Shown here: positions 1-64,000 of the stretch, in pieces
Layout of the letters: the number at the start of each line of letters is the position of its first letter
How positions within the stretch are numbered: the first letter of the stretch is position 1
Origin: an uncultured Cohaesibacter sp.
GTDB lineage: Bacteria > Pseudomonadota > Alphaproteobacteria > Rhizobiales > Cohaesibacteraceae
Direction of reading: 5' to 3'
Assembly: GCF_963677725.1 (NCBI RefSeq)
Contig: NZ_OY782507.1
Coordinates: 2,976,001-3,040,000 of the forward strand
Length of the DNA: 64,000 bases
The notes under the pieces: generated by a model
The model's database searches: none
Told to the model about the DNA's origin: nothing
The model's input: only the letters and a program-made list of their open reading frames with translations
Position numbers and translations under genes: made by a program

Positions 1-180
1 GCTTTTATTGTCTATCTCCAGCAGCACAATCGACCCGGTTGCAGGTTTCTGCATCAGCATCATGCGCTTTTCAGCGATATAATGGTCGATATAATAGAAC
101 AAGCCCGCCTTGGAGGCGCACAGGCAAGTTATGAAAATCGTGCCCAAAATGAAAATGCGGCGGAGAATGACTTTTTGCAT
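1..180 (-). CDS. CHASE2-type sensor protein, N-terminal part (cut by window edge)
   Basis: Sixty codons are open from an ATG at 178-180 on the minus strand to the left edge. The peptide begins MQKVILRRIFIL, with a hydrophobic stretch at residues 8-30 (signal anchor or first membrane segment). It continues to PATGSIVLLEIDNKS at residues 46-60. The pattern of a membrane anchor followed by a beta strand ending in (E/D)IDxxS is typical of the start of CHASE2 extracellular sensor domains. These are usually joined to a guanylate or adenylate cyclase, GGDEF or histidine kinase output, which lies outside the window. Inference rests on a short segment, so the output domain is unknown and the CHASE2 call is moderate. 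Confidence 0.6.
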   Translation of the reverse strand, partial: MQKVILRRIFILGTIFITCLCASKAGLFYYIDHYIAEKRMMLMQKPATGSIVLLEIDNKS

Positions 181-346
181 GATTTGCCAGACGTCGACAT
201 GAGAATTTCGACAAGTCTAGGCGCGGAATTCTTGCGTAAGTCTTTTGTCAAGCGGTCTTTCTCGACCTTTTCGCCGCTTATGGCAAAGATTGGGTTAACG
301 ACGGCTCGCGTGATGGCCCGCTGAACCAGAGCGCGGTTTGCGAGAA

Positions 347-1147
347 TTAGACCGATTTTTGCAAAATGCTGATCAAATGGCTGACCCGGTCCGCATTGTC
401 TCGTGCCAACGAGCCATCGCTGTGATGGAGATTATTCTCAAAGCCGATGCGCACCTTGCCGCCTTTGGAAACAGCCTCTGCAAGGCAGGTTGTTTCGGCC
501 ATGCCGAAAGCACAACAGGCCCAGTCGGATGATGCGCCGCAGCTTTGGTCAAAGGCTTTGAGGGCATCAAGGAAAGGGTGCAAGTCAGATGGGCTTGAGA
601 CTTGTCCCGCCGTATAGCGGCCCAGCACGAAAAGCAGTTTGAGATCCTCCTTCGGCACGATGTCGCGCTCACACAGATCTTGCAGCAGGGCAATATCATC
701 GGTGCCATAAAGGATATGCTGGATGCCTGTGCCAGCGTGCCATTGGTCGTGATAAAAGCGAGCAATCTCAGGCTTCTCGCCTTCGCTCAACATTTCACGG
801 ATGGAAATGGACACCGCCTTGGGCTGAACCGCCCGGACCAGAGCCCGCTGTTGCTCGGGGGTATAGATGCCGACCGCCTCGGTGGTGATCTGGACATAAA
901 GATCCGGGGTTGCGTGGGCGAGTTCGGCCAGCAATTCCTTGTAAAGACCGCTATCGAGCACATGGCCACCTTCTGCGTTGCGGACATGGGCGTGCAACCC
1001 GTCTGCACCGGCCTGTTGGCAGGCTTTTGCGGTGGCCACCACTTCGGCGATGGTGATGGGCAGGGCCGGATGGTCGGCTTTGGTGCGGCGCGCGCCGTTG
1101 GGCGCGACCATGATGGTGGGCAGGTCTGCGATTGGCGACATGGTCAT
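347..1147 (-). CDS. BKACE-family beta-keto acid cleavage enzyme (DUF849)
   Basis: This 266-residue protein belongs to the 3-keto-5-aminohexanoate cleavage enzyme family. These are zinc TIM barrels that cleave a beta-keto acid with an acyl-CoA, giving acetoacetate and a new acyl-CoA. Visible family marks are VAPNGARRTKADHPALPIT near the N-terminus, the zinc-binding HAHVRN near residue 53, and RIGFENNL near residue 235. The zinc ligands (His-x-His and the Glu of GFENN) and the preceding Arg are present. Several residues that are catalytic in the Cloacimonas enzyme appear replaced, including the Asp after that Glu, which is Asn here. The start overlaps the stop of the aminotransferase gene by 4 bp (ATGA), so the two are translationally coupled. 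I infer it acts on the keto acid made by that aminotransferase; the substrate is unknown. Confidence 0.85.
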   Translation of the reverse strand: MTMSPIADLPTIMVAPNGARRTKADHPALPITIAEVVATAKACQQAGADGLHAHVRNAEGGHVLDSGLYKELLAELAHATPDLYVQITTEAVGIYTPEQQRALVRAVQPKAVSISIREMLSEGEKPEIARFYHDQWHAGTGIQHILYGTDDIALLQDLCERDIVPKEDLKLLFVLGRYTAGQVSSPSDLHPFLDALKAFDQSCGASSDWACCAFGMAETTCLAEAVSKGGKVRIGFENNLHHSDGSLARDNADRVSHLISILQKSV

Positions 1148-2466
1148 GGCAGGACCTTGTCAAAGGCAATGCGGAGCTTGGAGATCAGTTCTGCGATATG
1201 ACTGTCTTCAATGATGAAGGCCGGGGCCAGCAGGATATGGTCGCCACGGCCACCGTCAATGGTGCCGCTCATGGGGTAGCAGATGAGACCAGCCTGGAAG
1301 GTTTCCTTCTTGAGCTGCTTGGCAATGGCCTTGGCCGGGTCAAACGGGGCTTTGGTTTCGCGATCTTCGACTATCTCAATGCCGATAAACAGGCCTCGTC
1401 CGCGAATGTCGCCGACATGGGCATGCTGACCAAAGGCCTCGATGAGTGCCGCTTTGAGTTTCTCACCCATCATCCGGCTGCGCTCGGCCAGTCCGCCATC
1501 GGTGAGTTTGGTGACGACGGCAAGGGCTGCTGCTGCTGCTGTTGGATGGCCCATATAGGTGTGGCCATGCTGGAAGAAGCCCGACCCGCTTTCAATGGCG
1601 TCATAGATTGTCTGGGTACAAAGGGTTGCGCCAATTGGCTGATAGCCTGCGCCCAACCCCTTGGCAATGGTCAGGATGTCCGGCGCTATGCCGTCCTGTT
1701 CGCAGGCAAACAGGGTGCCGGTGCGGCCCATGCCACACATGACCTCATCGAGAATGAGCAGAATGCCATGGTGATCGCAGATCTCGCGGATGCGCTTGAA
1801 ATATCCCTCCACCGGCGGCAAGGCGCCAGCGGTGGCTCCAACCACAGGCTCGGCAATGAAGGCCATCACCGTGTCAGCGCCAACCCGCTCGATTTCGGCT
1901 TCCAACTCATTGGCAACCCGCTGGCCATAGTCAAAAGCGCTCTCATCTGCCCGACGGTCCCGATATTCATAGCAAGGGGCGATGTGGCTGGTTTCGATCA
2001 TCAGCGGGGCAAAAGGCTCTCGACGCCACATGTTGCCACCGGCGGATAGGGCGCCAAGGGTGTTGCCGTGGTAGCTCTGGCGGCGGGCAATGATGCGGTG
2101 GCGTTGTGGCTGGCCGATTTCAAGGAAATATTGGCGGGCAAGCTTGATCGCCGCTTCAACGGCTTCCGAACCGCCTGACACCAGATAGACCCGGTTGAGG
2201 TCGCCCGGTGCATGGGCGATGAGCTTGTCCGCCAACTTTTCTGCGGGGGCAGATGTAAAGAAGCCGGTATGCGCAAAAGGGATGGTCTGAACTTGTGCGG
2301 TGATGGCGGAAATCACATCCATATCGCTGTGACCAAGGCAGGAAACGGCAGCCCCGCCCGAGCCATCGAGATAGCGCTTTCCATCTGTGTCGATCAAATA
2401 GACGCCGTCTCCCTTGGCAATCGTGGGGAGAATGGCTTTTGTGTGTCGGGGAAACATATGAGACAT
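1144..2466 (-). CDS. class III (omega) aminotransferase, PLP-dependent
   Basis: The 440-residue protein has the fold-type I class III aminotransferase pattern: GSGGAAVSCLGHSD near residue 37, LVSGGSEAVEAAIKLAR near 95, ILDEVMCGMGRTG near 237 (the Asp that binds the PLP pyridine N), and the PLP-lysine motif LTIAKGLGAGYQPIGATL near 267. The family moves amino groups from omega-amino acids, beta-amino acids or amines to pyruvate or 2-oxoglutarate. It is the first gene of a minus-strand pair with the BKACE enzyme. It diverges from the RpiR-type regulator, with a 143-bp gap containing palindromes. A beta-amino or omega-amino acid is a reasonable substrate guess because the product goes to a beta-keto acid cleavage enzyme. 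The run GCTGCTGCTGCTGCTG encodes the PTAAAAALA segment. Confidence 0.88.
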   Translation of the reverse strand: MSHMFPRHTKAILPTIAKGDGVYLIDTDGKRYLDGSGGAAVSCLGHSDMDVISAITAQVQTIPFAHTGFFTSAPAEKLADKLIAHAPGDLNRVYLVSGGSEAVEAAIKLARQYFLEIGQPQRHRIIARRQSYHGNTLGALSAGGNMWRREPFAPLMIETSHIAPCYEYRDRRADESAFDYGQRVANELEAEIERVGADTVMAFIAEPVVGATAGALPPVEGYFKRIREICDHHGILLILDEVMCGMGRTGTLFACEQDGIAPDILTIAKGLGAGYQPIGATLCTQTIYDAIESGSGFFQHGHTYMGHPTAAAAALAVVTKLTDGGLAERSRMMGEKLKAALIEAFGQHAHVGDIRGRGLFIGIEIVEDRETKAPFDPAKAIAKQLKKETFQAGLICYPMSGTIDGGRGDHILLAPAFIIEDSHIAELISKLRIAFDKVLP

Positions 2467-2549
2467 GTTTATGCCTGCCTGAAGTGTGATGATTTGTGTA
2501 GGAATGTGGATCTTTTGCGGGAAATTTCAAAGTGAGAATATAAATCAAA

Positions 2550-2563
2550 GAAACATATGTTTC
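2550..2563. promoter_or_regulatory. perfect palindrome, candidate RpiR operator
   Basis: GAAACATATGTTTC is a perfect 14-bp palindrome midway between the divergent aminotransferase (start 2466) and RpiR (start 2610) genes. A second small palindrome, GAAATTTC, lies at 2521-2528. The place and symmetry fit an operator controlling both directions, presumably bound by the adjacent RpiR-type regulator. Confidence 0.45.
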
Positions 2564-2609
2564 AAGTGTTGACTTTGGGTCGCACAATTGGAATTTTAGG
2601 ACTCGCCTA

Positions 2610-3563
2610 ATGGGGCGATGCAAGCGATCCTTGATCGCAAAGCGCTTTGGACCGTTGCGCATAAGCGCGGGTTTGTTTGGCTGGGGGAGCAGAGCACTGG
2701 ACGCACCGTCAATACAGGATCGGATTGCTGGTCATTATGGAGAGCTGAGTGAGCGCCTGCGTCAGGCCGCCGATTATGTGGTGGCCCATGAGATGGAGGT
2801 TGCGACCTACTCCTTGCGCGCTGTTTCGGGGCGGGCCGGGTTGGCGCCTGCCACTTTCACACGACTTTCACAAGCACTCGGCTTTGCCAGTTATGAAGAG
2901 ATGCGCGATTTGTGTCGCGCAGCCGTCGGGCGCCAGACCCTGACTTTTGCACAGCGAGCAGACCTCCTTGTGCAAGAACAGGATGGCGAAGATGCGCCGG
3001 CCTTTTTTGATCGCCAACTTGCTGCAAGTCTCAACAATCTGAGCATGATGGGCGGCGAGCTGGACAGAGACCGCCTGTTCGACGTGGTCAAGACACTGAA
3101 TGCTGCGCGCCAAGTGCATTTGTTTGGGGCTTTCAGTTCTGCCGGGCTCATTGATTATTTCGCTTATCTGGCCCGGTATTTTGCCAAAAACTGGCGGGTT
3201 GCAGGGCGTAGGGGCGCGTCTTTAAGTTCATCTTTGGTGGACCTCACCGATGAGGATGCGCTGATCATCATCACAAAGTCTCCCTATGCCAAACAGTCTA
3301 TCCTTGCAGCCAAGATGGCTCATGAGGCCGGCGCGTATGTCTTTGTAATAACAGATAAACATTCATGTCCGGCGTTGGATTTTGCCTCCTCCTATTTCAT
3401 AGTTCCGACGGAAAGTCCGCAATTCTTCTCTTCTTATGCCGCCACTCTTGTGCTAATTGAAACAATAGTGGGAATGTTGGTTCATCGCGCTGGCAAGCAA
3501 GCACGTGCGCGAATAAAAGAAGTCGAAACCCTAAACCATCTTCACGGTGAGTTTTGGGACTAA
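2610..3563 (+). CDS. MurR/RpiR-family transcriptional regulator
   Basis: The 317-residue protein has the RpiR layout. An N-terminal HTH_6 domain covers about residues 35-110 (IQDRIAGHYGELSERLRQAADYVV, then the recognition region LAPATFTRLSQALGFASYEEM). A C-terminal SIS sugar-isomerase-like domain covers about 140-290 (VHLFGAFSSAGLIDYFA, DEDALIIITKSPYAKQ). SIS domains of this family bind phosphosugars or other small metabolites. The start has AGGA eight bases upstream. It sits between the divergent aminotransferase/BKACE genes and the downstream TRAP transporter (40-bp gap), so it most likely controls the whole cassette in response to the imported substrate or a breakdown product. Confidence 0.88.
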   Translation: MGRCKRSLIAKRFGPLRISAGLFGWGSRALDAPSIQDRIAGHYGELSERLRQAADYVVAHEMEVATYSLRAVSGRAGLAPATFTRLSQALGFASYEEMRDLCRAAVGRQTLTFAQRADLLVQEQDGEDAPAFFDRQLAASLNNLSMMGGELDRDRLFDVVKTLNAARQVHLFGAFSSAGLIDYFAYLARYFAKNWRVAGRRGASLSSSLVDLTDEDALIIITKSPYAKQSILAAKMAHEAGAYVFVITDKHSCPALDFASSYFIVPTESPQFFSSYAATLVLIETIVGMLVHRAGKQARARIKEVETLNHLHGEFWD

Positions 3564-3602
3564 AACAAGCAAACTGGACCTTTTCAACTCAGGGAGAACG
3601 AA

Positions 3603-4571
3603 ATGTTGAAAAAAGTAACTTTGACGGCCGCTGCACTGGCAGCCGGTGTCACCTTCTCGCCAGCCGCTTTTGCAGAAGAATTCATCACCATCGGTACCGG
3701 TGGCGTAACCGGTGTGTATTACCCAACCGGTGGTGCAATTTGCCGTCTCGTTAACAAAGGCCGCAAGGAACATGGTGTTCGTTGTTCCGTCGAATCCACT
3801 GGTGGTTCCGTATACAACATCAACACCATCCGCGAAGGTGAGCTGGAATTCGGCGTTGCTCAGTCTGACTGGCAGTATCATGCCTACAACGGCACCTCCA
3901 AGTTCGAGGACAAAGGTCCGTTTAAAGAGCTGCGCGCTGTTTTCTCAGTGCATCCAGAACCATTCACCGTGGTTGCCCGTGCTGATTCCGGCATCAAGTC
4001 CTTCCAGGACTTGAAAGGCAAACGCGTCAACATTGGTAACCCTGGCTCCGGTCAGCGCGGTACCATGGAAGTTTTGATGGATGCTCTGGGCTGGACCACG
4101 GACGATTTCGCACTGGCAACCGAGCTGAAGGCTGCTGAACAGTCTGCCGCTTTGTGTGACAACCAGATTGACGCCATGGTTTATACCGTTGGTCACCCAT
4201 CCGGTTCCATTCAGGAAGCGACCACTGCTTGTGATTCCGTTCTGGTTACCGTTGACGGCGCCGCTGTTGACAAGCTGATCGCTGACAATAGCTACTACCG
4301 CACCGCGACCATTCCGGGCGGCATGTATCGTGGCAACGACAAGGACACCAAAACCTTCGGTGTTGGTGCAACCTTCGTAACCTCTTCCAAAGTTTCCGAA
4401 GACACCGTTTACACCCTCGTGAAATCCGTGTTCGAAAACTTTGATGCTTTCAAGAAGCTGCATCCTGCTTTTGCCAACCTGAAGCCTGAAGAAATGGCAA
4501 AAGACGGTCTGTCTGCTCCTCTGCATCCAGGTGCCGCAAAATACTACAAAGAAAAAGGCTGGATTAAATAA
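3603..4571 (+). CDS. TAXI-family TRAP transporter solute-binding protein
   Basis: The 322-residue protein starts with a clear Sec signal peptide ([18 protein letters not shown]..., cleavage probably after AFA at residue 24). The mature protein shows the TAXI family pattern: [25 protein letters not shown] near residue 26, [29 protein letters not shown] near 61, and [26 protein letters not shown] near 139. It is the periplasmic receptor of a TRAP carrier driven by an ion gradient; ligands of known TAXI proteins include glutamate and other carboxylates, and the ligand here is unknown. The Shine-Dalgarno GGGAGAAC precedes the ATG. Codons such as GGT, GCT, GTT and CGT are more frequent than in the flanking genes, as in highly expressed genes. 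A strong terminator follows, before the permease gene. Confidence 0.93.
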
Positions 4572-4586
4572 TCCATTTTGATGCCA

Positions 4587-4620
4587 GGCTTCGGGACAGT
4601 CAGTCCCGGAGCCTTTTTTC
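4587..4620 (+). terminator. Rho-independent terminator after the TAXI binding-protein gene
   Basis: An 11-bp stem (GGCTTCGGGAC / GTCCCGGAGCC, one G-T pair) with loop AGTCA is followed by six T. It lies inside the TRAP gene cluster, 16 bp after the binding-protein stop. Partial read-through would give much more binding protein than permease. Confidence 0.88.
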
Positions 4621-4893
4621 GTTCAACAGAAGTGAACAGCACACCTTGATTGCGTGCTGAAAACCACTCGATAGAATGCTGTTGCAGACTGAGGTGTGAC
4701 ATTCCGCGGCCTCTGCATGCTTTTCATGCTTGCTAGCATGGCTGCCCTGTTTGGGTTGGCTTTTGGATTTCTTCCTGACGAAATCCGCTTTAGCGCGTTC
4801 GCATGATGGCCAGAGACATATGCCCTGCGGTGAGAATCTCCTGACAGATTCTTTGGTCAGCCGCACAGTTGCGACTGCAGGGAGCTGTTTGAA

Positions 4894-7503
4894 ATGTCAC
4901 AAAAAAAGGAAAGCGGGCGTCCTCTTTCTGAAGAAGAACTTCAGGATCTGGTCGCGTCCACCGATGCCGGTTCGCGCAATCCCGTCGGCATGGTGGGGAC
5001 CTTCCTCGCAGCCGTCGCTCTCATTTGGTCTCTCTTTCAGGTCGTTCTGGCCTCTCCAATCTCCAATTATGTGCTGCCCGGTGATCTGATCAACAACTCT
5101 CGACAGTTCCATCTGGCCTTTGCGATCTTTCTCGCCTATATGGCCTATCCCGCACTGTCATCAAGCCCGCGCCATCACATTCCGGTTCAGGACTGGATCT
5201 TCGCGGTGTCTGGTGCCTTCATCGCGCTCTATGGCTTCTTCATGTATCAAAAGATCGTCGACAATGGCGGTTTGGCGGATGACATGGACAAGTGGTTCGC
5301 GCTGGCAGGTTTGATCCTGCTGTTTGAAGCGGCCCGACGCGCTCTTGGGCCAGCCATGGCGATCATAGCCACGATTTTTCTGTTCTATGTCTTTTTCGGT
5401 GCATCGGAATGGATGCCCGAGGTGATCCGCTGGAAAGGCGCGTCCCTCAAGAAAGCCATGAGCCATATGTGGATCACCTCTGAAGGCGTGTTCGGCATTG
5501 CGCTTGGGGTTTCAACCAAATTTGTCTTCCTGTTCGTGTTGTTCGGGGCCTTGCTGGACAAGGCGGGTGCAGGCAACTATTTCATCAAGATGGCCTTTGC
5601 CGCGCTTGGTCACCTCAAGGGTGGTCCGGCGAAAGCTGCCGTTGTTGGCTCGGCTGCAACGGGCCTGATTTCCGGCTCCTCGATCGCCAACGTGGTGACC
5701 ACCGGGACCTTTACCATTCCCCTGATGAAGCGGGTCGGCTTTACCTCTGAGCAGGCTGGTTCCGTTGAGGTGGCCTCTTCGGTCAATGGTCAGATCATGC
5801 CGCCGGTGATGGGCGCTGCTGCCTTCCTTATGGTGGAATATGTGGGCATTTCCTATGTTGAGGTGATCACCCATGCCTTCCTGCCTGCGATCATTTCCTA
5901 TATCGCACTGGTCTATATCGTCCATCTGGAAGCGGTGAAACGCAACATGCCAACCCTTGGCAACAAGACCGTTTCCACCCTGCGGACGGTGCTTGGCATG
6001 TTTGCCTTCTTCTTCTGCTTTGCGGCCATTTGTTATGGCATCAAATATCCGATTGGTTGGATTACTGCGGCTGTGCCGGACGGGGCGAGCTGGATTCTGG
6101 CCCTGCTGGTCTTTGCGGCCTATGTGGCCCTGCTGAAATTTGCGTCCACCGTCGAAGACCTGCATCCGGATGATCCCAATGCCAAGGAAGTTGTGCTGCC
6201 GGAAATGTCCGAGATCTATAAGTCCGGTCTCTACTATCTGCTGCCGATTGTTGTGCTGGTCTATTTCCTGATGATCGAGCAGAAATCGCCGGGTCTGTCC
6301 GCATTCTGGGCAACCGCTCTGCTGTTTTTCATCCTGTTGACCCAGCGTCCGCTGAAGGCTCTGTTCCGTGGTGAAAGTGCCACGGCCAGTGTCATTGCCG
6401 AAGGGGTGAAGGATCTGGGCAGCGGGTTGATCGAAGGCGCACGCAACATGATCGGCATTGGTCTGGCGACCGCGACTGCCGGGGTGATTGTTGGTACTGT
6501 GACGCTGACCGGTATCGGTCAGGTGATGGCTGACCTTGTCGAATTGATTTCCGGCGGTAATCTGGTTCTGATGCTGGTCTTTGTGGGCATGCTGTCTCTG
6601 GTGCTCGGGATGGGCCTGCCAACCACGGCGAACTATATTGTGGTCTCGTCGCTGATGGCGGGCGTCGTTGTGTCGCTGGGTGAGCAAAGCGGGCTTGTTG
6701 TGCCGCTGATTGCCGTGCATCTGTTTGTCTTCTATTTCGGCATTATGGCAGATGTGACGCCGCCGGTGGGGCTTGCCTCCTTCGCGGCGGCGGCGGTGTC
6801 TGGCGGGGACGCGATCAAGACCGGCTTTACGGCCTTCTTCTATTCCCTGCGTACCGTGGCATTGCCCTTCGTCTTCATCTTCAACACAGATTTGTTGTTG
6901 ATCGATGTGACCTGGTATCAGGGTATTCTGGTCTTCATTATCGCGACCATAGCCATTCTGGTCTTTACGGCCGGTACGATGGGGTATTTTGTCACCAAAA
7001 ACCGGATCTATGAAAGCGTGGCTCTGGTGCTGGTGGCCTTTGTGTTGTTCCGCCCGGACTATTTCATCAATCATCTGCAACCGCCTTATGAGACGGTCGC
7101 ACCATCGGCAATCTCGGAAACCTTTGGTTCGCTGCACAAGGGCGGTGAAATGCGTCTGGTTGTTTCGGGGCCTGATTTTGACACCAGCCAGATCAAGCAA
7201 ACCACGCTTGTTCTGGAAGCTGGCGATCAGACAGGTGGTGACGCCCGTCTCTCCGCAGCCGGTGTGACCCTGATGGATGAGGATGGTGTGACAAAGATGG
7301 ACGAGCCATTCCCGGGGACGCCACTCTTTGACAAAATGAGCTCGTTTGACTTCTATGGCGATGAGCCGGTTGTGATCAAATCAGCCAAGGTCAAGGCGGA
7401 TCAATTGCCCAAAGAACTGATCTTCATTCCGGGCCTGCTGCTGCTGGGTCTGATTTATATGTTGCAGCGTGCACGTGTGCGCCGTGAAGAGGAGACTGCG
7501 TAA
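4894..7503 (+). CDS. TRAP transporter fused permease (DctQM type, 4TM + 12TM)
   Basis: The 869-residue multi-pass membrane protein combines the small (DctQ) and large (DctM) TRAP subunits. N-terminal membrane helices around residues 33-170 are followed by the DctM core. Core motifs include GSAATGLISGSSIANVVTTGTFTIPLMKRVGF near 252, QIMPPVMGAAAFLM near 300, GMGLPTTANYIVVSSLMAG near 570 and ADVTPPVGLASFAAAAVSGGDAIKTG near 620. The last 200 residues form a non-membrane segment followed by a final helix, as in TAXI-linked fused permeases with a DUF3394-like tail. It works with the upstream TAXI binding protein. The 322-bp gap from that gene holds a terminator and a small hairpin (CATGCT/AGCATG, 4725-4740). 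The stop overlaps the next ATG (TAATG). Confidence 0.93.
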   Translation: MSQKKESGRPLSEEELQDLVASTDAGSRNPVGMVGTFLAAVALIWSLFQVVLASPISNYVLPGDLINNSRQFHLAFAIFLAYMAYPALSSSPRHHIPVQDWIFAVSGAFIALYGFFMYQKIVDNGGLADDMDKWFALAGLILLFEAARRALGPAMAIIATIFLFYVFFGASEWMPEVIRWKGASLKKAMSHMWITSEGVFGIALGVSTKFVFLFVLFGALLDKAGAGNYFIKMAFAALGHLKGGPAKAAVVGSAATGLISGSSIANVVTTGTFTIPLMKRVGFTSEQAGSVEVASSVNGQIMPPVMGAAAFLMVEYVGISYVEVITHAFLPAIISYIALVYIVHLEAVKRNMPTLGNKTVSTLRTVLGMFAFFFCFAAICYGIKYPIGWITAAVPDGASWILALLVFAAYVALLKFASTVEDLHPDDPNAKEVVLPEMSEIYKSGLYYLLPIVVLVYFLMIEQKSPGLSAFWATALLFFILLTQRPLKALFRGESATASVIAEGVKDLGSGLIEGARNMIGIGLATATAGVIVGTVTLTGIGQVMADLVELISGGNLVLMLVFVGMLSLVLGMGLPTTANYIVVSSLMAGVVVSLGEQSGLVVPLIAVHLFVFYFGIMADVTPPVGLASFAAAAVSGGDAIKTGFTAFFYSLRTVALPFVFIFNTDLLLIDVTWYQGILVFIIATIAILVFTAGTMGYFVTKNRIYESVALVLVAFVLFRPDYFINHLQPPYETVAPSAISETFGSLHKGGEMRLVVSGPDFDTSQIKQTTLVLEAGDQTGGDARLSAAGVTLMDEDGVTKMDEPFPGTPLFDKMSSFDFYGDEPVVIKSAKVKADQLPKELIFIPGLLLLGLIYMLQRARVRREEETA

Positions 7504-7937
7504 TGATTAAATCAGTCCTATGTGCGCTCGATATCAGTCAGGACAATGATATCGAGGTGCTCCGCAAGGCAGACAAGTTGGCGCGGCTCGATGATGCCAG
7601 CCTCGATGTGGTGACGGTCGTGCCGAATTTTGGCATGACCCTCGTCAGCACCTATTTTGACGACAATTTCCAGCAGCAGGCGGTCAAGCAAGCCAAAGCG
7701 CAACTGCGCGAAAGGGTCGGAGCTATCCTTGGTGAAGAGCGGAATGAAGACATCCGTCATATTGTGGCGACCGGCTCGGTCTATGAGGAAATTCTCGAAC
7801 TGGCAGAGCAGACCGATGTTGATCTGATCGTCATTGGGGCACACAAGCCGGATTTGCGCGAGTATCTGCTTGGTCCGAACGCCGCCCGCGTGGTGCGCCA
7901 TTCCAATTGTTCGGTCTATGTGGTGCGCAACAAGTAA
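7503..7937 (+). CDS. universal stress protein (UspA family)
   Basis: A 144-residue single UspA domain: the first strand is MIKSVLCALDISQDND, with DASLDVVTVVPNFG in the middle. The C-terminal nucleotide-binding region is VDLIVIGAHKPDLREYLLGPNAARVVRHSNCSVYVVR, matching the usual Gx2Gx9G(S/T) ATP loop in spacing only partly (GAHKPDLREYLLGPNA). Its ATG shares a base with the TRAP permease stop, so it is co-translated. UspA genes commonly follow TRAP permeases; the related TeaD regulates its TRAP transporter TeaABC by binding ATP, so regulation of this carrier is a fair inference. Confidence 0.9.
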   Translation: MIKSVLCALDISQDNDIEVLRKADKLARLDDASLDVVTVVPNFGMTLVSTYFDDNFQQQAVKQAKAQLRERVGAILGEERNEDIRHIVATGSVYEEILELAEQTDVDLIVIGAHKPDLREYLLGPNAARVVRHSNCSVYVVRNK

Positions 7938-7958
7938 CGCTTCGTATGCATGCAATAA

Positions 7959-7992
7959 GAAAGGCCACTCCAAATGATGGGAGTGGCCTTTT
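7959..7992. terminator. terminator between uspA and mgsA (convergent genes)
   Basis: GGCCACTCC and GGAGTGGCC form a 9-bp stem around an 8-base loop, with TTTT on the plus side and TTTC on the minus side. It serves the TRAP/usp operon and possibly the convergent mgsA gene. Confidence 0.8.
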
Positions 7993-8024
7993 CGTTTATA
8001 CCGGTTGCGTTCCGCCGGATCGGT

Positions 8025-8459
8025 CTATTGTGCGGCTTCCAAGGAACCGTAATGGGTTTCGATCAGCCCCTTCATGATATAGTTGGCCGACGTTCCGCTG
8101 CAGGCCATTGGCAGATCATAGACAATAGCGAGGCGGTTCAGAGCTTTCACATCCACATCGTGAGGCATCGGGGACAGGGGATCGACAAAGAAGATCAGGC
8201 CATCGAGCTTTTTCTCGGCAATCATCGCGCCAATCTGCTGGTCGCCACCAAGGGGACCGGAGAAGAGCGGCGTCAGGTTGAGGCTTGGATAGGCTTTGAG
8301 AATGCGCCCCCCGGTCGTGCCAGTCGCAAAGAGTTGGGCCTTTTCAAGCAGGGAGAGATGGGCTCCTACCCAGTCAATCATGTCGTCTTTCTTGGCGTCA
8401 TGAGCGACAAGGGCAATGCGCAAGATGTCTTTGCCCGCTTGGTTCTGTGTCTCTTGCAT
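8025..8459 (-). CDS. mgsA: methylglyoxal synthase
   Basis: The 144-residue protein converts dihydroxyacetone phosphate to methylglyoxal and phosphate, a bypass of lower glycolysis under phosphate limitation. Family motifs are clear: [18 protein letters not shown] (substrate-binding His/Asp/Lys), ATGTTGGRI (phosphate binding), [15 protein letters not shown] (the catalytic Asp in GGDQQIG) and [23 protein letters not shown] chose the ATG at 8459 because AAAGGA stands 10 bases upstream; an upstream in-frame start would add 19 residues without family similarity. A GloB glyoxalase II, which belongs to methylglyoxal detoxification, is encoded at 47608-48384. Confidence 0.93.
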
Positions 8460-8772
8460 GGATCTTGTGTCCTTTAGCCGTTTGGCGACCAGCATCTGAA
8501 ATGAAAACCGCAGCATAGGTCATGCCAGGACGGTTCTGCCGATCTTGAAAACCGGGCGCAGTCTAGCGGCATTCGCCGTGAGATGTCCAGAGCTTGGAAG
8601 GGACGGCGCGGGTGGACGTGATGGCTTGATGACGGGCGGATTGCCGCACTGCGAGCTATGCTGGTTTTGGATTGTCCGGTGTGGTCGCGCTTGATTGGAC
8701 GCGGGGCAATGGTAAATGGAAAGGGGGGAAACGCCCTTTCATCAGGGACATAAGTCGACTGGTGGGATCATT
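8460..8772. other. non-coding stretch upstream of mgsA
   Basis: No convincing gene. It must hold the mgsA promoter. A weak hairpin (GAAAGGG/CCCTTTC, 8719-8740) near the end of the arginase gene could be its terminator, but it lacks a good T-run. Confidence 0.4.
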
Positions 8773-9729
8773 TCAATTGGGGCCGTGCGCTGGGCGGGGG
8801 CGGCGCGTTGGGCGATCAAAGATCTTGCGGCCAAAGAGAGATGCGGTCAGGTCGGTCAGCAACTCAGCCGTTTTGCCGCGATGGTCAAGGAACGGGTTGA
8901 GTTCGACCAGATCAAGTGATGTGACGCATTCGCTTTCATGGAGCATTTCCATGATCAAATGGGCTTCTCGGAAGGTTGCGCCACCGGGGACTGTGGTGCC
9001 AACCGCAGGGGCAATGCACGGGTCGAGAAAATCCACATCCAGACTGACATGAAGCAGAGCTTTGCGGGATTTGATTTCCGCCAGCATCTTTTGCAAGGGC
9101 CGCATCACGCCGACTTCATCAAGGACACGCATGTCATGCACATGGACCCCGTGGGCTTTCAAAAGGTCCCGCTCTTGTTGATCGACGCTGCGAATGCCCA
9201 TCATATGAACCTGAGCCGGGTTGACCGGATGGGCCAGCGGCGCGCCATAGACGCCTTCCAGTCCCTCAAGGCCACAGAAGGCAGCGACCGACATGCCGTG
9301 CATATTGCCGGATTCCGAGGTCCGGGGGATATTGAAATCCGGATGGGCATCAAGCCAGAGCACAAACAGGTCCCGGTCAAGGTCGGCTGCGTGGCGCGCC
9401 ATGCCTGCGACAGATCCCATCGACAGGGAATGATCGCCGCCCAGAAAAATCGGAAAGCTTTCTTTCGCCATCGCATGGGCCTGATGGGCAAGGGCGCGGG
9501 TCCAGCCAGCAATCTGTTTGAAATTGATCGCATTGCCTTCTTCGGGTGGTATGGCGTCAGAGATGGCCGGGGTGAGATTGCCGTGATCGGTGCAGGCAAA
9601 GCCCAAGCCGGTCAGGGTTTCGATGATGCCTGCGGTGCGCAGGGCATCCGGTCCCATTAGACAGCCATTCTCGTGGGTGCCGTCCTGTACCGGAACGCCT
9701 AGCAGGCCAATCGATTTATGCTCGAACAT
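8773..9729 (-). CDS. rocF: arginase
   Basis: The 318-residue ureohydrolase splits L-arginine into ornithine and urea using a two-manganese centre. Metal ligands are visible in order: FLGGDHSLSMG (His), WLDAHPDFNIP (Asp-x-His-x3-Asp pattern; most arginases have Thr-Asp where this has Pro-Asp), SGNMHG, and LDVDFLDP. The Glu of LDLVELNP is the usual substrate-side residue. The N-terminus SIGLLGVPVQDGTHENGCLMGPDALR matches arginase rather than agmatinase. It stands alone, with no urea or ornithine genes beside it. The last 15 residues (FDRPTRRPRPAHGPN) are a basic, proline-rich tail without an obvious role. Confidence 0.92.
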   Translation of the reverse strand: MFEHKSIGLLGVPVQDGTHENGCLMGPDALRTAGIIETLTGLGFACTDHGNLTPAISDAIPPEEGNAINFKQIAGWTRALAHQAHAMAKESFPIFLGGDHSLSMGSVAGMARHAADLDRDLFVLWLDAHPDFNIPRTSESGNMHGMSVAAFCGLEGLEGVYGAPLAHPVNPAQVHMMGIRSVDQQERDLLKAHGVHVHDMRVLDEVGVMRPLQKMLAEIKSRKALLHVSLDVDFLDPCIAPAVGTTVPGGATFREAHLIMEMLHESECVTSLDLVELNPFLDHRGKTAELLTDLTASLFGRKIFDRPTRRPRPAHGPN

Positions 9730-9941
9730 CTGTCGCTTTACCCCTGATCATGCATGACTTCTCGCAGCTGCCAAATGCGCATATGGGCCCGATTTCAGAC
9801 TTTTCGCATGGTTGCCGATAGGCTCAATTAATCCGACTGTGCCGCCAATCTGAAGGCGACAAGTCTGGTAAATTTGAACAGACTTCTGGCAATTTGCGCG
9901 GTGCGTTTGTTAAAATCGTCAAGGGCATTTGAAAGGGAATC

Positions 9942-9967
9942 AAAAGGGGCCGCATGAGAGCGGCCCC
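9942..9967 (-). terminator. terminator of the AsmA-like gene
   Basis: GGGGCCGC/GCGGCCCC form a perfect 8-bp stem with a 6-base loop, followed on the minus strand by TTTTG. It lies 46 bp after the AsmA-like stop. The rest of 9730-10012 shows nothing else; it includes the arginase promoter region. Confidence 0.8.
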
Positions 9968-10012
9968 ACCAACGGGATGATTGAATTGTGGTTGGCCAAG
10001 TCTGGTTCGGGA

Positions 10013-13000
10013 TCAATTTCCAAACAGGCCCTTGGTCAGATCGCGCAGCAACCTTTGTTCAACTGGCTGTTGTTGCTGTTGCTGTTGCTGTTGGTTTTGG
10101 TTTTGGTTTTGGTTTTGTTGGGGCTGATTGTCGTTGCTCGATTGCGGCTTGAGGATCTTGTTGAGATCAATGCCCAATTTATCCGACTGTTTCTGGATTT
10201 CCTTGGTGATGTTTTTCTCGACCCGTTGGAGGCTCTCGCTGGCTGCCTTGCCCGGTGCGCCGAGCTGTTGCAGGCCTTTGAAGATGGCGTCGGGATTTTC
10301 CAGGATGCCCGGAATGTCGGGATAGATGCGCGGCTTGGTCAGGTTCCCCTTGATGATGATGGGGATCGGAACGCCTTGTGCGTCGACCAGACCGCCCTGA
10401 CCCTTGAGCGTAGTGGCCAGTTTTGGCGTTGCCTTATAGTCGATGCGCTTGTTCGGCAGATCGATCTTGCCTGTCCCTGCGAGACGCAGGAGCGGGCTCA
10501 GCATCAACAGATCCTGATTGGTGACAATGCCATTGTTGAACTGGAAGCTGGCGGTCAGAGACGAGAAATCGGTGGTCTGGCTTTGGGATGTGGACCAGCC
10601 CTCCAGGATATTGCCGCTTAAGCGGCGCATCATTTGCGGGATATTGATGCCACGGATCTGGCCATCACGCATTTCCAGTTTGGCAAAGCCATTCAGCTGG
10701 CGAATGATGTCCGCCTGGCTTGCGCCTTTGGCTGTCAGCTCGAGGCTCACGCCACCACGACCGCCCAGCGCCTTCATGTCAATGCTGTCTCGCAGGAAGC
10801 CTAGCATTTGCATATTGGACAAGGCGAAATTGGCCGACAATTGCGCCGGTTTGCTGGTTGCATTGACGAAGAATCCGCCAGTCCCCTGGCCTTCATACAG
10901 ATTGAGGCGATCGAGAGAGCCGGACAATTGTCCGTCTTTTAGCCGGATGGCCATTTGCACAGAGCCGGTCTTTATGTCGTGGGCCACGAGGGACTTGGCT
11001 GACAGGGTGAGGTCGGCATTGAGGCTGTTGAGACCGGAAAAATCGATCGGGCTTGTGTCCCAGCCTTGCGAAGCCGTCGACGAATCAGCGCGCGCGCTGT
11101 TGTCAGTGCGTCCCTGTGACTTTCCATCGCCCATAAAGGGGGTGAGATCCAGCGTCTCAAAGGCCAGTTTCCCATTGACCACGGGCTTGGCGCCCGCTTT
11201 ATAGGCGAGATTGCCGCTGCCGCTGGACTGGCCCATTTGCAGCGAAAGATTTTGCAGATTGGTGCTGTCGTTCGACAGTGCAAGTTTGGTCGACAGGGTG
11301 ATTGGCAGATCTGGTGTGCCGCTGGTGACAGGTTGCCCAAGCCAACTGAGCAAAGCCCGGCTCGATGGGCTCTTGATCGACAGGGTTGAGCCGGAAAGGC
11401 TGACCTTTGCCGGGTCGACCAGACCGGAAAGGGCCAGCGACAGGGGGCGGGTAGCAAGGGACAGGCTTGCCGGGATCGGCTGTTGCCTCAATGCCTCGGC
11501 CAGCCCGATGCGGCTTGAATATCGGATCGTTTCCCCGTTCCAGCCAAAGGCCCCCGCAATGTCGACAGGTTTGTCGAGGCTGTTGATGGTGATGTTGGAG
11601 GTAATGTTGGTGATGGTGCCTGAGTCTCGACCGGGGATGGCGGCCTGCAGAGCCGGATTGGAGATCTTGCCCTTGGCTAGCGTGATCTTTCCTGCCAGAT
11701 TGCCATTTTTGCGGATGGAGTCTGGCGACAGGCCTTTGGCGGCAAAATTGAGATCGGACGAAATCATCCCTGACAGTGGGCTTGATTGGCCTGCAAGACG
11801 GGCAACTTCTTCAATGTCGATCTGCCGCGCCTGCAGCGAACCGTTCCACATCAATTGGCCCAGATCCCCGGACAGGCTGGCTTGCAGATTGCCTTTGGCA
11901 ATGTTGGCGGATTTGAGATCAACGCGCATTTGGCCATCAATGATCTGAGCCAGCATTTTTAATTGTCGCAGATCCTTGCCCTGATAGGTCACGCGGCCGG
12001 CGCGCAGATCGGCGGTCAGGTCAAATTCGCGCAAGGCCGAGAGGTCTGGCTCCGATGAGGGTGTTTTAGTCTCGTTGTTATTTGTTGCTGATGCTGTGTC
12101 ACTGCTGGCTGCATTGTCGGTGAGCAAGGCATCAACATTGAAGGCTGACATATCAAGCGCCACACGAATCAGCGGGCGGGCAAGGGACTTGTCAGTGAAG
12201 ATGCGGGCCGCGCCATTGAGTGCCTGATCATCGAAGGTGAGGTTGAGCGCTGGCAGGCGGATTTCATTGTGAAAAACGACAAGTGATCCATCGGCTTCAA
12301 TCTTGCCAATGGAGAGAGGCGCATTGGTAACCCCCAACCATTCAAGCAATTGGGTCACGTTGCCTGCATTGAGCGCATAATTGGCGACCAGCGGGGCTTT
12401 GCCTTTGTGGGCCACTTCACCGATTAGCCTGGCTTTGAGCAGTTCATTGGACACATCAAGTGTGAGGCCGGAGGTGCGACCATTGACGGCATTGCCGACA
12501 TTGGCTAGTTCACCGGAAAAATTGATCGTCTGGTCGTTGAAGGGCAGGGAACCCTCAAGGCTGGCCACGCCGTCAAAGTCCGGTGCGCGCAGGGTAATAT
12601 CCAGTCCGGACAGCAGAGTGGTCTGATGCCCGCCACCATCCATTCGGACAATCGTTGCATTGCGCAGGCCCAACTGGCGCAGACTGAGCGCGGAAAGATC
12701 GATCTCGTCAACGGAGGTAGATGTCGTGTCTGAGGTTGTCTCTGATGTCTGGCCTGTTTGCGACGCGCTGCTTGATGTCTTTTGGGTCAGCGTGAAGATC
12801 GGATCAATCAGGGTGATGCCGGTAATGTCGGCCTTGCCTGAGAGAAGCGGCGACAGGGCGAGGGAAAAGTCCAACTGGCCAATGCTCACCAAAGGCTGAT
12901 CATTTTGATCGCGCAGGGCAACCTTGTCTGTGGAAAGGCGCAAGCCGGTCAAAAGCGACAGGGACACATCGCCGGATATGTCCAGCTTCATGCCCGATTG

Positions 13001-13123
13001 CTGCTGGACAAATTGCTGGACCTGCCGTTTGAGAAAGTCGGTCGAGACGAAGACCGGGACCATCGCCAAAGCGAGAATGACCAGGAAGACGGTAGAGAGC
13101 AGAGAGATCAGGATGTTACGCAT
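10013..13123 (-). CDS. AsmA-family envelope protein with Gln/Asn-rich tail
   Basis: The 1036-residue protein has one N-terminal membrane anchor (residues about 4-25, MRNILISLLSTVFLVILALAM). A very long periplasmic region rich in beta-strand patterns follows, as in AsmA/TamB-like bridge proteins thought to move lipids or affect outer membrane assembly. The N-terminal AsmA signature (FLKRQVQQFVQQQSGMKLDISGDVSLSL) and the C-terminal AsmA_2-like block (MLGFLRDSIDMKALGGRGGVSLELTAKGAS... GFAKLEMRDGQIRGINIPQMMR) are both present. Ser/Thr-rich linkers occur near residues 115-135. Residues about 1000-1019 are almost only Gln and Asn, followed by a 17-residue end, PVEQRLLRDLTKGLFGN. The exact cargo is unknown. 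Confidence 0.85.
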   Translation of the reverse strand: MRNILISLLSTVFLVILALAMVPVFVSTDFLKRQVQQFVQQQSGMKLDISGDVSLSLLTGLRLSTDKVALRDQNDQPLVSIGQLDFSLALSPLLSGKADITGITLIDPIFTLTQKTSSSASQTGQTSETTSDTTSTSVDEIDLSALSLRQLGLRNATIVRMDGGGHQTTLLSGLDITLRAPDFDGVASLEGSLPFNDQTINFSGELANVGNAVNGRTSGLTLDVSNELLKARLIGEVAHKGKAPLVANYALNAGNVTQLLEWLGVTNAPLSIGKIEADGSLVVFHNEIRLPALNLTFDDQALNGAARIFTDKSLARPLIRVALDMSAFNVDALLTDNAASSDTASATNNNETKTPSSEPDLSALREFDLTADLRAGRVTYQGKDLRQLKMLAQIIDGQMRVDLKSANIAKGNLQASLSGDLGQLMWNGSLQARQIDIEEVARLAGQSSPLSGMISSDLNFAAKGLSPDSIRKNGNLAGKITLAKGKISNPALQAAIPGRDSGTITNITSNITINSLDKPVDIAGAFGWNGETIRYSSRIGLAEALRQQPIPASLSLATRPLSLALSGLVDPAKVSLSGSTLSIKSPSSRALLSWLGQPVTSGTPDLPITLSTKLALSNDSTNLQNLSLQMGQSSGSGNLAYKAGAKPVVNGKLAFETLDLTPFMGDGKSQGRTDNSARADSSTASQGWDTSPIDFSGLNSLNADLTLSAKSLVAHDIKTGSVQMAIRLKDGQLSGSLDRLNLYEGQGTGGFFVNATSKPAQLSANFALSNMQMLGFLRDSIDMKALGGRGGVSLELTAKGASQADIIRQLNGFAKLEMRDGQIRGINIPQMMRRLSGNILEGWSTSQSQTTDFSSLTASFQFNNGIVTNQDLLMLSPLLRLAGTGKIDLPNKRIDYKATPKLATTLKGQGGLVDAQGVPIPIIIKGNLTKPRIYPDIPGILENPDAIFKGLQQLGAPGKAASESLQRVEKNITKEIQKQSDKLGIDLNKILKPQSSNDNQPQQNQNQNQNQQQQQQQQQPVEQRLLRDLTKGLFGN
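10067..10126 (-). repeat. Gln/Asn codon repeat in the AsmA-like gene
   Basis: About 20 consecutive codons are CAA, CAG or AAC (with one Pro), giving tandem CAR triplets and CAAAAC hexamers. Such a tract can change length by slippage; all steps of three keep the short C-terminal end in frame. Confidence 0.85.
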
Positions 13124-13454
13124 CGGACAGTCTCAAATTTGGACAAATGGGCAGCAGGCGCTTGGTGCGAATTGACCAAACGAATCAACGCTACCCATCT
13201 TACTGCGTCGCAACCCATGGCACCAACTTCCTCGTCGCATGGGGCAGCAGCGTGGCGGTGCGTGGGGAATGGCGAAATTGGGCGGTTTGAGGGACATTTT
13301 TGTCCTGACTTGGATGGGAAAGTGGAAAACTCGGCAGATCAAAATGCGTCCTGTTTCGACTTATGTATGATACAAAACAACGCATAGACCGATCAGGCAG
13401 TCTGGCTCGGTCCTGTCTGTCTGAAAAAGCTCTATTGGGGCAAGGGAGAAGAAA
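13124..13454. other. divergent intergenic region between the AsmA-like gene and pgi
   Basis: I see no gene here. Both flanking genes are transcribed away from it, so it must contain two promoters. The pgi Shine-Dalgarno (AAGGGAGAAG) lies at its right end. No strong hairpin or repeat was noticed. Confidence 0.5.
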
Positions 13455-15080
13455 ATGAGTTCAATGGAAGTCATCTGGTCGGATCTGGTTCGCCATCGTG
13501 AGGACTTTTCGTCTTTTCATCTCAGGGACGCCTTTGCCTCGGATCCGGAACGGTTTGTTCGCTATTCAGCAGAGATGGACGATTGCCTGACCCTCGATTA
13601 TTCCCGCAACCGGATCAATGACAAGACCCTGATGCTGCTTGAAGCCCTGATCACACAGGCGGATGTGGCCGATCGCTATCAGGCGATGAAGTCCGGCGCG
13701 CTGATCAACAATACCGAAGGGCGCTCGGTTCTGCATATTGCACTGCGCGGCTCGGTGGCGGACGATTTGGTCGTTGATGGACAAGCCGTGATGGCGGACA
13801 TCAATGCGGTCAAAGAGCGGCTTTATGCCTTTGCCAAGGGCGTGCGTGATGGGTCGATCGCTGCCAAGGATGGCCAGCCTTTCACCGATGTGGTCAATGT
13901 CGGTATCGGTGGGTCCGATCTGGGGCCGCATATGGTGACCGCAGCGCTCGCCGCCTATCACGATGGCCCACGGGTGCATTTTGTCTCCAACGTTGATGGC
14001 GCCCATATGGGTGACACGCTGAAAGATCTTGATCCTGCGCGCACGCTGTTTCTTGTGGCATCAAAAACCTTCACCACGCAGGAAACCATGACCAATGCCC
14101 GGGCCGCCAAGGCGTGGCTGACGGCGGCGATTGGTGAGGATGCGGTGGCCGATCATTTCGCTGCCCTTTCGACCAACAAGGCGGGCGTGGAAGCCTTTGG
14201 CATCAATACGGATCGGATGTTTGAATTCTGGGACTGGGTTGGCGGTCGCTATTCGGTCTGGTCTGCGATTGGCCTGCCGGTGATGATTGCCGTCGGACCG
14301 GAGAATTTTGAAGCCTTTCTTGAAGGCGGTCGCGCGATGGACAGCCATTTCGAGACCGCGCCTTTCCGTCGCAATATCCCGATGCTGATGGCAGCGCTGG
14401 GGCTGTGGTATCGCAATGTCTGGGCCTGTTCGTCAGTGGCGGTGCTGCCCTATGATCAGCGCCTTCTGTATTTTTCCGATTTCCTCCAGCAGCTTGATAT
14501 GGAATCAAATGGCAAGTCGGTGCGCAATAATGGCTCGCCGGTGCTTCGCCAGACCGGTCCGGTGATCTGGGGTGCGGCGGGTACAAATGGCCAGCATGCT
14601 TTCTATCAGGAACTGCATCAGGGCAGCGACATCATTCCGTGCGAATTCTTGGTTGCCGCCAAGCCAAGTGACGCCGACCAGCATCAGCATGATCTGTTGC
14701 TGGCCAACTGCTTTGCGCAGGTGGAAGCCTTGGCCTTTGGCCGCACCGCCGAGGAAACCAAGGCGCAGCTCGAAGCGTCCGGCAAATCCGCTGAAGAGGT
14801 TGCCGCTCTGACGCCGCATAAGGTGTTTTCGGGTAACCGCCCAAGCTCCTTGCTGTTCTATGACAAATTGACGCCGAAAATGCTGGGCCGTCTGATTGCC
14901 CTTTATGAGCAGAAGGTGTTCGTGCAGGGCGTGGTCTGGGGCGTCAACAGCTATGATCAATGGGGTGTTGAGCTTGGCAAAGAACTGGCCAACAAGCTGG
15001 CCCCATCGGTGGAAAGTGGCGAGCGCGGCGAGGGGGAACCCGCGATCCTTGATCGCCTGAAAGCCTATCGCGCACGCTGA
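13455..15080 (+). CDS. pgi: glucose-6-phosphate isomerase
   Basis: The 541-residue enzyme interconverts glucose-6-phosphate and fructose-6-phosphate. Family signatures are present: VNVGIGGSDLGPHMVTAAL near residue 149, ASKTFTTQETMTNA near 203 (sugar-phosphate loop), GGRYSVWSAIGLPV near 265, NGQHAFYQELHQGSDIIPCEF near 377 (PGI signature 2 region with the catalytic His), and VWGVNSYDQWGVELGKELA near 494 (signature with the catalytic Lys). Length is typical for the bacterial long form. The ATG has GGGAGAAG just upstream. It is a single-gene unit closed by a strong terminator. Confidence 0.97.
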   Translation: MSSMEVIWSDLVRHREDFSSFHLRDAFASDPERFVRYSAEMDDCLTLDYSRNRINDKTLMLLEALITQADVADRYQAMKSGALINNTEGRSVLHIALRGSVADDLVVDGQAVMADINAVKERLYAFAKGVRDGSIAAKDGQPFTDVVNVGIGGSDLGPHMVTAALAAYHDGPRVHFVSNVDGAHMGDTLKDLDPARTLFLVASKTFTTQETMTNARAAKAWLTAAIGEDAVADHFAALSTNKAGVEAFGINTDRMFEFWDWVGGRYSVWSAIGLPVMIAVGPENFEAFLEGGRAMDSHFETAPFRRNIPMLMAALGLWYRNVWACSSVAVLPYDQRLLYFSDFLQQLDMESNGKSVRNNGSPVLRQTGPVIWGAAGTNGQHAFYQELHQGSDIIPCEFLVAAKPSDADQHQHDLLLANCFAQVEALAFGRTAEETKAQLEASGKSAEEVAALTPHKVFSGNRPSSLLFYDKLTPKMLGRLIALYEQKVFVQGVVWGVNSYDQWGVELGKELANKLAPSVESGERGEGEPAILDRLKAYRAR

Positions 15081-15104
15081 CTTGTGGCGCAATGCAGGAA
15101 AAGC

Positions 15105-15132
15105 GACGGGCGGTCTATTCCGCCCGTTTTTT
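15105..15132 (+). terminator. pgi terminator
   Basis: ACGGGCGG/CCGCCCGT (8-bp stem, loop TCTATT) followed by six T, 25 bp after the pgi stop and just before the end of the convergent ABC gene. Confidence 0.88.
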
Positions 15133-15137
15133 ATGCC

Positions 15138-16778
15138 TTATCGTTCGTGCGCCTGTCGCTTGGCAATGGTGTCATGCAGATCGGGGGCGGCAGCGATCAG
15201 ACGGCGGGTGTAAAGCGCCTGCGGGTTGGAGAAAACCGCCTCGGTTCGGCCACGTTCGATGATCTTGCCTTGATACATGACCAGCACTTCATCGGTGATC
15301 GCCCGGACGACGGACAGGTCGTGGCTGATGAAGAGATAGGCGAGATCGAGCCGGTCACGCAGATCGGTCAGCAGATCCAGGATCTGGGCGCGGATCGAGA
15401 CATCCAAAGCAGAGACAGGCTCGTCAGCTATGATGATTTTCGGGCGGGTGATGAGGGCGCGGGCAATGGCGAGGCGCTGGCGCTGACCGCCGGAAAATTC
15501 ATGCGGGAAGCGCTCTGCGACATCGGGGTCAAGGCCCACTTGCGTGAGGCTCTCGGCGATGCGCTGGTTGCGCTCCTCGTTGGTCAGGCCATCGCGATAA
15601 AGATACAGCGGCTCAGCGATGGAGCGGCCAACCTTGTGACGCGGATTGAAGGAGCCGTTGGGGTCTTGGAAGACGATCTGGATATCCTTGCGGATTTCCA
15701 TCAGGCCCGCCTGATCGCTTGCATAAGGATTACGATCACCGACGCGGATTTCCCCCTTTTGCGGCGTTTCAAGACCGAGCAGGGAGCGGGCAAGGGTCGA
15801 TTTGCCACAACCGGATTCGCCCACCAAGCCGACACTTTGTCCCGCATGAATGGTCAGATCGACATGATCGACGGCGCGGAAATGGTTGCGGCGGAAGGTG
15901 GGGAACTGACGCGGCAGCGGATAGTCGCGGATGATGTCTCGGGTGAGAAGGATCGGTGTTGCGCCCTCAAGCGCCGGGTCGTCATTGTAAAGCGGTGGCT
16001 TGGCGCGGCTCGGCACATGGGTCGAAGCGTCAAACAGGCTCCGGCTATAGGGATGGGATAGGGTGTCGAATAGATCCGGCAGTGGGCCATGTTCAACAAT
16101 TTCCCCTTCCTTCATGATGGCAATCTGGTCCGCCATGTCGGCAACGACCGCCAAATCATGGGAGATCAGCAAAAGAGCCGACTGGTCTTCTTCCATCAGT
16201 GCGCGCAACAGCTTGAGGATTTCTGCCTGACTGGTGACATCAAGGGCGGTGGTCGGTTCATCAGCGATGATCAGTTTGGGCTGCATGGCGATGGCCATGG
16301 CGATGATGACACGCTGCTTCTGGCCACCGGACAATTGGTGCGGGAAGCGCTGGGGCGAGATCTGGTCAGGCGGCAGGCCCACCCGTTCGAGCAGGCGATG
16401 GGTTTTGTCTTCGCCCTCGCGGCGGGTGCAGGATGTGTGCAACAGGATGGCTTCGAGCACCTGCGCGCCAATGGGTTTGAGCGGATTGAGCGCTGTCATC
16501 GGCTCTTGGAACACCATGCCCATATCATTGCCTCTGAGGCCGCATAATTCGGCTTCACTCATGGTCATCAGATCGTGGCTGCCAAGCCGGATCGATCCGC
16601 TGAGTTGAGCTTTTGGTGGCAACAATTGCATGATCGAAAGGGCGGTCAGGCTCTTGCCTGAACCGGATTCGCCGACCAGTCCCAGGCATTGGCCTGCCTC
16701 AAGCGAGAGGGAGACATTGGTGAGAATCTGGTGCTGGCCGATGGTCAGACTGACCTGATCGAACGAAAGCAGGGTCAT
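15138..16778 (-). CDS. peptide/opine ABC importer, fused double ATPase
   Basis: This 546-residue protein contains two complete ABC ATPase domains, equal to DppD and DppF (or OppD/OppF) joined, as in YejF and GsiA. Domain 1 (about 1-260) has Walker A GESGSGKS, signature LSGGQKQR and Walker B LIIADEPTTALD. Domain 2 (about 275-540) has GESGCGKST, FSGGQRQR and IIIADEPVSALD. The end of each domain carries the oligopeptide-type tail with the form (Y/H)P(Y/E). It energises the two permeases encoded just upstream. The start overlaps the permease stop by 4 bp (ATGA), with GGAG nine bases upstream. Confidence 0.93.
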   Translation of the reverse strand: MTLLSFDQVSLTIGQHQILTNVSLSLEAGQCLGLVGESGSGKSLTALSIMQLLPPKAQLSGSIRLGSHDLMTMSEAELCGLRGNDMGMVFQEPMTALNPLKPIGAQVLEAILLHTSCTRREGEDKTHRLLERVGLPPDQISPQRFPHQLSGGQKQRVIIAMAIAMQPKLIIADEPTTALDVTSQAEILKLLRALMEEDQSALLLISHDLAVVADMADQIAIMKEGEIVEHGPLPDLFDTLSHPYSRSLFDASTHVPSRAKPPLYNDDPALEGATPILLTRDIIRDYPLPRQFPTFRRNHFRAVDHVDLTIHAGQSVGLVGESGCGKSTLARSLLGLETPQKGEIRVGDRNPYASDQAGLMEIRKDIQIVFQDPNGSFNPRHKVGRSIAEPLYLYRDGLTNEERNQRIAESLTQVGLDPDVAERFPHEFSGGQRQRLAIARALITRPKIIIADEPVSALDVSIRAQILDLLTDLRDRLDLAYLFISHDLSVVRAITDEVLVMYQGKIIERGRTEAVFSNPQALYTRRLIAAAPDLHDTIAKRQAHER

Positions 16779-17701
16779 GAGGCTTTGCTCCCGCCGATAT
16801 CAAGGTTGGTCCGGGTTTTCGGGTCCAACATGTCACGCAGGCCGTCGCCCAGCAGGTTGAGCCCCAGCACGGTGAGGATGATGGCAAGGCCGGGAATGAT
16901 CGCCAATTGCGGTGCCATCACCATCCATGTCTGGGCTTCTGACAGCATCTGGCCCCAACTCGGCATGGGTGGCTGGGTGCCAAGGCCGACATAGGACAGA
17001 CCCGCTTCGGCGAGAATGCCGAGGGAGAATTGGATCGTTCCCTGCACGATCAGCAGATTGGCGATGTTGGGCAGGATATGCTCGAAGGTGATGCGGGCTG
17101 CCCCCTTGCCGGACAGGCGGGCGGCATAGATGAATTCCCGCTCCCACAGGCTGAGCGCCGCACCGCGCGACAGGCGGGCAAAGACCGGGATGTTGAAAAT
17201 GCCGATGGCAATGATGGCATTGATCGCGCCGGGGCCGGCAATGGCGGTGATCATGATGGCGGAAATGATGGCCGGGAAGGCAAAGATGAAATCGCCTGCC
17301 CGCATCAAGGCTTCATCAAGCCAGCCGCCGCGCGCCGCTGCCCATGTGCCAATCGGCACGCCAAGGCCCATGCCGATGCCAACGGCGACCAGAGCCACGG
17401 CAATGGAATTGCGGGCGCCCAACATGATCATTGAGAAAAGATCATGACCATAATGATCGGTGCCAAGCCAGTGGCTGGCGCTGATCGGTTTGAGGCGGTT
17501 GGCAATGTCGACCACCAAGGCGTCATGGGGTGTCCAGACAAAGGAGACAAGCGCCATCAGCACAAAGATCAGCGTGATCAGGCTGCCAACCACAAAGGAA
17601 GGCGAGCGCAGGGCGCGGGCCAGAAAGGAGGGCTGTTTTCTTTCGCTCAGCATCGGGGTGTCCGTCATCCTGCTCATGGGTGTTCTCATGGGCGTTCTCA
17701 T
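16775..17701 (-). CDS. peptide/opine ABC importer permease (DppC type)
   Basis: The 308-residue inner membrane protein has about six membrane helices. It has an N-terminal OppC segment (SFLARALRSPSFVVGSLITLIFVLMALVSFVW) followed by HWLGTDHYGHDLFSMIMLGARNS, the usual OppC/DppC mark. The EAA-type contact loop for the ATPase is seen in REFIYAARLSGKGAARITFEHILPN. It overlaps both neighbours by 4 bp. The chosen ATG at 17701 has AGGAAG upstream; three other in-frame ATGs lie within 33 bp because the first codons contain a short tandem repeat (MRTPMRTPM). Confidence 0.92.
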   Translation of the reverse strand: MRTPMRTPMSRMTDTPMLSERKQPSFLARALRSPSFVVGSLITLIFVLMALVSFVWTPHDALVVDIANRLKPISASHWLGTDHYGHDLFSMIMLGARNSIAVALVAVGIGMGLGVPIGTWAAARGGWLDEALMRAGDFIFAFPAIISAIMITAIAGPGAINAIIAIGIFNIPVFARLSRGAALSLWEREFIYAARLSGKGAARITFEHILPNIANLLIVQGTIQFSLGILAEAGLSYVGLGTQPPMPSWGQMLSEAQTWMVMAPQLAIIPGLAIILTVLGLNLLGDGLRDMLDPKTRTNLDIGGSKAS

Positions 17702-18651
17702 GGGCGCTTCCTGCGATGCAGGCGCGGGTCGATGAAGGCATAGGTCAGATCGACAAGGAAATTGACCACTATGACGGTGGCAACCAACAGGATGATCACC
17801 GCCTTGACCGTGATCAGGTCTCGCTGATTGATCGCTTGGAAGACCAGCCGTCCAAGGCCCGGCAGGGAAAAGACATTTTCGATGATGACGGTGCCTGCCA
17901 GAAGGAAAGAGAATTGCAAGCCGAGAATGGTGACCACCGGAATGAGGGCATTGCGCAGGCCGTGGCGCTGCAAGGTCTGGGTGAAGGTCAGGCCCTTGGC
18001 GCGGGCGGTGCGCATATAATCTTCATGCATCACTTCGAGCATCGAGGAACGCATGATACGGGCAAGGATCGACGCCTGCGGCAGCGCAAGGGCAATGGAC
18101 GGCAGCACAAGGGCCTGTAGACACGGCAGAATACCCGCATCCCAGCCGGGGAAACCGCCTGAGGGGAACCAGCGCAGGGTGACGGCAAAGACCAGAACCA
18201 GCAGCATGGCAAACCAGAAATTGGGCACAGCAATGCCGAATTGGGTTGCGCCGATCAGCGAAATATCCGGCCATTTGTTGTGGTTGCCAGCGGCAATGAT
18301 GCCAAGGGGCAAGGCAATCAGGGTGGAGAGCAGCAAAGCGATCAGGGCCAGCGGCAGGGAGACGGTCAAGCGCGCCCCGATCAGCTCGGTCACCGGAACC
18401 GAATAGGTGTAGCTGGTGCCAAAATCGCCAGACAGCATGCCGGTGATCCAATGCCAATAGCGTTCGGTCAGGGGCAGATTGAGGCCCAGTTGCTCACGCA
18501 GCGCGGCCAGCGTGTCTTCCTGAGCATTGATGCCGAGAATCAGCTCCGCCGGGTCGCCGGGCAGGATTTCCATGACAGCGAAGACAAAGAGCGACGCCGC
18601 GATCAGGGTCAGACATAGCGAGACAAGGCGGCGCAGGCTGTAAGCGATCAT
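17698..18651 (-). CDS. peptide/opine ABC importer permease (DppB type)
   Basis: The 317-residue protein has the OppB/DppB layout. First helix RLVSLCLTLIAASLFVFAVMEILPGDPAELILG, the TQFGIAVPNFWFAMLLVLVFAVTLRWFP central region, and the EAA loop MHEDYMRTARAKGLTFTQTLQRHGLRNALIPVVTILGLQ that docks the ATPase. It pairs with the DppC-type permease in the membrane. It is separated from the upstream binding-protein gene by a terminator hairpin. No strong Shine-Dalgarno is seen before the ATG. Confidence 0.92.
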   Translation of the reverse strand: MIAYSLRRLVSLCLTLIAASLFVFAVMEILPGDPAELILGINAQEDTLAALREQLGLNLPLTERYWHWITGMLSGDFGTSYTYSVPVTELIGARLTVSLPLALIALLLSTLIALPLGIIAAGNHNKWPDISLIGATQFGIAVPNFWFAMLLVLVFAVTLRWFPSGGFPGWDAGILPCLQALVLPSIALALPQASILARIMRSSMLEVMHEDYMRTARAKGLTFTQTLQRHGLRNALIPVVTILGLQFSFLLAGTVIIENVFSLPGLGRLVFQAINQRDLITVKAVIILLVATVIVVNFLVDLTYAFIDPRLHRRKRP

Positions 18652-18701
18652 GAGGGGCGACGTTGGCTTTCAAAAGCGTGACATATAGGGCGAAGGATGA
18701 G

Positions 18702-18728
18702 AAAAGGCACGGCGATGACCGCCATGCC
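18702..18728 (-). terminator. terminator-like hairpin between the ABC binding protein and permease genes
   Basis: On the minus strand GGCATGGCG/CGCCGTGCC (9-bp stem, one G-T pair, 5-base loop) is followed by TTTTC. It lies after the binding-protein stop and before the DppB gene, so it probably reduces expression of the membrane genes relative to the binding protein. Confidence 0.8.
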
Positions 18729-18756
18729 TTATTCCCTTGTAGCTTGTCCGCAAGCG

Positions 18757-20244
18757 TTAGTCCATCCACTCGACCTTGGTCAGGTCATTGGCTTGGACGG
18801 GGGCATTGGCCCACAGACCTTTGATCTTGGCATTCCAGACGCCGGTTTTGGCCAACTGGAACAAAAAGCCGTTGACCGCATCGTCATTGAGCTTTTTCTG
18901 TGCCTTGTGCAGAAGCTCGGTGCGTTTGGCTTCATCCGAGGTGGCGTTCAACTCTTTGATGATCGCGTTGAATTCCGGGTTCTTATATTGGAAATAGTAA
19001 TCATCGCGCGCATAAATGCCGATATCCATTGGCTCGGTATGGGAGACGATGGTCAGGTCATAATCCTTGCCCTTGAAGACCTGTTTGAGCCACTGGCCCC
19101 ATTCGACATTGATGATGTCCAGATCGATGCCAATTTTCTTGAGGTCAGAGGCAATGATCAGGCCGGAGCGACGGGCATAGTCGGTTGGGGGCAGATGCAG
19201 GCGGGCCTTGAAGCCATTTTCCAGACCGGCTTCCTTCAGCAGGGCCTTGGCCTTGTCGAGGTCAAAGTCATAGACTTGGGAGAGATCAACATAGGCGGGA
19301 TTGTGCGGCGCGAAGTGGGAGCCGATGAGGGTGCCATAGCCGAACATGGCCCCATCGATCAGGGCTTGACGGTCGATGGCATGGGCCATGGCCTTGCGGA
19401 CCCGAACATCGTCAAATGGCTTTTGCGCATTGTTGGTCGACAAGACGGTTTCGCCCTCGGTGGTGCCGATGACCACCTTGAAGCGAGGGTCGGCCTCGAA
19501 TTGCGGCAGCATTTCAGGCGCGGCAAAAATTGGGAAGGCATCAACGTCACCGGCCATCAGAGCCGACAGAGCGGCAGCGGAATCAGCGATGATCTTGAAG
19601 GTTGCCTTGTCGAGCTTGGCCGCTTCCCCCCAATAGTCTGCATTCTTGGTCAGGGAAATGGAATCTCCCTTGACCCATTTGCTCAGCTTGAAGGGGCCTG
19701 TGCCGACCGGGTTGGTCTTGTTGGTCTCAGCGCTTTCCGGCGCCACCATAATGGCGTCGCCCCAGCCGAGATTAAACAGCAAGCTGCCGGTCGGACGTTT
19801 CAATTTGACCTCGACGGTCAGTGGGTCGATTGCCGTGACGCTTTCGATGGGTTCGAACAGGGCCTTCTGGGCATTGACGGATTTCTCGCCACGCGCCCGG
19901 TCGAGCGTGAAGACCACATCGTCGGCATTGAAGTCCGTGCCATCGTGGAATTTGACACCTTCATGGAGCTTGAAGGTGTAGGTCTTGCCATCCTCGGAAA
20001 TGGTCCAGCTTTCGGCAAGCGCCGGTTTTACGGCACCATTTTCGTCAATTCGGGTCAGGCCTTCGAAAATGTTGGCATAGACGACTTCATCGATGGCGGC
20101 AGCAGCGCCTGCGGTTGGATCAAGATGCGGCGGTTCCAATCGGACGCCGAGGATCAGATCCGTGCGGGCGGCCAAGGCGCTAGAGGCGAACAGAGCGGAC
20201 GCCATGGAAATCGCTGCAGTCCATTTCAGGGCTGATTTGATCAT
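18757..20244 (-). CDS. peptide/opine ABC importer substrate-binding protein (SBP family 5)
   Basis: The 495-residue periplasmic receptor starts with a signal peptide (MIKSALKWTAAISMASALFASSALA, cleavage after ALA near residue 25). Family 5 features follow: NIFEGLTRIDENGAVKPALAESWTISEDGKTYTFKLHEGVKFHDGTDFNADDVVFTLDRA, the SBP_bac_5 signature, and a C-terminal lobe with DLTIVSHTEPMDIGIYARDDYYFQY. The ATG at 20244 has GGGAGA eight bases upstream; a longer in-frame start lacks support. Ligands of the family include peptides, opines, nickel and glutathione; the neighbouring M20 deacylase suggests an N-acyl or peptide-like compound. Confidence 0.92.
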   Translation of the reverse strand: MIKSALKWTAAISMASALFASSALAARTDLILGVRLEPPHLDPTAGAAAAIDEVVYANIFEGLTRIDENGAVKPALAESWTISEDGKTYTFKLHEGVKFHDGTDFNADDVVFTLDRARGEKSVNAQKALFEPIESVTAIDPLTVEVKLKRPTGSLLFNLGWGDAIMVAPESAETNKTNPVGTGPFKLSKWVKGDSISLTKNADYWGEAAKLDKATFKIIADSAAALSALMAGDVDAFPIFAAPEMLPQFEADPRFKVVIGTTEGETVLSTNNAQKPFDDVRVRKAMAHAIDRQALIDGAMFGYGTLIGSHFAPHNPAYVDLSQVYDFDLDKAKALLKEAGLENGFKARLHLPPTDYARRSGLIIASDLKKIGIDLDIINVEWGQWLKQVFKGKDYDLTIVSHTEPMDIGIYARDDYYFQYKNPEFNAIIKELNATSDEAKRTELLHKAQKKLNDDAVNGFLFQLAKTGVWNAKIKGLWANAPVQANDLTKVEWMD

Positions 20245-20324
20245 GAAGGTTCTCCCAACCTGGTGGTCAATGCCGCGCCAAACCATGGGGTCTGACGGCC
20301 AGTTTCCCTCATTCCGAGGGATGG

Positions 20325-21599
20325 TTAACTTGGTTGTGTATTGCGTAAAAGTGTGGCGATAGCAAGGGCCATGATCTTGGCCGAATCGACCATATCCTCA
20401 ATGCCGACCCATTCGTCTGGCTGGTGGGCGAGGTCGAGAATGCCGGGGCCATAGGCGATGCAATCTTTCAGTTTGCCGATACGGTCGATATGCTTCTGGT
20501 CATAGGTTCCGGGTGAAATGACATAGTCCGGGGCGGTGCCCAGCACCTCTTGCATGGCCTCATGCACAGCGCGGACCACCGGCTGGTCCTTGTCGGTCAT
20601 GGTTGGCTGGACCTCGAACAGGTCGGTCAATTGATAGGAAAAGCGCTTGCGGCTTTGCTTCAATTGCTCAAGCAGTTCGGTGATTTCGCCTTTTACCGTG
20701 TCGATATCTTCCTCGATCAAGAAACGGCGATCAATCACGATGCGGCAGGAATCCGGCACGCATGGCGAGGGCAACCCTTCGGCCTGCCGGGTCTGACCGC
20801 CATGGATCGAGTTGATATTCATTGTGGATTGCCGCGCGCCTTCCGGCACGACGGGCATATCGGTGCGTTTGGAGGCAAGGGCCGGGAACAGGCTGTCTTC
20901 GAAGGATTCAAGAACCGCACCCATGTGGCGCACGGCACAATCGCCAAGGAACGGCATCGAGCCGTGGGCAATGTGGCCATGGGTTTCGATTTCCGCCCAC
21001 CAGACGCCGCGATGGCCAAGGCAGATGCGGTTCTTGTTCAACGGCTCGGGGATGATGACATGATCAACCCGATCCTTGTTGAAATAACCCTTCTCGGCAA
21101 GATAGGCGACGCCACCAAAGCCGCCGGATTCCTCGTCACATGTGCCGGAAATCTCAATCGCTCCGGCAAAGTCGGGGTAGGTCTCGATATAGGCTTCCGC
21201 CGCGATGATTGAGGCGGCGAGACCGCCCTTCATATCGCAGGCACCGCGTCCATAGACCTTGCCATCGTCAACCACACCCTCGAAGGGCGGTTTTGTCCAG
21301 CCTTTGCCGACTTCGACCACGTCGATATGGGAATTGAAATGTATGCAGGGGCCGGGCTTTTTGCCGGTAAAGCGGGCAATCACATTCAGGCGCGGATAGG
21401 TGTCTGTGTCGCCGGGAGTGCCGAAGGCACGGATATAGTCCACCGCGAAGCCTTTGGCAGCCAAACGGTCGCCAATGAACCGGGCGCAAGGCTCATAGGC
21501 TTCACCCGGCGGGTTGATCGTCGGGAAGCGAATGAGATCCTGGGTCAATGCAACAAGGTCATCGCGTTTGGCCTCGATGCAGTCGATCAGTTGTTGCAC
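20325..21599 (-). CDS. M20 family deacylase/peptidase (ArgE/DapE type)
   Basis: A 424-residue zinc amidohydrolase of the ArgE/DapE/ACY1 group. The metal and catalytic motifs are visible: FNSHIDVVEVGKGW (first His and Asp), VYGRGACDMKGGLAAS (bridging Asp), CDEESGGFGG (general-base Glu-Glu), HGHIAHGSMPFLG, and LAHQPDEWVGIEDM (last His). The dimerisation domain sits in the middle. The start is GTG with GAGGG upstream. It is the first gene of a minus-strand set with the ABC importer; the 80-bp gap to the binding-protein gene holds no clear terminator. I infer it deacylates or cleaves the compound brought in by the importer. Confidence 0.88.
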   Translation of the reverse strand: MQQLIDCIEAKRDDLVALTQDLIRFPTINPPGEAYEPCARFIGDRLAAKGFAVDYIRAFGTPGDTDTYPRLNVIARFTGKKPGPCIHFNSHIDVVEVGKGWTKPPFEGVVDDGKVYGRGACDMKGGLAASIIAAEAYIETYPDFAGAIEISGTCDEESGGFGGVAYLAEKGYFNKDRVDHVIIPEPLNKNRICLGHRGVWWAEIETHGHIAHGSMPFLGDCAVRHMGAVLESFEDSLFPALASKRTDMPVVPEGARQSTMNINSIHGGQTRQAEGLPSPCVPDSCRIVIDRRFLIEEDIDTVKGEITELLEQLKQSRKRFSYQLTDLFEVQPTMTDKDQPVVRAVHEAMQEVLGTAPDYVISPGTYDQKHIDRIGKLKDCIAYGPGILDLAHQPDEWVGIEDMVDSAKIMALAIATLLRNTQPS

Positions 21600-21765
21600 C
21601 CGTGTCCCTCTCGAAAACTACCGCCCTGATGCGTGTCTGCATTTTTTAGGCTTGAGGCAACAGAATGCGTAAAAAAACGTGATCTGTCGAGTGGGCGAGC
21701 AAAATTTGCGGTTGCTCTTTAGGGTAAGCCGGAGGGTGAACGGCGCTGCAGACAGGAAAAAGAAC

Positions 21766-21795
21766 CACAATTCAGTTATGATAAACTGAATTGTG
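21766..21795 (-). terminator. AT-rich hairpin after the ThDP enzyme gene
   Basis: CACAATTCAGTT and AACTGAATTGTG form a perfect 12-bp inverted repeat with a 6-base centre, 16 bp after the stop. On the minus strand it is followed by GTTCTTTTTCC. The T-run favours a terminator, although an operator for the next gene cannot be excluded. Confidence 0.6.
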
Positions 21796-21811
21796 ATTTA
21801 CTTGTTATTGG

Positions 21812-23485
21812 TTATTGGCCCTTGCGGAATTCGTCGAGTGTCTTGACCGGGGTCAGGGCTTGCGGGTCGGTGATGATTTCGATCAGCGCCGGGCCGTCAT
21901 GATCCATCATGCGCGCAAAGGCGGCAGGGAAATCCTCGGTTTTGGTTACGGTTTCCGCCATGCCTCCCATGGCACGGGCCATGGCGGCAAAATCCGGGTT
22001 GGTGAGGCTGGTGCCGGACAGGCGAGCGGGATATTCGCGCTCCTGATGCATGCGGATGGTGCCATAGATGCCATTGTTGACGACGATCACCTTGATCGGG
22101 GCCTGTTCCTGTGCGGCGGTGGCAAATTCCTGACAGGTCATCTGGAAACAGCCGTCTCCTGCAAAGCAGATGACTGGGCGAGTCTTGTCAAAAATGGCGG
22201 CCGCGACGGCAGCGGGCAGACCATAGCCCATGGAACCGGAGGTCGGGGCCAGTTGGGTGCGCCAGCCGCGATAGGTCAGGAAGCGATGGGTCCAGATGGC
22301 ATAATTGCCCGCACCATTGGTGAAGATGGTGTCGTTCGGGGTGTTGGCATCAATATGCTTCATTACCTCGGCCATTTGCATGTCACCGGGGCTTTTGCGC
22401 GCGGGGATGGCATGGAAGGCCTGAAAGTTCTGATGTGCCTCGCTCACCCAGTCGACGTCCATCATGTTGCGCACGGTGCCAAGTTCGGCGAGCATTTTGG
22501 CGGCCGTGGCGTGGCGGGCGGCAATTGACAGGGTCGGGGCAAAGACACGGCCGGGCTCTTCGGGGTCAGCATGGATGTGAATGAGGGTCTGGCTCGGGAC
22601 CGGGCTGTCGATGAGCGTGTAACCGGAGGTGGTCATTTCCCCCAGCCGCGCACCGAGCACCAGCAACAGATCGCTTTGCTTGATGTGCGCGGCCAAGGCG
22701 GGGTCAATGCCGATGCCCACATGGCCTGCATAATTGGGGTGATTGTTCGGAAAATAATCCTGACAGCGGAATGACACGCCAACGGGAATCGCGTTGGCTT
22801 GGGCAAAGTCGGTCACGGCTTGTTTGGCATCCGCCGACCAGCCACCTCCGCCAATGATCATGAAAGGGCGTTCGGCGGCTATTAGCAAGGCTTTTAGTTC
22901 ATCCATCGCTTCCGGCGACGGGGCGCTGTCTGCGGCCTTGACCTTCGGAGGCAGGGCTTTGGGGGCTGCAACGTCAGTGGTCAACATGTCTTCAGGCAGG
23001 GCCAGTACCACCGGACCGGGACGTCCGGACAGGGCGGTGCGATAGGCGCGTGCGATGAATTCGGGGACGCGTGCCGGGTCATCGATCTGGGCGACCCATT
23101 TGGCCATCTGGCCGAACATCCGGCGATAGTCGATCTCCTGGAAGGCTTCGCGCTCGATCTGGTCACTGGCAACCTGGCCGATGAACAGGATCATCGGGGT
23201 GGAATCCTGAAAGGCCACATGGATGCCGGCGCTGGCATTGGTCGCGCCGGGGCCGCGGGTCACCATGCAGATGCCGACCTCGCCGGTGACTTTGGCGTGG
23301 GCTTCGGCCATCATGGCTGCGCCGCCTTCCTGACGGGCATTGACGAAATGCAGCGAAGGGGCATCATGCAGTGCGTCGAGCACCGCCAGATAGCTTTCGC
23401 CCGGAACGCCGAAGATGTTGGACGCTCCTTGGGCGACGAGGCTGTCGACGAGAAGGGTGGCGCCTGTGATTTTGCGGTTGCTCAT
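21812..23485 (-). CDS. ThDP-dependent enzyme, acetolactate synthase large-subunit-like
   Basis: The 557-residue protein has the three ThDP-enzyme domains. PYR domain: GATLLVDSLVAQGASNIFGVPGESYLAVLDAL with the catalytic Glu near residue 58 in ARQEGGAAMMAEAHAK. Central domain with PFMIIGGGGWSADAK near 210. PP domain with GDGCFQMTCQEFATAAQEQAPIKVIVVNN, the GDG-x-NN ThDP/Mg motif. The ATG at 23485 has GAGG nine bases upstream; a TTG 15 bp earlier is less likely. No regulatory small subunit (ilvH) is next to it, so I doubt it is the biosynthetic enzyme. It lies in line with a CoA-transferase and glutaryl-CoA dehydrogenase, so a 2-oxo acid decarboxylase or lyase in that pathway is possible. The substrate is unknown. 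Confidence 0.82.
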   Translation of the reverse strand: MSNRKITGATLLVDSLVAQGASNIFGVPGESYLAVLDALHDAPSLHFVNARQEGGAAMMAEAHAKVTGEVGICMVTRGPGATNASAGIHVAFQDSTPMILFIGQVASDQIEREAFQEIDYRRMFGQMAKWVAQIDDPARVPEFIARAYRTALSGRPGPVVLALPEDMLTTDVAAPKALPPKVKAADSAPSPEAMDELKALLIAAERPFMIIGGGGWSADAKQAVTDFAQANAIPVGVSFRCQDYFPNNHPNYAGHVGIGIDPALAAHIKQSDLLLVLGARLGEMTTSGYTLIDSPVPSQTLIHIHADPEEPGRVFAPTLSIAARHATAAKMLAELGTVRNMMDVDWVSEAHQNFQAFHAIPARKSPGDMQMAEVMKHIDANTPNDTIFTNGAGNYAIWTHRFLTYRGWRTQLAPTSGSMGYGLPAAVAAAIFDKTRPVICFAGDGCFQMTCQEFATAAQEQAPIKVIVVNNGIYGTIRMHQEREYPARLSGTSLTNPDFAAMARAMGGMAETVTKTEDFPAAFARMMDHDGPALIEIITDPQALTPVKTLDEFRKGQ

Positions 23486-23522
23486 GGCTTCAATCCTCAA
23501 GGATCGGTCGATCCTGATTGGG

Positions 23523-24758
23523 TTATTCGTTCGTTTCGACGATCTGACGGGCGATCAGATCCTCAATTTCAGTTTCATTCAGCCCCAGATCGCGGGCCAG
23601 CACGTCGCGGCTATGCTCGCCAAGGAAGGGCGGGGCGATGTCGTAGCGCACGGGGGTTTTGCTCAGTTTGATCGGGCTGCCGACACCGGGCAGGCAGGCC
23701 CCGTCGGGCCGCTGGAGTTCCACCTGCATGCCGCGATGCTGGACCTGTGGTTCTGCAAAGACACGGTCAAGGGTGTTGATCGGACCGCACGGAATGCCTT
23801 CTCGGCCAAACAGAGCGAGCCAGTCATCGATGGTGCGATCCACCGTGATGGCGGAGATCTTGGCGGTCAGGATCGTGCGGTTCTCGACCCGGGCGCGGTT
23901 GGTGGCAAAGCGCTCATCCTCGGCCAGACCAGCAAGGCCGGTCAGTTCGCAGAAGCGGGCAAACTGGCTGTCATTGCCCACTGCAAGGATGAAATGGCCG
24001 TCACTGGCCGGGAAGGATTGATAGGGCATCAGGTTCGGATGGGCATTGCCCATCTGGGTCGGAGCCTTACCGGTGATGAGATAATTGGTGGCCTGATTGG
24101 CCAAGGTTGCCACCTGCACATCCAGTAGGGCGAGGTCGATATGCTGGCCTTCGCCGCTGACTGTGCGATGATTGAGGGCGGCCAGCACCGAGATGGTGGC
24201 ATAGAGGCCGGTCATCACATCGGCCAGCGCCACGCCAACCTTGACCGGACCACCGCCGGGGGTGCCCTGAGGTTGGCCCGTGACGCTCATCAGGCCACCC
24301 ATGGCCTGAATCATGAAATCATACCCCGCGCGATGGGCATCCGGTCCGGTCTGACCAAAGCCGGTGACCGAGCAATAGACCAGATCGGGCTTGATGGCTT
24401 TGAGGCTGTCATAATCAAGGCCATATTTGGCAAGGCCACCGACCTTGTAATTCTCGATCAGCACATCGCAGCTCTTGACCAGATCTCGGATGATCTTCTG
24501 GCCCTCCGGGCTGGTAATATCGAGGGCCAGCGAGCGCTTGTTGCGGTTGCAGCAGGCGAAATAGGCCGCGTCATGGCTCGCCCCACCCATGGCATCGGGC
24601 AGAAAAGGCGGCCCCCAGCCTCTGGTGTCATCGCCCTTGCCGGGCCGTTCGATTTTGATGATATCGGCACCGAGATCCCCAAGGATCTGACTGGCCCATG
24701 GGCCAGCCAGAATGCGGGACAGATCGAGCACACGAATATGCGACAGGGCTCCTGTCAT
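23523..24758 (-). CDS. CaiB/BaiF (class III) CoA-transferase, possibly glutarate CoA-transferase
   Basis: The 411-residue protein starts with HIRVLDLSRILAGPWASQILGDLGADIIKIERPGKGDDTRGWGPPF, the family III CoA-transferase mark. The catalytic Asp follows in GQHIDLALLDVQ near residue 190. Other family blocks are NKRSLALDITSPEGQKI, YDFMIQAMGGLMSVTGQPQGTPGGGPVKVGVALADVMTGLYA, and FLGEHSRDVL. These enzymes move CoA between carboxylates by an aspartyl-CoA intermediate. The gene lies 75 bp after glutaryl-CoA dehydrogenase, like gcdG next to gcdH in pseudomonads, so succinyl-CoA:glutarate CoA-transferase is the best guess. A GGAGGAG Shine-Dalgarno precedes the ATG. Confidence 0.88.
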   Translation of the reverse strand: MTGALSHIRVLDLSRILAGPWASQILGDLGADIIKIERPGKGDDTRGWGPPFLPDAMGGASHDAAYFACCNRNKRSLALDITSPEGQKIIRDLVKSCDVLIENYKVGGLAKYGLDYDSLKAIKPDLVYCSVTGFGQTGPDAHRAGYDFMIQAMGGLMSVTGQPQGTPGGGPVKVGVALADVMTGLYATISVLAALNHRTVSGEGQHIDLALLDVQVATLANQATNYLITGKAPTQMGNAHPNLMPYQSFPASDGHFILAVGNDSQFARFCELTGLAGLAEDERFATNRARVENRTILTAKISAITVDRTIDDWLALFGREGIPCGPINTLDRVFAEPQVQHRGMQVELQRPDGACLPGVGSPIKLSKTPVRYDIAPPFLGEHSRDVLARDLGLNETEIEDLIARQIVETNE

Positions 24759-24832
24759 GGACGGTCTCCTCCTCTACGTCCAAATCAGACTTTTTCTTCA
24801 GGTCGGATCTTGTGCCCGACTTGCTCTATGGC

Positions 24833-26020
24833 TCAGAAGAATGCCTGCAGGCCGGTCTGGGCGCGGCCCAGAATCAACGCATGGATATCGTGGGTGCCTT
24901 CATAGGTGTTGACGGTTTCCAGATTGACCATGTGACGGATCACGTGGAACTCATCGGAAATGCCGTTGCCGCCATGCATGTCGCGGGCAAGACGGGCAAT
25001 ATGCAGCGCCTTGCCGCAGTTGTTGCGCTTGATCAGCGAGACATTTTCGACTGCGCAATTGTCTTCATCCATCAGGCGACCCACTCGCAGGGCGGCTTGC
25101 AGAGCAAGGGTGATTTCGGTCTGCATGTCAGCCAGTTTGAGCTGGATGAGCTGGGTCTGGGCCAGTGGACGACCAAACTGGGTGCGGTCGAGGGTATATT
25201 GGCGCGAGGCATGCCAGCAAAATTCTGCGGCACCGATCACGCCCCAGGCAATGCCATAGCGGGCCTTGTTGAGGCAGCCAAAGGGGCCTGCCAAGCCTTG
25301 GACATTTGGCAGCAGGTTGTCGTCGGGCACGAAAGCGTTGTCGAGGACGATCTCGCCGGTGATTGAGCCTCTAAGGCTCATCTTGCCTTCGATCTTGGGT
25401 GCCGAATAGCCCTCAGTGCTCGCATCAACGATGAAGCCCTTGATCTTGCCGTCGTGGGCGTCGGATTTGGCCCAGACAATGGCAATGTCAGCGATCGGGC
25501 TGTTGGTGATCCACATTTTGGCACCGGTGAGGCGATAGCCACCATCGACCTTTTTGGCGCGGGTGATCATTGACGCCGGATCAGAGCCATGGTTGGGTTC
25601 GGTCAGGCCGAAGCAACCGATCATTTCGCCGGTGGCGAGTTTTGGCAGATATTTCTTTTTCTGCTCTTCGGTGCCATAGGCATTGATCGGGTGCATGACG
25701 AGGGAAGACTGCACCGACATGGCGGAGCGATAGCCCGAATCAACGCGTTCGATCTCGCGGGCAATCAGGCCATAGGCAACGTTGCTGACGCCAGCCCCGC
25801 CATATTCCTCGGCGATGGTTGGGCCGAGGAAGCCGACTTCACCCAATTCGCGCATGATCTCGATATCGAAGGTCTCTTTGCGGTTGGCTTCCAGAATGCG
25901 CGGCATCAGCTTGTCGTCACAAAAGGCGCGGGCGGCATCGGTGATCATCCGCTCGTCTTCGTCCAGCTGGTCGCGGAAATGGAAGGGATCATCCCAGGTG
26001 AATTGCGGTTTGGCACACAT
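24833..26020 (-). CDS. gcdH: glutaryl-CoA dehydrogenase
   Basis: This 395-residue FAD flavoprotein oxidises and decarboxylates glutaryl-CoA to crotonyl-CoA and CO2, the last special step of lysine and glutarate breakdown. Family marks: [73 protein letters not shown] (acyl-CoA dehydrogenase signature 1 region), [18 protein letters not shown], and the catalytic Glu in [25 protein letters not shown]. The DNA around TEPNHGSDP and the YEGT motif fit GcdH better than short-chain acyl-CoA dehydrogenases. The ATG at 26020 is preceded by AAGGAG; a longer start adds 17 unrelated residues. It heads the CoA-transferase/ThDP enzyme group. Confidence 0.93.
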
Positions 26021-26432
26021 AAGAGCCTGCTCCTTGACTGGCAGCCTTTGCACTTGTCCGAATATCAGCAAGCGAGACGGGCTGTGTTTCCTAACAAATT
26101 TGCGCGATGTCTCGTTGGTCGGGACGGTACCACCATTGGGTCCGGTCCTCAGGGCATCGCCTTGTGGTGAGCTTATCCCGGGAGAGTGAATCTGGCGACC
26201 ATACCTTCGACCCTGTGCAATCGCGCCTGTAGGCCGCGACGGGTCACATCATAAGGCAGGGGCGTCATCTGTCCGGCCAGCTTTGCGGCCATCCTAATGC
26301 TCGCACGGCTTTGGGAGAAGCGACGAATATTCAAAGACCCATGAGCTTTGGTAATGGATGAAGGCCAAATTTGCCCCAAAACAAGCCTTGGGCATGCAAG
26401 ATGGTTATCCTGTGCGGCAAGAGGGCGCGCCT
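26021..26432. other. intergenic stretch between the LysR gene and gcdH
   Basis: No supported gene. A 68-codon open frame on the minus strand has no recognisable features and I treat it as chance. The region must carry the gcdH promoter and probably the LysR-type regulator site; no strong symmetric element stood out by eye. Confidence 0.4.
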
Positions 26433-27359
26433 CTATTTGGCTTCATAGGCTTTCAGCATTTGTTTCTTGGTGACCAAAGCTTCGCGCATGACCCAGGTGC
26501 GGAAGGTCTGTAAATTGGGGTTGGCGCGCTTGGTCTGGGGATAGGCAAAATAGTAATTGCCGTTGGATTGCACCGCCGCGTTATCAAGGGCAACCAGTTC
26601 GCCGGAGGCCAGCTCTTCTTCGACCAGCAGGCGCGGCAGGATGGCAACACCCATTTTGGCCGCCGCCGCGCGGATCACCATGTGAAAATGCTCAAAGCGC
26701 GGGCCAACATGAGGGTTGGCATGGCTAAGGCCGGTCTGGTTGAACCAATGAGGCCAGATGGTTGGCCGGGATGACGCCTGCAGCAGGGGATATTTATGCA
26801 GCAAGGCGGCGAGGCCCAGCTCTTCCTTTTCCTTGAGCAAATCTGGATGACCAAGAGGGAGGATGAATTCCGGCATCAAGGCATCGGTCAGCGCGCCGGT
26901 CCAGGTGGCATCACCAAAATGAAAGGCAGCGTCAATATGCTGATCGCTGAATTCGAACGGCGCGATCTTGGTGACGATATGGATCAGGATTTCCGGATGC
27001 GCGGTGGTGAATTTGTTCAGGCGCGGCACCAGCCAGCGGGCGCCAAGGGTCGGCAGGCAGGCAATGGTCAGCTCGCCCCCCTGACCGCGATAGGCCAGCA
27101 ATTCCAAGGTCGCGGTTTCGATATCCTGCAACTTCGAACGGATCTTGTCGGCATAGACCGCGCCTGCTTCGGTCAATACCAGCCCGGCCCCTGTGCGTTC
27201 AAAGAGGCGCAGGCCGAGCAATTCTTCCATCGCTCGCATCTGGCGCGAAATGGCACTTTGGGTGACGCCAAGCTCATTTGCCGCCTTGGTGAAACTGAGA
27301 TGGCGAGCCGCGGCCTCAAAGGCGCGCAAGGCGGAAAGGGACGGCAGATAATTGAACAT
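26433..27359 (-). CDS. LysR-type transcriptional regulator (GcvA-like, possible GcdR)
   Basis: The 308-residue protein has an N-terminal winged HTH (LSALRAFEAAARHLSFTKAANELGVTQSAISRQMRAMEELLGLRLFERTGAGLVLTEAG, residues 8-67) and a periplasmic-binding-like effector domain (residues 90-300). The words ALRAFEAAARHLSFTKAA...VTQSAISRQ are typical of the GcvA subgroup. It is upstream of gcdH on the same strand with a 412-bp gap. In Pseudomonas the LysR protein GcdR next to gcdH-gcdG responds to glutarate; the same role here is an inference from position. Confidence 0.88.
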   Translation of the reverse strand: MFNYLPSLSALRAFEAAARHLSFTKAANELGVTQSAISRQMRAMEELLGLRLFERTGAGLVLTEAGAVYADKIRSKLQDIETATLELLAYRGQGGELTIACLPTLGARWLVPRLNKFTTAHPEILIHIVTKIAPFEFSDQHIDAAFHFGDATWTGALTDALMPEFILPLGHPDLLKEKEELGLAALLHKYPLLQASSRPTIWPHWFNQTGLSHANPHVGPRFEHFHMVIRAAAAKMGVAILPRLLVEEELASGELVALDNAAVQSNGNYYFAYPQTKRANPNLQTFRTWVMREALVTKKQMLKAYEAK

Positions 27360-27675
27360 GAAGGTGCTCGTTGTTGGCCATCGGGGCGACGGTAAAGGGC
27401 TGTCAGACCTCGAAAACTATGCCAAGTTATCCCAGTGGGCAAATGCTGCGTCTCTGTTTCTATTCTAAGCTATGGAAAAATGACCCAAATTACCCCATAT
27501 TAGATCTGCGCTACCAGAAGCAAGGCGTAAAGCGCTTGCATGTCGCGTCAGACCTGAAAGAAAAATGGTCCTGAGCGCGATGAAGGGTATGATTGCAAGA
27601 TCTGACCGATCAGATCTGCAAGCCCGGGCAGCGCGTATCAAGAGATCCAAATCGAGAGCATTAGGTGACCCGATC
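27360..27675. other. divergent region between the LysR gene and the RirA-like gene
   Basis: No supported gene; the open frame that continues upstream of the RirA-like ATG lacks family similarity. It contains the promoters of both genes and the palindrome at 27598-27617. I found no clear iron-responsive (IRO) box by eye. Confidence 0.4.
27598..27617. promoter_or_regulatory. inverted repeat upstream of the RirA-like gene
   Basis: AGATCTGA-CCGA-TCAGATCT is a perfect 8-bp inverted repeat with a 4-base spacer, 58 bp before the ATG. It could be an operator or part of the leader. No known binding motif is matched. Confidence 0.35.
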
Positions 27676-28143
27676 ATGAGACTGACCCAGCAGGCCAATT
27701 ACTCTGTCCGCATTCTGATGTATTGCGCGGCCAAGAAGGGCGATTTTGCCAAGGTGAGCGAGATTGCCCGGGTTTATGATATTTCGGAATATCACCTGTT
27801 CAAGATTTTGCCGATTCTGGTGTCGAACGGATTCATCACCACGCATAGAGGCCGCAATGGTGGTCTGAAGCTGGCGAAAGACCCCTCTGACATCACCCTT
27901 GGCCAGATCATCCGGGCGGCGGAAGAGAATTTCCATCTTGCCGATTGCTTTGACGAAGGCAGCTATGACTGCCCGCTTCTGTCCATGTGCGACTTCAATC
28001 AGGCGCTCAATGATGCGCTGGAGTCCTTCCTCAAGGCGCTCGACAAATATACTCTTGCCGATCTGACCCAGAAGGAAGGCGATATGCGCAATCTACTTGA
28101 TATTGCCGAGCCGAAGGCCGTGGCCCCCGCTGCCGCCAACTGA
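27676..28143 (+). CDS. rirA: Rrf2-family Fe-S regulator, RirA-like
   Basis: The 155-residue protein begins MRLTQQANYSVRILMYCAAKKGDFAKVSEIARVYDISEYHLFKIL, close in words to rhizobial RirA (MRLTxQTNYAVRMLMYCA...). An HRGRNGGLKLAK wing follows. Three cysteines, C91, C99 and C105 (CFDEGSYDCPLLSMC), match the Fe-S cluster ligands of RirA/NsrR/IscR regulators, here spaced C-x7-C-x5-C. RirA with its cluster represses iron uptake genes when iron is plentiful. The NO sensor NsrR is the main alternative because KYTLADL also occurs there. The ATG at 27676 was chosen by similarity, dropping 37 upstream residues. The gene ends in a bidirectional terminator. Confidence 0.8.
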   Translation: MRLTQQANYSVRILMYCAAKKGDFAKVSEIARVYDISEYHLFKILPILVSNGFITTHRGRNGGLKLAKDPSDITLGQIIRAAEENFHLADCFDEGSYDCPLLSMCDFNQALNDALESFLKALDKYTLADLTQKEGDMRNLLDIAEPKAVAPAAAN

Positions 28144-28145
28144 GC

Positions 28146-28170
28146 TGTCGGGACACTGTCGGGACACTGT
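28146..28170. repeat. tandem 11-bp repeat
   Basis: TGTCGGGACAC occurs twice in direct succession just after the RirA-like stop, followed by a further TGT. Function unknown, probably incidental. Confidence 0.7.
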
Positions 28171-28176
28171 GATTTA

Positions 28177-28216
28177 TCAAAAGGCCGGTTGGGGTGGCTC
28201 CAACCGGCCTTTTTGA
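28177..28216. terminator. bidirectional terminator between rirA and bdhA
   Basis: AAGGCCGGTTGG/CCAACCGGCCTT is a perfect 12-bp stem with a 7-base loop, flanked by A-run and T-run so that it works for both convergent genes. Confidence 0.9.
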
Positions 28217-28235
28217 TTTTGAGCGCGTGTGCGGC

Positions 28236-29048
28236 TTATTTCGCGGTCCAGCCACCATCCATGGAAATGGTTGTGCCGGTGATGGAGGCTGCCGAATCGC
28301 TTGCAAGATAGAGCGCCAGATCTGCCACTTGCTCGATGGTGACAAATTCCTTGGTTGGCTGGGCCTGTAGCAGCACGTCGCGCTTCACTTCTTCCTCGGT
28401 CATGTTGCGGGCCTTCATCGTGTCGGGGATCTGGCGTTCCACCAACGGCGTCCAGACATAGCCCGGCGCGATGGCATTGACCGTGATGCCTTCTTCGGCC
28501 ACTTCCAAAGCAACAGTCTTGGTCAGCCCGGCCACGCCGTGCTTGGCGGCGACATAGGCCGCTTTGTAAGGGGAGGCGACCAGAGAGTGGGCGGACGAGA
28601 TATTGATGATCCGGCCTTTGCCCTTCTGTTTCATCTTGGGCAGAGCGGTGCGGATGGTGTGGAAGTTGGAGCTGAGATTGATTGCGATGATGGCATCCCA
28701 TTGATTGATCGGGAATTTCTCAATCGGTGAGACATGCTGAATGCCCGCATTGTTGACAAGAATGTCAATCATGCCGAATTCGTCTTCGGTGACGCGAATG
28801 CTGTGCTGGATGGCTTCCGGGTCGAGCATGTTGGCGGCACTATAAATCGCGCGTACGCCAAAATCCTCTTCGATGGCCTTGCGGATCTGTTCAATTTCGT
28901 TGGCGTCGCCAAGGCCATTGATCACCACATTGGCCCCTTCGCTGGCCATGGCGCGGGCGACGCCAAGGCCAATGCCGCTGGTCGATCCGGTGATGAAGGC
29001 GGTCTGGCCCTGATGGGCACCCTTGCGGGATGTGGTTTGGCTTGTCAT
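28236..29048 (-). CDS. bdhA: 3-hydroxybutyrate dehydrogenase
   Basis: The 270-residue short-chain dehydrogenase interconverts (R)-3-hydroxybutyrate and acetoacetate with NAD. It has TGSTSGIGLGVARAMASEG (cofactor loop), DILVNNAGIQHVSPIEKFP (NNAG, typical BDH words), and the catalytic set SSAHSLVASPYKAAYVAAKHG (Ser, Tyr, Lys). ITVNAIAPGYVWTPLVERQIPD is the usual BDH substrate-side segment. The insertion of about 10 residues relative to short SDRs (MKARNMTEEEVKRDVLL) also fits BDH. The ATG at 29048 follows AGGAGAG. It links PHB and ketone body turnover with phaA and phaB encoded 12 kb away. Confidence 0.93.
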   Translation of the reverse strand: MTSQTTSRKGAHQGQTAFITGSTSGIGLGVARAMASEGANVVINGLGDANEIEQIRKAIEEDFGVRAIYSAANMLDPEAIQHSIRVTEDEFGMIDILVNNAGIQHVSPIEKFPINQWDAIIAINLSSNFHTIRTALPKMKQKGKGRIINISSAHSLVASPYKAAYVAAKHGVAGLTKTVALEVAEEGITVNAIAPGYVWTPLVERQIPDTMKARNMTEEEVKRDVLLQAQPTKEFVTIEQVADLALYLASDSAASITGTTISMDGGWTAK

Positions 29049-29293
29049 CTCTGTCTCTCTCCTGTCACTGCGCCGCTTCTTGCACTCAGGCAGGGGGCGG
29101 GCCATATGTCTCATGATCCATAAAGTTGATATGCCGGATCTGGATTTCCAGTTATGCTGGCATCTCTGATTGCAGGGCAGCTTAAATGGCTTGTGAGGCT
29201 TGGCAAGGGCATATGGTTGTGCATAGTTCGAAAGTGCAGTGCATCATCAAGGGGCTCGTTCGCCCATCAGGAGGCTGAAGAAGGAGTGTGGCA

Positions 29294-29797
29294 ATGATCG
29301 AACTGGAAGACCATGACCACAGCCATTGTGTCAGCGAGATGCTGGGGGCTGCTGAAAGGCTCTGCAAGGAGCGGGGCCTGAGATTGACCGACCAGCGCAA
29401 GGCGGTGCTCGAAGTGCTCTCTTCCAGTCATGTGCCTGCCAGCGCCTATGATATTCTTGATCGGCTGAATAGGGTGCGCAAGGAAAAGGGCGAGACGATG
29501 CTTGCGCCGATCTCGATCTATCGGGCGCTCGAATTCCTGATGGAGAATGGCATCATTCACCGCATCGAAAGCCGCAATGCCTATGTCGCCTGTACCCATT
29601 GTATTGAAGGGCATCGGGATGTGATCATTTTTTTGTTGTGTGACGATTGCGGTCGGGCAGCGGAATTCCAGTCCGAGAGCCTGAGCGGCCTGATCGACAC
29701 GATTGCGGCGACGGCCCAATTCACCCCCAATGCGCCGGTGCTGGAAATTCGCGGCATTTGTTCTGATTGCCGCGGCTTCGTTGCCAGCGAAGAGTGA
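29294..29797 (+). CDS. zur: Fur-family regulator, zinc uptake regulator type
   Basis: The 167-residue protein has the Fur fold. N-terminal winged helix: AERLCKERGLRLTDQRKAVLEVLSSSHVPASAYDILDRLN, then MLAPISIYRALEFLMENGIIHRIESRNAYVAC, where the word ISIYRALEFL is typical of Zur. The C-terminal dimerisation domain carries CxxC pairs in LLCDDC and GICSDC, the structural zinc site. An extra His-rich start (ELEDHDHSHC) may also bind metal. AAGGAG lies seven bases before the ATG at 29294. The likely targets, znuC-znuB, are at 43307-44924 with a Zur-like site upstream. Confidence 0.9.
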   Translation: MIELEDHDHSHCVSEMLGAAERLCKERGLRLTDQRKAVLEVLSSSHVPASAYDILDRLNRVRKEKGETMLAPISIYRALEFLMENGIIHRIESRNAYVACTHCIEGHRDVIIFLLCDDCGRAAEFQSESLSGLIDTIAATAQFTPNAPVLEIRGICSDCRGFVASEE

Positions 29798-29986
29798 GTG
29801 TGCCTGCCTTTTTGCGATCCTTGAGAGTGCATAGAAAGGCGGTGGCTCCTTGCGCCTGACTGTGTGATTTGCCATATAAGGCCTGCTTGAACTTTTCCCC
29901 AGCTCACCGACCGTTGGCTCAATGGGTCGTGACGCGCAGGCCTGCAAGAGTGGGCCGATCCGGATCTCCCGGGAAAGTGAGGATCT

Positions 29987-31225
29987 ATGGCCTTTCTAAC
30001 CGCTCCCCTTGAACGTCGCATCACCAAGGCAGTGAAGGTAGGGTCCGTCACCGTTGGTGGCGGCGCGCCGATCGTCGTGCAGTCAATGACCAACACGGAC
30101 ACAGCGGATGTGGACAGTACGGTGGCGCAGGTGGCCGCTTTGCACAAGGCTGGATCGGAACTTGTGCGGATCACGGTGGACCGGGACGAATCAGCCGCCG
30201 CTGTGCCCAAAATCAAGGAACGGCTGTTGCGGCTTGGTGTCGATGTGCCGCTGGTCGGGGATTTCCACTATATCGGCCACAAGCTGCTCGCAGATCATCC
30301 TGCCTGTGCCGAAGCGCTCGACAAATACCGGATCAATCCGGGGAATGTGGGCTTCAAGGCGCGGCGCGACCAGCAATTTTCGATGATGATCGAGACCGCC
30401 AACCACTATCAGAAGGCGGTGCGGATCGGGGTCAATTGGGGTTCGCTGGATCAGGAATTGCTGACCAAGCTGATGGATGAGAACTCTGCCAGTGCCGATC
30501 CGCAGCCCGCCGAGAAGGTGATGCATGAAACCATCATCCAGTCGGCCTTGCTGTCGGCCAAGCGGGCTGAAGAGTTGGGCATGTCGCCCCATCAGATCAT
30601 CCTGTCGGCCAAGGTGTCTCAGGTGCAAGATCTGATTGCGGTTAATGTCGAGTTGGCGCGGCGCTCCGATTATGCGCTGCATCTGGGCCTGACCGAAGCA
30701 GGCATGGGCACAAAGGGCATTGTTGCCTCTGCTGCCTCCATGGGCATGGTTCTGCAGCAAGGCATCGGCGACACAATCCGCGTGTCCCTGACACCGGAAC
30801 CGGGCGGGGATCGAACCCGTGAGGTTCAGGTGGCGCAGGAATTGCTCCAGAGCATGGGGTTCCGCTCCTTCATTCCGATTGTTGCAGCCTGTCCGGGCTG
30901 TGGCCGAACCACGTCGACGGTATTCCAAGAGCTGGCGCAGGATATTCAGAATGACATCCGCACCAATATGCCTCTCTGGCGAGAGCAATATCCCGGTGTC
31001 GAGGCGCTGAATGTTGCGGTGATGGGCTGTGTGGTCAATGGGCCGGGCGAATCAAAACATGCTGATATTGGCATTTCTCTGCCCGGCACCGGCGAGGCGC
31101 CTGCCGCACCGGTCTTCATTGACGGGGAGAAAAAGGCGACCCTGCGCGGCGATGATATCGCTGCGGAATTCCACCAGATGGTGCGCGATTATATCGAACA
31201 GCGCTTTGGAGCGGGTGCGGCCTGA
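29987..31225 (+). CDS. ispG: (E)-4-hydroxy-3-methylbut-2-enyl diphosphate synthase (GcpE)
   Basis: The 412-residue enzyme makes HMBPP from MEcPP in the MEP pathway for isoprenoids. The N-terminal TIM barrel has [26 protein letters not shown] and [18 protein letters not shown]. The C-terminal 4Fe-4S domain has the three cysteine ligands in [11 protein letters not shown] and [11 protein letters not shown], followed by [12 protein letters not shown]. Length matches the bacterial type (about 400). The ATG has GAGG upstream. The next gene, convergent, is a prenyl diphosphate synthase, the downstream use of the pathway products. Confidence 0.97.
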
Positions 31226-31291
31226 TCTAGTCCGCCTGATCCAGGCCGCCTGATCTTCTGGCAAGATCGTCTGTTCAGGGGTTGAGCCGGC

Positions 31292-32230
31292 TTATTTTTC
31301 CCGTTCGGCAATGAATCGGGCCGTGGCGATCAGCGTCTCGGCCCGTTTTCCGTAAGGGGCGAGCAAGCTTTCGGCTTCCTCGATCAGGGCGGCGAGCTTT
31401 TGCCGCGTTGCCTCAACGCCATAGAGGCTGACGAGGGTGGCTTTTTCTGACGTTAGATCCTTGCCAGCAGTCTTGCCCAATTGTTCCGATGTGGCGGTGA
31501 CATCAAGCAGGTCGTCGGCCAGCTGGAAGGCAAGGCCGATGATGGTGCCAAACCGGGTGAGGGTGGCGCGGTCGTCCGGGCTGGCCTTGGCCAGAATTGC
31601 CCCGGCCTCGCAGGCATAGCGCAGAAGGGCTCCGGTTTTCATCGCCTGCATTTGCAAAATGTCTGCTTCTGTCCGCTCGCGCCCCTCGGCCTCGATGTCG
31701 AGCATCTGGCCGCCAGCCATGCCACCCAGTCCGGCATTTTGCGCCAGCCCCAGCACCAATTCAGCCCGAACGGATGCATCGGCATGGGTGGCTCCGTCGG
31801 CCAGAATGTCAAAGGCAAGGGTCAAGAGGCTGTCCCCGGCCAGAATGGCGGTTGCCTCATCAAAGGCCACATGGACGGTGGGCTTGCCACGCCGCAGGTC
31901 GTCATCGTCCATGGCTGGCAGATCATCGTGAATGAGGCTGTAGCAATGGACGCATTCCAAAGCACAGGCCGCGCGCAGCACCCCATCATTTTCATGGCCC
32001 AGCATCCGGGCGGTTTCGATCATCAGGAAGGGGCGGATGCGCTTGCCGCCATTGAGCACCCCATGGCGCATGGCCTGGAGCAATCGGTCCGGGCGGTGCA
32101 GCTCCGCGTCTCTGGTCGCCATGCTCAGGAGGCTTTGCAACTGATCGGCGATAATCGTTGCGGATGCCTCCAATTTGCTGGCAAAGGAAGGTGTGTCGAG
32201 AGATGAATGAGAGGCGGGCGTTTGAGACAT
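31292..32230 (-). CDS. ispA: short-chain prenyl diphosphate synthase (farnesyl/geranylgeranyl type)
   Basis: The 312-residue trans-isoprenyl diphosphate synthase shows GGKRIRPFLMIETARMLG, the first Asp-rich motif DDLPAMDDDDLRRGKPT, GGQMLDIEAEGR, KTGALLRYACEAGA and the second Asp-rich motif FQLADDLLDVT. The two extra residues in DDLPAMDDDD mark type II FPP synthases, so farnesyl diphosphate is the likely product, though geranylgeranyl diphosphate cannot be excluded. An N-terminal extension of about 20 Ser/Thr-rich residues is present. It converges with ispG. Confidence 0.9.
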   Translation of the reverse strand: MSQTPASHSSLDTPSFASKLEASATIIADQLQSLLSMATRDAELHRPDRLLQAMRHGVLNGGKRIRPFLMIETARMLGHENDGVLRAACALECVHCYSLIHDDLPAMDDDDLRRGKPTVHVAFDEATAILAGDSLLTLAFDILADGATHADASVRAELVLGLAQNAGLGGMAGGQMLDIEAEGRERTEADILQMQAMKTGALLRYACEAGAILAKASPDDRATLTRFGTIIGLAFQLADDLLDVTATSEQLGKTAGKDLTSEKATLVSLYGVEATRQKLAALIEEAESLLAPYGKRAETLIATARFIAEREK

Positions 32231-32333
32231 GATCGGGGCTTTGGTTTATCGAAAAGGATGCTAGAGCAATCGCACAGGCGCGGGACGGATTGCAAGCGCC
32301 GTGACGCCTAAGGGGAAGGTCGCAGCGGATAAA

Positions 32334-32370
32334 CAAAAAAAGCCCCCTGATGGTCCACAATCAGGGGGGC
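32334..32370 (-). terminator. ahpCD operon terminator
   Basis: GCCCCCTGAT/ATCAGGGGGGC hairpin followed on the minus strand by a run of seven T, 55 bp after the ahpD stop. Confidence 0.88.
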
Positions 32371-32424
32371 AAACGGTTTTGGCATCTTGTTCAGGTCTGA
32401 TCTGGCGTCAGACTTGATCAGCGA

Positions 32425-32943
32425 TCAGGCTGCTTCCAGAGCGATGGCTGCAGACTGGATGATGGCGGCAAAGCGGATGGCGGTCTGGATCTGTTCGGTG
32501 GTCAGGCCATTGTCGCGCAGAATGCTTTCGTGGGAATCGATGCACATGCCGCAGCCATTGATGGCGGAGACGGCAAGGCTCCAAAGCTCGAAGTCGACCT
32601 TGTCAACGCCGGGACGAGCGATGAAATTCATCCGCAATTTGGCAGGCATGGAGCCATAATCCTTGTTGGAGGCCAAATGCACGAAGCGGTAATAGATATT
32701 GTTCATGCCCATCAGGGTGGCGGCCCCTTTGGCAGCGCTCAAAGCTTCGGCGGAGAGCTTGTCGGCGGCTTCGGCAAGGAAAGCGTCACGGACAGCCGCG
32801 CTGCGCGTGGCAATGGCGCAGGCAACCATCAGGCCATATTTCTGCTGATCGGTGAGGCTTTCATCGCCGGACATATTCGACAGGTTCAGCTTCACATCCT
32901 TGGCGAAGTCAGGCATTTGGGATTTCAGCGCGTCGATGGTCAT
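32425..32943 (-). CDS. ahpD: alkyl hydroperoxide reductase AhpD
   Basis: The 172-residue protein belongs to the AhpD/carboxymuconolactone decarboxylase-like family. The peroxidase-disulfide reductase motif is CGMCIDSHE (C131, C134, H138), preceded by [11 protein letters not shown]. In actinobacteria AhpD passes electrons from a lipoamide carrier to AhpC, and the same pairing is common in alphaproteobacteria. It lies 146 bp after ahpC on the same strand. The ATG at 32943 has AGGA nine bases upstream; the open frame upstream encodes a non-family segment. Confidence 0.93.
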
Positions 32944-33089
32944 GATGCATATCCTATAATTTGGGTGTAAGGGGCCATTCCCGCGCCTTTGGCAGTCGCA
33001 GGGCAATGGTGAAAAACTGTTGGGAGGAGGGTAGCCACTTGGCTCAAAGTGCGGATGGGCGCTTGGCCCATCCACTTGATCGATTCGGC

Positions 33090-33638
33090 TTAGCCGAGGG
33101 TCGCACCGCCGACTTCGCGGTTGCATGGGCAGAGTTCATCGGTCTGCAATGCATCGAGAACGCGCAGGGTGTCTTTGGGGTTGCGGCCAACATTGAGGTT
33201 GGTTGCATAGACATGCTGAATGGTGTTTTCCGCGTCCACAACATAGGTGTAACGGTAGGCAACGCCGTCCGGGTGACGCACGCCAAGACCGTCGATGAGG
33301 GAGCCGTTGGTGTCGGCAAACATCCAGATTGGCAGTTTGTTGAGATCCGGATGATCACGACGCCAAGCCAGCTTGCAGAATTCGTTGTCGGTGGAACCGC
33401 CCAGAACCACTGCATCACGGTCTTCGAATTCTTCGTTCAGACGTGCAAATTCAGCAATTTCGGTTGGGCAGACGAAGGTGAAATCTTTGGGATAGAAGAA
33501 GATGACCTTCCATTTGCCTTCGAAGCTTTTTTCGGTGAGGGTTTCAAACGCTTCTTCGCCATTTTCGACGATTTCGTTGAAGCCGGGTTTTACGCCAGTG
33601 ATAGAAAATTCAGGAAGCTTATCGCCAATACCAAGCAT
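33090..33638 (-). CDS. ahpC: peroxiredoxin AhpC
   Basis: The 182-residue 2-Cys peroxiredoxin reduces H2O2 and organic peroxides. The peroxidatic cysteine is C57 in [14 protein letters not shown], and the resolving residues are in the C-terminal DELCPCNRE (C170, C172). The [20 protein letters not shown] segment is typical of the AhpC group paired with AhpD and not AhpF. A GGAGA Shine-Dalgarno precedes the ATG. It diverges from the OxyR-type regulator, with 219 bp between them rich in AT and palindromes, so peroxide induction by OxyR is the clear expectation. Confidence 0.95.
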
Positions 33639-33734
33639 TGCATATCTCCTAGGGTACGAAGGGAGGATTGTCGTTTAGAACAATTCAAATTCTGTTGCCC
33701 CTTTGAACCACATTTGGCTCGATAGATCAAATCT

Positions 33735-33749
33735 CAAATTTCGAATTTG
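33735..33749. promoter_or_regulatory. palindrome in the ahpC-oxyR region (left)
   Basis: CAAATT-TCG-AATTTG is a symmetric element 97 bp upstream of the ahpC start and adjacent to a second palindrome. Together they form a candidate OxyR control site. Half-sites do not exactly match the ATAG spacing of enteric OxyR. Confidence 0.4.
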
Positions 33750-33750
33750 C

Positions 33751-33769
33751 TGATCGATAAAATCGATCA
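33751..33769. promoter_or_regulatory. palindrome in the ahpC-oxyR region (right)
   Basis: TGATCGAT-AAA-ATCGATCA is a perfect 8-bp inverted repeat with a 3-base centre, between the divergent peroxide genes. It is the strongest dyad in the gap and a good candidate for the regulator site. Confidence 0.45.
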
Positions 33770-33857
33770 TATAATAAAATGGCCGCGATTTGATCCAATT
33801 TTTCCGATCAGCCTTGCCTGTTTGTCCCACTTTGCCCCACTTTGATGGAGATCCCTG

Positions 33858-34766
33858 ATGCCCATTCGCCCCACTTTGCGCCAGTTGCAGTATCTGTGCA
33901 CCCTGGCTGAGAAGGAGTCTTTTCGTGGTGCCGCTGAGGCTTGTCACGTGTCGCAATCGACGTTGAGTTCAGGCATTCGCCAACTTGAAGACATTTTGCA
34001 AGTCAAGCTGGTGGATCGTGAGAGTGATCAATTTCGTCTGACGGTTATGGGCACAGAAATATTGGGGCGGGCCAAGGCCCTGCTGCGCGATACCGATGAG
34101 TTGGTGGCAATGGCGCAAAGGCAGGAAAAGCCCTTGAGTGGGCGGTTGCGACTGGGGGTCATTCCCTCGATCGGGCCATTTTTATTGCCAAGGGCCTTAC
34201 CGGGATTGCGCCGGGCTTTTCCGGACCTGAAACTCTATCTGCACGAAAAGTTGACCCGCCATGTGCTTGAAGACGTCAAAGCCGGGCGACTGGATGCAGC
34301 GGTGATCGCTTTGCCCTACCGTATTGATGGCTTTGACAGCCAGTCGCTGGGGGATGATCGCTTTCATGTTGCCTTGCCCTTGCGCCATCCTCTGGTCAAG
34401 CACCAAAAGATCGATGCGCTCGACTTGCGGCGTGAGGCTCTCATCCTGCTCGAAGATGGCCATTGCATTCGCGACCATGTCCTTGCCAGCCTCAAACGGG
34501 GCGATCCAACTCCGGGTCAACCCGTGGATGAGGAGATTGAGGCAACCAGTCTGATCACAATCGTTCAGATGGTGGCCAATGGGCTGGGCGGGACCTTGTT
34601 GCCGGGGCTTGCCTTGCGCGCTGGTCTGGTGGACGGGCTGGATATCGTTGTGCGCGACCTCAAGGAGCCATCGGCAGTGCGCGAAATTGCAATGGTATGG
34701 CGGCCACGCTCAGCCATGGAGAGTAATATCCGGTTGTTGGCAAACCATCTCACCGCCTTTGTTTAA
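33858..34766 (+). CDS. oxyR: LysR-type peroxide regulator OxyR (atypical cysteines)
   Basis: The 302-residue protein has the OxyR N-terminus [41 protein letters not shown] and the sensing segment [23 protein letters not shown]203 matches the peroxidatic C199 of E. coli. The position of the second cysteine (E. coli C208, in a GHCLRDQ-x-x-x-FC pattern) is Leu here, and no other cysteine is present in the regulatory domain. The late blocks [26 protein letters not shown] and [18 protein letters not shown] are typical OxyR. It diverges from ahpC. It may therefore sense through a single-cysteine oxidation or a mixed disulfide. Confidence 0.92.
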
Positions 34767-34882
34767 AGGGGGAATCCAACAAAAGGGCTTGAATTTTCAA
34801 CCGGGCAAGGTAAAGAGTGGTGCAAAGACGGGATGTTTGACGAGAGAATCCGTAAAAAGCAATCATTTTTGCAAGATTGCTC

Positions 34883-34911
34883 TGGTCAAGCGCGCTTGGG
34901 TTCTGTATAAG
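34883..34911 (+). promoter_or_regulatory. rpmF: candidate promoter of rpmF
   Basis: TGGTCA (34883-34888) and TATAAG (34906-34911) are separated by 17 bp and lie about 80 bp before the rpmF ATG. Boxes match 4/6 and 5/6 of the sigma-70 consensus. Confidence 0.45.
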
Positions 34912-34992
34912 GCCCGCAATCTCTTACAACAGAGTAGGTTCCGCATCGGGGCTCGCCCCGGACTGTGGACTATTGACGACGGAGTTTTGACC

Positions 34993-35172
34993 ATGGCTGT
35001 GCCAAAGAAAAAAGTGACCCGCATGAAGCGTGGCTTCCGCCGCTCTGCGGATGCACTAAAACAGTCGGTCTATGTCGAAGACAAGGATTCTGGCGAGCTG
35101 CGCCGTCCTCATCATATCGACCTGAAGACCGGCATGTATCGTGGTCGTCAGATTTTGGAAGCCAAAGACTAA
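34993..35172 (+). CDS. rpmF: 50S ribosomal protein L32
   Basis: The 59-residue protein starts [22 protein letters not shown] and ends [16 protein letters not shown]. These are the usual basic, conserved words of bacterial L32; the alphaproteobacterial form lacks the zinc-binding cysteines. GGAG lies eight bases before the ATG, which restricts the gene to the end of a longer open frame. It is followed by a strong terminator. Confidence 0.97.
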
Positions 35173-35200
35173 GTCTTTGCTTCTTGACGATTAAAGTTTA

Positions 35201-35229
35201 AAAAGGTCGGACTTGTCCGGCCTTTTTTT
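35201..35229 (+). terminator. rpmF: rpmF terminator
   Basis: GGTCGGAC/GTCCGGCC hairpin flanked by an A-run and seven T, about 30 bp after the rpmF stop. Confidence 0.85.
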
Positions 35230-35322
35230 ATGCCCATTTTCCTTGTATGGCATGATGGCCTTGGCTTCTGCGTCCGGCAGCCTTGTTCTCTACATTCATT
35301 CTTTGGCTTGGAGTGTCTTTCA

Positions 35323-35742
35323 ATGATCTTCAATATCCCGCTGTTGATTGCCCCTTTGCTTGTCTACAATGCTTTTGCATTTGGATTGATGGGGAGTGCG
35401 ATTGGCGATCCGTGGAGCGCGCCGATCTTTACCATCGAGATGGTGTCGGAAGCACGCTGGACCCTGACGCTTGGGGATGTGATGATCGTTTCGGCGCTGG
35501 CGCTGCTCTTTGTCGAGATCCTGAAGGCAACGCGTACAGGGGTTAGCTCGATTGTCGATCATATTCTTTCGACCCTGTTGTTTGTTGCGTATCTGGTGGA
35601 GTTCCTGCTGGTGCCGCAAACCGCAACCAGCGTCTTCTTCATTCTGATGTGCATTTCGCTGATTGACGTGATTGCGGGCTATTCGATCACCATTCGCGGG
35701 GCGACGCGTGATGTGGCCATCGGGCCGGGCGGCATGCTCTAG
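35323..35742 (+). CDS. small integral membrane protein, function unknown
   Basis: The 139-residue protein has about four membrane helices: residues 3-23 (IFNIPLLIAPLLVYNAFAFGL), 44-64 (TLGDVMIVSALALLFVEILKA), 75-93 and 100-122. Helices are short-looped and the C-terminus (GATRDVAIGPGGML) probably faces the cytoplasm. GGAG stands nine bases before the ATG at 35323, which I prefer over a longer frame starting at 35230. I do not recognise a named family; its place after rpmF does not reveal a role. A terminator follows. Confidence 0.75.
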   Translation: MIFNIPLLIAPLLVYNAFAFGLMGSAIGDPWSAPIFTIEMVSEARWTLTLGDVMIVSALALLFVEILKATRTGVSSIVDHILSTLLFVAYLVEFLLVPQTATSVFFILMCISLIDVIAGYSITIRGATRDVAIGPGGML

Positions 35743-35792
35743 AGTGCGCTTGGTGACCTGACGCCTCTGGCTTTTCTTCGCATACCAGTGAC

Positions 35793-35823
35793 GGGTTCCG
35801 TTTGAACGAGCGGGACCCTTTTT
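35793..35823 (+). terminator. terminator after the small membrane protein gene
   Basis: GGGTTCCG/CGGGACCC (8-bp stem, one G-T pair, 10-base loop) followed by five T. Confidence 0.8.
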
Positions 35824-36030
35824 GTATCGAGCCTGATTTCTGATAAGGCCCGTTCTTCGTAAAAGGCATTGCGCTTGGGATTGATATCAGCGATGGTTTT
35901 GTAGGGGTTGTCCTGATCCCTCGATTTATCCAGACAATGGTCCAATGCGCGATCCAGCGATGCAAGCGTTAACAAGGGCCAGAGAATGAGCCGGACAGAA
36001 ACCAGTTCGGCCTGAGGAGGAGGCTTGACC

Positions 36031-37617
36031 ATGCGGGATTTTCAGTTGCCCGGACGTTCCCCTGTTTATGGCGAGGCAGGTATGTGTGCCACCTCGCACC
36101 CGATTGCCAGTCAGGTTGCCCTGTCGGTGTTGCACAAAGGTGGCAATGCTGTGGATGCGGCGGTTGCTGCCGGAGCGGTGCTGTGCGTGGTTGAACCGCA
36201 TATGACCGGCATTGGTGGCGATTGCTTTGCGATTGTCAGCGAGCCGGATGGCTCGGTGCATGGCTATAACGGATCCGGTCGGGCTGCGGCGGCTGCCAAG
36301 ACCGAATGGTTCCTTGAGCAGGGCATCACCGAGATCTCCGAAAGCAGTATCCATTCTGTGACCGTGCCCGGCGCGCTCAAATGCTGGGAGCGGCTGGTCC
36401 ATGACCATGGCACGCTAGGCTTTGATGCCGCCCTCCAACCGGCGATTGATTATGCGGAAAGGGGCTATGCCGTCACTTCTCGGGTTGCGTGGGACTGGCA
36501 GGATCTGGTGGCCGCATTGAAGCGTGATCCCGGTGCGGCCAGACATTATCTCCTTGACGGCCGTGCGCCACGGGCGGGTGAGCGTCACGCAGCGCCCGCA
36601 TTAGCCAAGACCTTGCGGGCGGTGGCTGAGGGCGGGAGTGATGCCTTCTATTGCGGGGCGATTGCTGCCGAGATCGCGGCTCTGGTTCAGCATTATGGCG
36701 GGCTGTTGACCGAGGAGGATATGGCTGGCATCACGTGTGACGCGTTGTCGCCGGTCTCTGCTTTTTACCGCGGTGTGGAAGTTGTCGAGTTGCCGCCCAA
36801 CGGGCAGGGCATCACCGCACTGACCCTGTTGAAGATCCTTGAACAGTTCGATCTGGCATCTCTTGATCCCCACGGCGCGGAACGTCATCATGTGCAGTTG
36901 GAAGCAGGGCGTTTGGCCTATGGAATGCGGGATGCGCATATCACGGATCCGGAGCATATGCGTGTTTCGGTTGAAACCCTGATATCGGATGCCTATGCCC
37001 GTCAATTGGCTGCGTCCATTTCGACACAGATGCGCAACGAAAGCCTGCCAAGTTTTGTGCCGTCTCAATCTGATACAATCTATTTGTCGGTCGCAGATCG
37101 GGACGGACGGATGGTGTCTTTCATCAATTCCGTTTATCGCGGCTTTGGGGTGCGGGTCTGCACGGAGAAAAGCGGCGTGATGCTGCAGAATCGCGGCGCT
37201 TGCTTTGTGGTCAACCCAGATCATCCCAATTGCATTGATGGCGGCAAGCGCCCTATGCATACCATCATTCCGGCGATGGCCCGCAAGGACGGCAAGACAT
37301 GGCTGTCTTTTGGGGTGATGGGTGGGTCCTATCAGGCGCAAGGCCATGCGCAAGTGATTGCCAATATGGTCGATTTTGGCATGGACCCGCAGGAGGCGCT
37401 GGATGCGCCGCGGCTATTCTGGAATGACGCGGGAGACATTGTCGCTGAAACGTCGCTGGATGGGGCGGTCTTCAGCGCGCTGGAGGCCAAAGGCCATAAA
37501 ATGGTCTGGGGCGAAAAGCCCCATGGCGGCGGACAGATCATCGCCCGCGATGAGGAAACCGGCTTCTATTGCGGTGCATCCGACTGTCGCAAAGACGGGA
37601 TGGCAATCGGGATCTAG
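36031..37617 (+). CDS. gamma-glutamyltransferase-family Ntn hydrolase
   Basis: The 528-residue protein resembles gamma-glutamyltranspeptidase: MCATSHPIASQVALSVLHKGGNAVDAAVAAGAVLCVVEPHMTGIGGDCFAIV near the start, LPPNGQGITALTLLKILEQFD, and a probable autocleavage site before T349 in QSDTIYLSVADRDGRMVSFINSVYRGFG, which frees the nucleophile Thr. The small-subunit part has GKRPMHTIIPAM and SFGVMGGSYQAQGH. No signal peptide is visible, so it is probably cytoplasmic, unlike classical Ggt. Related cytoplasmic enzymes act on oxamate or cephalosporins; the substrate here is open. The ATG at 36031 follows GAGGAGGAGG; the TTG six bases earlier is less likely. Confidence 0.87.
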   Translation: MRDFQLPGRSPVYGEAGMCATSHPIASQVALSVLHKGGNAVDAAVAAGAVLCVVEPHMTGIGGDCFAIVSEPDGSVHGYNGSGRAAAAAKTEWFLEQGITEISESSIHSVTVPGALKCWERLVHDHGTLGFDAALQPAIDYAERGYAVTSRVAWDWQDLVAALKRDPGAARHYLLDGRAPRAGERHAAPALAKTLRAVAEGGSDAFYCGAIAAEIAALVQHYGGLLTEEDMAGITCDALSPVSAFYRGVEVVELPPNGQGITALTLLKILEQFDLASLDPHGAERHHVQLEAGRLAYGMRDAHITDPEHMRVSVETLISDAYARQLAASISTQMRNESLPSFVPSQSDTIYLSVADRDGRMVSFINSVYRGFGVRVCTEKSGVMLQNRGACFVVNPDHPNCIDGGKRPMHTIIPAMARKDGKTWLSFGVMGGSYQAQGHAQVIANMVDFGMDPQEALDAPRLFWNDAGDIVAETSLDGAVFSALEAKGHKMVWGEKPHGGGQIIARDEETGFYCGASDCRKDGMAIGI

Positions 37618-37639
37618 CCTCAAAGACCCTCAGTTGGCT

Positions 37640-37987
37640 CTAGATGACATTTTGCAGGCGTGGCATGTCGGATACGGTTTGGGGCCGACGGCGCGCCTGG
37701 CCATAGGCCCGGGCGGCTTCGCGTGGGCTGTTGGCGGTCGGGCGGCGGAAGCTGCGCTGCCCATTGGGGCCAAGACCGTTGCTGCCGAGAATTTGTGCCT
37801 GAATGTGCGCGTAGGTGCCCATGGCCGGTGTGGCATGGGGAGGCTCGTTGCGGATTGGCCGGGCCTGCTCGGCGTCTCTTTGTGGTTGAGAAAGGCGCTC
37901 ACGACGAGCATCCGTCAACAACGGGGTCCCATAGGGATTGTGACCCGTCGGATTTTGAGACGCTGCTGCAAGGATCAATCCGGACAT
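37640..37987 (-). CDS. small hypothetical protein, convergent with the GGT-family gene
   Basis: A 115-residue product starting MSGLILAAASQNPTGHNPYGTPL. It is rich in Pro, Arg, Gln and Asn, with no membrane segment. The last 40 residues are basic with an alpha-helical look (SPREAARAYGQARRRPQTVSD). AGGAAGG lies about eight bases before the ATG at 37987, which supports translation. The opposite strand also has open frames, but none with a Shine-Dalgarno as good. I do not recognise the family; disorder is likely. Confidence 0.55.
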   Translation of the reverse strand: MSGLILAAASQNPTGHNPYGTPLLTDARRERLSQPQRDAEQARPIRNEPPHATPAMGTYAHIQAQILGSNGLGPNGQRSFRRPTANSPREAARAYGQARRRPQTVSDMPRLQNVI

Positions 37988-38221
37988 TTGCTCTGCCTTC
38001 CTGCTAACTGTTCCAAATTGGGACAATCGAGACGTTTATTCGTCTTCTCAGGAGAAATGGAGCAAGAAGCGGGCCAGCCGTTAAGAGTTTGTTAAGACAT
38101 TGGTAAAGGCGAGCGTGTGAAAAGGGCTTTGATTTGGAAAAAATTAACCTTGAGTGCGTCTAATTGAGGAAGGTGGTGGCTTTGTATGTCTGTTGGGGTG
38201 CGTGTGGTCTGAAATGGTCTG

Positions 38222-40006
38222 ATGGCGAGCTGGGGGCTCAACCAGGGCTTGGATGGCTGGATGGAAGGCAGAGAGCAATCAATCAAACAGGCCCGACAAC
38301 CATTCCAGAATAAGAAGATGGCATTGAAAGCGCGTGATATTCTCACATCGATCGGTGAAGTGATCTATGACTGGCAGGCAAGTGGAGACCATTTGCGCTG
38401 GAGCAGCAATGTACGCGACGTGTTCGATGCGGACATTGCCTCGCGTATGGCCACTGGCCAGGCCTTTGCCGATTGCGTAACGCCCGATACGCTTGCAACT
38501 CGTTACCGGGCCATTTTTGGATCCGGTCGGGCGGATGATGGCTCTGGTGTGCCATTTGAATGCATCTATTGTTTTGCGCCTGACGGGTTGCAATCAGAGA
38601 AACGCTTGTGGCTCGAAGAGAGCGGGCGCTGGTTTGCTGGGGCTGATGGGCGTGCGGAGCGGATCCACGGATTGATGCGGATTGTGGATGAGCGACAAAG
38701 TCGCGAGCATCGGCAGCGCTTCCTGTCCCAGTTTGACGAACTGACCGGCCTTTATAACCGTACATTTTTCTGCGATCAACTGATTCAGGCCATCCGGCGT
38801 CAAGAGAAAACCGGAACGACAGCCTGCTATCTGGTGGCCCATATCGACAATTTCAGGGTGGTCAATGAAGCCTATGGATTTGATGTCGCTGATCAGGTGA
38901 TTCGCGAGGTAGCCAAGCGGATATCGCTGCGCCTGCGCGATGGCGATCTGGTGGGCCGGATTTCGGGGACCAAATTCGGGCTCTTGATCAACAATTGCTC
39001 CGAGCAGGAAATGGCAGCGACTGCGGAGCGCTTTTTGGAAGCGGCCCGCGATGATCTGATCCAGACCGATGCAGGCCCTGTGCATGTGACCCTGACCATG
39101 GGCGGCGTGCATCTGAACGATTCGGTGCCCGATCTGCGCACCGCCGAAATTTGCGCTCTGGATGCGCTTGATCGGGCCAAGCGCCATAATCGCGGAGCGT
39201 TTCGATCCTTCCATTCCGTGCCTTTTGCACTGGATGAGCGCGAAAAAATAATCCGCATGGCGGATGAAGTGATTTCTGCTCTCAATGAGCGGCGCATTGT
39301 CTTGGCCTTCCAGCCGATTGTGACAGCCGAGACCGGCAAGGTTTCCTATCACGAAGTGCTGATGCGGGTCGATGACAGCAAGGGCGAGCCGATCCCTGCG
39401 GCAACCTTTGTGCAATATGCCGAGCGCCTCGGTCTGGCAGCGATGCTCGATCACCGCATTCTGGAAATGACACTGGATGTTCTCTTTACCTATCCAGAAG
39501 CACGACTGAGCATCAATGTATCGCCAGATGTGGGCATGGACAAAGACTGGACGACCTATCTGCAGGCCCGTGTCGGGGCCAATCCCGACGTCGCCCGACG
39601 GCTGGTGGTGGAGATCACTGAAACCGCGGCCATCCGCAATATGGATGTGGCGGTGCAGTTCGTTCACAAATTGCATGAACTGGGGGCCAAGGTCGCGATC
39701 GATGATTTCGGGGCGGGTTATACCTCTTTTCGCAATTTGCAGGCGCTGGATGTTGATCTGGTCAAGATCGACGGTTCGTTCGTGCGTGACATCGTCAGCA
39801 ACCGGCAGAATCGTGCCTTCGTTCGCATGTTTGCCGAACTGGCAAGTGAGCTGGATATCGGGGTCGTCGCCGAATGGGTCGAGGATCAAGAGATTGCCGA
39901 TATCCTGTCCGAGATGGGGATTGGCTTCTTTCAAGGGTATCATTTTGGCAAGGCCAGCAAGGATATCCCTTGGCAGTCTGATCGCGAGACTGCGGCGCTG
40001 GGGTAA
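38222..40006 (+). CDS. PAS-GGDEF-EAL protein, likely c-di-GMP phosphodiesterase with degenerate GGDEF
   Basis: The 594-residue protein lacks membrane helices. Residues about 38-150 look like a PAS fold (ILTSIGEVIYDWQASGDHLRWSSNVRDVF). A GGDEF domain follows (FDELTGLYNRTFF at 172), but the active-site loop reads SGTKF in place of GGDEF (GRISGTKFGLLI), so cyclase activity is unlikely. The EAL domain (about 345-585) keeps the catalytic set: EVLMR for ExLxR, SINVSP, VVEITETAA, DDFGAGYTSF, DLVKIDGSF, AEWVED and FFQGYHFG. So it should hydrolyse c-di-GMP in the cytoplasm. The start is uncertain: later in-frame ATGs at 38261 and 38318 are possible, and none has a strong Shine-Dalgarno. Confidence 0.88.
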   Translation: MASWGLNQGLDGWMEGREQSIKQARQPFQNKKMALKARDILTSIGEVIYDWQASGDHLRWSSNVRDVFDADIASRMATGQAFADCVTPDTLATRYRAIFGSGRADDGSGVPFECIYCFAPDGLQSEKRLWLEESGRWFAGADGRAERIHGLMRIVDERQSREHRQRFLSQFDELTGLYNRTFFCDQLIQAIRRQEKTGTTACYLVAHIDNFRVVNEAYGFDVADQVIREVAKRISLRLRDGDLVGRISGTKFGLLINNCSEQEMAATAERFLEAARDDLIQTDAGPVHVTLTMGGVHLNDSVPDLRTAEICALDALDRAKRHNRGAFRSFHSVPFALDEREKIIRMADEVISALNERRIVLAFQPIVTAETGKVSYHEVLMRVDDSKGEPIPAATFVQYAERLGLAAMLDHRILEMTLDVLFTYPEARLSINVSPDVGMDKDWTTYLQARVGANPDVARRLVVEITETAAIRNMDVAVQFVHKLHELGAKVAIDDFGAGYTSFRNLQALDVDLVKIDGSFVRDIVSNRQNRAFVRMFAELASELDIGVVAEWVEDQEIADILSEMGIGFFQGYHFGKASKDIPWQSDRETAALG

Positions 40007-40050
40007 GCGCGCTTTGCGCGCCGCTAACAATGATCCTTATTCGCGACATC

Positions 40051-40084
40051 AAAAACCTCTGGACGTGCGTCTCAGAGGTTTTTT
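40051..40084. terminator. bidirectional terminator between the EAL gene and phaR
   Basis: AAAAACCTCTG/CAGAGGTTTTT with an 11-base loop, T-run on both strands. It ends the convergent EAL and phaR genes. Confidence 0.85.
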
Positions 40085-40108
40085 CATTTTCGCTTGCAGG
40101 GATCCGCT

Positions 40109-40684
40109 CTAGCTGTCTTTTTTGTCGGCGAGCTCCGAGATCTTTTTCTGCATGTCGGCAATCTGGTCTTTTAAGGCATCCAGTTCGTTTGACTTCTTCT
40201 CTTCAGGGGCTGCTGGCTGGGCGCCTGAGGCGGCCTGTCCGAAGGGCATGAACATCTTCATGGCATTTTCGAACATTTCGGAATTGCGGCGCACCTGCTC
40301 TTCCATTGCCTCAAAGGCCGAGCCGCCAAAGGATTCGGACAGTTGCTTGCGCAGATTGTCCTGATCATTGGTGAGATTCTGCATCGAGAATTCCAGATAG
40401 CTCGGCACAAGGGTCTGCATGCTGTCGCCGTAAAAGCGGATCAATTGGCGCAGGAAGGCGATGGGCAGCATGTTCTGCCCCTTGTTTTCATGCTCGAAAA
40501 TGATTTGGGTGAGCACCGAGCGGGTGATGTCGTCGCCACTTTTGGCATCAAATACGACAAAATCCTCCTCCGCCTTTACCATCTCAGAGAGATCTTCCAA
40601 CGTCACATAAGTGCTCGTGCCCGTATTGTAGAGCCGTCTGTTGGCATATTTCTTGATGATAGTCTGATCAGACTTTTTTGTCAT
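40109..40684 (-). CDS. phaR: polyhydroxyalkanoate synthesis repressor PhaR
   Basis: The 191-residue protein starts TIIKKYANRRLYNTGTSTYVTLEDLSEMVKAEEDFVVFDAKSGDDITRSVLTQIIFEHE, the PHB/PHA accumulation regulator DNA-binding domain, followed by LPIAFLRQLIRFYGDSMQTLVPSYLEFSM. The C-terminal 60 residues are acidic and coiled-coil-like (ELDALKDQIADMQKKISELADKKDS). PhaR represses PHB-related genes and leaves DNA when it binds PHB. It diverges from phaA-phaB across a 344-bp region. Confidence 0.95.
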   Translation of the reverse strand: MTKKSDQTIIKKYANRRLYNTGTSTYVTLEDLSEMVKAEEDFVVFDAKSGDDITRSVLTQIIFEHENKGQNMLPIAFLRQLIRFYGDSMQTLVPSYLEFSMQNLTNDQDNLRKQLSESFGGSAFEAMEEQVRRNSEMFENAMKMFMPFGQAASGAQPAAPEEKKSNELDALKDQIADMQKKISELADKKDS

Positions 40685-41028
40685 GTGGGTGCCTTTTTAC
40701 ATGTGACCGACACGTTCTCCTCACCATGCCGGTTCCAAAAAGAGCTTTTAGCTTAGTGGTTTCGCGCTGCATTGCCAAGTCCTGTCGGTTGCCTTTTGTG
40801 CAACCGGCCCTAGGCTTGCAGTCAAGAGGCATATGGGACAAATTATAAAGTGCGCCTTTGGCCATTGGTCTTTCAGACTAGGCCCATGGCTTAATTGACA
40901 CTATGCCGGATTTTAGCCGAATTATGGCGGAGTGTTTGAAGGTGTATGCTCGTCAGGGAGGTTTGCGGCAGTGCAGCACAAAGGCGAGCTTGAGAGAGAT
41001 TTTCTGCCAAACAAATAGGGAAACTATT
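40685..41028. other. divergent control region of phaR and phaA
   Basis: No gene is supported; the open frame extending phaA upstream has no thiolase similarity. It holds both promoters. TATAAA near 40842 is a possible -10 box. A PhaR-like site is listed separately. Confidence 0.45.
40966..40976 (-). promoter_or_regulatory. candidate PhaR-binding site upstream of phaA
   Basis: On the minus strand CTGC-ACT-GCCG is one base from the CTGC-N3-GCAG element reported for Paracoccus PhaR, 53 bp before the phaA ATG. Short and imperfect, so tentative. Confidence 0.3.
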
Positions 41029-42210
41029 ATGACTCAAGGCACTGACATTGTCATCGTCGCGGCAGCGCGTACCCCTGTTGGGTCTTTTCTGGGCTCATTT
41101 GCCAACATGCCGGCATCCGAGCTGGGGGCCACTGCAATCAAAGGGGCGCTAGCCCAAGCCGGTATTGACCCGGCGGATGTTGACGAGGTGATCCTGGGTC
41201 AGGTTCTGACAGCAGGTCAGGGACAGAACCCGGCCCGTCAGGCCGCTCTTAAAGCCGGTGTTGGCGAACGGGCTCCTGCCTGGTTGATCAATCAGGTATG
41301 TGGCTCTGGTCTGCGCACTGTGGCGCTTGGAATGCAACAGATCGCAATGGGAGATGCGAAGATCGTTGTGGCCGGTGGTCAGGAAAATATGTCTCTGTCG
41401 GTGCATGCCGCCAATATGCGCGCTGGCACCAAGATGGGGGATGCGAAATTTACCGATACGATGATCAAGGATGGCCTGTGGTGTGCCTTCAATGATTATC
41501 ATATGGGCCAGACCGCCGAGAATGTTGCCAACCAGTGGGACATCAGCCGTGATGTGCAGGACACCTTTGCCGTTGCCTCGCAGAACAAGGCCGAGGCCGC
41601 ACAGAAAGCTGGCAAATTCAAGGACGAGATCGTGCCGGTGACGGTCATCGAACGCCGCAAGGAGCGGGTGGTCGAGGATGATGAATATATCCGCCACGGG
41701 GCCAATCTTGAAGGCATGCAGAAACTGCGTCCGGCCTTCACCAAGGATGGCTCGGTCACTGCAGGCAACGCGTCGGGCATCAATGATGGTGCGGCTGTTG
41801 TCGTTCTGATGAGTGCGGACGAAGCACAAAAACGCGGACTTACGCCGCTTGCCACCATCAAGGCATGGGCCTCTGTAGGCACCGATCCGGCCATTATGGG
41901 CAGCGGTCCGATCCCGGCTTCTACCAAGGCATTGGAAAAGGCTGGCTGGAACGCCGGAGACCTTGATCTGATCGAAGCCAACGAAGCCTTCGCTGCACAG
42001 GCCTGCGCCGTCAACAAGGATATGGGCTGGGATGTCGAGAAGGTGAATGTGAATGGAGGCGCGATTGCCATCGGTCACCCGATCGGTGCGTCTGGCTGTC
42101 GGGTGCTGGTTACCCTGTTGCATGAAATGAAGCGTCGTGATGCCAAGAAGGGTCTGGCGACCTTGTGTATCGGCGGCGGCATGGGCGTGGCACTCTGCGT
42201 CGAACGCTAG
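41029..42210 (+). CDS. phaA: acetyl-CoA C-acetyltransferase (beta-ketothiolase)
   Basis: The 393-residue thiolase joins two acetyl-CoA into acetoacetyl-CoA. Catalytic residues are clear: C91 in [15 protein letters not shown], the His in [17 protein letters not shown], and the second Cys in [28 protein letters not shown] and the length are typical of PhaA. AGGGA stands eight bases before the ATG at 41029. It precedes phaB by 243 bp, without an obvious terminator between them. Confidence 0.97.
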
Positions 42211-42453
42211 GGGGAAATGGTGATCTGGGTCCAAGGAGGATGTGGACCCGATCATTTTGATCCGGGACTTGGACATAATTCGGCAGGCACCAAAGAATAA
42301 AGATGGCCATTTGTCCCGGTCCAAGAACAAGCTTGCAGGGCGGCGGGGCCGCTCTGCGCAACCGGTTTGGATGGCTTTGGCCGACTTCAGACCAATCTGT
42401 GCCGGCTGGCCGCAGGAGAGAGCGGTTTTCGGAAACTGACATAGGGGAGAGAG

Positions 42454-43182
42454 ATGTCTAAAGTTGCAGTAGTTACCGGTGGGACCCGAGGCATCGGGGA
42501 AGCCATTTCGATTGAACTCAAACAAGCCGGTTTTCTGGTCGCTGCCAATTATTGTGGCAATGACGAGCGGGCCCGGTCCTTTACCGAACGGACCGGGATC
42601 AAGGCCTATAAATGGGATGTGGGCGATTTTGAAGCTTGCAAGGCGGGTCTGCGGCAGATCGAGGAAGACCTTGGAATCATCGATGTGGTGGTCAACAATG
42701 CGGGCATCACCCGTGATGGCATGCTGCACAAGCTGGGGGTTGATGAATGGCATGACGTCATCAACACAAACCTCAATTCGATGTATTACATGACCAAGCC
42801 GGTGATTGATGAAATGCGCGCCCGTGCCCATGGCCGGATCATCAATATCTCCTCGATCAATGGCCAGAAAGGCCAGATGGGTCAGTCCAACTATTCCGCA
42901 GCCAAGGCGGGTGTCATCGGTTTCACCAAGGCGTTGGCGCAGGAAACCGCCCGCAAAGGCGTGACCGTTAACTGCATCTGTCCGGGCTATATCGACACTG
43001 ACATGGTGGCCGCAGTGCCCGAGAAGGTGCTCGAAAGCATCGTGTCGAGCATTCCGGTGGGCCGGTTGGGGCAGGCCGAAGAGATCGCTGCGATGGTGGG
43101 ATTCCTGGCGTCGGAAAAAGCAGGCTTTATCACCGGGGCGGTGATGACGGTCAATGGCGGCCAATATATTGCCAACGGCTAG
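42454..43182 (+). CDS. phaB: acetoacetyl-CoA reductase
   Basis: The 242-residue short-chain dehydrogenase reduces acetoacetyl-CoA to (R)-3-hydroxybutyryl-CoA with NADPH for PHB synthesis. VVTGGTRGIGEAISIELKQAGF is the cofactor loop. NNAGITRDGMLHKLGVDEWHDVINTNLNS is nearly a PhaB fingerprint, and the catalytic Ser/Tyr/Lys sit in NISSINGQKGQMGQSNYSAAKAG. VTVNCICPGYIDTDMVAAVPEKVL ends the substrate loop. GGGGAGAGAG precedes the ATG. PHA synthase is not in the window. Confidence 0.96.
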   Translation: MSKVAVVTGGTRGIGEAISIELKQAGFLVAANYCGNDERARSFTERTGIKAYKWDVGDFEACKAGLRQIEEDLGIIDVVVNNAGITRDGMLHKLGVDEWHDVINTNLNSMYYMTKPVIDEMRARAHGRIINISSINGQKGQMGQSNYSAAKAGVIGFTKALAQETARKGVTVNCICPGYIDTDMVAAVPEKVLESIVSSIPVGRLGQAEEIAAMVGFLASEKAGFITGAVMTVNGGQYIANG

Positions 43183-43230
43183 GCTTACTTTTGCAATCAG
43201 CGATTTTGAGGCAATAAGCCTTTGACAAGT

Positions 43231-43262
43231 GCCGCGGGATCTTGCTTCCCGCGGTATTTTTT
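43231..43262 (+). terminator. phaAB terminator
   Basis: CCGCGGGA/TCCCGCGG (8-bp stem, 7-base loop) followed by TATTTTTT, about 50 bp after the phaB stop. Confidence 0.87.
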
Positions 43263-43306
43263 ATGGCGTCAAAGGACATGATCTTGCGCTCGAAATAACG
43301 CCTTTC

Positions 43307-44113
43307 TCAGCTCTTGCGCAACTTGCGCAGGAAGGGGGCAGTTGCCAGTGCCCCCAGAAAGAGCAGGAAGGCGGCCAGCACGATGGACGGGCCGGGGGTG
43401 GAATCCCAGATCAGGGATGCATTCAGACCCGCAAGGATCGACAGACAGGCGATGCCAGCCGCGAACAAAGCCATCGTTTCGGGGCTTCTGGCAAATTGCC
43501 TTGCGGTGGCCGCCGGAATGATTAGCAGTGAAGTGATCAGCAACACGCCGATCAGCTTCATCGCGACTGCGATCACCAGCGCAATCAGCAGCACAAAGAC
43601 CAGATTGGCCCGCTGGGTTGGTAAGCCTTCAGCGGCGGCTATATCTGGGCTGATGGTGCTGGCCAACAGGCTGCGCCAATGCATAAAGAGCATACAGAGA
43701 ACCAAAGCGCCTCCGCCCCAAATGACACCCAGATCAAGCCTGCTGACCGACAGGATGTCGCCAAAGAGCAGCGACATGATATCGATCCTTAGCCATGTCA
43801 TGAAGCCAAGCGTGAGAAGGCCAATGGCCAGTGAGGCATGAGACAGGATGCCAAGCAAGGTGTCGGTTGACAGGCGGTCAAGCTTTTCAAGACCATAGAG
43901 AATGAGCGCGATGACGATGGAGACCAAAAAGACCCCGGCAATCGGCATCAGGTCAAACAGCAGGCTCAAGGCAATGCCAAGCAGGGCAGCATGGGCCATG
44001 GTTTCGCCGAAATAGGCCATTCGCCGCCAGACGATGAAGCAGCCCAATGGGCCAGAGACCAGGGCAATGCCAATGCCACCCAAGAGGGCGCGGGTGAAGA
44101 AATCATCCAGCAT
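43307..44113 (-). CDS. znuB: zinc ABC importer permease ZnuB
   Basis: The 268-residue protein is a metal ABC-3 family permease with about eight helices. Family words: GPLGCFIVWRRMAYFGETMAHAALLGIALS and KLIGVLLITSLLIIPAATARQFARSPETM, a ZnuB pattern. I chose the ATG at 44113 because AGGAGG lies nine bases upstream; the frame upstream is only an extension inside znuC. It overlaps the 3' end of znuC by 11 bp, so the two are translationally coupled. The periplasmic receptor ZnuA is not next to them. Confidence 0.92.
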   Translation of the reverse strand: MLDDFFTRALLGGIGIALVSGPLGCFIVWRRMAYFGETMAHAALLGIALSLLFDLMPIAGVFLVSIVIALILYGLEKLDRLSTDTLLGILSHASLAIGLLTLGFMTWLRIDIMSLLFGDILSVSRLDLGVIWGGGALVLCMLFMHWRSLLASTISPDIAAAEGLPTQRANLVFVLLIALVIAVAMKLIGVLLITSLLIIPAATARQFARSPETMALFAAGIACLSILAGLNASLIWDSTPGPSIVLAAFLLFLGALATAPFLRKLRKS

Positions 44114-44924
44114 GGGAGCCATCCTCCTTCTGCGCGTGATCGTGATTGTGGGTGTGATCGTGGCCGCAGGAACAGCTCTCATCGATCATATCCGCATCTT
44201 GCGGGTCATGGCTGTGATCGTGGTGATGATTGTAAGGGGCCATGGTCTCAAGACCTTTGGCACCGAAGAGACGCTGATAGTCGGGATTTTGCGCGACGTC
44301 GGCAGGCTGGCCATCACAGCAGACATGGGTGTTGAGACAAAGGACCCGGGTTGAGGCGCGCATCACCATATGCAAATCATGGGAGACCAGCAGGATGCCG
44401 CAATTGTGGCGGTCGCGAATATCCTCGATCAGGCGATAGAGGGCCAATTCGCCTACATAATCTACCCCCTGAACCGGCTCGTCGAGCACCATCAAGTCCG
44501 GCTGGCCGACCAGAGCGCGGGCCAGCAGAACCCGCTGCATTTCCCCGCCTGACAGGGTGTGGACATTGTAGCCGATTTTTTGGGCGACGCCGGTTTCCTC
44601 AAGGGCAGACAGCATGGTGGTGCGGCTGTGGTTGCCGGTGAGGCGCATCAGCCGTTCCACTGTCAGCGGCATGGTGCGATCGATCACCAGCTTTTGGGGC
44701 ACATAGCCAACCTTGAGGTTGGATTGACGCTCGACAGTGCCAGAGGAAATGGAGCGCAGGCCAAGCAGAGCCTTGACGAGGGTTGTCTTGCCGCCGCCAT
44801 TGGGACCGATGATGGTGATGATTTCGCCGCGATCAACAGAAATGGAGACCCTGTCGAGCAGGGTTTTACCTTCGCTGACAATCGTCAGGTTGTCACCTGA
44901 AAGAAGCGTTTGAGACGTGTTCAC
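44103..44924 (-). CDS. znuC: zinc ABC importer ATPase ZnuC with His-rich tail
   Basis: The 273-residue ATPase has Walker A GPNGGGKTTLVKALLG, the signature LSGGEMQRVLLARAL, Walker B LMVLDEPVQGVD and the switch His in LLVSHDLHMVM. VGYVPQKLVIDRTMPLTVERLM is typical of ZnuC. The last 43 residues contain many His, Asp and Cys (NHHHDHSHD, CSCGHDHTHNHDH), a likely zinc-binding regulatory tail as in several ZnuC proteins. A Zur-like site is upstream, which fits repression by Zur when zinc is plentiful. Confidence 0.94.
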   Translation of the reverse strand: MNTSQTLLSGDNLTIVSEGKTLLDRVSISVDRGEIITIIGPNGGGKTTLVKALLGLRSISSGTVERQSNLKVGYVPQKLVIDRTMPLTVERLMRLTGNHSRTTMLSALEETGVAQKIGYNVHTLSGGEMQRVLLARALVGQPDLMVLDEPVQGVDYVGELALYRLIEDIRDRHNCGILLVSHDLHMVMRASTRVLCLNTHVCCDGQPADVAQNPDYQRLFGAKGLETMAPYNHHHDHSHDPQDADMIDESCSCGHDHTHNHDHAQKEDGSHAG

Positions 44925-44968
44925 GGGCTTGCTACAGGTCCGAAGTGAGTGGGTGGTTGGAATGGGAG

Positions 44969-44987
44969 TGTTACATTATAACATTTT
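44969..44987 (-). promoter_or_regulatory. Zur-like binding site upstream of znuC
   Basis: The stretch TGTTACATTATAACATTTT, 45 bp before the znuC start, contains TATAACATT, close to one half of the alphaproteobacterial Zur box (ATGTTATAACAT core). The other half is imperfect. Position upstream of the zinc genes supports the call. Confidence 0.55.
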
Positions 44988-45107
44988 TCCATCCGTGCAA
45001 GTATTGCCTTTGCTAATGTGGAGCAAATAGGCACAAATCACAGCCACGCAACGGGATGGGGCCTTTTATGGGCTCTGGAACACGCATTTGTGACATTCTT
45101 GACATGA

Positions 45108-45134
45108 TAAAGGGCCCGCTGGGGGCCCTTTTGT
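45108..45134. terminator. hairpin after the ALDH7 gene
   Basis: AAGGGCCC/GGGCCCTT (8-bp stem, 5-base loop) lies about 50 bp after the ALDH7 stop. On the minus strand the following T-run is short (TTTAT), on the plus strand TTTTG, so efficiency for the ALDH gene is uncertain. Confidence 0.55.
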
Positions 45135-45181
45135 TGCTTTGTAGGTCATTTCAGAATATAGGCCGATTGACTGTCTGCCGA

Positions 45182-46696
45182 TCAGACGTCGAAGGAGACA
45201 CCCTGAGCCAGCGGCAATTCGGCAGAATAGTTGATCGTGTTGGTCGCGCGACGCATATAGCCTTTCCAGGCATCCGAGCCGGATTCGCGACCGCCGCCGG
45301 TTTCCTTTTCGCCACCGAAGGCACCACCAATTTCCGCACCGGATGGGCCGATATTGACGTTGCAGATGCCACAGTCAGAGCCTGCCGAACTCATGAAGGT
45401 TTCGGCTTCGCGCATGTCGAGGGTGAAGATGCAGGAAGACAGCCCCTGTGGCACATCGTTATGCATGGCGATGGCTTCATCCAGATCGCTGTAGCGCATG
45501 ACATAAAGGATCGGAGCAAAAGTTTCGGTTTTCACGACTTCGGTCTGGTCCGGCATTTCAGCGACGGCCGGACGGACATAGAAGCCACCCTCGGCACCCT
45601 CAACGGCAACCTGTTCTCCGCCAACCACTTCACCCCCTTCAGATTTGGCTTTCTTGAGGGCAGCCTGCATGGTGTTGAAGGAGGTCTCGTCGATCAGCGG
45701 GCCGACCAGAGTGGTGGTTTCAAGGGGTGAGCCGATCGGCAGGGAGGCGTAGGCTTTCTTGATCTTGTCGACCAACTGCTCGGCGATGCTTTCATGGACG
45801 ATCAGGCGGCGCAGGGAGGTGCACCGCTGGCCAGCGGTGCCAACGGCTGAGAAACAGATGGCGCGGATGGCCATGTCGAGGTCGGCGCTCGGGGCGACGA
45901 TCATCGCATTGTTGCCGCCCAGCTCAAGGATCGAGCGGCCGAAGCGGTCGGCAACACGGGGACCAACGGCACGGCCCATGCGGGTCGAACCGGTGGCGGA
46001 AATGATTGGCACCAGCGGATTGTCGACCAGGGCCTTGCCAGCATCCGGGCCGCCAATGATCAGCTGATGCAGCCCTTCGGGGGCCTGATCAAAATCGGCC
46101 AACACGCTTTTAAGGATCGCATCACAGGCCAACGCGGTCAGCGGGGTTTTTTCCGATGGTTTCCAGACCACGGCATCGCCGCAGACAAGCGCCAGACAGG
46201 TGTTCCATGACCAGACGGCGACGGGGAAGTTGAAGGCGGAGATGACGCCACAGACGCCCATCGGGTGCCAGCTTTCCATCATCCGGTGGCCGGGACGTTC
46301 TGACGCGATGGTCTTGCCATAGAGTTGGCGGGACTGGCCGACGGCAAAGTCGCAAATGTCGATCATTTCCTGCACTTCGCCCAAACCTTCGGACAGGATT
46401 TTTCCCGCTTCGATGCTGACCAGTTTGCCAAGGGCCTGTTTGTGGGTGCGCAGGGCCTCGCCCAGTTGGCGGACCAACTCGCCACGCACCGGCGCTGGTA
46501 CGGTGCGCCATGAAAGGAAGGCATTGTGGGCAGTGGTGACGGCAGCGTCCATGGCATCGGCGCCCTGTTCGGCGACCTGAGCGATGACCGCGCCGTCGAT
46601 GGGGCTGGTGACCGTGATGGACCCCGACAAATTGGCGTTGTCTACGCCAAGGCTTTCGAGCAGGGATTTGGTTTCATTCGCGAGACTTGCGGACAT
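45182..46696 (-). CDS. amaB: ALDH7-type aldehyde dehydrogenase (alpha-aminoadipic semialdehyde / piperideine-6-carboxylate dehydrogenase)
   Basis: The 504-residue enzyme is of the aldehyde dehydrogenase superfamily, closest in words to ALDH7/antiquitin and bacterial AmaB/Pcd. The cofactor region has FNFPVAVWSWNTCLALVCGDAVVWKPSEKTPLTA. The catalytic Glu is in ILELGGNNAMIV and the nucleophile in FSAVGTAGQRCTSLRRL. GSDCGICNVNIGPSGAEIGGAFGGEKETGGGRESGSDAWKGYMRRATNTINYS is the antiquitin-like end. It oxidises aminoadipic semialdehyde in lysine breakdown. ATG 46696 follows GGAG; an upstream TTG adds only four residues. It diverges from an Lrp/AsnC regulator, an arrangement expected for lysine-controlled genes. 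Confidence 0.88.
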   Translation of the reverse strand: MSASLANETKSLLESLGVDNANLSGSITVTSPIDGAVIAQVAEQGADAMDAAVTTAHNAFLSWRTVPAPVRGELVRQLGEALRTHKQALGKLVSIEAGKILSEGLGEVQEMIDICDFAVGQSRQLYGKTIASERPGHRMMESWHPMGVCGVISAFNFPVAVWSWNTCLALVCGDAVVWKPSEKTPLTALACDAILKSVLADFDQAPEGLHQLIIGGPDAGKALVDNPLVPIISATGSTRMGRAVGPRVADRFGRSILELGGNNAMIVAPSADLDMAIRAICFSAVGTAGQRCTSLRRLIVHESIAEQLVDKIKKAYASLPIGSPLETTTLVGPLIDETSFNTMQAALKKAKSEGGEVVGGEQVAVEGAEGGFYVRPAVAEMPDQTEVVKTETFAPILYVMRYSDLDEAIAMHNDVPQGLSSCIFTLDMREAETFMSSAGSDCGICNVNIGPSGAEIGGAFGGEKETGGGRESGSDAWKGYMRRATNTINYSAELPLAQGVSFDV

Positions 46697-47022
46697 GGGG
46701 TTCTCCAAGGAAGGGAAGGGCGCTTTTGAAGGGGACGCGTCTTTGTCTTTAATTTATTGATTTATATGACAAAAATCTGTTTTGCTGTGACACTATAATC
46801 TTGCTTTGAAATAAGTCATAGGGGCTGTCCTATCTAACATGGTAGATTGCCGGGAAGCTTCGGCAAAATGCTGGACAAATCGGATTGCGTGACAAAATGT
46901 TGTTGGCGTCCCTTGGCAAAATATGAATAAGTGGACCGCAATGATTCCATCGCGTTGCTTTTTTGGTGCTTAATTGGGCCATATTGGATTGCAGTGCGAC
47001 TGTTAGAAGATGGAGAGTGATG
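46697..47022. other. divergent region between amaB and the Lrp-type gene
   Basis: No gene. AT-rich from 46750 to 46800. TATAAT at 46794-46799 on the plus strand is a perfect -10 box, though no matching -35 was found at the normal distance. The region likely holds Lrp-type binding sites and both promoters. Confidence 0.45.
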
Positions 47023-47514
47023 ATGCGGCGTTCCCTGGATGATCTGGACCGAAAACTCATTCGGATCCTGCAAGCTGATGCCCGGTTGTCGACCTCCGAG
47101 ATTGGCCGCAAATTGTCGGTGGCGCGTTCCACCGTGCATGAGCGGATTGAGCGCCTGAAACGCGAAGGCGTGATTGACGGCTTCACCGTTTTGCTCAATA
47201 GCGACCCGCTGGAGACGCTGAACCGGGCCATCGTGTTTGTCGAGATTGACCCTAAATTGCAGGCGCCCATTGTTCAGAAACTGGAGGATTTCCCGGAAAT
47301 CTCATCCTGTTTCACGGTCAATGGGTCGTTCGATCTGTCGCTGATCGTGGAGATGCCGCAGCTGGAAGATCTTGACGCCTTGCTCGATGAGATTGGCGAG
47401 ATCAACGGCGTTGTGCGGACCATGACAAACATCATTCTGGCCAAAAAGTTCGACCGTCGCCATACGCTGATCAACGAAACGGCAAAGAAGCTGTTTGGTG
47501 GTGAGCCGTTTTAA
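47023..47514 (+). CDS. Lrp/AsnC-family transcriptional regulator
   Basis: The 163-residue protein has the Lrp HTH (SLDDLDRKLIRILQADARLSTSEIGRKLSVARSTVHERIERLKREGVIDGFTVLL, residues 4-57) and a RAM effector domain (NRAIVFVEIDPKLQAPIVQKLEDFPEISSCFTVNGSFDLSLIVEMPQLEDLDALLDEIGEINGVVRTMTNIIL). The family senses amino acids. It diverges from the lysine-pathway dehydrogenase gene, so lysine or a breakdown product is a plausible effector. Two adjacent ATGs, 47020 and 47023, are possible; GGAG at 47012 gives better spacing to 47023. Confidence 0.92.
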   Translation: MRRSLDDLDRKLIRILQADARLSTSEIGRKLSVARSTVHERIERLKREGVIDGFTVLLNSDPLETLNRAIVFVEIDPKLQAPIVQKLEDFPEISSCFTVNGSFDLSLIVEMPQLEDLDALLDEIGEINGVVRTMTNIILAKKFDRRHTLINETAKKLFGGEPF

Positions 47515-47550
47515 GGCATCCGGCCTTGGTGACAGGACCTGATCAGAGCA

Positions 47551-47589
47551 CAAAAAAAAGCGCACCGTGATGCACGGCGCGCTTTTTTG
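47551..47589. terminator. bidirectional terminator between the Lrp-type gene and gloB
   Basis: AAAAAAGCGC-ACCGTG-ATG-CACGGC-GCGCTTTTTT gives a long stem with one A-C mismatch and T-runs on both strands. Confidence 0.88.
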
Positions 47590-47607
47590 TTTTGTGAGGA
47601 GAATGGT

Positions 47608-48384
47608 TTAGAAATTGTCTTTTCTGGATCGGATCTCGGTAAAGACCTCCAGGTCCGAGGCGTCGGCCATGCCTAGGGCTTCCTTGACTTCGGCATTGTT
47701 GGCGCGCAGGAAGCTGTTGGTGGTCAGCTCGTCCAGAAGGGTGGTCGGAATGGTTGGCTCGCCGCGCTCGCGTTGGGCACGGACCGTTTCCATGCGCTGC
47801 TGGAGCAGCTCATTGTCCGGCTCGATGGTCAGACAGAATTCGCCGTTGGATAGGGTATATTCATGGCCACAATAGATCGTGGTTTCAGGTGGCAGTTTGG
47901 CCAGCCGATCAAGGGAAGACCACATATCTTCCATGGTGCCTTCAAATACTCGACCGCAGCCCATGGCAAACAGGGTATCGCCTGTGAAGGCCAGCTCGGC
48001 GTCCGGGATCCAGAAGCTTAGATGGTCACGTGTATGACCCGGTGTGGAGATGACCATAATGTCGAGATCGCCAAACTTGATCTTGTCGCCATCATTGACG
48101 CCCGTCTCAATGGTCTGGACCCTGGACATGCTTTCCTCCGGGCCATAGATGGTGGCCCCTGTCACGCCCTGCAATGCCGCCAGACCACCAATATGGTCAT
48201 GGTGATGATGGGTGAGCAGGATATGGGTCAGTTTCCAGTTGTTGTCTTCAAGGATGTGAAGCACCGGAGTGGCAATGGGCGCATCGACCAACAGGGTCGA
48301 TTTGCTTTCGGGATCATGCACGAGAACAGCATAATTGTCATTGAGACACGGGATAAGAACAGTTTCCAAAGCGTGCTTCGGCAT
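47608..48384 (-). CDS. gloB: hydroxyacylglutathione hydrolase (glyoxalase II)
   Basis: The 258-residue metallo-beta-lactamase fold enzyme hydrolyses S-D-lactoylglutathione to D-lactate and glutathione. Metal ligands: ILLTHHHHDHIGG (HxHxDH), STPGHTRDHLSFW, AFTGDTLFAMGCGRVFEGT and IYCGHEYTLSN. The end, IRSRKDNF, is the conserved glyoxalase II C-terminus that binds glutathione. It completes the disposal of methylglyoxal, which MgsA (8025-8459) can make. Confidence 0.95.
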   Translation of the reverse strand: MPKHALETVLIPCLNDNYAVLVHDPESKSTLLVDAPIATPVLHILEDNNWKLTHILLTHHHHDHIGGLAALQGVTGATIYGPEESMSRVQTIETGVNDGDKIKFGDLDIMVISTPGHTRDHLSFWIPDAELAFTGDTLFAMGCGRVFEGTMEDMWSSLDRLAKLPPETTIYCGHEYTLSNGEFCLTIEPDNELLQQRMETVRAQRERGEPTIPTTLLDELTTNSFLRANNAEVKEALGMADASDLEVFTEIRSRKDNF

Positions 48385-48845
48385 GTCTGGGCTTCCTTCC
48401 TTCGACGATCAATTGGTCGGGCCTTGCGCTGGGGTCTGACTTTCGCTGAAGCATAGCAGGTTGCACCGCTCTGTTTGGCCCGGTCTCGTCCTTTGTCCTT
48501 GATTTGCAAGCCAAAAGGGCGAGACGGTGATTGCACTCAGTGTGGCATATGTAGGGAGCGAACCATAGTCGCAAAATGGTGTATATGGGTGTTTGATTCC
48601 CAAAAAGCGGGTGGAGACGGCTCTGTGGGGACAAAGCGCGCGCCCGACATGGTCAGGGAGTGGCGACCAGCGGCGGCTTTTTCCCGGTTCAAGGGTTGGT
48701 TTTCTGGTGGTTCAATGCCACATTGAGGCGTGGCCAATCATTTTGGGCTATCAGGTCAATTCGTTCAAAAATGGGGACGGGGCGTTGCGGCCGCCTCTCA
48801 CGCCATGAGATCCCGCGCCAACCGACAATGTGAAAGTGGTGTTGC
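48385..48845. other. 461-bp divergent intergenic region, gloB / methyltransferase gene
   Basis: Short open frames exist on both strands here, but none has a convincing Shine-Dalgarno plus protein-like composition, so I call none. The region must contain two promoters. I did not recognise a structured RNA or terminator in it. Confidence 0.4.
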
Positions 48846-49619
48846 ATGTTTCTTGATGTCCTCGATTTGCGGGATTTTTATGCGCAGCCTCTAGGGCTGG
48901 TCACGGCCTTTCACATCAATCAGTGTATCCGGCAGCATTGGGGCAATCTGAAAGGATTGAGTGTGCTGGGCGTGGGCTATACGCCCCCCTATATCCGCGA
49001 TTTGCGCGACAATGCGGAGCGGACCATCGCCTTCATGCCGTCTTGGCAGGGAGCGGTTTACTGGCCGTCTTCGGGCGCGTCACTGACGACGCTGGTGGAT
49101 GCGGATGCGCTGCCTCTGCCCGATGCCAGCGTTGATCGCATCCTGCTGGTTCACATGCTGGAGTTGGCGGACAATCCGGCCGAGCATTTGCGCGAGATCT
49201 GGCGGGTGTTGACCCCCGGCGGCAAGCTTCTGATCATTGTGCCGAACCGGCGAGGCCTGTGGGCGCGGCTTGACCAGACTCCATTTGCCTATGGCCGCCC
49301 TTTCTCCAAAGGCCAGTTGAGCCATTTGCTGCGCCAGACCATGTTCCAGCCAGAGCAGTGGAGTGACGCTTTGCATTTCGGGCCCTTCAGCGCAAAAGCG
49401 TTTCTGCGCTCCGCCAAAGTTGTGGAGCGATTGGGGCAGCGTTTTTGGCCCGCCTTTTCAGGGGTGCTGATGGTCGAAGCGACCAAGTTGCTGCGCCAAG
49501 GCCTGCCTGTGGCTGAAACGACGATGTTTGAAAGCCGCTTCCGCCCCGTCTTTCTGCCTGCGCCCAATCTGCCACAGCGGGGCGCGCATCCGCGTCAGAT
49601 GAAAGAGATTGAAGACTGA
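48846..49619 (+). CDS. class I SAM-dependent methyltransferase-like protein
   Basis: The 257-residue protein has a Methyltransf_11 layout with a weak first motif (LSVLGVGYTPPYIRDL near residue 38, where a GxGxG is expected). Acidic loop LVDADALPLPDASVDRILLVHMLELADNPAEHLREIWRVLTPGGKLLIIVPNRRGLWARLDQTPFAYGRPFS follows, then a C-terminal arm ending in a Pro/Arg-rich tail (FRPVFLPAPNLPQRGAHPRQM). The degenerate glycine motif may mean altered SAM binding. The gene lies head to head with gloB in the manner of other Hyphomicrobiales. The substrate is unknown. Confidence 0.8.
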   Translation: MFLDVLDLRDFYAQPLGLVTAFHINQCIRQHWGNLKGLSVLGVGYTPPYIRDLRDNAERTIAFMPSWQGAVYWPSSGASLTTLVDADALPLPDASVDRILLVHMLELADNPAEHLREIWRVLTPGGKLLIIVPNRRGLWARLDQTPFAYGRPFSKGQLSHLLRQTMFQPEQWSDALHFGPFSAKAFLRSAKVVERLGQRFWPAFSGVLMVEATKLLRQGLPVAETTMFESRFRPVFLPAPNLPQRGAHPRQMKEIED

Positions 49620-49664
49620 CCGGGTAAGACGGTTGACCGGGCTTTAAGGTCGGGGCCAAGAGAA

Positions 49665-49684
49665 AGGCGGCGTTGCCGCCGCCT
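49665..49684 (-). terminator. probable metXW terminator
   Basis: AGGCGGCG/CGCCGCCT is a perfect 8-bp stem with loop TTGC, 26 bp after the metW stop. On the minus strand it is followed by TTCTCTT, a weak T-run. Confidence 0.5.
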
Positions 49685-49710
49685 CTGTCTATATCGTGTT
49701 GGCCTCGCCC

Positions 49711-50370
49711 TTAGTCCTGTTTGCGTGAAAGCAGGAAAATGGCCTGTTCAGCAAAGAGATTCCAGAACCACCATGGGGCCGAGAAGGAAATGGGCTTGCC
49801 ATCCCCTTGCAGACCGTGGGCCCGCTCGATGGTGGCATTGGTCTCACCGCACAGATTGACAAAGTCGCGCACTGTACAGAAATGGATGTTCGGCGTGTCG
49901 TACCAGCTGTAGGGCAGATAGTCATTGACCGGCATGGTGCCACGGAATGCCAGATCGGAGCGAACCTTCCAATGGCCGAAATTGGGGAAGGAAACGATCG
50001 CCTTGCCGCCGATGCGCAACAGATGCTCAAGCACGTTGCGAGGGTTGCGGGTGGCCTGAATGGTTTGGCTCAGAACCACATAGTCAAAGCTGTCGTCGGG
50101 ATAGTAGATGAGATCCTCGTCCGCATCGCCCTGAATGACCGACAGGCCACGGGACACGCAGCGATTGACCCCGCGTTGAGATAGCTCGATGCCGCGCCCC
50201 TCCACGCCTTCTTTGGTCTGCAACAGCTCAAGCAGGCTGCCATCATCACTGCCCACATCAAGGACCTTGCTGTGGGGTGCGATCATGTCGGCGACGATTT
50301 CAAAGTCGATGCGGGTATTGTCGGCCCTACGGCCAACGACCAGCGCTTTTTTGTCTTCGCTCAGGCTCAT
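49711..50370 (-). CDS. metW: methionine biosynthesis protein MetW
   Basis: The 219-residue protein is a SAM-methyltransferase-like fold: [115 protein letters not shown], a MetW fingerprint. MetW acts with MetX in the acylation of homoserine. Its start overlaps the metX stop by 4 bp (ATGA), typical of the pair in proteobacteria. Confidence 0.95.
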
Positions 50371-51599
50371 GATGCCTCCTCTTCGTCGCTGGCATGATCC
50401 GTCAGGCCAAAGTCACGGGCCGCGGAGCCGATGAAACCGCGCATGGCGTCGAATAATTCCGGCTCATCGAGCAGGAACGCGTCATGGCCCTTGTCGCTTT
50501 CAATTTCGACAAAGCTGACCGAAGCCCCTGCAGCATTGAGCGCATGGACGATCTTGCGGCTTTCGCTGGTCGGGAAATGCCAGTCCGAGGTGAAGGAAAC
50601 CAGACAGAAACGGGTCTTGGTGTCCATGAAAGCCTTGGCCATCTGGCCGCCATAATCCCCGGCGAGATCGTAATAATCCATCGCCCGGGTGACATAGAGA
50701 TAGCTGTTGGCATCGAAGCGGTCGACAAAGGTCATGCCCTGATGGCGCAAGTAGGACTCGATCTGGAAGTCGGCGTCAAAGGAAAAGGTCTTGACCTTGC
50801 GATCCTGAAGATTGCGGCCAAACTTGCTTTGCAGCGACTGCTCGGACATATAGGTAACATGGGCGGCCATGCGCGCGACCGACAGGCCCTTGCGCGGGGT
50901 GACGTCATAATCGTAATAGCGCCCGCCATGCCAGTCCGGATCGGCCATCACGGCCTGTCGACCCACTTCATAGAATGCAATATTCTGCGAGGTATGATGG
51001 GCAGCGGTGGCAATGAAAATGGCTGATTTGACCTTGTCGCCATATTCCGCAGCCCACTGGATGGCCAACATGCCACCCATGGAACCGCCGATGACGCTGA
51101 ACAATTCCTCAATGCCAAGATGGTCAAGCAGCATCTTTTGTGCCCGCACCATATCGGGCACAGTGATGACCGGCAGATCAAGGCCATAGGCCTTGCCGGT
51201 TTCCGGATTGATAGAGGCCGGACCTGTTGAGCCGGAACAGCCGCCCAGCACATTGGCGCAGACAACGAAAAAGCGGTCGGTATCAATCGGCTTTCCGGGG
51301 CCGATCATGCTTTCCCACCAACCCGGCTTGCCCGTCACCGGTGAGGGGGAGGCGGCATATTGGTCACCGGTCAGGGCATGGCAGACCAGAATGGTGTTTG
51401 ATCGATCCGTATTCAGCGTGCCATAGGTCTCATATGCAATCGTGAAGGGCGACAGGGCGACACCTGCATCCAGCATCAACGGCATGTCTTTGCCGAACGT
51501 GACATGCTTGCTGGATGGGTGCTGGGCTTCCCTCAGCGCGATGTCGTCGCGCGGATGAGAAGCCGTGTCCTGATTGACGCCGTCGGTTGGACCGATCAT
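50367..51599 (-). CDS. metX: homoserine O-acyltransferase MetX
   Basis: The 410-residue alpha/beta hydrolase-fold enzyme acylates homoserine (acetyl or succinyl donor) in methionine synthesis. Features: [71 protein letters not shown], nucleophile S173 in [18 protein letters not shown], the Asp in [13 protein letters not shown] and the His in [14 protein letters not shown]. The ATG at 51599 has GAGG eight bases upstream; longer frames lack a Shine-Dalgarno. A TTGACA at 51725-51720 could be the -35 box. I did not see a SAM-II riboswitch in the leader. Confidence 0.94.
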
Positions 51600-51899
51600 G
51601 ATTGCTTCCTCAGTGAACAGAATTGGGTGACTGGCAGATTTGTCTGCCATATTTTCAGCAGGTCCGGGCGGCCCGCCTCTTGTTTTTCTTGCTTTGTAGC
51701 TAGGCAGAGCAAGGGTAAGTGTCAATTGTTTTCTTTGCTTTTGTCTTAGCCTCTTTTATGTATGGCTTTGAGAAAATTATTCGATAGGATCTGCTCCAAC
51801 AAGTCAGGCAATGACGGTTTGTACGCTCGGGATATGTCTTTGGCGGTTGCGAAATGCCCTTTGCCTGGGTGACAGAAGGCGAGACGACAGGACTAAGTG

Positions 51900-52742
51900 A
51901 TGAGCAAGACCCCGACGGGCAACAGCAACGACCCTCAACCAACGCTCGATGAATTGCGGCAGCGTATCGACCGCATTGATGAAACCATCCATCTTAATCT
52001 GATCGAGCGCAGCGAGATTGTCGAAGCGCTGATTGCCGTCAAACGGACTGACAAACCCGGTGCGGCCTTCCGACCCGGGCGCGAAATGGACATGATGCGC
52101 CGCCTTGTCGGGCGCCATCGGGGCATTTTGCCGATCACCGCCGTGGAGCATCTCTGGCGCGAGATCATTGCGACCTTCACCCACATGCAAGCCCCCTTCG
52201 AGGTGGTGGTGGAACCGGGGTCAGACTTGCGGGATGTGGCCCGCTTCTATTTTGGCTTTACGGTCGGCTTTGATGAAGCGGCCGATTGCCAGGGCGTGGT
52301 TGACCGGGTGCGGGCAGGCGAAGGGTCGGTGCTCGGAGTGGTCGGCGTCAAGGGCCAAGCTGACCGAGCCTGGTGGTTGCCTTTGACGGCCGACGGGGTG
52401 CAGGTGATTTCGCGCCTGCCGGTGATTGCCCAGCCAGGGCGTCCGGCAGCGGCGACCGCTTTTGTTCTCTCAATGCCGTTGATGGATACCACAGTGCCGG
52501 ATATTCGGCTCATGGCTCTGTCAGCGCCGTCTGCCAAGGGGGCTGACGCGGCGATTGCTAGGATCGGAGGCAATATTGTCAGTCAGGTGATGGAAGAAGG
52601 CCATTGCGAAATTCTTGCTGCGGTGCCTTTCTCTGTCTCTCAGGCGCAGGTCGAAGGCCTGACGCGCCTGTCTGACAATCCGATGCTCATTCGCGGCTCG
52701 GTCGGTGGTTATTGGACGCCGATTGCGCTCTCTGGTTCTTAA
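51900..52742 (+). CDS. chorismate mutase family protein with extended C-terminal domain
   Basis: The 280-residue protein begins with an AroQ-type chorismate mutase helix set: LDELRQRIDRIDETIHLNLIERSEIVEALIAVKRTDKPGAAFRPGREMDMMRRLVGRHRGILPITAVEHLWREIIATFTHMQ. The active-site Arg and Lys are in place. The rest, about 190 residues, looks like two alpha/beta modules. The first (EVVVEPGSDLRDVARFYFGFTVGFDEAADCQGVVDRVRAG) partly recalls the prephenate dehydratase fold, but the TRF catalytic motif is not seen. It lies upstream of hisC and tyrC, in line with aromatic amino acid synthesis. An ATG at 51900 is used; a GTG directly before is possible. Confidence 0.85.
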   Translation: MSKTPTGNSNDPQPTLDELRQRIDRIDETIHLNLIERSEIVEALIAVKRTDKPGAAFRPGREMDMMRRLVGRHRGILPITAVEHLWREIIATFTHMQAPFEVVVEPGSDLRDVARFYFGFTVGFDEAADCQGVVDRVRAGEGSVLGVVGVKGQADRAWWLPLTADGVQVISRLPVIAQPGRPAAATAFVLSMPLMDTTVPDIRLMALSAPSAKGADAAIARIGGNIVSQVMEEGHCEILAAVPFSVSQAQVEGLTRLSDNPMLIRGSVGGYWTPIALSGS

Positions 52743-52805
52743 GTCTTGATCAGAAATGGTGATTTCCGCGCTTTGAGAGTTTCTCTGCGCGGTTTATATG
52801 CGCTG

Positions 52806-52838
52806 GATCCCGCCTTTTCTCTTGAATGGTGCGGGATC
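52806..52838 (+). other. inverted repeat between chorismate mutase and hisC genes
   Basis: GATCCCGC/GCGGGATC (8-bp arms, 17-base centre) without a following T-run. It may be a weak terminator or leader structure before hisC. Confidence 0.4.
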
Positions 52839-52963
52839 TTGGCGTTAAGAGTGGCGGGTTGCGCCTTTGCTGTGAGCAGGCGCAGCTTCCAAAATCAAGT
52901 CTTGTGATCGGACAGCCCTGATAAGCAGGTCCCTGTCGATCACACAAGTTCAGGAGTAATCCC

Positions 52964-54085
52964 ATGTCCATGTCCGGACAGCCTCAGCGCCCGCAACCTC
53001 GTGACAGTGTGATGAGCATCCCCGTTTATGTCCCTGGCAAGTCCAAGGTCAAAACCGACGGTCCTGTTCACAAACTCTCGTCGAACGAAACCCCTTTGGG
53101 GGCAAGCGCCAAGGCTGTGGACGCCTATCGACAGATAGCGGGACAACTGGAATATTATCCGGACGGGGCCAGCACGGCCCTTCGCGAAGCGATCGGGGAC
53201 GTCCATGGCATCCATCCCGGTCGCATCCTGTGTGGTGCCGGATCCGACGAAATCCTGACGATGATTGCCAACACCTTCCTTGAGAAGGGCGATGAGGCGA
53301 TCTATTGCGAGCATGGGTTTCTGGTTTATCCGATTGTCATTCAGGCCGCTGGCGCCAAGCCGGTGAAGGTCAAGGAAAAGAATTGCGTTACCGATGTAGA
53401 CGCCATCTTTGCTGCGGTCACCGAGCGGACCAAGGTGGTGTTCCTTGCCAACCCGAACAATCCCACCGGCACCTATCTGCCGTTCACCGAGATCCGTCGT
53501 CTGCATGAAGGTCTGCCGGGGTCGGTGTTGCTGGTGCTTGATGCGGCCTATGCGGAATATGTCACGGCCCATGATTATCAGTCTGGCATCGAGCTGGCTG
53601 GTGCATCGGAAAACGTGCTGATGACCCGTACTTTCTCCAAGATCTATGGTCTGGCCAATTTGCGTCTGGGCTGGTGCTTTGGTCCTGAAGCGGTGATTCA
53701 GGCGATGGAGCGGGTGCGCGGTCCGTTCAACGTGTCTGGCGCGGCGCAGGCCGCAGGCATCGCGGCGATCCGCGATCAGGACTTCGTTCGCGCAGCGGTG
53801 GCCCATAATAATGAATGGCTTCCAAAGCTGACCAAGGGGCTGGAAGATCTCGGCCTGACCGTCACGCCAAGTGTGGGCAATTTCATTTTGATCCATTTCA
53901 CCGATGCGCCGGGCAAGAGTGCCGTGGAAGCCGATGACTATTTGCTGTCCCATGGCTGCATCCTGCGTCAAGTTGGCAATTATGGCTTCCCCAATGCATT
54001 GCGCATGACGGTCGGCTCGGCGGAGGCCTGTGAGCGGGTGCTTTCCTTGCTGGGTGATTTTATGAGGGGGAGCGGAAATGACTGA
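52964..54085 (+). CDS. hisC: histidinol-phosphate/aromatic aminotransferase
   Basis: The 373-residue PLP enzyme of the HisC group: KLSSNETPLGASAKAVDAY, YPDGASTALREAIGDVHGIHPGRILCGAGSDEIL, FLANPNNPTGTYLPFTEI, VLDAAYAEY, the PLP-lysine motif TRTFSKIYGLANLRLGWCF and ILRQVGNYGFPNALRMTVGSAE. It transaminates imidazole acetol phosphate, and in this context (between chorismate mutase and tyrC) probably also aromatic keto acids. AGGAG precedes the ATG. The 3' end overlaps tyrC by 8 bp. Confidence 0.93.
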   Translation: MSMSGQPQRPQPRDSVMSIPVYVPGKSKVKTDGPVHKLSSNETPLGASAKAVDAYRQIAGQLEYYPDGASTALREAIGDVHGIHPGRILCGAGSDEILTMIANTFLEKGDEAIYCEHGFLVYPIVIQAAGAKPVKVKEKNCVTDVDAIFAAVTERTKVVFLANPNNPTGTYLPFTEIRRLHEGLPGSVLLVLDAAYAEYVTAHDYQSGIELAGASENVLMTRTFSKIYGLANLRLGWCFGPEAVIQAMERVRGPFNVSGAAQAAGIAAIRDQDFVRAAVAHNNEWLPKLTKGLEDLGLTVTPSVGNFILIHFTDAPGKSAVEADDYLLSHGCILRQVGNYGFPNALRMTVGSAEACERVLSLLGDFMRGSGND

Positions 54086-55052
54086 TCCTCTTTTTAAACG
54101 GATGACGCTGATCGGGATCGGTCTGCTTGGTTCCTCCATTGCATTGGCTGCGCGCCAACGTGGAGTGGTTGAGCATATCGCGATCCATACCCGGTCCCAA
54201 TCCACCCTTGATCGGGCAGCAGAACTCAAGCTTGGGGACAGCTATCATACCGATATCGCCGAGAGTGTGTGCGGCTCAGATCTGGTCGTGGTTTGTACCC
54301 CAGTCGGGGCTTGCGAGGCGGTGGCCAAAGCCATTGCCGGCGATCTGGCCGAAGGGGCTATTGTCACCGATGTCGGCTCGGTCAAGGCGTCAATCATCAA
54401 GCAGATGCAGCCGCATTTGCCGCCATATGTGCATTTCGTGCCCGGCCATCCCATTGCCGGTACCGAAGAGTCTGGACCGGATGCAGGCTTTGCTGAATTG
54501 TTCTCCAATCGCTGGTGCATTCTGACACCTCCGCCCAAGACTGATCAGGCGGCGATTGACAAGACCATGCAATTCTGGAGCGTGCTAGGCTCGAATGTCG
54601 AGGTAATGGATGCCAAGCATCATGATCAGGTGTTGGCCATCACATCGCATCTGCCGCATTTGATTGCTTACAATATTGTCGGCACGGCGTCAGATCTGGA
54701 AATGGTGAAGGATTCCGAGGTGATCAAATATTCTGCAGGCGGTTTCAGGGATTTTACCCGCCTTGCGGCCTCGGATCCGACCATGTGGCGGGATGTGTTC
54801 CTGCATAACAAGGAGGCGGCTCTGGAAATGCTTGGTCGCTTCACCGAAGATCTGACAGCCCTTCAGCGGGCCATTCGCTGGGAAGATGGGGACGCCCTCT
54901 TCAATCTGTTCACACGCACCCGATCCATCCGCCGCAGCATCATTGATGCGGGTCAGGAAATTGACGCCTCTGACTTTGGCCGTCATATCAAGGACGGCGA
55001 GACCCATGCCGATCAACTGACCAAGGATGACCATTCCTCCACGGGCAGCTAG
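54078..55052 (+). CDS. tyrC: prephenate/arogenate dehydrogenase
   Basis: The 324-residue NAD(P)-dependent enzyme makes 4-hydroxyphenylpyruvate or tyrosine. Rossmann start RMTLIGIGLLGSSIALAARQRG, TDVGSVKASIIKQM, the catalytic His region HFVPGHPIAGTEESGPDAGFAELF, and LAITSHLPHLIAYNIVG with SAGGFRDFTRLAASDPTMWRDVFLHN are all diagnostic. It overlaps hisC, so the pair is translationally coupled. A strong terminator closes the unit. Confidence 0.95.
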   Translation: MTDPLFKRMTLIGIGLLGSSIALAARQRGVVEHIAIHTRSQSTLDRAAELKLGDSYHTDIAESVCGSDLVVVCTPVGACEAVAKAIAGDLAEGAIVTDVGSVKASIIKQMQPHLPPYVHFVPGHPIAGTEESGPDAGFAELFSNRWCILTPPPKTDQAAIDKTMQFWSVLGSNVEVMDAKHHDQVLAITSHLPHLIAYNIVGTASDLEMVKDSEVIKYSAGGFRDFTRLAASDPTMWRDVFLHNKEAALEMLGRFTEDLTALQRAIRWEDGDALFNLFTRTRSIRRSIIDAGQEIDASDFGRHIKDGETHADQLTKDDHSSTGS

Positions 55053-55077
55053 GCTTGGGGCACGTATCTACAAAAAG

Positions 55078-55110
55078 AAAAGCTGCAGACATCTGTCTGC
55101 GGCTTTTTTG
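55078..55110 (+). terminator. hisC-tyrC terminator
   Basis: AGC-T-GCAGAC/GTCTGC-G-GCT stem with one mismatch (loop ATCT), A-run before and TTTTTTG after. It is also useful for the convergent DUF2125 gene. Confidence 0.87.
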
Positions 55111-55133
55111 TTGCGTGCGATGCTTCTTACCAA

Positions 55134-56180
55134 TCAGAAGCGCAGCAGTGGCAGCGTGCCCAGCGGTATGAAGCCAGCCTTCATTTGGCCGTTGGTCAGC
55201 TTGATTTCCACTTCCGATCCAATCAGGTCGCCATCCTTCATCGGCTTGCCCATCAATTGCAGCGCGGTGAGGGGACCATTGAGGCCGTCTTTCTTTGCGG
55301 TCAAAGTCTGAACCGGATTGGCCTGATCGATGGGTGGATTGAGGATGCGGGCCTTGATGAGGCCATCGGCCATGCCAAGGCGATCAAAGGCCAGATTGCC
55401 AGAGAATTTGATGGTTTTCTGGCCGATTTCGATCATGCCTGCCAGCGGGTTAATCTTGCCGGATTGTTCAAGCCAAGCGCGGGCTGGATTGTTCTGATTG
55501 CGCATGGCGGCATCAAGCCCGCCAACCAGCGTGAAGGAGAGCTGACCGGAGAGGTCCGGCAGGACGCGGGAGCTAAAATCGGTGGCCGCAAGGGACACAT
55601 CCAGATCGCCCGGTTGTTCCGGGGTCGGGCGCAGATGGAATTCCATTGCCTTGGCCGTGATGTCGCCCAGCAAAGCGGCCAGCTGCGGATTGTTCGAGGT
55701 AAAGGTCGGTTCTGTGGCCTCAAACGAGGCGCGCGTGATGAAATCGGTCGGGCTGAAGCGCACGGAGCCGCGCATCAAACTGGCCATCATTTCAAAGCTC
55801 TGGCCGGTTGGCTGATGGGTGAGCGTGGCGCGATTTTCCGTTTCGATCACGGCCAGATTGGGGGCATAGACCTGCCAGATGGCGCGCAGGGGGCCGCCTT
55901 GCGCCTGCCAGCCGGAGCGTGGATCCTGAATGCGGTAGGACGAGCAGGTGAGCGAAAGTCGGAACGGGTAACCGCCCAAGGTCTGGTTGTCGCATTGAAG
56001 CAGTTGCTGGCCGTCAATCGTGCGGGCCATCAGGCGATCAACAATTTCCTGAGCACGGGTGTAGCTGACATACCAAAAGGCACTCCAGCCTACGATCACC
56101 AACATGATGAAAGCGCCGAGCAGGACATATTTCCGCTTCGAGGCAGGCTGTTTGGGGGCGGTTGGCTGGCTGTTCGACAT
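55134..56180 (-). CDS. DUF2125-family envelope protein
   Basis: A 348-residue protein with one membrane anchor at residues 18-38 (YVLLGAFIMLVIVGWSAFWYVSY) and a large periplasmic part. DUF2125 features seen: LQCDNQTLGGYPFRLSLTCSSYRI, where two cysteines flank GGYPFR, and repeated beta-rich segments. The family is widespread in Hyphomicrobiales and of unknown function. The ATG at 56180 is preceded by a weak purine stretch; upstream residues are not family-like. It diverges from the ChaC-like gene. Confidence 0.88.
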   Translation of the reverse strand: MSNSQPTAPKQPASKRKYVLLGAFIMLVIVGWSAFWYVSYTRAQEIVDRLMARTIDGQQLLQCDNQTLGGYPFRLSLTCSSYRIQDPRSGWQAQGGPLRAIWQVYAPNLAVIETENRATLTHQPTGQSFEMMASLMRGSVRFSPTDFITRASFEATEPTFTSNNPQLAALLGDITAKAMEFHLRPTPEQPGDLDVSLAATDFSSRVLPDLSGQLSFTLVGGLDAAMRNQNNPARAWLEQSGKINPLAGMIEIGQKTIKFSGNLAFDRLGMADGLIKARILNPPIDQANPVQTLTAKKDGLNGPLTALQLMGKPMKDGDLIGSEVEIKLTNGQMKAGFIPLGTLPLLRF

Positions 56181-56339
56181 TGCTGGGCTCGTCTCTTGCA
56201 AATTATGGGACTGATTGGTATCCAAGGCCCTTGTCGCCCGATCCTGTGGCGCAATCAAGGCCGGGTATGGTTTGCCAAGGCGTTATCAAGGGAATTGGCG
56301 GCCTCAAGGGGCCTTCGACAATAGGAATGGGGCGGATTG

Positions 56340-56882
56340 ATGAGTGATCTTTGGGTGTTTGGATACGGGTCCCTGATGTGGCGGCCGGGTTTTGACTATC
56401 TGGAAGCCCATATTGCCGATTTGCAGGGCTATCATCGCTCACTGTGTATCTATTCCCATATCCATCGTGGCACGCCGGAGGTTCCGGGCTTGGTTCTGGG
56501 GCTTGATACGGGCGGTCATAGCATGGGTATGGCTTTCCGGGTTGCCGAGGCAAAACGCGACGAGGTGATGGCCTATTTGCGGGCGCGGGAACAGGTGACG
56601 ATGGTCTATCTGGAACGCACGGGGATGGTGCGGCTGCTCGATGGTTCCACGGCAGAAGGGGGACGCATGGTTGAAGCGGTGATCTATGTCGCCGATCATA
56701 GCCACCCGCAATATGCTGGCAAGTTGTCCCTTGATGAGCAAGAAGGCTTTGTGCTGAGGGGCCATGGCCAATCGGGGCCAAATATCGAGTATGTGCTCAA
56801 CACGGTTGATCACCTCAAGGAAATCGATATCGAAGATGCGGACTTGTTTGCACTGGCAGGTCGGCTGCGCACAGGCGCCTGA
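56340..56882 (+). CDS. gamma-glutamylcyclotransferase, ChaC family
   Basis: The 180-residue protein begins DLWVFGYGSLMWRPGFDYLEAHIADLQGYHRSLCIYSHIHRGTPEVPGLVLGL. The FGYGSLMW/YGSL loop and the GTPxxPGLVLGL block match the glutathione-specific gamma-glutamylcyclotransferases, which split glutathione into 5-oxoproline and Cys-Gly. The middle region AYLRAREQVTMVYLERTGMVRLLDG probably carries the catalytic Glu (E in REQ or nearby). The ATG at 56340 is used; a TTG directly upstream is possible. Confidence 0.9.
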   Translation: MSDLWVFGYGSLMWRPGFDYLEAHIADLQGYHRSLCIYSHIHRGTPEVPGLVLGLDTGGHSMGMAFRVAEAKRDEVMAYLRAREQVTMVYLERTGMVRLLDGSTAEGGRMVEAVIYVADHSHPQYAGKLSLDEQEGFVLRGHGQSGPNIEYVLNTVDHLKEIDIEDADLFALAGRLRTGA

Positions 56883-56902
56883 TAGGAGACTGAAAAGTGG
56901 CT

Positions 56903-57259
56903 TCAGGCTGGGATCTTGAAGTCACTGCGACCCGGGCTCTGGCCAAGATCGCCCACAACGCGCGCGCGCTCTTCCTCGCCACCGGCCAACAGATGAACAT
57001 AGGCGGAGAGATGCATGAGGGCAGAATCGCTCATGTCGCTCAAGGCCATCGGCGTTAAATCTTCGATCATGCCGATCCACTGGATTTGCGGGTGAGGGCC
57101 TTCTTCGCTGGCAAGTATCAGGACGCATTCGCTGAAACTTGATATGTCATCTATAGCAATCTGGGAGAAAACATAGCGACCCTCACCGCTGCCCTGCCAA
57201 TAGCAGAAGCGGTTGTTCAGTCTGTCTAGGGCCAGATTTCCAATTGGTCTGGATGACAT
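56903..57259 (-). CDS. small protein of unknown function with a LexA box upstream
   Basis: A 118-residue protein starting MSSRPIGNLALDRLNNRFCYWQGSGEGRYVF. It has no signal peptide or membrane segment, an acidic overall look, and a C-terminal stretch (MHLSAYVHLLAGGEEERARVVGDLG) that could be helical. I do not recognise a named family. GGGGGA lies four bases before the ATG at 57259; another ATG six codons upstream is in frame. A GTTC-N7-GTTC direct repeat, the alphaproteobacterial LexA box, starts 35 bp upstream of the start codon. I infer it belongs to the SOS (DNA damage) regulon. It lies between the ChaC-like and plsC genes and has its own promoter region. Confidence 0.7.
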   Translation of the reverse strand: MSSRPIGNLALDRLNNRFCYWQGSGEGRYVFSQIAIDDISSFSECVLILASEEGPHPQIQWIGMIEDLTPMALSDMSDSALMHLSAYVHLLAGGEEERARVVGDLGQSPGRSDFKIPA

Positions 57260-57293
57260 GACGTCCCCCGAGGTCACATGCGTTCAGAGTTCA

Positions 57294-57308
57294 GAACAAA
57301 GATAGAAC
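57294..57308 (-). promoter_or_regulatory. LexA-type box (GTTC-N7-GTTC)
   Basis: On the minus strand GTTC-TATCTTT-GTTC matches the direct-repeat LexA site known in alphaproteobacteria. It lies 35-50 bp upstream of the unknown gene at 56903-57259. A further GAAC-N6-GTTC dyad overlaps it (57305-57318). Confidence 0.65.
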
Positions 57309-57397
57309 ATATTTGTTCCGGATGCAACAGTGGCTATTTCAAAATCATGTAGTTTCTCTTGTACAGAATACAAGATCTGGTGTGAGCAGATCACACA

Positions 57398-58144
57398 TTA
57401 TTTTATCGATGTGAGGGGTGCCTGTTCGGCGCGCGCTTCAGCGATCAGGCGATTGGAGTTGGTCTCAATGGTTTCGGAGACCTCGGCGAAGAAGACATCG
57501 GGCTCCAGACCTGGCTCGATGGGGGGGAGAATTTCGACGATGATTTTTGCCGGATAGAGCAGGAAGGAATGGCGCGGCCAAGCCAGACCTGTATTCAGAG
57601 CCACCGGATAACACGGCACATTGAGGGCCTTATAGACATGGCTGATGCCATATTTATAGACCGGGGCCACGTCCAGGGGACGACGGGTGCCTTCGGGGAA
57701 AATGATCAGTTGGCGATTTTCCTGCATGCGCTTCTTGGCCTTGTCGAGCATGTCGCGCAGGGCTTTTGCACGGGCACCCCGGTTGATCGGAATCATCTCA
57801 CCGCGGGCCACGGCCCAGCCAAAGAGCGGGATCCACATCAATTCGCGCTTGAGAATGAAAAGCGGATCCTTGACCAATGGCACCAGCGAGAATGTTTCAA
57901 ACACGCTCATATGTTTGGACGCCAGAATCAGGCTTTGATCCTGTGGCAGATTTTCGCGGCCACGTACCTCATAGCTGCCACCGATAATCAATGTGTAGAG
58001 TTTGATGCATACAGCAGCCCAGAAGCGGCCGATGGCAATCACGCCGTATCGGCGGAACGGCAGGGTCAGCATGCAGGCGAGCAACAGAATGAAGGTAACC
58101 ACATAAAAGGCAATGTGATAGAGCAACGACCGGACGAACAGCAT
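57398..58144 (-). CDS. plsC: 1-acyl-sn-glycerol-3-phosphate acyltransferase family protein
   Basis: The 248-residue protein has an N-terminal membrane segment (HIAFYVVTFILLLACMLTLPF) and the PlsC acyltransferase motifs: SKHMSVFETFSLVPL (motif I, HX4E in place of the usual HX4D), FGWAVARGEMIPINRG (motif II), FPEGTRRP (motif III) and PCYPVALNTGLAWP (motif IV). It acylates lysophosphatidate or a related lysolipid at the inner membrane. It lies between the unknown SOS-type gene and the YdcF gene, all on the minus strand. Confidence 0.92.
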   Translation of the reverse strand: MLFVRSLLYHIAFYVVTFILLLACMLTLPFRRYGVIAIGRFWAAVCIKLYTLIIGGSYEVRGRENLPQDQSLILASKHMSVFETFSLVPLVKDPLFILKRELMWIPLFGWAVARGEMIPINRGARAKALRDMLDKAKKRMQENRQLIIFPEGTRRPLDVAPVYKYGISHVYKALNVPCYPVALNTGLAWPRHSFLLYPAKIIVEILPPIEPGLEPDVFFAEVSETIETNSNRLIAEARAEQAPLTSIK

Positions 58145-58348
58145 GCAGTAATTCCTTGTGGTCAGGGCTTGGGCAGCTCAGGCAAGGTGGGGCTGCTGTC
58201 CCTGATCATGTGTCTTTCATCTGCATGACACCGGGCGGGAGGCGCGGATCGACCGCCATGCGCGGTTGTTATCGGCCATATTGGGCGAGGAGTCCAGCAA
58301 GGGAGGGCGGATTTTGGGGAAAGGCGCACCAAATCGGCGGCAGGGGCG

Positions 58349-59020
58349 TCAGCCTTTGATCAGGCGCTCGGAACTGCCATAGACGATGGCACCAAGCAGT
58401 TTGCCATATTCCTTGGTCAGCAAATGGACATTGTTCCAATCAAACAGCCGGGTGAGCAGCGACCGATCAGAGCGGGTGACCAATTGCCCTTGCAGGCGGA
58501 TATCGGGTGCGGCGCGGCGCATTTCCAGCATGGTACGCGGCATGTGATAGGCGCTGGTGACGATGATGAGGCTATGAAAGCCATGGCGGTGCGCCCATTC
58601 GGCGGTCTGGGTGGCATTGGCCACCGTGTTGAGTGCGCGGCTGTCAAGATCGACGCAGCAGGCAATTTGCTTCTTGGTCAGCTTGTAACGGCGCTCAAGG
58701 GTGGTTGGGCCATATCCGGGATGGACGCCGGAAATCAGAAGCCGTTTGCCCTTGTTGCGTTTGAGCAAGTCGATGGCCTTCTCAAGACGGCCTGCACCAC
58801 CGGTGACGACCACAATGGCGTCGGCCGGTTCCGGGTCCTGTTCGCTGGCCAGCAGCACATAGCCGGTATATCCCACCAGTCCCATGGTGAGCATGGCAAT
58901 GGACAGCAAGATTAACAGAGCGACCAGGCGGCCCAACTTGCGCCAGGACAGGAGCGACCAGCCACGGGCTCGGCGGAGCTCCGATTTGGCAAGGCTGCTG
59001 CTGTTGGCCTGATTGGACAT
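58349..59020 (-). CDS. YdcF family (DUF218) membrane protein
   Basis: A 223-residue protein with a basic N-terminus and one membrane helix at about residues 28-53 (LVALLILLSIAMLTMGLVGYTGYVLLA), followed by a DUF218 domain: ADAIVVVTGGAGRLEKAIDLLKRNKGKRLLISGVHPGYG, DLDSRALNTVANATQTAEWAHRHGFHSLIIVTSAYHMPRTMLEMRRAAP. YdcF/SanA/ElyC members act in envelope biology but their reaction is not well defined. The ATG at 59020 was chosen over a far-upstream TTG. It lies 79 bp after ftsX on the same strand, as in many Hyphomicrobiales. Confidence 0.88.
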   Translation of the reverse strand: MSNQANSSSLAKSELRRARGWSLLSWRKLGRLVALLILLSIAMLTMGLVGYTGYVLLASEQDPEPADAIVVVTGGAGRLEKAIDLLKRNKGKRLLISGVHPGYGPTTLERRYKLTKKQIACCVDLDSRALNTVANATQTAEWAHRHGFHSLIIVTSAYHMPRTMLEMRRAAPDIRLQGQLVTRSDRSLLTRLFDWNNVHLLTKEYGKLLGAIVYGSSERLIKG

Positions 59021-59099
59021 TGGGGCGATCTGCTTTGTGTGTTTGTAGAACCGGGTGTGGCATTGGTGGTTTGAGTTGGACAACGAGCGTCTGCAAAGG

Positions 59100-60290
59100 T
59101 CAACTCAGTTTGCTCAAGGTGTTGATAACCGTTAACCGCGTCGTGACGGCTGTGAAGATGGCAATGGCCAGTGCCAGCGCCAAGGTGCCAAGATAGGCAC
59201 TGTAGCCAAGTTCAATCACGCCGAGCAAGGCCTGCATCTGATCCGCTGCCGCCGAGCCTTCATCTTCCCGGACGACATATTGCATGATCAGGAAGGCCAG
59301 CATGGCAGCCCCACCGCCCGACATCGAGCCCTTGATGCCAAGGGCAAAGAAGCGGCGCTGGAACTCGCTCGCAATGAAACGATTGCTGGCACCGACAAAA
59401 TGCAACACCTCGATGGTTTCCTTGTTGCCTGCCATGGCCGAGCGGGTGGCAAAGACCACGATCAGCACAGTGGCGGCAATCACCAGTGCAAGAATGGCCA
59501 CGCCTGCGAGGATGGCTGTGTCCGCCATCGATTTGAGACGGTCGACCCAGAAGCGGTGATTGTCAAGGATCGCCCCACGCACTTGCTGTTGCAGGGCGTC
59601 GCTGATCGCGGCGAAGTCGACCACGGCGGGATCATCAATCGTCAACTCGATCAAGCGGGGGACCGGCAAATCGTCAAAGGCCAGATCAAGGCCAAGCCAC
59701 GGTTCCAGAAGGGCGTTGGAATCCTTTTCTGTCAGCACTTTGGCACTGTTTATGCCATCGGCGTCGCGGGCGATGCGGACCGCCTTGGCCAGTTCGGCAT
59801 CGATATCAACCCCTTCAATGTGGCGGATCTGAATGGTGGCACCGCGCGAGATGTCCGATTGCCAGTCGCGGGTGGCGTCCGAGACTACCGACACGCCTGC
59901 CACTGTGAGGGCGGCAAGGAAGCTCATGATGGCAATGACCAATACGAGGGCATGGCCTGCAATGGTGCCTTTGGGCACGATTGGGCCGGCTTTGTTGGCC
60001 ACCGCAAAGCTGGAGCTTTCGAGCATCGCCTTGGGCTTTAGGTCCCCAAGCCGGCGCTTGCGACGTTTCGGTTTGGCGGAGTGGGATTTTGTCTTGCCTG
60101 AGCCGTCCTTGGCATTGCTCTTGGGGGGCGCAAAGGACTGGCTGTCAACGGGATTGAGGTTTGGGCCGACCCGTGGAGAGTTGGAGGGCATGGGCGGCAG
60201 GCTTTGGGCTCCATGAATGGATGGACCTGTTGGACGGCCATCGCCTCGCCCCGAATTGCTGCCATTGCTGTCTGGTTTTTCACGCGCCAC
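59100..60290 (-). CDS. ftsX: cell division protein FtsX
   Basis: The 396-residue permease-like protein has four membrane helices (about 111-133, 270-295, 325-350, 370-393) in the FtsX layout, with the usual external loop after TM1 (about 135-265). GNKETIEVLHFVGASNRFIASEFQRRFFALGIKG is the FtsX family segment before TM3. It has an unusually long N-terminus: about 105 cytoplasmic residues rich in Pro, Ser, Lys and Arg (KSHSAKPKRRKRRLGD). With FtsE it controls septal cell wall hydrolases. The start is GTG with GAGG upstream, 10 bp after the ftsE stop. Confidence 0.93.
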   Translation of the reverse strand: MAREKPDSNGSNSGRGDGRPTGPSIHGAQSLPPMPSNSPRVGPNLNPVDSQSFAPPKSNAKDGSGKTKSHSAKPKRRKRRLGDLKPKAMLESSSFAVANKAGPIVPKGTIAGHALVLVIAIMSFLAALTVAGVSVVSDATRDWQSDISRGATIQIRHIEGVDIDAELAKAVRIARDADGINSAKVLTEKDSNALLEPWLGLDLAFDDLPVPRLIELTIDDPAVVDFAAISDALQQQVRGAILDNHRFWVDRLKSMADTAILAGVAILALVIAATVLIVVFATRSAMAGNKETIEVLHFVGASNRFIASEFQRRFFALGIKGSMSGGGAAMLAFLIMQYVVREDEGSAAADQMQALLGVIELGYSAYLGTLALALAIAIFTAVTTRLTVINTLSKLS

Positions 60291-60300
60291 GGTTCACCCC

Positions 60301-60960
60301 TCAATCATACACATAGAGCGCGCCATCATTGAGCACGATCCTGCGTGCATCGACCTGATCCATGAGACCCGTGTCGTGAGTGGCGATGATGATGGAGGTG
60401 CCGGAGCGGTGCAACTCGATGAAAAGCCTGAGCAGTCGACGGGCGAGAATCGGATCGACGTTGCCGGTCGGCTCGTCGGCCAGCAGAAGCTTGGGCTGGG
60501 AAATCAGGGCGCGGGCGATGGCGGCGCGTTGTTTCTCGCCGCCCGACATGACTGGCGGGTAGACATGCATGCGATGACCAAGCCCCACCCATTGGAGCAG
60601 TTCGGCAACATCGGTGCGATAATCATGTTCTGACTTGCCCTGTACCCGCAACGGCAAGGCAACATTTTCAAAGGTCGTGAGATGGTTTAACAGGCGGAAT
60701 TCCTGAAACACAAAGCCGATCTGGCGACGCAATTGGGACAATTCGTCATGATCAAGCCGGGCGGTGTCCTTGCCGAACACCTTGATCAGCCCGCGATTGG
60801 GCTTGAGCGACAAGAACATCAATTGCAGCAGGGAGGTCTTGCCCGCGCCGGACGGCCCGGAGAGGAACTGGAACGATTTGGCCGGAATGCTAAAGGAAAC
60901 GTCGCGCAGGACTTCCTGTCCCATGCCATACCGCAATCCTACATTTTCAAAGCGAATCAA
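60301..60960 (-). CDS. ftsE: cell division ATP-binding protein FtsE
   Basis: The 219-residue ABC ATPase has Walker A SGPSGAGKTSLLQLMFLS, the FtsE word GFVFQEFRLLNHLTTFENVALPLRV, the signature MSGGEKQRAAIARALI, Walker B LLLADEPTGNVD and switch His THDTG. The initial MIRFENVGLRYGMGQEVLRDVSFSI is standard. It powers FtsX at the divisome and is the first gene of the minus-strand ftsE-ftsX-ydcF-plsC string. It diverges from the zinc-ribbon repeat gene. Confidence 0.96.
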   Translation of the reverse strand: MIRFENVGLRYGMGQEVLRDVSFSIPAKSFQFLSGPSGAGKTSLLQLMFLSLKPNRGLIKVFGKDTARLDHDELSQLRRQIGFVFQEFRLLNHLTTFENVALPLRVQGKSEHDYRTDVAELLQWVGLGHRMHVYPPVMSGGEKQRAAIARALISQPKLLLADEPTGNVDPILARRLLRLFIELHRSGTSIIIATHDTGLMDQVDARRIVLNDGALYVYD

Positions 60961-61171
60961 ACCGGTTTCCTTCTTTGTTGTTGGTGTCGAGCTTGCCTGA
61001 TTTGTTGCGTGAATTCATCCGATTTGTGCCCTGTCTGCCTGATCTTTAGACAGGTCTTGGCAAAGCGTTAAGGGCTGATATCCTAACTTGTGGATGATTC
61101 GCCCGCTTTCCCTTGTTTGAGACCAGAAATGCGGACGTTCCGTGACCGTGGCTTCAACTGATTGTGCGCCA

Positions 61172-62380
61172 ATGAAAATCACCTGTCCCAATTGTTCGAC
61201 CAGCTATCAGGTGCCCGACGATTATATCAGTGCCGAGGGGCGCTCGGTACGGTGTGCCAATTGCGGCGATACATGGCATGCGGTGCCGGAGGCGTCCCCT
61301 CCCAAAGCGCCCACCCCTCCACCTCCTGTCGCGCCTGAAACGGCTGGCGACAAATCCCAGGACGACATTGATGCCCTGTTCGATAGTCCGTCGGAAGGCA
61401 AAGAGCAGAGTCAGGACGATATTGACGCGCTGTTTGACAGCCCATCAGGGGGGGAAGAGCAAAGCCAGGACGATATTGACGCCCTGTTTGACAGTCCCTC
61501 AGGAGGGGAAGAGCAAAGTCAGGACGATATTGACGCTCTGTTCGACAGCCCCTCAGGAGGAGAGGATCAGAGTCAGGACGATATTGATGCTCTGTTTGAT
61601 AGCCCGTCTGGGGGGGAGGAGCAGAATCAGGACGATATTGATGCTTTGTTTGACAGCCCATCAGGGGGAGAGGATCAAAGTCAAGACGATATCGATTCAC
61701 TGTTCGACAATGATGATGGGGGGGCTGGTGACGGCCCAACCGTGATCACGCCTCAAAATAGCGATGACCCGATGGTCGTGACTGGTGACGATGACCGGTT
61801 CGAATCACCTGTCATGGACTTGATGGATGCGGCCGCCTTTGAAGCGCAAAAGAAGCAGGCGCGCGGCAACGACATTGAATCAAGTGTCCAACGCAAGCAG
61901 CGCAAAAAACGGAAAATCAAGGCAAAATCCAGCAGTAAATTCAAGACACAGGCAACCCAGCGCAAGGAATGGGCCATCGGTGGGACGGCGTTTGTTGCCA
62001 CGCTCATCCTCATTATCAGTCTGTTTGCGGCACCCAACTTCTGGACCCGAAGCTTTCCGGATCTTGCCTCGCTCTATGGCATGTTGGGCATGGATATCAA
62101 TGTCGCCGGGGTCGAAATTGATGCTGTGCATGTGGAACTGGTCCAAAAGGCCGGGGCTCCGGTCATTGCGGTGGAGGCCGAGCTTGTGAATCTTGGCACA
62201 GAACCTGTGAGTCTTCCCTCTGTTCGGTTTTCGGTCCTTGGCAACAACGATTCAGAACTCTATTCATGGGATATCGATCCTGACACCAAGGGATTGGGGC
62301 CGGGCGAGCGAAAGACGATCAAGACGTCGGTTGCCGCGCCCTCACAAGCGAAATTCGTATCGTTGCGGATGTTCCATTGA
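61172..62380 (+). CDS. zinc-ribbon (MJ0042-type) membrane protein with seven SQDDIDALF repeats
   Basis: A 402-residue protein. Residues 1-38 form an MJ0042 zinc ribbon (MKITCPNCSTSYQVPDDYI...RCANCGDTW, four Cys). A Pro-rich linker follows (about 42-58). Residues 62-184 are seven tandem 18-residue units with core SQDDIDALFDSPSGGE(E/D)Q. A basic segment (KQRKKRKIKAKSSSKF, about 240-260) precedes one membrane helix (about 267-290), and the C-terminal domain (about 291-402, VEIDAVHVELVQKAGAPVIAVEAELVNLGTEPV) resembles DUF3426. The zinc ribbon and repeats should face the cytoplasm. The core resembles the FliM peptide (LSQxEIDALL) that binds phosphorylated CheY. I used the ATG at 61172; a GTG at 61142 is in frame. 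It diverges from ftsE and precedes hpt and the response regulator gene cpdR. Confidence 0.9.
   Translation: MKITCPNCSTSYQVPDDYISAEGRSVRCANCGDTWHAVPEASPPKAPTPPPPVAPETAGDKSQDDIDALFDSPSEGKEQSQDDIDALFDSPSGGEEQSQDDIDALFDSPSGGEEQSQDDIDALFDSPSGGEDQSQDDIDALFDSPSGGEEQNQDDIDALFDSPSGGEDQSQDDIDSLFDNDDGGAGDGPTVITPQNSDDPMVVTGDDDRFESPVMDLMDAAAFEAQKKQARGNDIESSVQRKQRKKRKIKAKSSSKFKTQATQRKEWAIGGTAFVATLILIISLFAAPNFWTRSFPDLASLYGMLGMDINVAGVEIDAVHVELVQKAGAPVIAVEAELVNLGTEPVSLPSVRFSVLGNNDSELYSWDIDPDTKGLGPGERKTIKTSVAAPSQAKFVSLRMFH
61355..61732 (+). repeat. seven tandem 54-bp units in the zinc-ribbon gene
   Basis: Units start at 61355, 61409, 61463, 61517, 61571, 61625 and 61679, an exact 54-bp period; the last is degenerate at its end (SLFDNDDGG). 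Synonymous codons differ between units (for example AGTCCGTCG, AGCCCATCA and AGTCCCTCA for Ser-Pro-Ser) while residues stay nearly fixed, so the protein sequence is under selection. Confidence 0.95.
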
Positions 62381-62466
62381 TCCGTCATGTCTTAAGAGTC
62401 ACAGTGGCTCAGATCTGGCCATGACAGGGCCATCCGACCAGCGGCAACAGGAATCCGGACAAAAGC

Positions 62467-62997
62467 ATGACAGACACCATTCACGTCCTCTTTGACGAGG
62501 CGACACTGGCTGATCGCAACATCGAGTTGGCCAAATCCATCGCGGAAGCGGACTATCAAAATCTTCTGGTGATTGCTGTGCTAAAGGGCAGCTTCGTTTT
62601 CGCTGCCGATTTGTTGCGTGCGCTCTATCGGGCAGGTGTGAAACTCGAAGTGGAATTCATGTCCCTGTCGAGCTATGGCTCGGGCACCAAATCCACCGGC
62701 CATGTGCAGGTGGTGCGTGATGTCGAGGAAGAGGTCAATGGTCGTGATGTCCTCTTGATTGATGACATTCTGGAATCGGGCCGGACGCTGGCCTTTGCCA
62801 AGGATCTGCTATCCAATCGCGGCGCCAATCGGGTTGATGTGGCGGTGCTGCTCGACAAGCCAGGCAAGCGGGTGGCCGACATTAAAGGCGATTATGTCGG
62901 CTTTGTCTGTCCGGATAAATTTGTCGTTGGCTATGGGATGGACAAGGCGCATTCCTATCGCGAAGTGCCGTTTGTCGGCTATCTCGAACAGTCTTGA
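62467..62997 (+). CDS. hpt: hypoxanthine phosphoribosyltransferase
   Basis: The 176-residue enzyme makes IMP (and GMP) from the free base and PRPP. The PRPP motif is VLLIDDILESGRTLAFAKDLL, with upstream LVIAVLKGSFVFAADLLRAL and MSLSSYGSGTKSTGHVQVVRDVEEEVNGRD, then KGDYVGFVCPDKFVVGYGMD. These are standard type I PRTase/HPRT words. It follows the zinc-ribbon gene on the same strand with an 86-bp gap. Confidence 0.96.
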   Translation: MTDTIHVLFDEATLADRNIELAKSIAEADYQNLLVIAVLKGSFVFAADLLRALYRAGVKLEVEFMSLSSYGSGTKSTGHVQVVRDVEEEVNGRDVLLIDDILESGRTLAFAKDLLSNRGANRVDVAVLLDKPGKRVADIKGDYVGFVCPDKFVVGYGMDKAHSYREVPFVGYLEQS

Positions 62998-63214
62998 TTC
63001 TCCTGAAATTCGCTTGATTATGAAAGGGTTCCGGCTTGGCCGGGACTCTGGGTGGCTCTGTCTGCTTATCCCGCCGATGGGCTCGTTTGCCGCATCCAAC
63101 TGCCACTTTTCGTCATTGCCTTCGCTTTTGGTAAACCTTTTTCCTGTCAAATGGGCAGGCAAGGTCGGCAAAAGATCTTGGTGTGACGAAAAGAGTATAG
63201 TGGGAGTGGGACAT

Positions 63215-63625
63215 ATGGCCCGAATTCTTCTGACCGAAGACGATGATGGCGTGCGTATGTTTGTTCAACGAGCCTTGATGATGGACGGACATGATGTCAG
63301 AACGGCAGAAGATGGTGGGGATGCCCTTGATGTGCTGACAGATTGTGAAGGGGCGTTTGATCTGCTCCTGACCGATATCAAGATGCCCTTCATGGACGGC
63401 ATTGCGCTGGCCCAGAGTGCGGCGCAAGAGTATCCCGAATTGACCATTTTGATGATGACAGGATTTGCTGATCAGCGCGAACGCTGCGATAGCCTGAATG
63501 CGATCGTTCATGACGTGGTTTCCAAGCCATTTTCTCTGGCAGAAATCCGCAATGCGGTGCGTGAAGCCCTGTCGGGGCGTGCTGCCTCCGGGCCGGCCTC
63601 CTTGGCTCATGTCATGTATGGCTGA
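63215..63625 (+). CDS. cpdR: single-domain response regulator CpdR
   Basis: A 136-residue receiver domain with no output domain. Acidic pocket TEDDD (residues 7-11), phosphoacceptor D54 in LLLTDIKMPFMDG, Thr in MMTGFA and Lys in VSKPF. The words ARILLTEDDDGVRMFVQRAL and LSxAEIRNAVREAL are close to CpdR, which in Caulobacter and Brucella, when unphosphorylated, helps ClpXP find its substrates at the cell pole. The C-terminal tail (SGRAASGPASLAHVMYG) extends slightly past other CpdR proteins. GGGAG lies eight bases before the ATG at 63215; the long frame upstream overlapping hpt is not coding. A terminator follows. Confidence 0.85.
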   Translation: MARILLTEDDDGVRMFVQRALMMDGHDVRTAEDGGDALDVLTDCEGAFDLLLTDIKMPFMDGIALAQSAAQEYPELTILMMTGFADQRERCDSLNAIVHDVVSKPFSLAEIRNAVREALSGRAASGPASLAHVMYG

Positions 63626-63655
63626 TTTCTGCGTTTGGACGCAGACAAAGACTTG

Positions 63656-63685
63656 AAAAAGGGATGGCGTTGCGCCGTCCTTTTT
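63656..63685 (+). terminator. cpdR terminator
   Basis: GGGATGGCG-TTG-CGCCGTCCT hairpin (G-T pairs) between an A-run and TTTTTG, about 30 bp after the stop. A small TCTGCG/CGCAGA hairpin (63628-63645) precedes it. Confidence 0.82.
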
Positions 63686-63904
63686 GCGTTTTGACGAGAC
63701 CCTTTTGAGATCTTCTCAAGCCGGTTATTTTTTGGTCTACAGGCGGCCTCGAATATGATAGAAGGGAAATCCTCATATATGCGTGTCCGCCCTTTTTATC
63801 GGCTTCACAAGGATGCGCTCACTCTCCATCACGATATTGATGGTGCGCAATTGACTTGCAAGGCAGGTCGTTGCCTGCCAAGCCATATTAGAAGGCAAAT
63901 CGAC

Positions 63905-64000
63905 ATGATCGACCTGCTGGGCTATTTTGCTGCCTTGTTGGGAACAGTGTGCTGGATCCCGCAACTCATAAAGGTCTGGAAAACACGCCAGACCAAGGAC
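63905..64000 (+). CDS. PQ-loop / SemiSWEET-like transporter, N-terminal part (cut by window edge)
   Basis: The first 32 codons read MIDLLGYFAALLGTVCWIPQLIKVWKTRQTKD. A membrane helix ending in the PQ motif (WIPQLIKVWKTR) at the start of a short protein is the mark of PQ-loop (MtN3/saliva, SemiSWEET) carriers. GAAGG lies nine bases before the ATG. The rest of the gene is outside the window. Confidence 0.75.
   Translation, partial: MIDLLGYFAALLGTVCWIPQLIKVWKTRQTKD

Follow-up and report, generated by a model that had tools for sequence, protein, structure and literature searches.

What could be the function of a short acidic motif that is repeated seven times with an exact period in a membrane-anchored zinc-ribbon protein encoded beside ftsE and ftsX? 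The locus lies near the end of the window, i.e. the whole stretch of 64,000 nucleotides from a Cohaesibacter genome that was analysed. With a rough probability of 0.6, the sequence points to a polar membrane protein of the ZitP type which also serves as a multivalent docking platform, its ligands being receivers of the CheY family. The features of the locus are:

59100..60290, minus strand: ftsX, with an FtsX match of 23.3 bits just under the cut-off of 25.5 (context)
60301..60960, minus strand: ftsE by Pfam, divergent neighbour of the zinc-ribbon gene (context)
61172..62380, plus strand: gene of the ZitP-type membrane protein, 402 aa (ORF, Pfam, NCBIfam, structure match, AlphaFold2)
61172..61285, plus strand: MJ0042/Zn_ribbon_4 zinc ribbon, residues 1-38, with C5, C8, C28, C31, R24, R27 and W35
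61355..61732, plus strand: array of seven 18-residue units, core SQDDIDALFD, period 54 bp, predicted disordered
61889..61945, plus strand: basic stretch, residues 240-258, before the membrane helix (sequence; positive-inside signal)
61949..62029, plus strand: membrane helix, model helix 260-286 (AlphaFold2 and hydrophobicity)
62111..62374, plus strand: C-terminal beta-sandwich, residues 314-401, DUF3426/FxLYD-like (weak family matches and model)
62467..62997, plus strand: phosphoribosyltransferase gene, presumably hpt (Pribosyltran, E 8.7e-28; context)
63215..63625, plus strand: CpdR-like single-domain receiver, 136 aa, not a canonical CpdR (Pfam, NCBIfam)

The gene likely starts at ATG 61172 and encodes a product of 402 aa; a GTG at 61142 was disfavoured, since with the ATG the ribbon cysteines are numbered 5, 8, 28 and 31 like those of ZitP. 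They form the CXXC-X19-CXXC pattern expected at the N-terminus of a ZitP, and the protein matched Zn_ribbon_4 of Pfam with an E-value of 1.2e-14. The AlphaFold2 model had a mean pLDDT of 62.8. The zinc ribbon (about 85) was modelled with confidence and the beta-sandwich reached 75-91 by blocks; the array had no regular fold and low confidence (blocks of 36-52). Helix 260-286 of the model is compatible with a membrane span, and as the basic stretch precedes it, ribbon and array probably face the cytoplasm. The first-pass annotation had described a membrane-anchored zinc-ribbon protein with a basic pre-membrane segment beside ftsEX. Zinc ribbon, basic stretch and membrane helix were all recovered, with ftsE/ftsX divergent upstream, and the membrane-anchored array on the cytoplasmic side gained support from the model helix and the basic stretch. 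Sub-threshold matches linked the C-terminal domain to DUF3426 of Pfam (E 0.044, 14.3 bits, cut-off 27.7) and to FxLYD of NCBIfam (E 0.0028). A fold search with the model yielded no specific match, the small protein ApaG ranking top.

The best solved relative of the zinc ribbon was 2nb9 (E 1.5e-9), an entry with the title 'uncharacterized protein'. It was taken as the ZitP zinc ribbon because K18, R24, R27, R34, W35 and the four cysteines are numbered as in PMC5182065. According to an excerpt of this study, C5, C8, C28, C31, R24/R27 and W35 are needed for the polar complex of ZitP with PopZ (PMC5182065). All seven PopZ-binding residues were present at identical numbers in the window protein; K18 and R34 of the basic patch of ZitP are Y and T. 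A PopZ homologue is encoded in the home genome (DUF2497 E 3.5e-24), as in 56 of 61 genomes altogether. Asticcacaulis is a relative of Caulobacter, and the sole zinc-ribbon match of Asticcacaulis currens (E <= 0.01) is likewise flanked by ftsE and the phosphoribosyltransferase gene and has no array; this same position supports orthology with ZitP. From these sequence characters, the protein of 61172-62380 is probably located at the cell pole. The placement at the divisome proposed in the first-pass annotation relied on the gene order and was given up, as the zinc ribbon indicates the PopZ pole.

The array comprises seven consecutive units at 61355-61732 (7 x 54 = 378 bp), one repeat being SQDDIDALFDSPSGG; the exact 54-bp period of 18-residue units with synonymous codon variation was thereby confirmed. 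TRF reported a period of 54 with 6.5 copies and a score of 403 at 61358-61709. The core SQDDIDALFD is exact in five of the seven units, with N opening unit 6 and S replacing A in unit 7, and exact copies of the longer string SQDDIDALFDSPSGGE occur in units 2-5 alone. The DNA identity between units ranges from 0.52 to 0.91 and the differences are mostly synonymous, thus the array has been kept at the protein level. Between the units of the window gene, pS was 0.76 and pN 0.044 in the core, against 0.86 and 0.064 in the linker of units 1-6. These within-gene ratios do not set the core apart from the linker; the comparison between families does, and when eight zinc-ribbon proteins were aligned, nearly all invariant columns of the array fell within the core. 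Elsewhere in the window, at 31220-31256, a 14-bp unit GCCTGATCTAGGCC stands in tandem with 2.6 copies.

An acidic disordered spacer expanded by slippage, resembling CheZ tails by chance or composition, would explain the tandem arrangement, the acidic units with Gly/Ser-rich linkers, a copy number varying from 2 to 9 across the genus and the about equal conservation of core and linker between the window units. This explanation is hardly tenable against the mostly synonymous changes between units and the motif counts: 125 matches were observed in 49 proteins, while 0.043 were expected from shuffling each whole protein, and a looser pattern found 249 matches in 61 genomes with 6 in the reversed control. 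Chance or composition as the source of the motif was rejected by the shuffles and the reversed-pattern control.

The distribution of the motif in the home genome was recorded with a strict form, Q-x-[DE]-[FILMV]-D-x-[FILMV]-F-[DE], searched as a DNA pattern with x slightly restricted in one run. Fourteen matches were obtained in the entire 4.6-Mb genome and none with the reversed pattern. Seven are in the zinc-ribbon protein, six in three CheZ paralogues (4+1+1) and one in the PopZ homologue. The repeats beside the ZitP-type ribbon and the CheZ tails of the same genome are thus one motif, clustered in chemotaxis and polarity proteins. CheZ-B and CheZ-C, two of the three paralogues, terminate exactly in the motif, and a cheY gene adjoins the gene of CheZ-C. 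In CheZ-A all copies are internal. In CheZ-B the Pfam CheZ match ends at residue 257 of 258, at profile position 198 of 203, and therefore includes the terminal motif. Just ahead of its terminal copy, CheZ-C contains another, internal one, whose stretch nqndvdamladldf pairs with sqdqvddlldslgf at the C-terminal end of E. coli CheZ (1kmi chain Z, E 3.4e-5). The E. coli CheZ peptide listed for the CheY complex 2FMF, in an excerpt of its description, is QDQVDDLLDSLGF. Among 40 loci chosen by CheZ place alone, of which several may share one genome, the motif was terminal in 31 of 31 B-type, one of two C-type and none of seven A-type tails. A wider set gave 37 of 37, 27 of 28 and 1 of 18, respectively, counts that are biased upwards because many of its loci were fetched for holding the motif. 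Tail to tail with CheZ-A, a 1859-residue protein (L009:6426-12005, minus strand) carries many degenerate repeats, e.g., ENLANTGGALTGELRSIGSEVT.

The first-pass annotation had recognized the motif by its likeness to the N-terminal peptide of FliM. In the FliM complex 1F4V the residues touching CheY are Q8, I11, D12 and L14 (table 3 in the excerpt of PMC3774744), and the corresponding Q, I, D and L are kept in all seven window units. Across the genus, 114 units fitted the motif at a regular spacing of 17-19 residues, a count in which a few units may be doubled as the gene of genome G017 spans two contigs whose ends may share units. Only three near misses stood beside them, thus few degenerate units exist; one has N in place of the contact Asp. 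The residue counts over 113 units are partly preset, since the collecting pattern demanded Q and D, which the near-miss search did not. The contact of FliM Leu6, two positions before Q, is absent, with Gln in 110 of the 113 genus units. CheZ tails have mostly Ala or other residues there and a few Val, E. coli CheZ has Ala. The FliM of the home genome reads LNQEEIDNLLG. FliM as the nearest source of the motif was rejected, the CheZ tails being closer. The assignment to the CheY-docking kind of peptide, which had been claimed before and is upheld here at the level of sequence, is based on the two of three CheZ paralogues ending in the motif and the alignment of CheZ-C with E. coli CheZ, not on the resemblance to FliM.

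The motif may instead bind another partner common to CheZ, PopZ and the zinc-ribbon protein, a polar or membrane factor, with the CheZ tail acting in these bacteria as a localisation tag and not as a grip on CheY. The PopZ and zinc-ribbon carriers are indeed polarity proteins, motifs that localise CheZ in Azorhizobium are the subject of a paper (PMC7750401), and of the two copies in CheZ-C it is the internal one that matches the E. coli peptide. Such a partner is nevertheless unlikely. The terminal copy of CheZ-B lies within the Pfam CheZ match, the internal copy of CheZ-C can be aligned to the E. coli peptide that binds CheY, both copies keep the FliM contact residues or close substitutes, and one array is fused to a receiver, as described below.

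Related genomes were searched with the looser pattern. Its matches numbered 197 against 2 in the control for the 18 genomes of the genus and 52 against 4 for the 43 others. Outside the genus, 36 of the 52 matches were in CheZ (19), zinc-ribbon proteins (7), PopZ (5), an EAL protein (3) and a protein family with a DYLNHF core (2). Fourteen were in unrelated ORFs named by eye (three LeuD-like, LysR-like and others), so that the true background is higher than the 4 of the reversed control, and two (G052:C9:39945 and G054:C1:7139274) were left out of the carrier assignment. The zinc-ribbon protein held the motif in all 18 genus genomes, the copy number lying between 2 and 9 (in G017 the gene is in two contig pieces). 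Outside the genus it was found in two of 36 homologues examined, those of G019, a member of the same family, and of G052. The 34 homologues without it include that of G018, again of the same family, and that of G051, which ends after 94 residues at a contig end; the protein of G050, split over two contigs, was left out of this count. The array is therefore not essential to the zinc-ribbon family. Comparison across related genomes, as proposed in the first-pass annotation, thus had a mixed outcome for its refuting condition of close relatives without the motif: the motif was present throughout the genus but missing from the same-family G018 and from nearly all homologues outside the genus.

PopZ carried the motif in 9 of the 18 genus genomes and in 7 of 38 homologues outside, several of the 38 being long, weak DUF2497 matches. 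None of the outside-genus genomes examined had the motif on both PopZ and the zinc-ribbon protein. In genome G031 the PopZ homologue (L140) has three SQDDLDALFD units in tandem, repeating every 20 residues, and the zinc-ribbon protein has none. CheZ (E <= 0.001) was detected in 26 of 42 outside-genus genomes examined, with a score under the family cut-off in G059. All 9 outside-genus genomes in which PopZ or the zinc-ribbon protein bears the motif are among these 26, and the 16 genomes lacking CheZ gave none (Fisher p 0.008, relatedness ignored); some genomes in this table yielded only one of the two proteins, and G022 neither.

Two motifs in tandem were then sought across 84,980 species, where records very near the window may be missing, and 34 stretches were returned: 20 in CheZ, one in a CheZ-like protein, ten in zinc-ribbon proteins, and one each in the DYLNHF family, an EAL protein and a CheY-like receiver. 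Fifteen of the CheZ arrays were from Asticcacaulis, the rest from Hyphomonadaceae, Pseudaquidulcibacter, Ponticaulis, Rhodospirillales and Cohaesibacter; the CheZ-like protein was from Ignavibacteria. The zinc-ribbon arrays belonged to Cohaesibacter and Cohaesibacteraceae, other Hyphomicrobiales and one Nitrospinota. The latter is a 748-residue zinc-ribbon protein (L159:5504-7747, minus strand) with seven QDDIDALF-type motifs and Phe for W35. Its position outside the Proteobacteria suggests an independent gain, and since it lacks W35, targeting to the PopZ pole cannot be general to zinc-ribbon proteins with arrays. A viral-contig scan detected no tandem motifs.

The other carriers differ in kind. 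A natural fusion of array and CheY-like receiver of the GPDRRR type (Response_reg E 8e-25) is encoded at L200:994-1740 in G061, on a contig shared with L156; four tandem SQDDIDNMF units form its C-terminus, and an array-less receiver of the home genome (L264) is 61% identical to the L156/L200 receiver. In G043, a 641-aa CSS-motif/EAL protein (L136:2267-4189, minus strand; EAL E 7e-65) bears several SQDDVDALF-type repeats in its C-terminal tail; they may connect the breakdown of c-di-GMP with the docking of receivers. Proteins of the DYLNHF family (L106, L110, L114, L101, L125, L161, L199) have about 170-250 aa and an ATDYLNHFNE-like core and end in the motif (AQDEVDRLFD and similar), with three copies in L161; two of them were scanned against Pfam and gave no match.

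Which receiver could be docked? The first-pass annotation had named CpdR, encoded two genes downstream, as the prime candidate, so that the array would gather the adjacent receiver beside the divisome. The distance of two genes speaks for this partner, and an excerpt on Caulobacter CpdR, which binds PopZ in its unphosphorylated form, provides a precedent for a receiver at a polar hub (PMC11519897). The neighbour, however, reached 101.2 bits against the cut-off of 180 for CpdR (NCBIfam NF046022), and its membership in CpdR was rejected; the canonical CpdR of the genome is encoded elsewhere (L256, G000:C1 near 3885569) and scored 200.7 bits. At the positions of CheY Tyr106 and Lys119 the neighbour has V and A, the canonical CpdR V and E. 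Vibrio CheY4, whose residue at the Lys119 position is Thr, fails to bind FliM according to an excerpt of PMC3774744. The order ftsX-ftsE, zinc-ribbon gene, hpt and receiver gene also persists in relatives without the array (e.g., L035, L037, L268, L272), therefore the adjacency has no weight for the choice of a partner. A role of this neighbour as the docked partner is very unlikely, and the proposal of CpdR was dropped.

Thirteen proteins, mostly short, were compared from the 66 receiver domains in the genome. Five of them have an aromatic residue at the CheY-106 and a basic one at the 119 position: the CheY beside CheZ-C, L262, L264 with its relative L258, and one longer, by eye FixJ-like protein. 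L262:1704-2072 is the receiver of a che gene cluster, located between CheW and CheB. The CheY encoded beside CheZ-C (L233) is the first candidate for the partner of the array.

For the ZitP-type docking platform the following mode of action is proposed. The N-terminal zinc ribbon would bind the polar matrix protein PopZ, as suggested by the conservation of the residues needed in Caulobacter ZitP, and the membrane helix would hold the protein so that its N-terminal portion stays cytoplasmic. Seven copies of the CheZ C-terminal peptide that grips CheY would be presented by the disordered array; homology of the motif is observed, binding is deduced from it. On the alpha4-beta5-alpha5 face of a receiver of the CheY type, each copy would fold into a short helix that uses Q, I, D and L for the contacts described for FliM. 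The phosphorylated form of the receiver would probably be favoured, as judged from E. coli. Seven weak sites in a row could concentrate or buffer receivers at the pole, and the array would compete with FliM and CheZ for them. The array thus suggests a gathering of CheY-type signalling proteins at the pole that would tie polarity to swimming.

Beyond the single protein, we tentatively consider, at somewhat less than even odds, that the tail of CheZ works as a portable word for receiver docking, acquired repeatedly and often in tandem, and that the ZitP-type proteins of the genus with their 2-9 copies serve as a polar sink or relay coupling polarity to chemotaxis. If true, the carriers of this tag would comprise polar scaffolds (ZitP-type protein, PopZ), phosphatases, an EAL protein and a receiver, and by copying a nine-residue tag bacteria would determine the place in the cell and the strength with which signals of the CheY type are retained. 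In alphaproteobacteria, chemotaxis and cell polarity are mostly handled as separate systems. A motif common to CheZ, PopZ and a ZitP-type protein would tie them by a concrete, mutable peptide, and would constitute a natural multivalent scaffold for receivers. In this lineage it becomes testable how a ZitP-type protein could act on the motor.

Both halves of such a system, ZitP and the CheY-docking peptide, are already known. The open-access papers searched contained no report that combines the two in one multivalent scaffold at the membrane or that places the peptide on PopZ, zinc-ribbon, EAL and receiver proteins; nor were the strings DDIDALF or QDDIDAL, a CheY-binding motif together with PopZ, or MJ0042 proteins together with chemotaxis found there. 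The earlier statement that no system of this kind has been described agrees with this search. Among zinc-ribbon proteins, the gliding motility protein GltJ/AgmX of Myxococcus (7zok) shares the MJ0042 ribbon (NCBIfam E 1.2e-4; 7zok E 2.6e-5) and has, in an excerpt of PMC5182065, Ile in place of Trp35; membership of the window protein in GltJ was rejected with 21 bits against a family cut-off of 450. The docking of CpdR to PopZ in Caulobacter resembles the proposed platform in that a polar hub recruits a single-domain receiver by its phosphorylation state. It differs in the partner, and the excerpt of PMC11519897 mentions no repeat array. An N-terminal CheY-binding motif is known from Caulobacter FliM with the Cle proteins (PMC5677366). 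With the FliM motif (LSQxEIDxLL, 1F4V) the window repeats share the contact positions Q, I, D and L, but they are without the upstream Leu and end in FD, not LG. The E. coli CheZ peptide (1KMI, 2FMF) has the same Q-x-x-[IV]-D-x-[LM]-[LF] core, and the same peptide ends CheZ-B and CheZ-C; the window protein differs by seven tandem copies, a membrane scaffold and the lack of a phosphatase. Caulobacter ZitP (CCNA_02298) promotes swarming by a mechanism that its discoverers call unclear in the excerpt of PMC5182063. It resembles the window protein in the numbering of Cys, Arg and Trp, in a single membrane helix and, judged from the sub-threshold match, probably in a DUF3426-like C-terminal domain; the excerpts of PMC5182065 and PMC5182063 give a zinc ribbon at 1-37 and a membrane segment at 106-127 and mention no repeat array. 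Compared with Caulobacter ZitP, the window protein inserts 126 residues of repeats between ribbon and membrane.
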